DNA of 30,991 nucleotides, taken from the IMG/VR virus record IMGVR_UViG_3300049810_000332, positions 1 to 30,991 of that record. One strand, given 5' to 3'. The position numbers were made by a program, and so were the translations under genes. Positions 1-30,991 of this stretch are shown piece by piece (position 1 is the stretch's first letter; the number at the start of each line of letters is the position of its first letter). The notes beneath the pieces were generated by a model that searched no databases, had not been told where the DNA came from, and saw nothing but the letters and a program-made list of their open reading frames with translations. Source of the stretch: a virus.

Positions 1-22
1 TCATTGAAACTTGTGCAGACAT
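1..22 (-). CDS. 5' end of an early gene, cut by the window edge
   Basis: Only the first seven codons are inside the window, reading M-S-A-Q-V-S-M. The start at 22 is chosen because an AAAGGA ribosome binding site lies about nine bases upstream and because the alternative ATG at 30 runs into a stop after nine codons. The gene sits directly downstream of the CGAATC-type promoter at 57-84, so it is probably expressed early. Its product cannot be identified from this window. Confidence 0.5.
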
Positions 23-56
23 ATTTTCATTTCCTTTGTTTTGTATCATTAACTAT

Positions 57-84
57 ATAATAGCACGATTCGTGATTCTGTCAA
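57..84 (-). promoter_or_regulatory. Early-type promoter A of the CGAATC family
   Basis: On the minus strand this reads TTGACA, six bases, CGAATC, four bases, TATTAT. The -35 to -10 spacing is 16. The spacer contains the palindrome CACGA-A-TCGTG. Three other promoters in the window (29016-29043, 29263-29290, 29788-29815) share the same spacing and the same central hexamer. It faces the gene that starts at 22. Confidence 0.8.
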
Positions 85-113
85 GTTTTTTGACCTAAAT
101 AAATGAAGTTTTT

Positions 114-503
114 TTAAATTATATTGGAAATGCCATATATGGTGTGTTTTTGCTCAACCCAGTCTTGTAATCCAAGTAAGGATATCTCTGCGGCTATGCT
201 TTCTTCAAACACTCGTAATCTATGGTTAGTAAGGATATATGGACTGTTAAGGTATCGGTCTAAGACGAGAATCATCTTACCCGTTTGGTCAATCTTAAGA
301 TTGATACCAACTGAATTAGTATTTTTGATTACGTACTCTTTGAAATGTGACTTTAGTATACCAGCACCAAATGATGTTAATCTAAAGTTCTTATCATTTT
401 CAGAAGAACTAATGAAAATATCATTTGTACGAAACTCTTTACGGCCTGCTTTTCGACCTTTAGTGTTATCATTCAGATACTTTATTAGTTCATCTTTTAA
501 CAT
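114..503 (-). CDS. Hypothetical phage protein, 129 aa
   Basis: I do not recognise this protein. It has a basic N-terminal segment (K/R-rich around residues 15-22) and mixed alpha/beta character, with no signal peptide or membrane segment. The start is eight bases past the stop of the gene at 511-801, and no good Shine-Dalgarno sequence precedes it. Translation is therefore probably coupled to that gene, and both may be served by the late motifs at 831 and 870. An overlapping plus-strand frame of similar length has no ribosome binding site and is treated as a shadow. Confidence 0.75.
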   Translation of the reverse strand: MLKDELIKYLNDNTKGRKAGRKEFRTNDIFISSSENDKNFRLTSFGAGILKSHFKEYVIKNTNSVGINLKIDQTGKMILVLDRYLNSPYILTNHRLRVFEESIAAEISLLGLQDWVEQKHTIYGISNII

Positions 504-510
504 TTAACAT

Positions 511-801
511 TTAGTCTAACTCAAGTTTTTCGCCCTTAGTCAAGACAAAAACTTCAAAATCATCGCAACGAAATAAACTGTTTAGTCTCTGTGCCAGATT
601 GATAGCATGTCCTGGATTAGAGAACGATACTTTTTTATATTTTGGTCCTGGGAAATTAACTAATGAGTTCAAGCTACGTAGATTTATTGCTACTCCTTTG
701 TGGAATACCGCATACACGGCATCTGCTTTTAGGACTTGCTCACTACGATATGTTTTGTTATCCGTATGCTCAAGTAGAATTGTAGGTTTAGGTCTTGCCA
801 T
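511..801 (-). CDS. Conserved phage-type hypothetical protein, 96 aa
   Basis: This small soluble protein starts M-A-R-P-K-P-T and has a pattern of short beta strands, with a central NSLVNFPGPKYKK segment. It resembles conserved unknown proteins that I associate with T4-like marine phages, but no function is known to me. An AAGGA ribosome binding site precedes the start. Two ATAAATAC motifs at 831 and 870 lie directly upstream, which points to late expression and possibly a structural or assembly role; that role is inference. Confidence 0.8.
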   Translation of the reverse strand: MARPKPTILLEHTDNKTYRSEQVLKADAVYAVFHKGVAINLRSLNSLVNFPGPKYKKVSFSNPGHAINLAQRLNSLFRCDDFEVFVLTKGEKLELD

Positions 802-830
802 ATGAAATCCTTGTTAATTATTACTACATG

Positions 831-838
831 TATTTATC
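831..838 (-). promoter_or_regulatory. Late-promoter motif GATAAATA
   Basis: The minus strand reads GATAAATACATG about 30 bases upstream of the gene starting at 801. It matches the T4-type late -10 element TATAAATA except at the first base. The same ATAAATACA core occurs upstream of several other genes in the window. No -35 element is needed for T4 late promoters. Confidence 0.6.
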
Positions 839-869
839 AAAATCTCTGAATATATATACGTAGTTAATG

Positions 870-877
870 TATTTATA
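870..877 (-). promoter_or_regulatory. Late-promoter motif TATAAATA (perfect)
   Basis: This is an exact TATAAATA on the minus strand followed by CATT, in the gap between the protease gene ending at 880 and the gene starting at 801. Together with the copy at 831 it gives a tandem late promoter for 511-801 and 114-503. Confidence 0.65.
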
Positions 878-879
878 CG

Positions 880-2151
880 TTACTTGCCTCGTGGTGTGTT
901 CCTTTGGTCAAGCCAGCCTTGCAATTCTACTCTGTCTTTTTCAGTAAGTATAAAACTAAATTCAAGTTCTTCGTACCCAGTAAATTCATCACCACGCTTA
1001 ACTTTAAGTGTCATTGTTTCACCCGGAAACGAATGCAGACCTTCTTGCATAATATTCATGGGTCCGTATACTTTTTTACCATTTATCTCTAAAAAGAAAT
1101 CACCAGTACGCAATCCAGCTTCATAGGCTGATGAATCTTCATTATCATCCATGAATGCATACATCATATGCCTGTCCTCTCTAGGCAAATCTAACATTTC
1201 CATTTCTTTTAATTCTTCATATGTATATATTTTAAATGTAAAAGGAAGTTCGGCATATGGTACCCAATCAACTACGTCTGAAACATGAGTTTCTAAAATG
1301 TAATTCATTGCACGTTGGGCAATCTCAGATTGAACAGCTAATCCAACACCATCCCATCCTGGTATTGCTCTACCTGGTGACAAAATACTTAGTATAACAC
1401 CTGCAACTTTGCCGTCTGTAGTTATAACAGGACCTCCACTATTGCCTTGATTGACAACTGCATCTACTTGTAGATGTAATGTATAAGGACCAGTACCAAA
1501 TCTATTTACATATGTAATTGCACCTACACTCGCAGTATATGGTAAAGACATTCCATGACCAATGACAACAACTGGATCACCTTCTGTTATATCTTTTCTG
1601 GAATCTTCTATAAATTCTAATGCTTCCCATTCTTCATTATCTTTCTTTTCAATTTTAATAACTGCAATATCGGCAACTGGATCAAACCCAATGATTTCAC
1701 CGTCATACGGCCACCATTCAGTTGCAGTGTTTATTTGAAGTTTAAGATTTAATGGAAGTTCTGATTTGCGTTCTATAACATGATAGTTTGTTACAATGTA
1801 AGCATGTTTATCTGTTACTTTGGCAAAGAAGCCCGTGCCCTGCCCGCCTAGATTTTGCACAAATGCATTATCTGATGGCATGAGTTTTACCTGTACGATA
1901 CTCTTATAGCTACGGTTGATTGCGTGTTTAATGTCACGTTCACCATCGAATCCCTTGCCATTAAATACGACACCATTAAGGTCATACAGAAAATCACCTG
2001 TATCTCGTCCAAACTGGTCGTATGACCAGCCTATTCCTTTATGTATGGATTCTTGTATCTCTCTTACATATGAATTAGTAACAAATGAAAACACCACTGC
2101 CACTAATAATAACCCTGACCACTTTAACAACTTCTTCATCATTAGAATCAT
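880..2151 (-). CDS. HtrA/DegP-like trypsin-family serine protease with PDZ domain
   Basis: The 423-residue product is a predicted envelope-anchored serine protease. Residues 6-25 form a hydrophobic signal anchor, so the protease domain should sit outside the cytoplasmic membrane. The catalytic triad is visible as H124 (TNYHVIE), D161 (DPVADIAVI) and S238 (GNSGGPV). A PDZ-like segment follows at about residues 320-410, including the GLRTGDFFLEINGKKV region. The order signal anchor, protease, single PDZ matches DegS/HtrA proteins. The start at 2151 is preceded by AAGGAG at eight bases. Such proteases are normally host quality-control or stress-signalling enzymes. In a phage it could manage envelope stress or process a phage envelope protein such as the SbmA-like product at 2926-3897. 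All catalytic residues are intact, so activity is likely. Confidence 0.9.
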   Translation of the reverse strand: MILMMKKLLKWSGLLLVAVVFSFVTNSYVREIQESIHKGIGWSYDQFGRDTGDFLYDLNGVVFNGKGFDGERDIKHAINRSYKSIVQVKLMPSDNAFVQNLGGQGTGFFAKVTDKHAYIVTNYHVIERKSELPLNLKLQINTATEWWPYDGEIIGFDPVADIAVIKIEKKDNEEWEALEFIEDSRKDITEGDPVVVIGHGMSLPYTASVGAITYVNRFGTGPYTLHLQVDAVVNQGNSGGPVITTDGKVAGVILSILSPGRAIPGWDGVGLAVQSEIAQRAMNYILETHVSDVVDWVPYAELPFTFKIYTYEELKEMEMLDLPREDRHMMYAFMDDNEDSSAYEAGLRTGDFFLEINGKKVYGPMNIMQEGLHSFPGETMTLKVKRGDEFTGYEELEFSFILTEKDRVELQGWLDQRNTPRGK

Positions 2152-2166
2152 AAAGATTCTCCTTTA

Positions 2167-2355
2167 TTATGATTGGAATTGTCCTCCGTCTAGTGTTATG
2201 TTCTTATCCTTATCACTCTCTTTTAATTCTAGTAGAAGTTGTGCTAACTCACTTTCAACGCCGTTTGCAATGTCTATTGACAAACGAATACTTGTCTCGC
2301 CTCGTAAATTTGCCCTATTTACAATAGCAATGAAATCTTTTAAGTTTTTATACAT
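2167..2355 (-). CDS. Small hypothetical protein, 62 aa
   Basis: This is a short, mostly helical acidic protein of unknown function. Its start overlaps the stop of the gene at 2355-2849 by one base, so translation is probably coupled. It lies 15 bases upstream of the protease gene. No motif is recognisable. Confidence 0.7.
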   Translation of the reverse strand: MYKNLKDFIAIVNRANLRGETSIRLSIDIANGVESELAQLLLELKESDKDKNITLDGGQFQS

Positions 2356-2849
2356 TAATCTTGTTTACTAGCCTTTAGTACCTCTGCCTCAAGTTCTGAT
2401 TTGGTCTTGAACGGACCGACGAATTCATAATTATCCAATGTTTCTAGTTTGACACAGTAAGTATTTCTCCATACTCCGCTAAAATGTAATCCATAATAAC
2501 CAGCCGCATAAAATGTCTTACTAGTGTCACTTTTTGTATACACAGGTATCTGTTTTCCTTGAACAGTTTGCATACCTGAGTTACATGCCTTGTGTTTACA
2601 CGGATAACCTTCAACTTCGTCTAGTGCCTTTCCGTACTCTACACTTTCAATCTTCTTAACAAGTTTTGGTGTGAGGATAGTTTTGCCATATTTTGTAGTT
2701 AGAGCATCGAGGTCTAGGTAGTCAACACCTTTGTTCCTCGTGATTACTTCAAAGTTAGCATCACTGTCCCCTTTCCTAATAGTGCCAAGTTTAACACCAG
2801 CATCTTCTAGGATCCAAAACTTATCTTTTATAATTTCTGTTGTATACAT
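2355..2849 (-). CDS. Hypothetical protein, 164 aa, with late promoter
   Basis: The product is soluble and rich in aromatic residues in its C-terminal half (YAAGYYGLHF). It contains a CKHKAC pair of cysteines around residues 85-90 that could bind metal or form a disulphide. I do not recognise the family. A late motif at 2899-2906 and an inverted repeat at 2867-2898 lie directly upstream, which suggests late expression separate from the SbmA-like gene before it. The Shine-Dalgarno sequence is weak. Confidence 0.8.
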   Translation of the reverse strand: MYTTEIIKDKFWILEDAGVKLGTIRKGDSDANFEVITRNKGVDYLDLDALTTKYGKTILTPKLVKKIESVEYGKALDEVEGYPCKHKACNSGMQTVQGKQIPVYTKSDTSKTFYAAGYYGLHFSGVWRNTYCVKLETLDNYEFVGPFKTKSELEAEVLKASKQD

Positions 2850-2866
2850 ATAATACCCATTGAAAC

Positions 2867-2898
2867 CATTTGTACAAAGAGTTAACTTCGTACAAATG
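2867..2898 (-). repeat. Inverted repeat with 9-bp perfect arms in the leader of the 164-aa gene
   Basis: The arms CATTTGTAC and GTACAAATG are perfect complements separated by 14 bases. The upstream arm abuts the late motif at 2899-2906. RNA started at that promoter, near 2892, would lack part of the first arm, whereas readthrough RNA from the gene upstream would form the full hairpin. No T-run follows, so it is not an intrinsic terminator. Confidence 0.6.
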
Positions 2899-2906
2899 TA
2901 TTTATC
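2899..2906 (-). promoter_or_regulatory. Late-promoter motif GATAAATA
   Basis: The minus strand reads GGATAAATACATT in the 76-base gap between the SbmA-like gene and the 164-aa gene. It matches the ATAAATACA core found at the other late sites in this window. Confidence 0.6.
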
Positions 2907-2925
2907 CTTTTCGTCTGTTCATTTT

Positions 2926-3897
2926 TTATTTTTCGTTGATTTGACGTTCAAATTCTCTTAAACGTTTGAATACACTCATTAACTCAATAAGTGTTGGCCA
3001 TGCTTTAAATAGATATTGAAGTGAGCCTTCTACTCTACCAAATGCACGAATAATCTGTTGCATTACACCAAGTGTTACAACGCCTGCTACAATAGCCGGT
3101 GCTAAGAACACATAAGCACTTAGTACGTTTGCTTGTAAGTATGTAATACGTCCTACATTAAAATACAAATAACGCAAGTAAGATTTAAAGTGAATACTAC
3201 GAACGCCATCAAACAATTCGTTAATAGTCTTTGGTCTCACAGTTTCATCATCTTCTGCAATAACTAATATCTTTCGATATGCGGCTTCTTTCTTTTGTAA
3301 GTCATATTCAACTCCTACTAATCGTAGTAACCAACCTAGTCCAATTAAGAATAGTGTACCACCTACTGACCAAACAATAGCACCTGTAATCAATCCATAT
3401 TGCCAATCTCCAAAGAAGAAGATAGGAATACCTACTGATAAACCAAATAGAATAGGAACGAACTGAACTAGAACCATAATCGATTCAATAAAACTTGTAC
3501 CTAGTCCTTCCATAATACGACTAAACTTAATAGTATCTTCTTGTACCCTTTGTGCGGCACCTTCAATAGTTCTTGCTTTATCATATACTGAATGATACCA
3601 TTCAACCATTGCCGTACGCCATCTAAACAAATAGTGTGCTGTAAAGTAACTTACTAGCACTGCAATAGCAACATATATCATTGCTAGATAGATAAACGTT
3701 CCTAAGCTGGCCCAATATTCACCTATAGTGATTGCATTAGGTGTTGCTAAAGCCGTTTGAATCATATCATAAAACTGACCAAACCATTCGTTAATCTTAA
3801 CATCAATCTCAACTTGTATCCAGAGTGATGATAAGATTAATGCTGACCCTAACCAGGCCCATAAGGACCATTTCTTTTCTGTAAAAAATCTAAACAT
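2926..3897 (-). CDS. SbmA/BacA-family inner-membrane peptide transporter-like protein
   Basis: This 323-residue polytopic membrane protein has about five to six hydrophobic segments (near residues 12-30, 66-92, 140-162, 167-194 and 255-285). The family signature is clear: an FRWR segment near residue 90 is followed by IEGAAQRVQEDTIKF, the hallmark of SbmA/BacA proteins. In bacteria these proteins are proton-driven importers of peptides and related compounds; E. coli SbmA has about 406 residues, so this version is shorter. The gene overlaps the end of the phosphomannomutase gene by eight bases and has AAAGGA before its start. I know of no established phage role. It could change peptide uptake by the infected cell or affect its sensitivity to peptides. 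Confidence 0.85.
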   Translation of the reverse strand: MFRFFTEKKWSLWAWLGSALILSSLWIQVEIDVKINEWFGQFYDMIQTALATPNAITIGEYWASLGTFIYLAMIYVAIAVLVSYFTAHYLFRWRTAMVEWYHSVYDKARTIEGAAQRVQEDTIKFSRIMEGLGTSFIESIMVLVQFVPILFGLSVGIPIFFFGDWQYGLITGAIVWSVGGTLFLIGLGWLLRLVGVEYDLQKKEAAYRKILVIAEDDETVRPKTINELFDGVRSIHFKSYLRYLYFNVGRITYLQANVLSAYVFLAPAIVAGVVTLGVMQQIIRAFGRVEGSLQYLFKAWPTLIELMSVFKRLREFERQINEK

Positions 3898-4651
3898 TTT
3901 CTTTTCCTTTTAATATTTCCCAAGTATCTTTATAGCTTTCTACTTGATAACTCTTTCCATTTACCAATAGCTTCACTGCTTCTGATATATCATAATCGTT
4001 ACCACCATGCATAGTCTTATCACCTATAAAGATAATTTCATCTAAATCATTAAAATCTTTAATGATTTGCTGTTTTCCTTTACCTACTGGCATAATATCT
4101 AGCCCTGTCTCACCGGCTACTTGGGCTACTACTTTCTCTGAAACCATAAAATTATCGTTGAATTTCTTTGCGATAGTCCAACGTTCTTTTGTTTCAGTGT
4201 CATACTTTACGTATTCTTCTCTTTGTTCCGTTGTTGCACCCCTGCCAACAACACTAAAATTCATTAGACCTGGCCTTGCATCAAAATGATTACCAGTTCT
4301 AGTAGTAAATTCACTTTGGAATAACTCTCTATCCAAAAACAACTGAGGTACTTTTGCTAATACCCAATCGTTGTTATATATGTTGATGCCGTTTTCCCAT
4401 ACTGAATTACCGCTACAATTATATACTCTTTCTACTGAGTTAAATAAGTCTTGTCCTATTTGTTCAATAGTTTTTGGTGCATCACTTCCTGTGGCTAAGT
4501 ATACTTTATTTTCTTTTATGAATTCATTGAAAAATTCTAGGAACTCTGGATCTATTTTACCCCTACTTGGTGTTAAGGTTCCATCAACATCAAATATGTA
4601 TTTGCGGTTCATGTTCTTGAATGCCTCAATATCTTCATTAGTTATATTCAT
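3890..4651 (-). CDS. Eukaryotic-type phosphomannomutase (HAD superfamily)
   Basis: The product would interconvert mannose-6-phosphate and mannose-1-phosphate, the step feeding GDP-mannose synthesis. At 253 residues it matches the length of the compact eukaryotic PMM family, not the larger bacterial ManB/AlgC enzymes. Visible motifs are the HAD nucleophile DVDGTLT (D21, D23), an arginine-centred RPGLMNFSVVGR stretch (about 126-137) that matches the PMM substrate-binding region, and GDKTMHGGND (about 210-219), the PMM metal-binding motif. Nearby genes are RNase H upstream and the SbmA-like gene downstream, with overlap. A glycosyltransferase at 9866-10936 is one possible consumer of its sugar. 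The ribosome binding site is weak (CGGATAATATA). Confidence 0.85.
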   Translation of the reverse strand: MNITNEDIEAFKNMNRKYIFDVDGTLTPSRGKIDPEFLEFFNEFIKENKVYLATGSDAPKTIEQIGQDLFNSVERVYNCSGNSVWENGINIYNNDWVLAKVPQLFLDRELFQSEFTTRTGNHFDARPGLMNFSVVGRGATTEQREEYVKYDTETKERWTIAKKFNDNFMVSEKVVAQVAGETGLDIMPVGKGKQQIIKDFNDLDEIIFIGDKTMHGGNDYDISEAVKLLVNGKSYQVESYKDTWEILKGKENV

Positions 4652-4655
4652 TATA

Positions 4656-5657
4656 TTATCCGTGAGGATATGATTTGTTTAAGATAGCGGCCATTTCATC
4701 AGGCGCTTTAGATAAGTTCTGTAAGTCCCACACCCCACACCACTTTAGAAAGTTAACACCGACGCCATTGATATTCTTAGGCTTACTTGCTTCTGCTATA
4801 GTCTCTACAAAATCTACTTTTAACTCTGTAGGCTGTGCAGTCAAGTCAATAAGTTTTACATTGCGTTCATAGTCTTCACGTACTGTATGCTCATCACCAT
4901 GATGGTCAGTCCATTTCTGTAACATGAAGTTATTCCAATTAAAACCGCCTGTTGCTTTATCTTCAAATGCTTCAATCATACCTGTCTTATTGCGTGAACC
5001 CTTTTTACGTACACCAGGGTATGCACTAAAGATATTATCCGATGTATCACCACGAATACACTTCTCAAACAGTAACCACTCAGGGTCTGGAGCAGGGAGA
5101 AGTTCTTTAGTCTTTTTGTCTTTCATTGGTGTCATGTTCTTATCATCTTTGAAGAAGCCTTCTTTAGTAATGATACGATTTTGTACACCATCATAAATCT
5201 TTACATTGTCTGTGACTAGTTGCATGTAATCACTGTCACTTGATACGATAATATGCTCATCGTCTGGATGTGATTCAATAAACAAAGCAATCATATCATC
5301 TGCTTCTGCTTGTTTATTATGTAACATAGTACAATTAGTCTTTTTATCTAAGAAACCAATCATATCATCATACGCATCAAACATGATTTGATTTTCTTCT
5401 TGCTCACGTACTGATAATGACTCACGTGCAATCTTGCGATTAGCTTTATATGGCGTGTAAAAGTCTTTACGCCAACTACGTCCTTCTAAACAAAATACTG
5501 CATGGTCGGCATTGAATTTGTTATAACACATTTTGACGCTTGACATCATAATGTGAAAAGCCATACCGATTTTCATATCGACATTAGCACCACGCATTGC
5601 CACGTGTTTTGCTCTATGATACATGTTGAAACTATCAACAAGAATAAATGTAGCCAT
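4656..5657 (-). CDS. rnh: T4-type RNase H / 5'-3' exonuclease (FEN-like)
   Basis: This 333-residue nuclease would remove RNA primers and process 5' flaps during lagging-strand synthesis. It has the FEN/T4 RNase H order: N-terminal LVDSFNMYHRA with metal ligand D8, the EADDM acidic cluster (D120, D121), the SSDSDY cluster (D141, D143), and a helix-hairpin-helix-type region with RGDTSDNI (D204, D207). T4 RNase H has about 305 residues. AGAGGA precedes the start. A TTGACA/TATTCT promoter at 5690-5718 faces it, so it may begin its own transcript. Confidence 0.9.
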   Translation of the reverse strand: MATFILVDSFNMYHRAKHVAMRGANVDMKIGMAFHIMMSSVKMCYNKFNADHAVFCLEGRSWRKDFYTPYKANRKIARESLSVREQEENQIMFDAYDDMIGFLDKKTNCTMLHNKQAEADDMIALFIESHPDDEHIIVSSDSDYMQLVTDNVKIYDGVQNRIITKEGFFKDDKNMTPMKDKKTKELLPAPDPEWLLFEKCIRGDTSDNIFSAYPGVRKKGSRNKTGMIEAFEDKATGGFNWNNFMLQKWTDHHGDEHTVREDYERNVKLIDLTAQPTELKVDFVETIAEASKPKNINGVGVNFLKWCGVWDLQNLSKAPDEMAAILNKSYPHG

Positions 5658-5689
5658 TAGTAGATCCTCTTAGTTTTATATACAGTACT

Positions 5690-5718
5690 AGAATAACACA
5701 CTTTGTGTTACTTGTCAA
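5690..5718 (-). promoter_or_regulatory. Sigma70-like promoter with palindromic spacer, upstream of rnh
   Basis: The minus strand reads TTGACA, 17 bases, TATTCT. The spacer holds a perfect inverted repeat AACACA-AAG-TGTGTT (5695-5709), which could be an operator. The -35 hexamer overlaps the TGA stop of the gene at 5715-6179. The next gene, rnh, starts at 5657. Confidence 0.6.
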
Positions 5719-6179
5719 GAATATTCGGCAGTGTCATCACCGGTTTTTAGTCTTTGAATGATTACACCATCTTTACTTTTAGTGTCTGCACTTTTAGTGG
5801 TACCTTCATCATCTTCAAGTCCTTCCATTACAATGTTCTTACATAAATCATTGAACCAGTTGTCAACAATAGTATCATTGTCAGAACCTTCATAGCCATT
5901 ATTAGCAAGATACTCTACAAAGTCTTCGTTAAAGTCAATCTCAAAGAAACCTGAACCGGGTTTATTAAGTTCAAGTTCCATCTTTAATACTTTAACCCAA
6001 GGCTCTCCTTTTAAAGTAGCAACTTTTTTATCATGGTCATCGTTTGTAATATGGCCATATTTTAAATCAAGTCCAGCTAACGCAATGTCACGTTCTTTTT
6101 CGTTACTTAATTTTTTCGCTTGTATTCTATCAGTTTCTTCTTCTGACTTGAACCAAGTGTTTGGTTTCATTATATCCAT
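5715..6179 (-). CDS. Hypothetical acidic protein, 154 aa
   Basis: The N-terminal third is charged and helical (KPNTWFKSEEETDRIQAKK). The rest is acidic, with an EGLEDDEGTT tail region. There is no signal peptide or membrane segment. It lies between the rhodanese-like gene and rnh with a good AAAGGA ribosome binding site. Its position in the replication block and its acidic tail would fit a small replication or transcription accessory protein, but no homology is recognised. Confidence 0.75.
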   Translation of the reverse strand: MDIMKPNTWFKSEEETDRIQAKKLSNEKERDIALAGLDLKYGHITNDDHDKKVATLKGEPWVKVLKMELELNKPGSGFFEIDFNEDFVEYLANNGYEGSDNDTIVDNWFNDLCKNIVMEGLEDDEGTTKSADTKSKDGVIIQRLKTGDDTAEYS

Positions 6180-6184
6180 AATTA

Positions 6185-6523
6185 TTATCCTTTCAATTCA
6201 GGCACTGCCTGTATTAATTCGTCAATCCCTCCCTTGATATAAAGCATATTCTTATATCCATTATTCTTAAGATACTTTGTTACTTGTTCTGACTTTGTAC
6301 TGTCTTGGCATAAAATCAAACACACAATATGTGTAGGCGCCATTTCAATTTGGTCAGGTATTTCATACATTGAAATATTAAACGTTTGTTTAACAACTCC
6401 TGCACTTTTACGTTCTTCTGTATCTCTGATATCGACAAGAATATAATCTTGTTTCTCATACCATTCATCAACGAATTCTGTAACTGTAATTCCTAAAATT
6501 TCTTCATTAGTTTTATAAAACAT
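6185..6523 (-). CDS. Rhodanese-like domain protein
   Basis: A single rhodanese domain fills the 112 residues. The typical features are LVDIRDTEER early on, the active-site loop LCQDSTKSEQ with candidate catalytic C72, and KNNGYKNMLYIKGGIDEL near the end (the L-x-GG-x-x-x-W/L signature). Rhodaneses carry sulfane sulfur on the cysteine and pass it to acceptors. The gene follows metK by three bases, and its GAGGAT ribosome binding site lies inside the last codons of metK, so the two are translationally linked. A role in sulfur delivery or redox control during infection is possible but not shown. Confidence 0.8.
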   Translation of the reverse strand: MFYKTNEEILGITVTEFVDEWYEKQDYILVDIRDTEERKSAGVVKQTFNISMYEIPDQIEMAPTHIVCLILCQDSTKSEQVTKYLKNNGYKNMLYIKGGIDELIQAVPELKG

Positions 6524-6526
6524 ATT

Positions 6527-7672
6527 TTAGCATCCTCTATTGATTTCGGCTTCTAGTGCATCCGCATCTTCGTTCTGTACGCCGTTCCACCCTATTTGTT
6601 CCCATGGGACATTCTTGTCACCAAAGTGTCCATATGTACAGTTCTCACTATACTTATAAAAATTAAATAAATCAAATCTATCAATGATACCTTTAGGTGT
6701 CAAGTCGATATTGTTTCTAATAAACTTTTGAATTGAACGATTATGCCCGTTACTATCAACATAGATACTAGTTGGTTCCTTAACACCAATAGCATAGCTT
6801 AATTGTATATTACACCAATCTGCCATGTTATCTGCTACAATATTCTTTGCTAACCATCTTGCCATATAAGCCGCTGACCTATCTACTTTCGTAGGATCTT
6901 TTCCACTAAAAGCACCCCCACCGTGAGGAGCAAAACCCCCATAGGTATCCACGATAATTTTGCGTCCGGTGAGTCCTGTATCACCATCAGGGCCACCAAT
7001 AACAAACTTGCCAGTAGGATTGATATGCCATATAGTATCTTTATCAATTAAATCTCCCATTACATTATTAACTGCTTCACCAACTGTGCTTTTAAGAAGT
7101 TGCTCAGAACCCTCAGTATGTTGTGTACTTACAACAATCTGGTCAGCACGTTTTACTTTACCACCTTCATATTGTAAACTTACTTGTGATTTCGCATCTG
7201 GTAATAGAAATTTATAAGCAGTATTTCGTTTCTCTTTGAGGTCTTTAAGTATCTCATGTGCGTAATGTATCGGAGCAGGCATCATACTATCTGTGTGGTT
7301 ACATGCATATCCGAACATCAACCCTTGGTCACCAGCACCGAAATCATCAGTACCTAGTCCAATGTCTCCACTCTGTGAATGAATTTCATTATAAATTTTT
7401 AATTTATTCCAATGAAATCCCATTTGTTCATATCCAATTTCTTTAACTTTATTACGTATAATACGTTCAACAGTCGCATCTGTTAGATTAAAGTTTTTTA
7501 CTTCGCCCGCTACCGTTACATGGTTGGTGGTTACAAGTGTCTCAATGGCTACACGTGTTGTTTCATCACCCTTCTCAAGTCCAGCGTCAACTAGTGCATC
7601 ACTAATTTGGTCTGCTACTTTATCTGGGTGCCCATCACTGACACTCTCGCTTGTAAAAATATAGTTATTCAT
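6527..7672 (-). CDS. metK: S-adenosylmethionine synthetase
   Basis: The 381-residue product should make S-adenosylmethionine from methionine and ATP. Its length matches bacterial MetK (about 384). Diagnostic motifs are intact: SESVSDGHPDK near the N-terminus (H15, D17, K18), the signature GAGDQGLMFGYA at about 112-123, and the phosphate-binding GGGAFSGKDPTKVDRSAAY stretch near residue 260. The start is preceded by AAGGAG. It lies just downstream of folE and queE in the same transcript, driven by the promoter at 9473-9501. That places SAM supply next to a radical SAM enzyme, and other SAM users (14503-15048, 20998-22320) lie upstream. It looks like a full-length host-derived metabolic gene. 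Confidence 0.97.
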   Translation of the reverse strand: MNNYIFTSESVSDGHPDKVADQISDALVDAGLEKGDETTRVAIETLVTTNHVTVAGEVKNFNLTDATVERIIRNKVKEIGYEQMGFHWNKLKIYNEIHSQSGDIGLGTDDFGAGDQGLMFGYACNHTDSMMPAPIHYAHEILKDLKEKRNTAYKFLLPDAKSQVSLQYEGGKVKRADQIVVSTQHTEGSEQLLKSTVGEAVNNVMGDLIDKDTIWHINPTGKFVIGGPDGDTGLTGRKIIVDTYGGFAPHGGGAFSGKDPTKVDRSAAYMARWLAKNIVADNMADWCNIQLSYAIGVKEPTSIYVDSNGHNRSIQKFIRNNIDLTPKGIIDRFDLFNFYKYSENCTYGHFGDKNVPWEQIGWNGVQNEDADALEAEINRGC

Positions 7673-7684
7673 TTTAACTCCTTA

Positions 7685-7789
7685 TTAATATCCAGCTTCC
7701 CGAATTCTTTGTTCAAGTCCTGTTTTGTCTTTGACTTCATAATCTTCATCATGCCTTGAGGCAGTACCATCATCATGTGCCCCATGCAT
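7685..7789 (-). CDS. Possible 34-aa peptide between queE and metK
   Basis: A short frame starts at an ATG inside the last codons of queE and fills the gap to metK, ending 12 bases before its start. The predicted peptide is charged and ends DKTGLEQRIREAGY. The ribosome binding site is poor (CGGAA). It could be a coupled small protein, the product of a frameshift from queE, or chance. The longer open frame running back through queE is a shadow of that gene. Confidence 0.3.
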   Translation of the reverse strand: MHGAHDDGTASRHDEDYEVKDKTGLEQRIREAGY

Positions 7790-8711
7790 TTCCGAATAAG
7801 TTGATGTGTAATCTGGGCGTGAAACGCCACCCTTTCTCCATGCAAAGTTGGGCCACCTGCTTGACTGTAAAATCATATCCTTCACTTCTACCGCCCATTG
7901 GCATACAATAGACAGGGCACTCAACGCCCGCTTTCCTGTATAGTTCAACAGCTTTATGCACTTCATCAACATCAATAGCATCAGCAACAACAAATTTGAG
8001 ATAGATATCGCTACCATCAACAAGAGCATACTCATGAGCCACATCAGGCTTAATAGCAGTATCCCAAGATTCTCCAGAAACGGATAGCTTAGGCGAACAA
8101 CTCCATGTGACTTTAATGCGGTCATTGTCTGTGAGATAGTCAAATAACTCGTTGTGTAATGCTTGTGTAGTGTTTGTTTCAAATGTGACATTTTTTAAGT
8201 CCTTCATACGTGGATGTTCGAATAGTTCTACGTACAATCGTTGCCACGCCAACAACGGTTCGCCTCCTGTTAAAATTAAATGAATGTCTTGTCCATTGTC
8301 TTGAGTCCATTTTCCTTCTGGAGTAAGCGATAATAGATGCTCTACTACTTCATCAATAGTTTTGTCCATCACTAAATGCTTAAACTCTGGATAGATACTT
8401 GCATAAGTGTCACATCCTGTATGTATGATGGGTAAGTCTTCAAATTTCTTTGTAGTTTCATGTACACCATCTTTAATTAATTGTTCTACTTCTGGATTAT
8501 AACGTGTCTTCTCTCTGCCTCGCTCAAGACCAAAGTTTTGACAACGTAAATTACAGCCGAAGGTTCGTAGGAATACACTAGGTACTCCTACAAACTTGCC
8601 TTCGCCTTGTACAGAATAAAATGCTTCTGAATATCTCAATTTCATAGCTGACTTTTTGTTAACTGCTTCGTAAGAAGGATAACCTTTTTCAAATACAGGT
8701 GCGCCTATCAT
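7773..8711 (-). CDS. queE: QueE-like 7-carboxy-7-deazaguanine synthase (radical SAM)
   Basis: The enzyme would convert 6-carboxy-tetrahydropterin to 7-carboxy-7-deazaguanine, the ring-contraction step of the preQ0 pathway. The QueE N-terminus is recognisable (YSVQGEGKFVGVPSVFLR, residues 32-49), as is GGEP at 149-152. The cluster motif is unusual: C53-N-L-R-C57 is present, but the third position of a normal CX3CX2C is a phenylalanine (F60). The nearest further cysteine is C100 in HTGCDTY. The start overlaps the folE stop in an ATGA junction. At 312 residues it is longer than typical QueE proteins (210-250). Its neighbours folE and metK, and the queD-like and dpdA-like genes upstream, support the assignment. 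Confidence 0.85.
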   Translation of the reverse strand: MIGAPVFEKGYPSYEAVNKKSAMKLRYSEAFYSVQGEGKFVGVPSVFLRTFGCNLRCQNFGLERGREKTRYNPEVEQLIKDGVHETTKKFEDLPIIHTGCDTYASIYPEFKHLVMDKTIDEVVEHLLSLTPEGKWTQDNGQDIHLILTGGEPLLAWQRLYVELFEHPRMKDLKNVTFETNTTQALHNELFDYLTDNDRIKVTWSCSPKLSVSGESWDTAIKPDVAHEYALVDGSDIYLKFVVADAIDVDEVHKAVELYRKAGVECPVYCMPMGGRSEGYDFTVKQVAQLCMEKGWRFTPRLHINLFGNAWGT

Positions 8712-9409
8712 CTTGGTGCAAACTCCTGTTGTAGTTTAATGTTATCCATAAATTCTGTTTTTACATGTGCATTCTCAAAAAAAGAACCTTTGAGAACAGT
8801 TGTTTGTGTAAGACTACTATGAGCCATTATACCTCTATTCTCACAACAACCATGTGTTGCTTGAATATACACACCTACATCATCTGAGCCTGTAACTTTA
8901 CGAATTTCTCTGTTTATGTCCATTGCTAGTTCTTCTTGTAGTGTACCACGCCTTGCACACCATTGTGCAATACGAGTATACTTGCTTAGACCAATAAGTT
9001 TGTCTGCGGCAATGATACCAATGTATGCAACACCTTTAACAGGTTGATGATGATGTGAACAGACACTTGTTAGTTCCGAGCGAACAACAAGCATACCTTC
9101 ATACTTGTCACCTGTTACATTATCTGGTTCATTAGGAAATGCAGTTGCAGGAGGGGGTAATTCATACCTACCTGCCATGAGTTCGTTGATATACATTTTA
9201 GCTAAACGTCTACCTGTATCCATTGAATTTGGATCAGTTTTTCTGTCTATTACTAAACTGTCTAATACGCCTTCAAACTTTTCAGTGAGTTCGTCTATAA
9301 GATTTTCTTTATCACCTTTTTCGATAATATCTGATATATTATCTCCTGCCCAATAACGAGCGCCCGAGGCATCTAATCGTGCCTTTAATATTTCGGAAGT
9401 CTTTTTCAT
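8708..9409 (-). CDS. folE: GTP cyclohydrolase I
   Basis: The 233-residue product would convert GTP to dihydroneopterin triphosphate, the first step toward 7-deazaguanines. The zinc site is visible as C117-S-H119-H120 in TSVCSHHHQPV and C188 in ATHGCCENRG, matching the C/H/C ligands of the family. A conserved core ARRGTLQEELAMDI lies between them. It is the first gene of a transcript that starts at the promoter 9473-9501, and it overlaps queE by four bases. An AAGGA ribosome binding site is about 11 bases upstream of the start. In this context it most likely serves DNA-base modification and not folate synthesis. Confidence 0.95.
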   Translation of the reverse strand: MKKTSEILKARLDASGARYWAGDNISDIIEKGDKENLIDELTEKFEGVLDSLVIDRKTDPNSMDTGRRLAKMYINELMAGRYELPPPATAFPNEPDNVTGDKYEGMLVVRSELTSVCSHHHQPVKGVAYIGIIAADKLIGLSKYTRIAQWCARRGTLQEELAMDINREIRKVTGSDDVGVYIQATHGCCENRGIMAHSSLTQTTVLKGSFFENAHVKTEFMDNIKLQQEFAPR

Positions 9410-9438
9410 TTATACTATGTTCCTTATCTATATTGTTG

Positions 9439-9466
9439 TGTATGGTGGAAAACCCACCCATATACA
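9439..9466 (-). other. Stem-loop at the predicted 5' end of the folE transcript
   Basis: On the minus strand GTATATGGGTGG and CCACCATACAC form an imperfect stem (one bulge, one G-T pair) around a GTTTT loop. It begins at the predicted start site of the promoter at 9473-9501. No T-run follows, so it is not a terminator. It does not match the preQ1 riboswitch pattern I know. Confidence 0.5.
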
Positions 9467-9472
9467 ATACTA

Positions 9473-9501
9473 TTATATACGAGTGGGTCTGTAATGTCAA
9501 T
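9473..9501 (-). promoter_or_regulatory. Consensus sigma70 promoter for folE-queE-metK
   Basis: The minus strand reads a perfect TTGACA, a 17-base spacer and a perfect TATAAT. It lies in the 109-base gap between the gene ending at 9519 and folE. It lacks the CGAATC hexamer of the other early promoters. Host RNA polymerase should recognise it directly. Confidence 0.85.
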
Positions 9502-9518
9502 AGCTAATTTAAAATAAA

Positions 9519-9821
9519 TTAATATTGATATGGTTCGTCATTATATCCAAGTCCAGTTCTAGCTGTTTCTGTGATAGAACCCATGTCTTGTGTATCAACT
9601 ACAACCAAGTCATTAACTGTTGAAAGATTAACATAACCTCTTGTGGCTGATGTTGAGCCTAAAGCGTCACCTCTATGTGTTGCACCAGATGTTGGTAAGT
9701 CTTGCGTTGATTCCGTAATATTACCAAAGTCTGCCATTTCACGCATATCGATTGAACGTCTTACTTTAACCTTTGGACCAAGCCCTGTGTTATTCATAAT
9801 CAGTGTTCTATATCTTGCCAT
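9519..9821 (-). CDS. Hypothetical protein, 100 aa, probably late
   Basis: The start at 9821 (M-A-R-Y-R-T-L-I-M) is chosen because GGGAGA lies seven bases upstream; an upstream in-frame extension to 9869 would run through a hairpin. The protein is polar, rich in T, S and D, with repeated short beta-like stretches (ARTGLGYNDEP near the C-terminus), and could be a small virion protein. It sits between early-type genes but has its own late motif (9873-9880) and leader hairpin (9843-9867), which separates its expression from its neighbours. The family is not recognised. Confidence 0.75.
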   Translation of the reverse strand: MARYRTLIMNNTGLGPKVKVRRSIDMREMADFGNITESTQDLPTSGATHRGDALGSTSATRGYVNLSTVNDLVVVDTQDMGSITETARTGLGYNDEPYQY

Positions 9822-9842
9822 GTTGTATTCTCCCATAAAAGT

Positions 9843-9867
9843 GATAGCGAGTGGGAGACCCACTATC
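9843..9867 (-). other. Leader stem-loop before the 100-aa gene
   Basis: AGTGGG (9850-9855) and CCCACT (9859-9864) are perfect complements around a 3-base loop. GATA/TATC pairs can extend the stem with a bulge. It starts close to the predicted start site of the late motif at 9873-9880. It could be a 5' RNA stabiliser. Only four T residues follow on the minus strand, so terminator function is doubtful. Confidence 0.5.
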
Positions 9868-10936
9868 ATCTGTATTTATGCAATTCTTTAACTAAATTAT
9901 CAACAGAGTAAAAGTTTCTTACATTTTCAATTTCTTTTGACATTGCATCTTCCATGTCAGAGTTTTTATTCATTAAGATACGAATATGTGTCTTAATTTG
10001 TTCTATGTTTTCTTTTACTGCATCTAAACTAGTTGTCCATTCGCTAGGATATTTGAACGTATCAGACCACATTTCTGTATATGATAGTCTATCTGGTACC
10101 AATGGGATAGCACCAACTACAAGTCCTTCAAATACAGATATACCTAAAGTTTCTTGTAAGTTAGCACTAAACACCATCTTTGCCTTACCAAGCATCGTGT
10201 GGTATTCTTCTTTCGATAAATTAAGTTCTTGACACTTCACCCAATTATACTCGGGCATTTGCTCTGCAAGATAGTCAAAAACTTCTGGTTGCTTTTCAGG
10301 CGCTAACCTGTGAGGAAATAAAATAGTATCCTCTTTTGCCATACCCTTATAGTCTGCTAAATCGCTTTCTATATATTCCATAGGCCAACCCACTTGTCGT
10401 ATAGAGTGAAGGAGTTGCCGGTCGATATCCCTATCGTCTTCAAAAAATGTCTGGGTAAAAAGGTCAATATGAAATCTAGTTGCAAAGAAGTTATCATCGA
10501 AACATTCATACATTGACATTTCAGCATTTCGAACCCATGGACGGTTCCCTATTAATCTACCTAAAAAGTCATGAGGGTCATACGAACCCGCATGCCACAT
10601 ACCCCCAATCCGGATATCAATACCCAACAGTTCAGCCATATATTTTAATTGGATAACTGTTGGGTTCCAAGCATCAGTGTACAGAAAATAATCACCATCT
10701 TTAATTTTGCCTTCACAAAACAGTTGTGAAATTTTTGTAATCTGTGCCGCCTTGTAGATATTAGTACCACCGAAATTCAAAAAAGCACCGGGTGTAGTGG
10801 CTTCGGGAATGCCTGCACTAGGGCCGTCTATCACCGTCACATTCAGTCCGTTGTTTTTTAGAACAGTTGGGAAATGTGTCTTCCATTGCTTAGTGTAGCG
10901 GGATTCAACACTTTCCAAATCTACAAGATATATCAT
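9866..10936 (-). CDS. GT-B (GT4-like) glycosyltransferase
   Basis: The C-terminal half shows a retaining GT-B signature: FPHRLAPEKQPEVF (about 207-220, with R210 and K215 in the donor-phosphate region) and the E-x7-E motif from E262 to E270 in ETLGISVFEG. The N-terminal half (LVDLESVESRY onward) would hold the acceptor. Length is 356 residues. The acceptor is unknown. The location among folE, queE, queD-like and dpdA-like genes suggests it may glycosylate modified DNA bases, and the phosphomannomutase at 3890-4651 could help supply a nucleotide sugar; both links are inference. A surface or virion-protein target is an alternative. Confidence 0.8.
   Translation of the reverse strand: MIYLVDLESVESRYTKQWKTHFPTVLKNNGLNVTVIDGPSAGIPEATTPGAFLNFGGTNIYKAAQITKISQLFCEGKIKDGDYFLYTDAWNPTVIQLKYMAELLGIDIRIGGMWHAGSYDPHDFLGRLIGNRPWVRNAEMSMYECFDDNFFATRFHIDLFTQTFFEDDRDIDRQLLHSIRQVGWPMEYIESDLADYKGMAKEDTILFPHRLAPEKQPEVFDYLAEQMPEYNWVKCQELNLSKEEYHTMLGKAKMVFSANLQETLGISVFEGLVVGAIPLVPDRLSYTEMWSDTFKYPSEWTTSLDAVKENIEQIKTHIRILMNKNSDMEDAMSKEIENVRNFYSVDNLVKELHKYR
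9873..9880 (-). promoter_or_regulatory. Late-promoter motif CATAAATA
   Basis: The minus strand reads GCATAAATACAGATG inside the last codons of the glycosyltransferase gene. It matches the ATAAATACA core of the other late sites and lies about 50 bases upstream of the gene starting at 9821. Confidence 0.5.
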
Positions 10937-10939
10937 TCG

Positions 10940-11500
10940 TTACTCCTTTAGGATACTATAAACTTCGTACCCTTGAGATTTTAGTTTAGCAGAACCACCT
11001 AAGAAAGTCAAGTCCATAATACTTGCTATTCCTATAGTCTCTCCGCCTAGTCGTGTAATCAATGACGTTACTGCTTCCAGTGTTCCACCGGTTGCAATAA
11101 CATCATCAAGTACTAAAACACGGTCGCCGTCTAACACTGAATCAGATTGTAGGTGTAGTTCGTCTGTACCGTATTCAAGTTCGTATTCTGTAAAAATAGT
11201 TTCGCCTGGTAGTTTACCTTTTTTTCTTGCCATCGCAAATGGTCTATGCATTTCTGCACTAAGGGCTCCTGCTAATGGGAATCCACGTGCATCTAATCCA
11301 ACTATGCGATTGTAGTTATATGCAATTTCTGTTTCATATAACCAATCCTGAATGAGTGACATTACCTTAGATAGTCCTTGTGGCGTATTAAAAATACTTG
11401 CCATATCTTGGTACATAATACCAGGTTTAGGATGATCCGGTATAACTCGGACCATATCCTGTATATCCTGTGTTATTAATTCTCTGTAATCAGGTGTCAT
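10940..11500 (-). CDS. apt: Adenine phosphoribosyltransferase
   Basis: The 186-residue product would join adenine and PRPP to give AMP. It follows bacterial Apt along its length: PDHPKPGIMYQD (21-32), IVGLDARGF (66-74), KKGKLPGET (93-101), LEYGTDELHL (108-117) and the PRPP-binding loop RVLVLDDVIATGGT (127-140). The ATG at 11500 is preferred to the in-frame TTG at 11506; it overlaps the queD-like gene by 11 bases. Apt in the middle of the deazaguanine genes suggests purine-base salvage during infection. DpdA exchange releases guanine, so it would be worth knowing whether this enzyme accepts guanine; the sequence looks adenine-type. Confidence 0.93.
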   Translation of the reverse strand: MTPDYRELITQDIQDMVRVIPDHPKPGIMYQDMASIFNTPQGLSKVMSLIQDWLYETEIAYNYNRIVGLDARGFPLAGALSAEMHRPFAMARKKGKLPGETIFTEYELEYGTDELHLQSDSVLDGDRVLVLDDVIATGGTLEAVTSLITRLGGETIGIASIMDLTFLGGSAKLKSQGYEVYSILKE

Positions 11501-11951
11501 ACTCAATCAACGCCCCATTTTCTCCGTCTTCGGATACTTCAATTTTAACACTACGATTAGGATATTTCTCTGCAATCTTATCGAACAAATCATCACTCAT
11601 CATTTCACATGACTTGTAATCTAGTTCTAAAGTTTTCTCTGCATATAGCTTCTCTAACCAACGTTTAAATTGGATAAACTCAATATCCCTGTCGTTGTGC
11701 GTGACTGTAATTGCTACACGAAAATGAAAGATATGTCGATGAGGATATCCTAGAAAACTAACATCATACTCATCGCCAGTTGCCAACGCAGGGTCATCAA
11801 GTGCCGCTGGATATTTGTGTATACCTTCTTTCTGAAACGTAACCCAAATCCATCTTGTTGCATTCTGTTTTTGTTTTTTAATATCGTCTGCCATATTTGC
11901 CTTTCTACTTTCGTCTAACATAAAGTCGTAATAACCTTTTCTATTGGTCAT
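11490..11951 (-). CDS. queD: QueD-like 6-carboxy-tetrahydropterin synthase
   Basis: The 153-residue protein matches the 6-pyruvoyl-tetrahydropterin synthase fold. Candidate zinc ligands are H45 (GIHKYP), H71 and H73 (YPHRHIFHF). The central NDRDIEFIQFKRWL and LDYKSCEMMSDDLFDKI segments match the D-F and L-D-H/E-N segments of QueD. The C-terminal SEDGEN holds the expected glutamate. The N-terminus has about 30 extra charged residues. QueD would take the FolE product to 6-carboxy-tetrahydropterin, the QueE substrate. It overlaps the 67-aa gene upstream and apt downstream, in one run with dpdA. The match is from pattern and context, so I am moderately sure. Confidence 0.75.
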   Translation of the reverse strand: MTNRKGYYDFMLDESRKANMADDIKKQKQNATRWIWVTFQKEGIHKYPAALDDPALATGDEYDVSFLGYPHRHIFHFRVAITVTHNDRDIEFIQFKRWLEKLYAEKTLELDYKSCEMMSDDLFDKIAEKYPNRSVKIEVSEDGENGALIEYDT

Positions 11952-12144
11952 CTAGTTGCTCTTGTTCTTTTTCAAGTGCTACAATTTCTTCTTTAATTCT
12001 CATCTTTTCTACTTTCTTAACCTGAACATCTTGATACTTATTATAATCTTTTGTAATCTGATTGTCAAGTGCCCGATGTACCTCTCTGAGTTTTTCTAAT
12101 CGGCGTCCTTTCTTTTTAGCGAATGCTCTTTGTCCTTTTGCCAT
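11941..12144 (-). CDS. Small basic coiled-coil protein, 67 aa
   Basis: A strong AAGGAGG ribosome binding site five bases before the ATG at 12144 fixes the start; a longer frame to 12303 overlaps the dpdA-like gene and is rejected. The protein begins MAKGQRAFAKKKGRR and is highly charged and helical throughout, with heptad-like leucine and valine spacing that suggests a coiled coil. It may bind nucleic acid or a partner protein of the modification machinery. The family is not recognised. Confidence 0.8.
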   Translation of the reverse strand: MAKGQRAFAKKKGRRLEKLREVHRALDNQITKDYNKYQDVQVKKVEKMRIKEEIVALEKEQEQLDDQ

Positions 12145-12163
12145 TATTTCCTCCTTGGTTGAA

Positions 12164-13705
12164 TTAGCTAAACAAGTCTGAAACAGTATCAGGTGTATCA
12201 TACTCTTTACGTTTACCTTTGACTGCTTCCACAAACTCATCTGTCTTTGTATTTGCATCTTCGAACTCCATAAAATCTGGAGTTGTAGATATATTTTGAA
12301 CACGTGATCCTTGACATTTGCGTAAAAATGCTTTGAAGTCTGATAACATGTTCATTGGATCATCTGATACAAATAATTCTTCAACAAATTTTGCAAAATA
12401 CAATACTGTATCAGGCACAACATCACTTAACACATTAGTTTTGCCTAAGTTCATGTTGTGTATATCAATCTTATCATGTAACATTTCATATTCATGGTCA
12501 AATCTACGTAATGCATCTTGCATACCTTTGATATGATACTCTGTGTTATGTGCTTGAATTAATATATAAGATAGACTATCCCAACTTGATTTGGCTTCTT
12601 TTTTGTTTCTATTCAACATGCCTGGTTGCATGTAATTGATATCTCTCATATTAAGTCGAGAACCAATTTCCCCATCATACATCCAAGGTTGATCCGGATT
12701 AGAAATATCTTGTCTCCAGTTCAACTTCTTAGTCTTGTAAGACCAAGCGTTTCCATTCAAGTCGGGATAATCATATGCTAAACCTTTAGATGCAGTTATA
12801 TATGGAGAAGCCGCATCAAAAGATATAGTGATATTTGGATTAACATGTTTTCGTAGTTGTCTCTGTATAGCAGTTAAGAAACAACCCCACGGGAGAACAC
12901 TAATGCCTAGTGTATGTATCCAAACATCGTCACCTGCTAACATACCATCATCACGCATTGTGATTAATCGTCTTAGCAGAAGTTCTGCATCACCGGCATG
13001 GTCGCCAGCCATAGCCCAACCTTCAAATGCTCTATCACCATATACTTTTGGGTCATTGAACTTTTTGACTGCTTGGTACCATTTCTCGCTTGTTTCCCAA
13101 TTAGCACCATGTAGTGTATTGAGAAATTTAGTCTTACCGGGAATACGATTGTCGATAAAAAATTGATGATTAAAGATTGTCTTTTCTAAACATTCATCTG
13201 CTGTTTTAAGACCTGTCTTATCACGATACTGCGGAAGATATCCCCACATAGGAATATCAAGTGTCATACTATAATCACAGTATTCTTCTAACCATGTCAT
13301 AATACTACAACGTGTCTTTTGCCAATCTGCACCAGTTTCGAAATTACTCCAGTCTAGCTTCCAAGCACCACTACCAATTTGATAGCCGCCTGAATCACCT
13401 ACTAATACTGTGTTTTCTCTATCACGGTTAACGACCATACCATCATCAATTTTAGAACCTTCTAAATCAAGATTGGCATGCCCTGCGGAGTAAAGACCAT
13501 GAGCGTAATGTACATAGCCTTTATCTTTATCCAAGATATTTAATCCATCTAACCCGTGTTCAAATCCTTTAGGGATACGTTCTGGTGGGAACATATCTGT
13601 CTTGTCCGCATAATGCTGAGAGATTTTGCGAACATAGAAATTTGAAATAGCCGGCAAAAAGATTGCATAACCGGAACTTAGATTATTTTTACCTAAGTCT
13701 TTCAC
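12164..13705 (-). CDS. dpdA: DpdA-like DNA 7-deazaguanine transglycosylase (TGT-related)
   Basis: This 513-residue protein resembles tRNA-guanine transglycosylase relatives that insert 7-deazaguanine bases into DNA. Visible landmarks are VGDSGGYQIGSG (D104, the TGT substrate-binding motif), LDIPMWGY (D150) and SFDAASPY (D297, candidate nucleophile). The C-terminal zinc-binding CxCxxC set of tRNA enzymes is not visible. The start is a GTG at 13705, three bases after the clamp stop. Linkage with queD-like, folE and queE genes supports DNA modification and not tRNA queuosine. The expected reaction is exchange of guanine in DNA for a preQ0-pathway base. Which derivative, and which sequence context, cannot be read from the gene. 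Confidence 0.82.
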   Translation of the reverse strand: MKDLGKNNLSSGYAIFLPAISNFYVRKISQHYADKTDMFPPERIPKGFEHGLDGLNILDKDKGYVHYAHGLYSAGHANLDLEGSKIDDGMVVNRDRENTVLVGDSGGYQIGSGAWKLDWSNFETGADWQKTRCSIMTWLEEYCDYSMTLDIPMWGYLPQYRDKTGLKTADECLEKTIFNHQFFIDNRIPGKTKFLNTLHGANWETSEKWYQAVKKFNDPKVYGDRAFEGWAMAGDHAGDAELLLRRLITMRDDGMLAGDDVWIHTLGISVLPWGCFLTAIQRQLRKHVNPNITISFDAASPYITASKGLAYDYPDLNGNAWSYKTKKLNWRQDISNPDQPWMYDGEIGSRLNMRDINYMQPGMLNRNKKEAKSSWDSLSYILIQAHNTEYHIKGMQDALRRFDHEYEMLHDKIDIHNMNLGKTNVLSDVVPDTVLYFAKFVEELFVSDDPMNMLSDFKAFLRKCQGSRVQNISTTPDFMEFEDANTKTDEFVEAVKGKRKEYDTPDTVSDLFS

Positions 13706-13708
13706 GCT

Positions 13709-14464
13709 TTAATTACCTGATTTAGCTGGTAAGATGTATTCGTATAGACCTAATCCGCTATCTACTTGAATCATCATTGCACCTTGGTCTGAGATTTTAA
13801 CACTCATTGTGCTAGTATCACCAAGTTTCAAAATTGTAAGTACAGTCGATAGAGGGAAACTCCAACCAGTGTTTAGTTCACCGTTAACATTCTGTGCGAA
13901 TGGAAGTTCTACTCTGTCTGTTGAACGGTCACCGATAAAGAATTTCAGTACACCGTCTACTGTCTTAACAGTAAAGAGTGGATCAAATGCTCCTAGAATA
14001 CCTGCAAAGTATTGTAAGTCTTTGATTGCTTTTTGTGTTGGCATAACTTCAACGTCCCATTTGGCACCTTTAAAGTTTGCTGTTTTAATCTGTGCATCAA
14101 CAAGTTCACTTACGATTACACGATAAGTTGATTGCATTGCACCTTCGATTGAGAATGATAGTTGTGTAGGGACCATTTCGCCATTGCGTTCCTCATGTCC
14201 AACTTCTACACCGGCTTTAACTGATTTACCTTCTCTATCTTCACCTTCATAGTTTAGATAACCGTTGAGTACGCCTAGTCTACCAAGACCAAACTTGCCT
14301 TTGAATTCGTTAACTGGTGTATGTAGTTTGCCTCGTAACACCACTGTTCTATCGTCATCCATAGCATCAATCGTTGTACCAGTATCATCTGTAGTGACTT
14401 TAGCCGCTTGAATGATACCTAACGAATGAGTATGCTTAACAATATCCTTTAAAATATCCTGCAT
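13709..14464 (-). CDS. 45: Sliding clamp (gp45-like DNA polymerase processivity factor)
   Basis: The 251-residue product resembles T4-like gp45 clamps (T4 has 228), with the typical C-terminal FPLSTVLTILKLGD and LYEYILPA segments and no enzymatic motifs. As a trimeric ring it would tether the polymerase at 15802-18597 and, by T4 analogy, activate late transcription at ATAAATA promoters. AAGGAG precedes the start. A TTGACA/TAATAT promoter at 14494-14522 may start a transcript here that continues into dpdA and the deazaguanine genes. Confidence 0.85.
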   Translation of the reverse strand: MQDILKDIVKHTHSLGIIQAAKVTTDDTGTTIDAMDDDRTVVLRGKLHTPVNEFKGKFGLGRLGVLNGYLNYEGEDREGKSVKAGVEVGHEERNGEMVPTQLSFSIEGAMQSTYRVIVSELVDAQIKTANFKGAKWDVEVMPTQKAIKDLQYFAGILGAFDPLFTVKTVDGVLKFFIGDRSTDRVELPFAQNVNGELNTGWSFPLSTVLTILKLGDTSTMSVKISDQGAMMIQVDSGLGLYEYILPAKSGN

Positions 14465-14493
14465 TTTCTTTCTCCTTATGGTTTATTAATACT

Positions 14494-14522
14494 ATATTAA
14501 CACTATTTGCTATCAATGTCAA
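14494..14522 (-). promoter_or_regulatory. Probable sigma70-like promoter for the clamp gene
   Basis: The minus strand reads TTGACA, 17 bases, TAATAT, ending about 30 bases before the clamp start at 14464. The -35 lies within the end of the upstream methyltransferase-like gene. The -10 has two mismatches to consensus, so this is less certain than the promoter at 9473-9501. Confidence 0.5.
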
Positions 14523-15048
14523 TACCCTTTTTAGTTTTTCCTGCTACTGGATTATCTACCCAATGTATTTGGTTTGGAGGCATAAAACCCCATATAAACC
14601 AAGCATTACCGAATGTAGGCGAACCTTTTCCAGTAAAATCAATACGATAATTATACACAAGTGCGGACATTCCTTTGTCCATAAACATCTTCCCTCGTCT
14701 TGCTCCCTGAAAACTTGTCACGGGAAGTAACAAAGCAAACGGCTTATCTAATGCATAACAATGCTCTAAGAATTGGTCTTTCTTGCTATACGGTGGATTA
14801 GTTATAATGCCATCATAGACATCACTCCGTGTACAATCAAAGAAATCCCTACCATCAGACCCAACAATATTATAACCGTATTTGTTGAATCCGGAAACAA
14901 TGCTACCGCTTTTTTCACTAGTCGCTTCATAATAAGTCTTATCCTTATCTAAATATTTTAGCAGAGGAAGTATTTGATCCTCTGGTGTATAGCATTCATC
15001 AGACGCTTCATTAGTCGCTCTACGATTAATTAAGTCAGTATATGACAT
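14503..15048 (-). CDS. DNA methyltransferase-like protein with NPPY motif
   Basis: The 181-residue product has the catalytic motif ITNPPYS typical of N6-adenine (and N4-cytosine) methyltransferases, followed by LLLPVTSFQG and a C-terminal FGNAWFIWGF segment. The usual SAM-binding glycine-rich motif I is degenerate: the position reads YYEATSEKSGS instead of F-x-G-x-G. It is short and has no clear target-recognition domain. It may methylate adenine in phage DNA or be a catalytically weak relative. The start overlaps the stop of the SGNH-like gene by one base (TAATG). Confidence 0.7.
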   Translation of the reverse strand: MSYTDLINRRATNEASDECYTPEDQILPLLKYLDKDKTYYEATSEKSGSIVSGFNKYGYNIVGSDGRDFFDCTRSDVYDGIITNPPYSKKDQFLEHCYALDKPFALLLPVTSFQGARRGKMFMDKGMSALVYNYRIDFTGKGSPTFGNAWFIWGFMPPNQIHWVDNPVAGKTKKGIDIDSK

Positions 15049-15800
15049 TATTTTATTCTCTCCAATTTAGGTGCAATAAAATCTCTTATCATTTCTTCAT
15101 TAGTTTCATCATTGAAATGATTACCATCGCATGTAATATCTTTATCGGCATACTTCTTTGTATAATACTCATGTGCATTTGTACCATCAAAGTCTATATA
15201 CAATGATTTCTGTAGCATTGATTCAAATCCAGGATAGTTATAGAAGTCCCACGATTTGTGCCATGTTACAACCTTTATATCTAATAGTTTGCATAATTTA
15301 ATTGCCTGATACACATCTAACATGCCCCAAAACTCTGGTGACATATGATTTGCCGCCATCTGTTCTTGTGTTTCTTTCCAATGCTGAAAAGTTTTTCTAG
15401 TTTTTGCAAACCATTCTTCTTCCATATCTTGCGTTAATGCTCTCATAAATTCATATATCGATGCAGAATCTTTATAAACATCATCTTCGATGATAGACAT
15501 ATCAGTGACATGTTTTATCTTTAGATAAGGTTCTGTAAGACATTTAAAGTTTAATTCTGACCTATTGTTTACTAACTCCATTAACAGAATATCAATGTTA
15601 TATTTTTCTTTTAAGTATACAATCTTATTTAGGTAAAGTTCTGTGCCCTTGCTAGAACATGCTGAATTAACAAACGACATGTTTGTTGTATATTTCTCTA
15701 GCCATGTTTCAAATGGCAATGCTAAATTGTTTTCTCCGGTCTCTTTGTTATGGTGACAACCTACACTATAACTAGACCCTACTATTCCTACATTGTGCAT
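15048..15800 (-). CDS. SGNH/GDSL-hydrolase-like protein
   Basis: The start at 15800 places the first residues MHNVGIVGSSYSVG just after the polymerase stop; the in-frame extension to 15848 lies inside the polymerase gene and is rejected. GSSYS near residues 8-12 fits SGNH block I (candidate nucleophile serine). The C-terminal DGNHFND gives the D-x-x-H pair of block V. The middle is less conserved. The family covers esterases and acyl hydrolases acting on lipids or glycans. A second member is at 29812-30645. No clear Shine-Dalgarno is present, so translation is probably coupled to the polymerase. Confidence 0.55.
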   Translation of the reverse strand: MHNVGIVGSSYSVGCHHNKETGENNLALPFETWLEKYTTNMSFVNSACSSKGTELYLNKIVYLKEKYNIDILLMELVNNRSELNFKCLTEPYLKIKHVTDMSIIEDDVYKDSASIYEFMRALTQDMEEEWFAKTRKTFQHWKETQEQMAANHMSPEFWGMLDVYQAIKLCKLLDIKVVTWHKSWDFYNYPGFESMLQKSLYIDFDGTNAHEYYTKKYADKDITCDGNHFNDETNEEMIRDFIAPKLERIK

Positions 15801-15801
15801 A

Positions 15802-18597
15802 TCAAAAATCAAACAGATTGGTGAATTGCTCAGACGCATCAGCATCACTTAAGTCCCACTTAAGAACACCAATAAGATTATCTAGTTTCTTATCAATAAT
15901 TGTTGATTCCATTAAATCATCATCAAAAGGAAGTTCTTGAAACCATTCAGGAATACGCTTTTCATCAATTGGAATTGCAACACTTGTCATTTTTAAAGCG
16001 TTTGGTTTAAGTTTACATACAATAGTCTTCATACCATCGGTAATTTCAACAGAATATTTGTCACCATGTAATTCACGTAGTGTATTCCAATTCAAAGCCG
16101 CACTAACATGTCCCGGCAAGTGTACTTTATCTTTTTTGCTATTATTTCCCTCTAGTTTGAAATCTTTGCCTTGTTGCTTTGCAATCTTTTTTACTTTATT
16201 TCTATACATAGTAAGATTATTAACACGTTTAGGAGTACCTTTCTCCCAACCAGGCTTTGCTCTGAATTCTTTCTTAAATATCTTAACCATATCGATTACG
16301 TTTTGTTCTGTACCGTCTGTTAGAATTGTAACAAGAACATCACTCAAAAAGTTCTGCATATAATCAGGAGTATCACTACGTTTTAAATCGAGACCCATAG
16401 CTTTTACTTTACCAGGTTTACCATCTACGTCTTTTCTTACGCCTTCATCATCAAAGATAAGCATTGCGTATCGTTTCTTCTTAATGAAGATACCCATAGT
16501 TGCACAGTTCTCTCGACCCGCCGCAATAATCTCACCTTGTTTGCGTGGAGCATTAAAGAAGTCTTTCATAAAGTCAGGGAAACTTGCATTGACTTGATTT
16601 GCAATTTCATCGTACAGTTCAATAACTTTTTCTTTAGTCCATTCAATCTTACCTGCATCAATGTCTTCCTTGTAAACAGGATACATAGAATAATAGATAC
16701 TATCTGTATCACCATAGATAATGGACTCGCCTTTGTAATCATAAGTACCAGCGATTACTTCATTAGTTTTAGCACCCATGTGTCTTGTAATACAACGACC
16801 AGATAGAGTTGTACTTTGACCAATACGTTTGTCATAAAATCTACAACCAGCGTTCAAAATCGCACCATACAAACTGTTCAAGTTAATCTTCTTAACTAGC
16901 TGTCGTTTATCCCAAAATGTAATAGCTTCTTTGTCGCCATCTTCAATAGCTTTTTTCTTGTTTGCTTGTAGTATCTTACGTTCAGCATACCAACGTTCTA
17001 ATAAACTAGGAATGATACCTTGTACGTCTTGTTTTAGAATTGTACCATTGGCAGTAATTGCCCATTGCAAGTCACTTTGAAATACTAAGTTGTGTATCTC
17101 TGCGCCTGTCATTTCATTTCGAACATCTTTATTATCTTCTAATACAAGATTAATCTTTTCTGTTTTATCTTTTTCATTAACAAGTCTAAATTCTTCTGCA
17201 CTAAACGTATCTTCCCAAGCCTGCGCCGCACCAAAGCCTTTACCGCCACCTCGTCTACCATTAGCAATTCTATCACCAATCATTTTTTCTGTTAGAGTTG
17301 GTTCGAGTTGTGCAACAATAGTTTCTGGAGACATATTTAATGCACGAATAATAGATGGATAGAGTGAGTTAATATCAATACCTGATACCCATCGTTGAAT
17401 TCCAGTCTTTGGATCTGCAACAAAGGCGCCCGCGGCTTTCTGTTTCTCTGCCGCTTCTAACTCTGCGTCAGTGGGTTCAATATCTTCTTCTGTCCAGTCA
17501 CGCTTCTTTCTATCTGGAACAACCATACCTCGTCTATGTGCTTCATTAATGATTGCTTGTTCTGTAACTGCAACTGCACCCATAGTTGTTTTGATATTAA
17601 CTGTATTGTCGTGTGCAATTTCATTTGCTAAATCAATAAATTGTAGCTTCTTATCCATTTCACCAAGAAGTGCAACGTCCTGTCTGTTGTATTCAACAAA
17701 CTTATAGAAGTCTCTGTTATACAATTGGTCTAGTGTGCCTTCATATGCAATTTTCTTTTCACCAAGTTCGTATTCGCCGATAGCATCAAGTGAGTACGAA
17801 TGCATTTCGTGGTATGTATACTTACGATAAAGTTCAAGATAGTCTAGGTGAATTCGCCCTGACAAATCATATGTAATTTGTTCTCTGCCATATTTGACTA
17901 CTTTTCTTTCATGCGGAAACAAGTCCCATAAACACAGTTTGCGTGTATGTGATTTACTCATCATGCGAGTAATACGTCTAACTGTATATGGAATATCAAA
18001 ACCTTCTGAGTTCCAACCTGATAAAACATCTGCATCATCAATCAATGCAATGAAATCATTTAACATATCTACTTCATCAAGATATAAAAATGTATCATCA
18101 AATTGATTACAAATGCGTTCTGCTTCTTCAAGTCCTTCTCCCTCTTGCATATGTTTAGGAGGGATAGCGAATGTTACAAGTTTATCTAACCACTGTAGAT
18201 AAACAGTGATTGCAGTGATAGGCATAAAGGGATCCTCTGGTGGAGCAAATCCCTTATCTGCATCAAAGTCTACTTCGATATCAAAAAAAGCAGTATGTAG
18301 CTTTGGAGAATCTACACCGTTGTAGTTCTCACTTAAGCATCTTACTTCTGGTTTGATATCGCTTTCGTATAGTGACTTACCTGCATTTATTCTTCGTTCT
18401 TTGTGTAGGTCTTTGAGCCGTTTACACTTTACTTCACGGACTTTATCTCCGTGAATACTTAAGTGTTGTCCTCGAGGATCTTTCACATAGAAAGTTCGCC
18501 ATGCAGGGAAATCGTTATAGACACGTTTTCCATCGACACGTTCTATTACTTGAACAATGTCTTTATCTCTATTGTAATAAGCGTCTACATAACTCAT
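15802..18597 (-). CDS. 43: Family B replicative DNA polymerase (gp43-like)
   Basis: The 931-residue enzyme has all core motifs. The exonuclease residues are DIE (106-108), GWNSEGFD (194-201) and YNRQD (303-307). The polymerase motifs are A, DINSLYPSI (408-416), B, KKINLNSLYG (569-578), and C, YGDTDS (628-633). Length and order match T4 gp43 (898) and its marine relatives. The C-terminus NLFDF is a hydrophobic tail like the clamp-binding tip of T4 polymerase, which fits the clamp gene downstream. The start directly abuts the stop of the DsbA-like gene. Both proofreading and polymerase activities look intact. Confidence 0.98.
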   Translation of the reverse strand: MSYVDAYYNRDKDIVQVIERVDGKRVYNDFPAWRTFYVKDPRGQHLSIHGDKVREVKCKRLKDLHKERRINAGKSLYESDIKPEVRCLSENYNGVDSPKLHTAFFDIEVDFDADKGFAPPEDPFMPITAITVYLQWLDKLVTFAIPPKHMQEGEGLEEAERICNQFDDTFLYLDEVDMLNDFIALIDDADVLSGWNSEGFDIPYTVRRITRMMSKSHTRKLCLWDLFPHERKVVKYGREQITYDLSGRIHLDYLELYRKYTYHEMHSYSLDAIGEYELGEKKIAYEGTLDQLYNRDFYKFVEYNRQDVALLGEMDKKLQFIDLANEIAHDNTVNIKTTMGAVAVTEQAIINEAHRRGMVVPDRKKRDWTEEDIEPTDAELEAAEKQKAAGAFVADPKTGIQRWVSGIDINSLYPSIIRALNMSPETIVAQLEPTLTEKMIGDRIANGRRGGGKGFGAAQAWEDTFSAEEFRLVNEKDKTEKINLVLEDNKDVRNEMTGAEIHNLVFQSDLQWAITANGTILKQDVQGIIPSLLERWYAERKILQANKKKAIEDGDKEAITFWDKRQLVKKINLNSLYGAILNAGCRFYDKRIGQSTTLSGRCITRHMGAKTNEVIAGTYDYKGESIIYGDTDSIYYSMYPVYKEDIDAGKIEWTKEKVIELYDEIANQVNASFPDFMKDFFNAPRKQGEIIAAGRENCATMGIFIKKKRYAMLIFDDEGVRKDVDGKPGKVKAMGLDLKRSDTPDYMQNFLSDVLVTILTDGTEQNVIDMVKIFKKEFRAKPGWEKGTPKRVNNLTMYRNKVKKIAKQQGKDFKLEGNNSKKDKVHLPGHVSAALNWNTLRELHGDKYSVEITDGMKTIVCKLKPNALKMTSVAIPIDEKRIPEWFQELPFDDDLMESTIIDKKLDNLIGVLKWDLSDADASEQFTNLFDF

Positions 18598-18858
18598 TTA
18601 CAGGGTGCGTCCTACAGTCTCTAACACTTCTTCAACATCAGCAAAGTCTTGTTTTGCTTCTGTTAGTTTTGCCTTATGTGCTAGGCTAATCGCTTTATTT
18701 AGAACACCTGGTTTGATATCAAACTCATCTGCGATTGCTTTAACTGTATCACGTAGACCACCTTTAAGGTCTTCACATTCCTGTAAAACTGAACAACCTT
18801 CATCCACGAGTTGTGTTAGTTTTGCTTTGTCTTCTGGACTTAATGTATCGATTGACAT
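18598..18858 (-). CDS. dsbA: DsbA-like double-stranded DNA-binding protein
   Basis: The 86-residue helical protein resembles T4 DsbA (89 residues), a small DNA-binding protein linked to late-promoter regulation. The matching part is the central LKGGLRDTVKAIADEFDIKPGVLN-like pattern: a K/R/D helix, then G-x-x-N and a second helix of about 20 residues. A strong AAGGAGG precedes the start at seven bases. It is first in the transcript from the promoter at 18912-18940, ahead of the polymerase. The call rests on pattern and context. Confidence 0.65.
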   Translation of the reverse strand: MSIDTLSPEDKAKLTQLVDEGCSVLQECEDLKGGLRDTVKAIADEFDIKPGVLNKAISLAHKAKLTEAKQDFADVEEVLETVGRTL

Positions 18859-18877
18859 ATAGTTGCCTCCTTAGGTT

Positions 18878-18910
18878 AAAAAAGAGCGCCCTATTTCTAG
18901 GACACTCTTT
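18878..18910 (-). terminator. Rho-independent terminator after the 599-aa gene
   Basis: On the minus strand an 11-bp stem (AAAGAGTGTCC with GGGCGCTCTTT, two G-U pairs) encloses an 8-base loop and runs into six T residues. The first arm abuts the -10 of the promoter at 18912-18917. Transcripts starting near 18905 would contain only part of that arm. Confidence 0.85.
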
Positions 18911-18911
18911 T

Positions 18912-18940
18912 ATAATACATTAAGTGACTACGAAAGTCAA
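18912..18940 (-). promoter_or_regulatory. Sigma70-like promoter for dsbA-polymerase
   Basis: The minus strand reads TTGACT, 17 bases, TATTAT, just past the stop of the 599-aa gene. The predicted start site falls inside the upstream arm of the terminator at 18878-18910. Confidence 0.65.
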
Positions 18941-18943
18941 TAG

Positions 18944-20743
18944 TTATTTTCGTTTTTTTCCATGTGAACCGCAACTTGCGTCCATTAGTTTCTGTGCTAC
19001 TACATCGATTTTTGCAAAGTCTGAGTCAGTTAGGTCAGACATTTTCTTTGGATTAGATTTTAGTTTGATGTTCTTACCACCAACTGAGATAGAGTCACCA
19101 GCTTTCTTACCTTGCTTAGCCGCTTTATCTAGTTCTTTGTAGAATTCATTGTACTCTGACATTGCAAGTCTAGCCGAATTGTTAACAATTCTGTCTGCTA
19201 CATCGTCTGCATTGAATACTTTTTTCTTACTTGTTGGGACAGCACCACCACTAACACCAGATAGTTTGTTTTGCATACCAATTGCCGCCGCTTTCGCAAC
19301 ACTACCGATACCTTTACCTACTGCTTTTGTGATTGGTGAATTCTTTACTGCTTTGCCAACTGCGATACCCTTTTCAATGCCTCTAGCTGTTTTAATTGCT
19401 GTTTTCTTATCCATTCCTGCTTTAGCCGCCATACCTACGCCTACTTTAGCAAGTGTGCCTAATTTGCCCTCTTTAAGTGAGGACATAGCAAAGTCGGCAA
19501 TCTTTAACATACCAGCTTTAGTTTTTAGCATGTTGTCAATTTTTTCTTTGTTAGCATCGTTAACTTTATCATAAACTTGTGTAACAGCCGATGCAGTAAA
19601 TAAATCTACTTTCATCTGGCCATCATCAAATTTAACAGGCATATTTTGTTTGTCTGCTACGATTTTCTTTAGAGTATCCATTGCACCTTCTTCAATCATT
19701 GCTGATTCTTCTACTGCCAAATGTGCATCGATACCAGCAGTTGATTTCATCTTCCAATGTTCAGCCGCCTTTTTAGCCGCTCCGTATGAGGTAGTCGCAT
19801 GACATTCGTGTTTGCCTTTTTTAGCATGTACACAAATGTATGGTTTTTCATCTGCTTCTGAAACTGATTCATTTGCGTGACCAAGTTCTGCCATTCTTTT
19901 AGCAACAATATCTCTAACGTCTTTGTTACCTTGTTCTTGTGCTTCGGCCATATCATCTAATAATTCATCATCAAACACAAAAGACATAACCATATCAGTT
20001 GTTTCGTCATTTGCTTCACGTGGTTCATCCATGAATTCATTATATTTTGAAACTGCCTCAGCATATTCTTCTTCTGGTTGACCATCATATTTCATTAGTC
20101 CGCCAATCATAGTACCTTCTTTGATACCTGATGCTTTGGCTTCTGCATTAAGTGATGCTATTCTACGCATAAGTTCTGCTTTTAATTCTGGGTCTTTGCT
20201 TGTCTCAGGGTCCAACTGAATGTCTTGTAATGCTTTTCTTTTTGCATCGTAATCATCTTGGGTGAGCGACCCTGCTGATTCTTCCATGCTTTCTTCTGCG
20301 TCTGGCTTGTTGGCCATCACTGCATCATAGTCTGCCATTTCTTCATCGTTTGGCATTTCCTCTGCACCTGGAACATTCATGTCCATACCGCTCATTTCAC
20401 CATCTTCTGGTTCTTCGGGAGACATATCAGGCGCCATGTCCATGTCGCTTGGTGCTTCTGGATCCATCGATGGGATTTCACCAGGCATATCCATAGCCGG
20501 AGCCTGGTCATTACCTAATTCTAGTGTATGCATACGAGCCGCTAGACTATCAGACATACGTTCATATGCCTCATAAGACTTATTATGCTGTTGTGAAAAT
20601 GTTAAGGCTAAATCATGAACCGCATCACGGGCATTCTTTCCACCTTCTAATTCTGTTTTGAGTTGTTCCGTACCACGGTTTAAGTAATCTTCAAACTCAT
20701 CGTTGTTGATTACAAAACTCTCTGTTAATTGTGTAAGTTTCAT
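18944..20743 (-). CDS. Large internal-head-like protein with capsid-targeting-type N-terminus
   Basis: The 599-residue protein starts MKLTQLTE, resembling the T4 capsid-targeting peptide with an L-T-E prohead-protease-type site at residues 6-8. Residues 80-155 are an acidic, M/D/P/E-rich low-complexity stretch. Residues 300-345 form a small domain with YICVHAKKGKHECHATTSY followed by an A/K helix. Residues 425-495 are a G/A/K-rich basic stretch that could be membrane-active or DNA-binding. Three further [IL]-[KE]-E-G sites occur at 207-210, 350-353 and 423-426. No enzyme motif is visible. I infer a packaged or scaffold-type head protein. The start overlaps the stop of the 76-aa gene (TAATG). 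Confidence 0.7.
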   Translation of the reverse strand: MKLTQLTESFVINNDEFEDYLNRGTEQLKTELEGGKNARDAVHDLALTFSQQHNKSYEAYERMSDSLAARMHTLELGNDQAPAMDMPGEIPSMDPEAPSDMDMAPDMSPEEPEDGEMSGMDMNVPGAEEMPNDEEMADYDAVMANKPDAEESMEESAGSLTQDDYDAKRKALQDIQLDPETSKDPELKAELMRRIASLNAEAKASGIKEGTMIGGLMKYDGQPEEEYAEAVSKYNEFMDEPREANDETTDMVMSFVFDDELLDDMAEAQEQGNKDVRDIVAKRMAELGHANESVSEADEKPYICVHAKKGKHECHATTSYGAAKKAAEHWKMKSTAGIDAHLAVEESAMIEEGAMDTLKKIVADKQNMPVKFDDGQMKVDLFTASAVTQVYDKVNDANKEKIDNMLKTKAGMLKIADFAMSSLKEGKLGTLAKVGVGMAAKAGMDKKTAIKTARGIEKGIAVGKAVKNSPITKAVGKGIGSVAKAAAIGMQNKLSGVSGGAVPTSKKKVFNADDVADRIVNNSARLAMSEYNEFYKELDKAAKQGKKAGDSISVGGKNIKLKSNPKKMSDLTDSDFAKIDVVAQKLMDASCGSHGKKRK

Positions 20744-20973
20744 TATTTTGCTCTCTTAATCATTGGACTCTTGACAGGCTTATTGTAAACTAAATTACCT
20801 ACATTAGCAGAAAAACCCATCTTATAGTTCTTTTGTTTCTTACCAGGTGTCAAATACCCATATGGGTCTACTGCCTTTTTGGCATCCTTAGCTTTCGTAC
20901 CCGGTGTCATTGGCATAGCCACACCTGCAAACGCTCCACTAAAATTTTCACCTAATAATTCTGTTAATTTCAT
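20743..20973 (-). CDS. Small basic internal-protein-like product, 76 aa
   Basis: The ATG at 20973 is chosen because it gives the N-terminus MKLTELLGENF shared with the other tagged genes; the in-frame TTG at 20988 is less likely. Sites L-T-E (3-5) and L-G-E (7-9) fit prohead-protease cleavage. The rest is basic and G/P/K-rich (GYLTPGKKQKNYK), like small T4 internal head proteins. A GATAAATA motif lies right before the start, but no good ribosome binding site is seen. Confidence 0.65.
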   Translation of the reverse strand: MKLTELLGENFSGAFAGVAMPMTPGTKAKDAKKAVDPYGYLTPGKKQKNYKMGFSANVGNLVYNKPVKSPMIKRAK

Positions 20974-20978
20974 ATTAC

Positions 20979-20986
20979 TATTTATC
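20979..20986 (-). promoter_or_regulatory. Late-promoter-like motif GATAAATA close to a start codon
   Basis: The minus strand reads TTGATAAATAGTAATATG. The motif ends only five bases before the ATG of the 76-aa gene, so a transcript from it would be nearly leaderless. It may serve downstream genes in the run or be chance. Confidence 0.3.
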
Positions 20987-20997
20987 AAATTAATTAA

Positions 20998-22320
20998 TTA
21001 ATTGGAATTTACTAGTTCATTGAAGTGTGGGAAGCACTCTGAATATGAGATTTTGCGTCTATCTTCTAATATTTTAAACTGTTTTTGTGCTATTAGCTTA
21101 GTTTCTACTGGCACTTCGCTTTCTACTAGTGATTTCATTGTCTTCATTAATCTAATATATCTTTGTTTTTTATAGAAATTACCAGACATATTCTGAAAAT
21201 ATTCTATTTGTTCTTCTATTGCATCTGCATGATGTGGCTCTAATGAATCTACTGCTAAATGCACTGGATTATCTACCCAATTCTGATGCATTAATATTGT
21301 CTTATCGTATTCATACTTATTTATTTTATCATTAAGGTACACTAAAAAATCTTTGAAGTAGGGAAGACTTAAACTATTGTGGGCGCAACCAAAACCAATA
21401 ATTAGATTATCAATATCCTTTGATTTCTCAAAAAATAAATCTAAGTTTTCATCCCATTTATTAAAATCTAATCCCCACCTAATCAATTCACTCTGCTTAT
21501 TTAATGCTTCACCTGATAGTTGCATTTCGTAACGTATATTTGGAGTTCTATGTACTAGTTCAATAAATTTATCGAATTTCTTTTTAGGGAAGTTTAAATT
21601 TGTTGTAACAGTGATTACTACTATTTGTCCTTCAGTGTGAGTGTCATTGATGTTTACCATAAATTCTTCAATAAACTTAAACATATGGTCAGTAAAAAAC
21701 GGCTCTCCGCCTAGTAAACTAAAGTTAACATGTCCTTGTCCTACTAATTTCTTATCCCAATAATCATTTAAAATATTCAGTGTCTTATCAAACATTGCAT
21801 CATCTGTATCTGGAAAACGCTGACCTACTTCTTTTTGCCAACGAGTACTAGAACCAGCCCAACAATATACACACGCCATGTTGCATTTATTTGTTAATTC
21901 TATTTCAATAAACTTGAAGTTGTCACGTTCCATCATATCTCTATGAAATTGTTTAGCCATGTTTGGATGATTGCCGGCTTTTTGTAAACGCATTCTCCAC
22001 GGATAATCGTAATTACTGTTATATGATGTTCTAACACTCTCTCCGCCTGCATCTTCTGTTCTCCAACAACCTGAACAATCTGTACTGCGGGTGCCTCCAC
22101 TTAATTCATACTTTCGTTGTTGTAGTATAGGATGATTAAATAAAAAATCTTCGGTAAGCGTATCTATGTCAAATGTTAGTTCTTTCATTTGCTCAGGCGT
22201 ATGTTGTGTTTTACAACACCACTTTACTGTTCTTTGAGGTAAGGATATTATAATGTCGTTCCAGTTTTTGAAACACATTGTATTTTTTAAATTATGAAGA
22301 TTTGGATTTAGTTCATTCAT
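20998..22320 (-). CDS. Radical SAM protein with N-terminal twitch/SPASM-like cysteine module
   Basis: The radical SAM motif is C146-N-M-A-C150-V-Y-C153, followed by LLGGEPFF in the 210s, so a SAM-cleaving [4Fe-4S] core is clear. Ahead of it lies a cysteine-rich module: C16 in MCFKNW, C35-C36 in KWCCKT, and C82/C85 in DCSGCWRTED. This spacing recalls SPASM/twitch auxiliary-cluster sites, placed N-terminally as in twitch radical SAM proteins annotated in other marine T4-like phages. The gene overlaps the fusion gene by four bases and sits among genes for putative packaged proteins. Such enzymes often modify peptides. The substrate is unknown; a neighbouring virion protein is one possibility. 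Confidence 0.85.
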   Translation of the reverse strand: MNELNPNLHNLKNTMCFKNWNDIIISLPQRTVKWCCKTQHTPEQMKELTFDIDTLTEDFLFNHPILQQRKYELSGGTRSTDCSGCWRTEDAGGESVRTSYNSNYDYPWRMRLQKAGNHPNMAKQFHRDMMERDNFKFIEIELTNKCNMACVYCWAGSSTRWQKEVGQRFPDTDDAMFDKTLNILNDYWDKKLVGQGHVNFSLLGGEPFFTDHMFKFIEEFMVNINDTHTEGQIVVITVTTNLNFPKKKFDKFIELVHRTPNIRYEMQLSGEALNKQSELIRWGLDFNKWDENLDLFFEKSKDIDNLIIGFGCAHNSLSLPYFKDFLVYLNDKINKYEYDKTILMHQNWVDNPVHLAVDSLEPHHADAIEEQIEYFQNMSGNFYKKQRYIRLMKTMKSLVESEVPVETKLIAQKQFKILEDRRKISYSECFPHFNELVNSN

Positions 22321-25300
22321 TTTTTCTTTGTACGCAGTAGCTTTTTAGGTTTCCCATCCTTGTCTACGTCATTACCAAACTTTTTAGCTTGTTTAGTAAT
22401 TTCATTGGGTCCTACATCAACTGTGGTATTTATACCTGGTACGACACGCCCTACGCCTGCCGCCTCTTTAACATCTTTTCTACTGAATACTTTTTTAATT
22501 GCTTGTACTGTATTGGCTGTAGTCGTTGTGTGATGTTTAATTGCGATACCACCTGCTGATTGCCATCCTTTGACATTCTTACCAAAATCATCAATTAACA
22601 AGTTCGGTGTACCGTCTTGCTTAGTTGCATATTTTGATTTGTTATGGTCAATGATAACTTGCTCTGGTTTAAAGAAGTTTAAATGTTTTCTCACCCACTC
22701 TCTTTTACCAGGATCCACGTTTGGATCGTTTGCAAGAGGGGAACTTAATATTTTATATTTGCCTTTTGTGGCTTTAATTGTGTTGAGCAGTTCTTTATGA
22801 CCTGCTAGTGTTGGCAAATCTTCCCAGAAGTTTGGAGTATTAACAATCTTCTTAAGTGCTTTGCCTATTTGCTCTTTTGGTATGTCTCTGTATGATTTGA
22901 CATTCATAATTCTAGCCCACTCATTAAAGAAATCAACCAATACGCCATCCATATCCACATATACATCAGGAGTATTATCTTCTAATAGTCTTTCGAAATC
23001 TTCATCTAATGATTTTTTATTCATCCAATTATCATACTTGCTTTCAGCCCAATTTGCAACCTTTTTCGTATCTGTTTTTACCCATGGTCCTCGATGCATG
23101 AATTTTGCTGAGATAGATACTTGTTTACCGAACAGTTCTTTTGGATGAAGTATGGATATATGATAAAGTCTCTTGTCATTATCAACACCTGTGACTTCAA
23201 CTTCAATTTGTTCATACTTCTTACCAGCAAACTTGACATTATGTCCTGTCATAAACTTGCCTACTGCTTCTAATACTATGGTTTCTTTAACTGGAACTTT
23301 ATTTAACAAGTCTTCCTTGCTTAGTTTGTAGTTAGATTTCATCCACTCATCTTTTAAATCAGCAATCATCTTACCAAGATTAGGACCAGCTACATAACCT
23401 CTTGCTAGTAAGTCTTTACCATTGATTGGGAAGTCTGGTTGTTCAAATCCGTGTACTGCATCATATACATCATTCTTGCCATGCATGTTTGCCCATGCAA
23501 GTAAATGATCCTGTGAGGCACCATTGATAATCATATCTTGTGCTTGTTTTGGATTGATGTTTTCACCTTTGTGCTTGATTAAGAAGTCAAACATTTCTCT
23601 ATCGTAATTGCTCATCTTCCAATCTCTTGCAATACCACTACTGTCCAGCATTCTTGCAAGGGCAATAATAGGTCCTGTAGGCTCACCTAGTTTAGCTGGA
23701 TTGATACCTTCAAGTCCAATCTTACTTGATACGCCTGTCTTGTTCATCCATTCAAGTGCTTCTTTGGCACTCGAACCCATTAACAATTTGCTCATTTCTT
23801 GCCAAATTCTTTCAACAGATAAACCTGTCATGCCATCTGCATTATCTTTGATTGCATTTAATGTGACATCGTCCCACTTTGGACTATCTAACTTAGATTG
23901 AAATCTAAAGTATCTTAAGATACGCAAATAATCTTCTTTAATTCTTTCTTCTGGATCCCCTACGAACCTACTTACTTTATCTTGCAAGTCGTCCATACCA
24001 CCATTGTAATCATGTACTGTACCGTCAATGTCCATTGACATTGCGTTGTATGTTAAGTCTCTACGTTTGGCATCTTCTTCCCATGAACGTACAAATTCTA
24101 CATCAGCATGTCTACCATCAGTATTTGTATCTGCACGTAGAGTTGTTATTTCAAAATCTTCACCATCGATAACCGCAGTTATTGTACCATGCTCTATGCC
24201 TGTAGGAATGTGTCTGATACCTTCTTTGTCAAGCATAGCAATCATTTCATCCGGTGTAGCATCTGTGGCAAAGTCAATATCTTTTGGCTCTTTACCTAAT
24301 GCAATATCTCTTACAGCGCCACCTACTATTCTGACTTCATATTGATTCTTTTTAAATACTTTATCTAGCTTACGAATAGCCTGGGTAATGATAGGTTTGA
24401 CGTTCAATGCTTCTTCTCTTAATGCTGATAACATAGTGTTCAGTGCTTCATTAACTCTTTCGTTTGTTTGTGGATAACGGATCATTGTTTCTCTAAAACG
24501 AAAGTCTTTGTTGCGACCTTTGTTTGGTACAAAACCAAAACGCTTGTAAAACTTAATCAGTCTATTCTTATTCCCACCAAATGCATCATCTGGTGTTAGT
24601 GCAATAATGGCGCCTTCTCTATCCATTCTATCAACGATATTTTGCATTTCTTTGGTCCCTTGACCAGCATTGCGTTCATCGCCTGATACTTCAATCTTAG
24701 ATAGTACATAACCTTTTTTAGCATCGCCATGTAACGATACTTCAACTTCTTCGCCTACGTAGGCTTTGACTGTTTTAATACCTTGTGCCTTGTATGCTTG
24801 AAGTCTATGGTTGCCATCTAATAGATATCCATCGTTGCCTATTACCATTGGGGGGAATTGAGATGTGTCTGCTTTTTTATATTTTTCAACATTTGCCTGA
24901 CTCATTCCATCGCTCTTTACTGCTGTTGGTATCTTATCAACTTGTACGTCTTTTAGTTTAAACCCTTTATGAGATAGAACAAACTTTGACCAGTCTGAGT
25001 TTGGATCCATTGCGCCCGTATGTGTGCCTTGCATTTCTTTTGATAGTTTTGTCAACATTTGTTGTGATGATATTACTGAATTAGCAAGTTTAACTTCTTC
25101 TTCGACTTGAGAATTTGCTATTGCTTTAAGTTCATCAGGTAACATATTGATAGCTTCTTTTCGTAGACTAGCTTTTCCATTTTTCATAACTCTTAACAGG
25201 TCAGCCTTTTCTGCATGGTAAACTTTAGCAAACTTAGGATCGTTCTTGCCGATATCTCTGCCATTGCTTATCAAATCGGCATATTTAACTGTTTGTGCTT

Positions 25301-26060
25301 CTGCACTAACACCTGCAAGTTTATCTCTGTCTATGCCTTTGCGTACTTTTCTATTACCGTCTTCTGGTTTACTTACATCAGTAAGTTCAACAACTAGTTT
25401 TGCAATCTGAGGACCAAATTCTCTTGTTACATCTGCTGGTGTAACACTTGTATCTTCTACTGTATCATGCAACAAAGCGGCACACTGTTGATTCACAGAA
25501 CCACCTGCCTGTTTAACGATATTTCTCACTTCATCTAAGTGTACATAGTATGGTTCACCAGTGTACTTTCTCTTGTGGTCTTTGTGAGCCTCTTGAGCAA
25601 ATTGTTCTGCCTTTGCTATGATATCCATTGATTCGTCCTCTGTGTAGATATCTTTGAAGTATACACTAGGAAACTTTAATGTCAAGGATAAAAGTTCATG
25701 AACATCAACATTTGCACGTAAAATATTAATATCTCTACCTGTATTCAAAGCGGCCAACCACCGATGATGTCCATCTATAATCCAACTGTCACTACTTGCT
25801 AGTAGAGGTTTTGGGTTCTGGCCGTCATATTTTTTGTTCTTTGTAAGTTGTCTTTCAACACCTTGGTCTGAAAATTCTTTTTGTATTGGTTTTAAATCTT
25901 TTGCACTTACGACTTGTGAAGTTAGAGTTACGCCGTTCTTTTTAAGATAAGATTTATATTCGTCATAGTCTGTAGATTTCACTTGAGGCATTTTGTCCCT
26001 TGTGATACCCATAGTATCTTCTGGTTTAGGCTTCTCTATTTTGAATTCAGCTAGGCGCAT
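22317..26060 (-). CDS. 1247-aa multi-enzyme fusion: ParB-like, HD alarmone-hydrolase-like, ParB-like, GNAT, CCA-adding type, HAD
   Basis: Domains in order: a ParB/sulfiredoxin-like module (about 45-125, IIDGHHRW); an HD hydrolase of SpoT/MESH1 type (about 150-300, H174 in YYVHLDEV, LLHDTVEDT with H198-D199, VKYAD with D262) and no synthetase domain; a second ParB-like module (about 365-440, LLDGNHRL); a GNAT acetyltransferase-like region (about 450-530, RNAGQGTKEM and FYKRFGF); a class II CCA-adding/poly(A) polymerase-like nucleotidyltransferase (about 555-900, VGGAVRD, DIDFATD with D594/D596, EEDAKRRDLTYNAM); a linker domain (about 935-1010); and a HAD nucleotidase-like domain (about 1030-1195, YVDMDGVLVDF with D1036/D1038, LSS, LLIDDFG). 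It starts MRLAEF, like its tagged neighbours, and has LRE (547-549) and LDE (1018-1020) sites near domain borders. Key catalytic residues look intact. I infer a packaged polyprotein; the separate domain calls are firmer than that. Confidence 0.85.
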   Translation of the reverse strand: MRLAEFKIEKPKPEDTMGITRDKMPQVKSTDYDEYKSYLKKNGVTLTSQVVSAKDLKPIQKEFSDQGVERQLTKNKKYDGQNPKPLLASSDSWIIDGHHRWLAALNTGRDINILRANVDVHELLSLTLKFPSVYFKDIYTEDESMDIIAKAEQFAQEAHKDHKRKYTGEPYYVHLDEVRNIVKQAGGSVNQQCAALLHDTVEDTSVTPADVTREFGPQIAKLVVELTDVSKPEDGNRKVRKGIDRDKLAGVSAEAQTVKYADLISNGRDIGKNDPKFAKVYHAEKADLLRVMKNGKASLRKEAINMLPDELKAIANSQVEEEVKLANSVISSQQMLTKLSKEMQGTHTGAMDPNSDWSKFVLSHKGFKLKDVQVDKIPTAVKSDGMSQANVEKYKKADTSQFPPMVIGNDGYLLDGNHRLQAYKAQGIKTVKAYVGEEVEVSLHGDAKKGYVLSKIEVSGDERNAGQGTKEMQNIVDRMDREGAIIALTPDDAFGGNKNRLIKFYKRFGFVPNKGRNKDFRFRETMIRYPQTNERVNEALNTMLSALREEALNVKPIITQAIRKLDKVFKKNQYEVRIVGGAVRDIALGKEPKDIDFATDATPDEMIAMLDKEGIRHIPTGIEHGTITAVIDGEDFEITTLRADTNTDGRHADVEFVRSWEEDAKRRDLTYNAMSMDIDGTVHDYNGGMDDLQDKVSRFVGDPEERIKEDYLRILRYFRFQSKLDSPKWDDVTLNAIKDNADGMTGLSVERIWQEMSKLLMGSSAKEALEWMNKTGVSSKIGLEGINPAKLGEPTGPIIALARMLDSSGIARDWKMSNYDREMFDFLIKHKGENINPKQAQDMIINGASQDHLLAWANMHGKNDVYDAVHGFEQPDFPINGKDLLARGYVAGPNLGKMIADLKDEWMKSNYKLSKEDLLNKVPVKETIVLEAVGKFMTGHNVKFAGKKYEQIEVEVTGVDNDKRLYHISILHPKELFGKQVSISAKFMHRGPWVKTDTKKVANWAESKYDNWMNKKSLDEDFERLLEDNTPDVYVDMDGVLVDFFNEWARIMNVKSYRDIPKEQIGKALKKIVNTPNFWEDLPTLAGHKELLNTIKATKGKYKILSSPLANDPNVDPGKREWVRKHLNFFKPEQVIIDHNKSKYATKQDGTPNLLIDDFGKNVKGWQSAGGIAIKHHTTTTANTVQAIKKVFSRKDVKEAAGVGRVVPGINTTVDVGPNEITKQAKKFGNDVDKDGKPKKLLRTKKK
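22427..22434 (-). promoter_or_regulatory. Late-promoter motif TATAAATA inside the fusion gene
   Basis: This is a perfect TATAAATA followed by CCACAG on the minus strand, about 107 bases upstream of the radical SAM gene start. It could give that gene an additional late transcript. It lies within coding sequence, so chance occurrence is possible. Confidence 0.4.
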
Positions 26061-26071
26061 TTAAAACAATC

Positions 26072-27211
26072 CTAATTTTTAATATTTCTATCTAAGCTGG
26101 CTAAATTTGCGTTTGCATTTTTGCCAAAGTTACTCTTGTTTAATTGCATTTTATTTACAATTTTCTTGAAGCCTTCTTTAGTTCTTAGATATTGTTTAAT
26201 GATTTCTTTTTGTTCTGGTCTTGCAATATCATGATACGCCATTGTAAATCTTTTCGCAAGTTCAGGTGTAACTTTAATTTCTTCATTATCTTTAAATTTA
26301 ATTGGAAAAGGCATATTATCTGCACGTGCGGCTAAGTTATCTAATACTCTCAAAGGATCAGATTGTTTAACAGGCTGACCTTTATTATATTCTACGATTA
26401 GATAAAAATCATCTTCGTTAGATTCGTGTATCTTATTATATACGTCTGCAAGTTCTCTTGCATTTATTCCATGCATGGTACGAGAAATATCAAATGCGTA
26501 TCCACTTACACTTTGTCTGTTGCCTTTAGAAGTCACAAGCCTATGCAATGCATCTAGGGCCGCCTTCATATATCTTTCTGGTACATTTAATATAGCTTTA
26601 TCAGGATGACTAAAATCTTCTGGTAAGGCATAATCTGCAATATTCTGTCCTAGTCTTTTTGTTTTTTGTTGTAAACTACGTAACTTCTTAATACCTTTAC
26701 CAGTTGTAATTGCAACCTTAAACATACCTTTAAGTACATCAACTGTTGTCTTTGCCAACACAGCCATAATAATTAATTCTGCTAACGGAGGGACTGAACC
26801 AAAATCTTCACTAACATCTACAGTGGACTCTACTGGAAATTCTTTGTTTGATGTTTTGAAGTTCTTTTTACGCATGACAGTTTTTGCAACTAAGTCTAGT
26901 TCTTCGTTGTCTCTGTCCCATTTCAATACAAAAGGAATATTGATATCACTTTCTAAGTCTTTCATCACTGCCTCAGCATCAGGACCCATCTGTGCAATTG
27001 GTTTACCCCAACGCTTGTATTCTTTTTTAAACAAATTTACCAACTCAGGCATAGTGATTTGTTGACCATTACGGTCATCGTTTGCTCTATCGATAAAGTG
27101 TCTAGTGAATTCTACATCGATGTTGAGACTAGAAAACAAATTATCTAATGCTTTTTCTAAAGCATTTAATTGAGTGTTAGTTATTGGTTGTTCTACTTCA
27201 TCTAATCTCAT
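26072..27211 (-). CDS. Unknown 379-aa protein with capsid-targeting-type N-terminus
   Basis: The protein starts MRLDEVEQP, with an L-D-E site at residues 3-5. An N-terminal domain (about 30-130) has VEFTRHFIDRANDDRNGQ followed by ELVNLFKKEYKRWG and LVAKTVMRKKNFKT. This H/R-rich arrangement looks enzymatic and recalls phage internal-protein domains of unknown activity. A hydrophobic stretch near 143-158 (PLAELIIMAVLAKTTV) and a basic segment follow. The C-terminal half is helical and ends in a basic tail. It is one base from the nucleotidyltransferase gene upstream and 11 bases from the fusion gene downstream. A toxin-like nuclease fold is one idea, not shown. Confidence 0.7.
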   Translation of the reverse strand: MRLDEVEQPITNTQLNALEKALDNLFSSLNIDVEFTRHFIDRANDDRNGQQITMPELVNLFKKEYKRWGKPIAQMGPDAEAVMKDLESDINIPFVLKWDRDNEELDLVAKTVMRKKNFKTSNKEFPVESTVDVSEDFGSVPPLAELIIMAVLAKTTVDVLKGMFKVAITTGKGIKKLRSLQQKTKRLGQNIADYALPEDFSHPDKAILNVPERYMKAALDALHRLVTSKGNRQSVSGYAFDISRTMHGINARELADVYNKIHESNEDDFYLIVEYNKGQPVKQSDPLRVLDNLAARADNMPFPIKFKDNEEIKVTPELAKRFTMAYHDIARPEQKEIIKQYLRTKEGFKKIVNKMQLNKSNFGKNANANLASLDRNIKN

Positions 27212-27212
27212 T

Positions 27213-28334
27213 TTATTTTCCCTTTTGTGACTTCAAAACTTGTATTTCTTTTTGCAATACTTCTATTGCTTTAGTAAGTCTTGCCAATTCTTTTTCTTGT
27301 TTATAGTCAGCTTTGTCGCCGTCTCTTTCATTCTTTTCTACGTCTGCCAATAAAGCCGATAACACATTGTCTGCCTGCGGATATTTAGTTTTCAACTGAA
27401 CCAATGCTCTTGCAGTTTTAGGGTCAAACCCTTTTAACAAATCTTCTGATTTTTCTTTTTCTTTAACAGGAGTTGGTTCATTCCTACGTTGATTAACTTT
27501 GGAAGGATCCATACCTAATTCAGATGCTTTACGATATTTTGCCATTGTTTTGAGTGCGTATGCTTTCTTTCTGGCTCGTCTTGCCATTGCAGGCGATAAT
27601 GCTTCACCCATATCCTGCATTAGTTGTGCTTCCATAAGAGACTCATACAACGAATGCTCTTCCCAATTTTCATTTGTAATTCCTTTTTGTAATTTATTTT
27701 GAAATAATTGCATTACATCTTTTGGAATATTAGGATTGCCATATAAATCTTGTAAAATCTGTTCTAGTGTTGACTCGTCTGCCTTCGCAATCATGTCACG
27801 AATTTGGGTAGCACTATTAATTGCCTGTCCTCTTATTTCGAACTTAAACGTAGGTACTGTAGTAATATATGAATGGTCACGCAATGGTTTAGCATTCTCA
27901 ATCCCAGGCCATTTTTGCATATGAGCAGGTTGTCCTTTTTTAGCACCTCTAGTTAATAGAGCCATACCAGTGTCCGGGAAGTTAAATCTAGGGTCTTCTG
28001 CCATATCTTTCTCTGATACTGCATAAACTATTACGGTCTTATCTGGGTCAAATCTGTCTGTAATCTCTGTAGCAACATAAGGAACTTTACATTGAACGAT
28101 AGAATTAGGGTCTACACCAGCTAATTGCATCATCTTTTTCTTCTCTTGGAATGTAAAGGGAGACTTATGATTATCCGTTTTATCAGAAGATGCAATAAAT
28201 ACTTGTGCACCTTTATATTGTTGTTTTAGATACTTGAATACTTTCCCATGTCCAATGTGAAATGGGTGAAATCTTCCTGGATATATTACAACAAGATTGC
28301 TGTTTTCGTTCTCAAATAAGTCGTATAATCTCAT
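27213..28334 (-). CDS. HxGH nucleotidyltransferase-like protein with capsid-targeting-type N-terminus
   Basis: Residues 13-170 form a cytidylyltransferase/NMN-adenylyltransferase-like domain: VVIYPGRFHPFHIGHG contains the HxGH motif (H26, H29), followed by FIASSDKTD and FTFQEKKKMM. The enzyme would transfer a nucleotide to a phosphate-containing acceptor such as NMN, but the substrate is not certain. The N-terminus MRLYDLFEN has an L-F-E site at residues 6-8. The C-terminal half is charged, has LMEAQLMQDMGEA, and ends in a coiled coil (about 325-373). It is the first gene after the terminator at 28381-28406 and has its own late motif at 28365-28372, so it leads the late block. Confidence 0.8.
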   Translation of the reverse strand: MRLYDLFENENSNLVVIYPGRFHPFHIGHGKVFKYLKQQYKGAQVFIASSDKTDNHKSPFTFQEKKKMMQLAGVDPNSIVQCKVPYVATEITDRFDPDKTVIVYAVSEKDMAEDPRFNFPDTGMALLTRGAKKGQPAHMQKWPGIENAKPLRDHSYITTVPTFKFEIRGQAINSATQIRDMIAKADESTLEQILQDLYGNPNIPKDVMQLFQNKLQKGITNENWEEHSLYESLMEAQLMQDMGEALSPAMARRARKKAYALKTMAKYRKASELGMDPSKVNQRRNEPTPVKEKEKSEDLLKGFDPKTARALVQLKTKYPQADNVLSALLADVEKNERDGDKADYKQEKELARLTKAIEVLQKEIQVLKSQKGK

Positions 28335-28364
28335 GTTTTTCTACCTATAATTAACTGCTATGTG

Positions 28365-28372
28365 TATTTATC
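28365..28372 (-). promoter_or_regulatory. Late-promoter motif GATAAATA before the nucleotidyltransferase gene
   Basis: The minus strand reads AGATAAATACACATAG, starting just past the T-run of the terminator at 28381-28406 and about 30 bases before the ATG at 28334. This is the best placed late promoter for the whole tagged-protein block. Confidence 0.65.
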
Positions 28373-28380
28373 TTTATTAT

Positions 28381-28406
28381 AAAAAAAGACCCACTCAGAA
28401 GTGGGC
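28381..28406 (-). terminator. Rho-independent terminator closing the early small-gene block
   Basis: On the minus strand CCCACT and AGTGGG form a perfect 6-bp stem with a TCTG loop, extended by a G-U pair, and run into seven T residues. The 102-base gap between 28334 and 28437 holds this terminator, the late motif at 28365 and a weak GTTCA/TGAAC repeat. Confidence 0.9.
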
Positions 28407-28436
28407 CAGTTAGTTCACAATATGAACAAGGAGACT

Positions 28437-28535
28437 TTAAAAGAAAAAGTATATATTCAGTGAAATCATAACACCTGTTAGTGCTAGACCAAAGATAGTG
28501 CTTTTATTGAATTCTAGGCTATTTGGATGTCTCAT
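28437..28535 (-). CDS. 32-aa single-pass membrane peptide
   Basis: A short frame begins at an ATG five bases after a GAGAGGT ribosome binding site that overlaps the end of the gene at 28544. It encodes a short polar start (MRHPNSLEFNK), then a hydrophobic stretch from about residue 13 to the aromatic C-terminus IYFFF, long enough for one membrane span. It is the last gene before the terminator at 28381-28406 and is probably expressed early from the promoter at 29016-29043. Function is unknown; small phage membrane peptides often act on host envelope proteins. Confidence 0.65.
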   Translation of the reverse strand: MRHPNSLEFNKSTIFGLALTGVMISLNIYFFF

Positions 28536-28543
28536 GTTACCTC

Positions 28544-28741
28544 TCAATCTAAATCGCATTGCCAATACTTACCATCATACCAAGCACGAAGCCCGCCCAA
28601 TGGATAATCCGTATGTTCAAAGAATATGTAAGGACGGCCCTTTGCATCAATTTTCTGTTCTATGATACTGGCTTCTTCTAAAGGTATTAGACGTTCAGCA
28701 CCAGTATCTTCGTAAACTGCACTATTAAAAATGCGTATCAT
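28544..28741 (-). CDS. Small unknown protein, 65 aa, paralogue of 29048-29236
   Basis: The product starts MIRIFNSA and ends CDLD, as does its paralogue two genes upstream. The shared core has the pattern PYI-x-FEH-x-DYP-x-G-x-L-x-A-x-Y, then W-x-CDLD. It is a compact soluble beta-rich protein of unknown function. It starts one base past the stop of the 79-aa gene. It probably uses the promoter at 29016-29043. Confidence 0.8.
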   Translation of the reverse strand: MIRIFNSAVYEDTGAERLIPLEEASIIEQKIDAKGRPYIFFEHTDYPLGGLRAWYDGKYWQCDLD

Positions 28742-28742
28742 C

Positions 28743-28982
28743 TTACGCCGCCTCTCCGAAAAGTTTGCTCATGTTTGAAAATACTACATTATAAGCATTT
28801 GCTTCATACTCATAATTATCCCAGAAGTTATCATCATCATTGCCTGATGCACAATGCTCTTCCCAAACACGGTTCATTGCGTTCATTCCTTCTAGTGCAT
28901 CGCCACGACCAAAACTTTCGATTGTCTTCCAAGCATCTTCAAAACTTGGTGTTGCTTCATAAAAACTAGGGATTCTAAACAT
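28743..28982 (-). CDS. Small acidic hypothetical protein, 79 aa
   Basis: The protein is acidic and aromatic (NDDDNFWDNYEYEANAYN in the middle) and mostly helical, with no membrane segment. It is the first gene after promoter B (29016-29043) and has a GAGAGAG ribosome binding site. Acidic early phage proteins often mimic DNA or bind host enzymes, but nothing here identifies a target. Confidence 0.75.
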   Translation of the reverse strand: MFRIPSFYEATPSFEDAWKTIESFGRGDALEGMNAMNRVWEEHCASGNDDDNFWDNYEYEANAYNVVFSNMSKLFGEAA

Positions 28983-29015
28983 ATTATTCTCTCTCTTTTG
29001 ATTAACTATACTTAT

Positions 29016-29043
29016 AGTATACAGCGATTCGCTATTTTGTCAA
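29016..29043 (-). promoter_or_regulatory. Early-type promoter B of the CGAATC family
   Basis: The minus strand reads TTGACA, six bases, CGAATC, four bases, TATACT. The spacer contains the palindrome AGCGA-A-TCGCT. It faces the genes at 28743-28982, 28544-28741 and 28437-28535. Confidence 0.85.
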
Positions 29044-29047
29044 GTTT

Positions 29048-29236
29048 TTAGTCTAAATCACAAGACCAATGTTCGCCATTATATTCTGCCTTTAACGAAC
29101 CCATGGGGTAATCGCTATGCTCAAATAAGATATAAGGAGAACTATATACTGGACAAATCTTTTGTGTCACTATGTTTACTTCATCTAGTGACAACCAACG
29201 TTCTCCGGGGATAGCTGAATTAAAAATACGAATCAT
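29048..29236 (-). CDS. Small unknown protein, 62 aa, paralogue of 28544-28741
   Basis: The product shares its first eight residues (MIRIFNSA) and its last four (CDLD) with the 65-aa protein at 28544-28741, and much of the FEH-x-DYP core. It has its own promoter (29263-29290) and a good AGAGAGG ribosome binding site. The 79-aa gene lies between the two copies. Function is unknown. Confidence 0.8.
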   Translation of the reverse strand: MIRIFNSAIPGERWLSLDEVNIVTQKICPVYSSPYILFEHSDYPMGSLKAEYNGEHWSCDLD

Positions 29237-29262
29237 TTGAACCTCTCTCTGATTACTTAATT

Positions 29263-29290
29263 AATATAGCACGATTCGTTAATTTGTCAA
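29263..29290 (-). promoter_or_regulatory. Early-type promoter C of the CGAATC family
   Basis: The minus strand reads TTGACA, six bases, CGAATC, four bases, TATATT. The spacer contains ACGA-A-TCGT. It faces the 62-aa gene starting at 29236. Confidence 0.85.
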
Positions 29291-29292
29291 GT

Positions 29293-29763
29293 TTAAACTA
29301 GACTTGTACGGGTATCGCCTTCAATTTTAAGGACGCATTCGCCTGTACTAAGGTTATCGACATTACCAACAAACTTACCAATAAGATGTTCATATTCTGT
29401 TCCTTCCTGAAATCCACCAACTATATAGCCACGTTTCATATACCAATCACCTTTGTCATTCTTACGAACAACATTATCAAGGTACAAAGTATCCCAACCT
29501 TTTGGGTCGTACTCTTTTTGTGATTGTACGTATTCTGATTCAAAGTTATCTTCAACTTGATAACAATCAAAGAAGTTTTCTTCGTATGCTTCGTTTGAAG
29601 ATGTAACTAAATCTATAACGGAAGAAGCCTCATCATAATTGCTGGCTTCAACAACATAGGTGCTACCACCTTTGTTCTTCCAATAAGAAGTAACACCATC
29701 CCAATCTGAATCATGGGCGGCATAGTTTTCACGGATAGCAGTTTCGATAACAAATTTGTTCAT
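29293..29763 (-). CDS. Hypothetical acidic protein, 156 aa
   Basis: The start at 29763 (MNKFVIETAIREN) is preferred because AAGGAG lies seven bases upstream; the in-frame ATG at 29778 begins just upstream of that ribosome binding site, which falls within its second and third codons. The protein is acidic, with ENYAAHDSDWDG and YYVVEAS-like strands and a C-terminal KRGYIVGGFQEG region. I associate similar proteins with marine T4-like phages but know no function. It is driven by promoter D (29788-29815). Confidence 0.75.
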   Translation of the reverse strand: MNKFVIETAIRENYAAHDSDWDGVTSYWKNKGGSTYVVEASNYDEASSVIDLVTSSNEAYEENFFDCYQVEDNFESEYVQSQKEYDPKGWDTLYLDNVVRKNDKGDWYMKRGYIVGGFQEGTEYEHLIGKFVGNVDNLSTGECVLKIEGDTRTSLV

Positions 29764-29787
29764 AGCTTTCTCCTTCATTATGTATAT

Positions 29788-29815
29788 AATATATCATGAT
29801 TCGGAGATATGTCAA
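29788..29815 (-). promoter_or_regulatory. Early-type promoter D of the CGAATC family
   Basis: The minus strand reads TTGACA, six bases, CGAATC, four bases, TATATT. The -35 overlaps the TGA stop of the SGNH-like gene ending at 29812. The palindrome around the hexamer is weaker here (GA-A-TC). It faces the gene starting at 29763. Confidence 0.85.
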
Positions 29816-30645
29816 GTTTTTAATAGATGTTTTACTACTTCTTTTTGAAAATTCAACCCAGGATGAGCGCCAGTTACGATGCCTGGTGTGTATCCATGCA
29901 CTAAAGTATGATGAAATTTAGCTATATCTAGTATATCATTGCCTAAATCTAGTGATAATTCAGAGTTTTCTAAGTATCTTTTATGTCTGATACTGAATAA
30001 AAGTGAAGGATTAACTATTGAATATTTAATTTTATGTTTGTCTAAAAATTCTTTTATAATAGTTTCTTCTTTTGGTATATCTTCATGTACTATTTCATTC
30101 CATTTCTTATCTATAATTTCTAGCAATGATTTATCTAAATCTTTAGTCATGGCTTCTTTAGTAGATGCATTTATATTGATATATTGCCCACCATCATATA
30201 CAGAAAATCTAGGATGATGAAAGCCGAATATGTATATATGTTCAGGTTTATGCCTTGAATGTTCAACCCAGTTTTCAATTAGTCGCCATACCATATCAGC
30301 GCCTGAACCAGCAACACCAAAGTTCTTTGTTTTAAAATCTATTTGCTTTTCTAGTATATGAGGCCATGTATGATGAAGTGGTAATCCAATTCCCATTGTA
30401 TGACTACACCCAAAACACCATACCTCGTTAGGTTGGTTTTCTAAATGATAGTCTTCATTAGACCTAAAACCATAATTGTTTAGACGTATTTCTAGTGTTA
30501 GCAGGTCATTCCAAGTGTAGTCTTCATCGATATTGAAATGCTTATGGTATTTTTCAGGAAGTTGTTGTAGATTATTTAATTCTGGTATATCAGCTTTCGA
30601 TATTTCAGGACCTAGGTGGCGTCCCATTAACAACTGGTCGTGCAT
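29812..30645 (-). CDS. SGNH/GDSL-hydrolase-like protein
   Basis: The 277-residue product has block I as CFGCSHTMGIGL (candidate nucleophile S81), NFGVAGSGAD (about 108-117) matching the glycine block, and TGAHPG near the C-terminus giving the catalytic histidine. The first 70 residues are family-specific. SGNH enzymes are usually esterases or acyl hydrolases; the substrate is unknown. It overlaps the upstream partial gene by one base (TAATG). The member at 15048-15800 is only distantly similar. Confidence 0.7.
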   Translation of the reverse strand: MHDQLLMGRHLGPEISKADIPELNNLQQLPEKYHKHFNIDEDYTWNDLLTLEIRLNNYGFRSNEDYHLENQPNEVWCFGCSHTMGIGLPLHHTWPHILEKQIDFKTKNFGVAGSGADMVWRLIENWVEHSRHKPEHIYIFGFHHPRFSVYDGGQYININASTKEAMTKDLDKSLLEIIDKKWNEIVHEDIPKEETIIKEFLDKHKIKYSIVNPSLLFSIRHKRYLENSELSLDLGNDILDIAKFHHTLVHGYTPGIVTGAHPGLNFQKEVVKHLLKT

Positions 30646-30991
30646 TATGAATTGTTTGGGTTAAAAATATGTTTGAAGGCTTCGCTGTTCTTTGCTTCAT
30701 TGACATTTTTTATTGAACCCATGTTGATTAGTACTGTATCTCTGTGATATTCTCTAGTATTTTCATATGAATGAAAACTAGTGGTTGATGGAACAAACGA
30801 CATTGCACGATTTTCTTTCCATTCTACTTGCCCAACAATTCTACTGAACTCAGATGCGTCTTCATGAAATAGTGTTCCTTGATTGAATGCTCCAACATAT
30901 AACACTGTAGACAATCTTTTCCATGGTGAATCGATATGATTTTTATACTTAGCGAATGGTATTTGTCTGTTAGCCCATATGATATAATCAT
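30645..30991 (-). CDS. C-terminal part of a possible 2OG-Fe(II) oxygenase-like protein, cut by the window edge
   Basis: The frame is open to the end of the window, so the true start lies beyond 30991; an internal TTG at 30914 is not a convincing start. The visible 115 residues include LYVGAFNQG, WKENRAMSFVPS and SFHSYENTREYHRDTVLIN. A histidine in FHS followed by an arginine about 10 residues later resembles the distal iron ligand and the 2-oxoglutarate-binding arginine of that superfamily. The proximal H-x-D motif would lie outside the window, so this is tentative. Confidence 0.4.
   Translation of the reverse strand, partial: DYIIWANRQIPFAKYKNHIDSPWKRLSTVLYVGAFNQGTLFHEDASEFSRIVGQVEWKENRAMSFVPSTTSFHSYENTREYHRDTVLINMGSIKNVNEAKNSEAFKHIFNPNNS

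What the first reader, a model, noticed from the sequence alone, without database searches (positions are those of the whole stretch)
22317..26060. A 1247-residue phage polyprotein joins alarmone-hydrolase, CCA-adding, GNAT, ParB-like and HAD domains
Seen: intact motifs for a SpoT/MESH1-like HD hydrolase, class II CCA nucleotidyltransferase, HAD nucleotidase, GNAT and two ParB-like modules in one frame, with the M-[RK]-L tag. Established: (p)ppGpp hydrolases lower the stringent response and CCA enzymes repair tRNA ends. Inference: an injected cocktail could reset host starvation signalling and restore tRNA ends damaged by defence nucleases at the start of infection. I know of no described system with this combination.
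Basis: partly seen in the sequence, partly recalled or inferred. Interest (0 to 1): 0.92.

Follow-up and report, generated by a model that had tools for sequence, protein, structure and literature searches.

The report
Phage capsid-cargo polyprotein for tRNA repair
A large environmental phage carries one long gene that looks like a string of separately usable enzymes with a capsid "packing label" and protease cut sites between them, probably loaded into the virus head and injected to mend the ends of the host's transfer RNAs when bacterial defences damage them; the enzyme families are clear from sequence, while the packing and the repair role are predictions.

Summary
The 1247-aa ORF is real (minus strand, 22317-26060). 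Modules: N-terminal tag, ParB-like domain, small alarmone hydrolase (SAH), ParB-like/GNAT segment, complete class II CCA-adding enzyme, HAD nucleotidase, small C-terminal module.

Related contigs carry these modules reshuffled, or as neighbouring genes (CCA then HAD). Most module proteins start with a tag like the capsid-targeting sequence of T4 internal proteins (37 of 56, against 69 of 715 other proteins in the same loci). [LIVMF]xE, a T4-type prohead-protease motif, lies at 39 of 50 internal module boundaries; [LI]xE is depleted inside cargo CCA domains (23 found, 44 expected) but not in 60 bacterial ones.

Best reading: a polyprotein packaged into a T4-like head, cut by the capsid protease and injected. 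SAH and CCA enzyme can share one target, the tRNA 3'-CCA end: a homologous phage SAH removes the pyrophosphate that toxSAS toxins put there. All 10 tRNA genes found in a 342-kb relative already encode CCA, favouring repair over maturation. Packaging, cleavage and activities are untested. New variant of known kinds: polyvalent proteins and T4 internal proteins.

The parts
22317..26060 (-). polyprotein ORF, 1247 aa
   Evidence: conserved in relatives
26028..26060 (-). N-terminal tag MRLAEFKIEKP (residues 1-11), T4 CTS-like; LxE at residue 5
   Evidence: absent from two stand-alone Aeromonas-phage homologues of the next domain; tag statistics
25641..26027 (-). ParB-like domain 1 (residues 12-140)
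   Evidence: PF08857 22.0 bits, cut-off 23.6; homologous to parts of giant PLxRFG / internal virion proteins
25116..25634 (-). small alarmone hydrolase domain HD_4 (residues 143-315); H174, H198, D199, E202, D203, D262, N266 present
24450..25079 (-). ParB-like 2 plus GNAT segment (residues 328-537); missing in four diverged relatives, 89% identical copy in another phage (L014)
24414..24416 (-). predicted protease site LRE549|E before the CCA enzyme
23289..24404 (-). class II CCA-adding enzyme (residues 553-924): DxD 594/596, RRD 666-668, EDxxR 709-713
22980..23003 (-). predicted protease sites LDE1020| and LLE1027| before the HAD domain
22482..22973 (-). HAD 5'(3')-nucleotidase-like domain NT5C (residues 1030-1193)
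22464..22466 (-). weaker possible site VKE1199| before the C-terminal module
22341..22463 (-). small C-terminal module GVGRVVPGINTTVDVGPNEI... (residues 1200-1240), found in other tagged proteins too
26072..27211 (-). tagged neighbour MRLDEVE; N-terminal 'VEFTRHF' domain (phrog_23027); the same domain is a module inside other polyproteins
   Evidence: weak RelE/BECR-like model
27213..28334 (-). tagged neighbour MRLYDLFE|N; cytidylyltransferase-like
20743..20973 (-). tagged small basic protein, likely start MKLTELLGE|NFSG
18944..20743 (-). tagged neighbour MKLTQLTE|SF; no hit in Pfam, PHROGs or NCBIfam at the thresholds used
20998..22320 (-). untagged radical-SAM gene inside the tagged cluster

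Best explanation
A virion cargo polyprotein. Step 1 (inferred from tag statistics): an N-terminal T4-type capsid-targeting peptide takes it into the prohead. Step 2 (inferred from motif positions and avoidance): the phage's gp21-like prohead protease removes the tag and cuts at [LI]xE sites between modules, releasing separate enzymes. Step 3 (inferred by analogy with T4 internal proteins and polyvalent proteins): they enter the host with the DNA. Step 4 (enzyme families shown by sequence, roles inferred): SAH strips the 3'-pyrophosphate that toxSAS-type defences such as CapRel put on tRNAs, the CCA-adding enzyme rebuilds eroded ends, and the HAD domain may remove 3'-phosphates that would block CCA addition. 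The ParB-like and GNAT modules act in ways not resolved here.
For: Tag: 37 of 56 module-bearing proteins v 69 of 715 others in the same loci (without the LxE condition and with a stricter pattern 38 of 56 v 75 of 715). The pattern matches T4 IPI, IPII and IPIII (3 of 3) and 0 of 56 other T4 proteins that I listed. Tagged genes cluster: 49 adjacent pairs v 24.5 expected, maximum 35 in 1000 shuffles. A gp21-type protease lies in the 342-kb relative. Joints: [LIVMF]xE at 39 of 50 internal boundaries v 10% of windows inside domains; the same kind of joint ends N-terminal tags of the same modules. Avoidance of [LI]xE: cargo CCA domains (12 representatives) 23 v 44.2 expected, 60 bacterial 269 v 244.2, 5 other phage 23 v 19.5; cargo HAD 1 v 17.6. 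T4 IPI-III each hold exactly one [LI]xE, at residues 19, 10, 10. Module shuffling and CCA-HAD linkage. A homologous ParB-like domain lies in a phage protein whose record note, cut short in the output, says 'verified by mass spectrometry as part'. SSU5 phage SAH, 40% identical to the window SAH, removes the FaRel2 tRNA mark (PMC11559606). All 10 tRNA genes found in the relative encode CCA.
Against: No virion proteome, cleavage or enzyme assay. The tag pattern was shaped after seeing examples and a recalled T4 sequence; other cleaved T4 head proteins (Alt, gp67, gp68, gp21, gp22) do not match it. The reversed motif is common at boundaries too (36 of 50 v 23%; stricter motif 32 of 50 v 3.6%, its reverse 15 of 50 v 11%), so acidic linkers explain part of the joint signal. 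Only 1 of 6 SAH boundaries has the motif, and avoidance in cargo SAH (17 v 21.2) and ParB1 (6 v 10.9) is not significant; in HAD the wider motif [LIVMF]xE is not depleted (27 v 29.9). In cargo CCA [LI]E, [VMF]xE and [KR]xE are depleted too (the last two also in bacteria). 69 of 74 stand-alone phage SAHs lack a tag-like start, and SAH-CCA linkage outside the window family is rare. Counts come from related sequences and a home-made gene caller. The T4 late-promoter test was uninformative.
Confidence: 0.55

Rival explanations
1. Packaged cargo, but SAH acts on soluble nucleotides: it lowers (p)ppGpp, (p)ppApp or NADPH to reset host signalling, while the CCA enzyme acts on tRNA separately.
For: PDB hits include MESH1 and RSH hydrolases; HD alarmone hydrolases of jumbo phages have been proposed to target the alarmone (PMC7824862, passages); a SAH antitoxin promiscuously neutralises toxSAS products (PMC11782079, passages).
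Against: Does not by itself explain fusion or adjacency with a CCA enzyme (window family; L054/L200; L056 and L057; L199, L201, L202). A phage SAH homologue acts on tRNA.
Confidence: 0.27
2. An unpackaged multifunctional enzyme made during infection; the tag-like N-terminus and the LxE positions are coincidence or serve another purpose.
For: No proteome; CCA genes of five other phages examined and most stand-alone SAH genes are untagged.
Against: Tag enrichment, T4 comparison, clustering, joint motif and site avoidance.
Confidence: 0.14
3. The CCA enzyme simply matures phage-encoded tRNAs.
For: The 342-kb relative has 10 tRNA genes and a tmRNA prediction.
Against: All 10 tRNA genes already encode CCA; it does not explain SAH, HAD or the tag. 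The window's own phage is known only in part and no tRNA lies in the window.
Confidence: 0.04

Closest known systems
Polyvalent proteins (Iyer et al. 2017, PMC5512222; P1 DdrB, N4 virion RNA polymerase)
   Same: Many unrelated enzyme domains in one chain, reshuffled between relatives; ParB-like and GNAT domains; homologous domains in giant PLxRFG/DarB-like phage proteins.
   Different: Here a T4-type N-terminal tag and a separate prohead protease seem to take the place of the metallopeptidase domain (no peptidase hit in this ORF). SAH and CCA-adding enzyme: the passages seen tell of RelA/SpoT synthetase domains, and the term 'tRNA nucleotidyl' has 0 occurrences in that paper.
T4 internal proteins IPI-III and Alt (capsid targeting sequence, gp21 cleavage)
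   Same: Short N-terminal peptide with [LI]xE; diverse injected cargo; few or no cleavage motifs in the mature part.
   Different: Cargo is a multi-enzyme chain with predicted internal sites, and the enzymes differ.
Small alarmone hydrolase PaSpo of Salmonella phage SSU5
   Same: 40% identical domain, same motif residues; [quoted passage not shown]
   Different: Stand-alone gene without such a tag.
CCA-adding enzymes of jumbo phages (PMC7824862, passages)
   Same: Same family; RNA repair role proposed there.
   Different: In the five phages examined here (Atu_ph07, MD18, CcrColossus, Gurke, LR756508) the gene is separate and untagged.

Membership tests
Polyvalent proteins | 2-15 functionally different domains in one polypeptide | tested here: met
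Polyvalent proteins | Domain architectures reshuffled between relatives | tested here: met
   at least eight distinct module orders among fetched contigs
Polyvalent proteins | Delivered into the host with the DNA | not testable with these tools
   only a homologous domain in a phage protein with a mass-spectrometry note
T4-type CTS-tagged internal head proteins | Short N-terminal targeting peptide ending at a prohead-protease motif | tested here: inconclusive
   sequence resemblance is significant as a set; in the window the LxE lies already at residue 5 and the following FKIEK differs from T4 tags; targeting itself cannot be tested
T4-type CTS-tagged internal head proteins | Phage encodes a gp21-type prohead protease | tested here: met
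   in the 342-kb relative, PF03420 E 4.6e-27; 0 of 5 shorter records (fragments) and not looked for in the window fragment
T4-type CTS-tagged internal head proteins | Present in the mature virion | not testable with these tools
   no proteome
Small alarmone hydrolases | HD hydrolase domain with H...HD...ED...D..N residues, no synthetase domain | tested here: met
   that these residues are the catalytic ones is recalled
Small alarmone hydrolases | Hydrolysis of a 3'-pyrophosphate | not testable with these tools
   -
Class II CCA-adding enzymes | Head-domain motifs DxD, RRD, EDxxR and a complete body/tail | tested here: met
   the meaning of the motifs is recalled
Class II CCA-adding enzymes | NCBIfam equivalog score (NF009814, 290 bits) | tested here: inconclusive
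   216.8 bits, residues 558-780 only, while TRNT1 matches over residues 554-922
NT5C HAD nucleotidases | PF06941 over its cut-off | tested here: met
   41.4 v 24.8 bits
GNAT acetyltransferases | Pfam GNAT model over cut-off | tested here: inconclusive
   not in the window ORF; over cut-off in the homologous segment of L125; PDB profile search best E 0.064 to a non-GNAT chain; structure model failed
ParB/sulfiredoxin superfamily | Pfam ParB model over cut-off | tested here: inconclusive
   domain 1 22.0 v 23.6 bits; domain 2 only weak PHROG hits

The most novel reading that the evidence does not exclude
T4-like jumbo phages use the capsid-maturation protease as a polyprotein processor: a tagged chain is packaged whole, cut inside the prohead into several enzymes, and injected as a ready-made tRNA 3'-end repair kit (depyrophosphorylation, phosphate removal, CCA resynthesis) that can act before any phage gene is expressed. 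Avoidance of [LI]xE inside modules would then be a mark, readable from genomes, of proteins that pass through the prohead.
Probability: 0.4. Interest if true: 0.9.

Novelty: new variant of a known kind. Interest (0 to 1): 0.78.

Why it matters
What tailed phages other than a few models inject besides DNA is largely unknown. If right, this family gives a rule (tag plus LxE joints plus LxE avoidance) to list packaged proteins from sequence, shows the capsid protease used to split a multi-enzyme cargo, and points to tRNA 3'-CCA ends as a target defended from the first moment of infection, in line with tRNA-modifying toxSAS defences such as CapRel. Each step can be tested with T4, laboratory E. 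coli and purified proteins.

Tried and rejected
Genome-wide M-[RK]-L tag: rejected as too loose (10 of 452 genes). T4 late promoter TATAAATA as a sign of late expression: uninformative, since only 6 of 452 genes of the relative have it within 60 bp upstream and the capsid gene is not among them. Structure of the ParB2-GNAT segment: failed, mean pLDDT 31. Structure of the VEFTRHF domain of the neighbouring gene: mean pLDDT 60; no Foldseek match at E <= 0.001; RelE, HigB2 and CdiA toxin chains lead the VIA-align list at Z 4.6-3.9, which its own note calls middling; kept as a lead only. PADLOC: 0 hits for 6 proteins. Search of phages with the 'KPYICVHAKKGKHECHA' module of the 18944 gene: no match; with the C-terminal module: one record, Sinorhizobium phage Phosso. 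CCA enzyme as tRNA maturase: disfavoured. Fusion of SAH and CCA in huge phage LR756508 (hit H1): not a fusion but separate nearby genes with two TROVE-like ORFs between ('TROVE-like' is my reading, no profile was run).

In the CCA comparison one of the five 'untagged phage' sequences (L192) is cut at its 5' end, so a tag could not be seen. The T4 negative set was 56 CDS that I picked from the table, not all of them. HAD had a single untagged control. Habitat and host of the phages are not known from any call.
Full report
What is there. The ORF is real, on the minus strand, 1247 codons. Family searches give a ParB-like domain (residues about 73-118 in PF08857, just under cut-off), an HD_4 small alarmone hydrolase (SAH), a complete class II CCA-adding enzyme whose best solved relative is human TRNT1 (residues 554-922, E 3.1e-75) and an NT5C-type HAD nucleotidase. 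The GNAT stretch is supported through homologous segments of other phages. Motif residues are all in place.

Relatives. A viral-contig scan gave 14 loci. Three carry the identical full protein; four diverged ones were aligned (L006, L007, L009, L011): same order ParB1-SAH-x-CCA-HAD-C-module, but the 210-residue ParB2-GNAT segment of the window is absent and an unrelated stretch stands there, while an 89% identical ParB2-GNAT copy sits in another phage (L014). One relative lies on a 342,607-base contig with T4-like head genes: Peptidase_S77 (gp21 type) with, next to it, what read as a scaffold protein and a T4-type capsid protein (the last two are my reading of the sequences and gene order).

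Shuffling. Scans with SAH, CCA and ParB1 alignments plus HMMs built here show the modules in many orders: CCA-HAD, HAD-CCA-Cmod, ParB1-CCA-HAD-GNAT, Cmod-SAH-CCA, Cmod-HAD-ParB1-CCA, GNAT-HAD and others, and as separate genes. Of 68 CCA loci outside the window family, HAD is fused in 17 and a separate gene on the same strand within 2 kb in 11; 18 of the other 40 end within 2 kb of the CCA ORF. SAH is linked to CCA outside the window family in few lineages: fused in one contig (seen as L054 and L200), neighbouring in L056 and L057, about 2 kb downstream in L199, L201, L202. In the 484-kb phage LR756508 SAH and CCA genes lie about 2 kb apart.

The tag. Where the first ParB-like domain is a stand-alone protein (Aeromonas phages P19 and 65) the first ten residues of the window protein are missing. 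Most module proteins start with M-[KR]-x(1-3)-[EDQN]-hydrophobic followed by [LIVFM]xE: MRLAEFKIE, MRALEFLVEA, MRINEVILHEE, MKISDLTE, MKMHEVTE. That resembles T4 IPII/IPIII MKTYQEFIAE (fetched), whose first ten residues suffice for head targeting in IPIII (PMC9026906, passages). Counts: 37 of 56 module proteins, 69 of 715 other proteins in the same loci, 10 of 452 in the 342-kb relative, IPI-III 3 of 3 in T4, 0 of 56 other T4 proteins that I listed; the T4 head proteins Alt, gp67, gp68, gp21 and gp22 do not match. The pattern was not chosen blind. Tagged genes lie next to each other more often than shuffles allow: 49 pairs v 24.5, maximum 35, in 41 loci with 797 genes, 128 of them tagged. Tagged neighbours include DUF6267, peptidoglycan-binding, cytidyltransferase-like and, below cut-off, PARP-like proteins.

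Cut sites. The same joint ends a tag in one protein and an internal linker in another: for the C-module MKMHEVTE|SVGRVVKG and KTVSE|AGGVGRVVPG; for CCA ILHEE|LLDVK and SLNEE|ALNVK. [LIVMF]xE lies at 39 of 50 distinct internal boundaries (CCA 14 of 17, HAD 13 of 16, C-module 11 of 11, SAH 1 of 6), against 10% of windows inside domains. The reversed motif is raised as well (36 of 50 v 23%), so composition plays a part; a stricter motif gives 32 of 50 v 3.6% and its reverse 15 of 50 v 11%. Three small tagged proteins read MKIKDI[TI]E|TATAGAT[SA]SGNIA, close to the predicted mature start of the relative's capsid protein, VALNE|SATAGATQAGNIA (the cleavage point is predicted by analogy with T4 gp23).

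Avoidance. Inside cargo CCA domains [LI]xE is half as common as expected from composition: 23 v 44.2 (z -3.4) in 12 representatives under 70% identity, against 269 v 244.2 in 60 bacterial representatives and 23 v 19.5 in 5 phage proteins classed as untagged, one of them 5'-truncated; cargo v bacterial per residue, Mann-Whitney p 2e-5. [LI]xxE, [LI]xD and [LI]xQ are not depleted; [LI]E, [VMF]xE and [KR]xE are, the latter two also in bacteria. Cargo HAD has 1 v 17.6 expected for [LI]xE but 27 v 29.9 for the wider motif; ParB1 (6 v 10.9) and SAH (17 v 21.2) are not significant. T4 IPI, IPII and IPIII hold one [LI]xE each, at residues 19, 10 and 10. In the window protein there are seven [LI]xE: one in the tag, one before CCA, two before HAD, and three inside domains, one of them in the EDxxR motif. 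In L054 two sites flank SAH; in L006, L007 and L009 sites flank CCA on both sides.

Mechanism. toxSAS toxins, among them the anti-phage CapRel, pyrophosphorylate tRNAs, FaRel2 at the 3'-CCA end (PMC9712102, PMC11782079, PMC11559606; passages). The SAH of Salmonella phage SSU5, 40% identical to the window SAH, counteracts FaRel2 by removing that modification (PMC11559606). SAH and CCA enzyme in one chain thus could have one target. All 10 tRNA genes found in the 342-kb relative already encode CCA, so repair fits better than maturation. That the HAD domain removes 3'-phosphates is inference from its linkage to CCA and its family.

What it is. It works like a T4 internal protein and like a polyvalent protein; the delivery feature that defines both could not be tested. 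Combination and processing route appear new in the papers that I could search. I call it a new variant of a known kind.

Noticed in passing
window 2926-3897: Full-length SbmA/BacA-type peptide transporter gene (PF05992, E 8.6e-140) in a phage fragment.
   Followed up: no
window 880-2151: Trypsin-like protease with PDZ domain and an apparent membrane-anchor N-terminus, DegP-like.
   Followed up: no
window 8708-9409, 6527-7672: GTP cyclohydrolase I and complete S-adenosylmethionine synthetase genes near the DNA polymerase B gene; possible 7-deazapurine or methylation pathway (inference).
   Followed up: no
window 26072-27211; L054 residues 412-525; L140, L150, L158 between HAD and CCA: 'VEFTRHF' domain (phrog_23027) shuffled among tagged proteins; a low-confidence model resembles RelE/HigB/CdiA-type RNases.
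   Followed up: partly
L190 9085-9933; L192 4613-5497: Tagged proteins with a weak PARP/ADP-ribosyltransferase match (E 0.004 and 0.00016, below cut-off); T4 Alt is a packaged ADP-ribosyltransferase.
   Followed up: partly
L035 3995-7726 (LR756508): In a 484-kb phage: SAH gene, two ORFs that read like a TROVE/Ro60 protein, and CCA-adding gene in a row (TROVE is my reading).
   Followed up: no
L031 15184-15530: ARAGORN predicts a tmRNA with tag ANDNYQPEMAMAA in the 342-kb phage record.
   Followed up: no
L145 11558, L150 12042, L158 11548: Small tagged basic proteins whose post-tag sequence TATAGAT[SA]SGNIA mimics the predicted mature N-terminus of the capsid protein.
   Followed up: partly
window 18944-20743; L014; L011 polyprotein: Small Cys-containing modules (KPYICVHAKKGKHECHA; KKSINCSNPKGFSQKAHCAG; GRVKRSGASCNGS) recur in tagged proteins; the 18944 protein has no Pfam, PHROGs or NCBIfam hit.
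   Followed up: partly
window 20998-22320: Untagged radical-SAM gene conserved inside the tagged cluster in the relatives listed; it may modify a cargo peptide (speculation).
   Followed up: no
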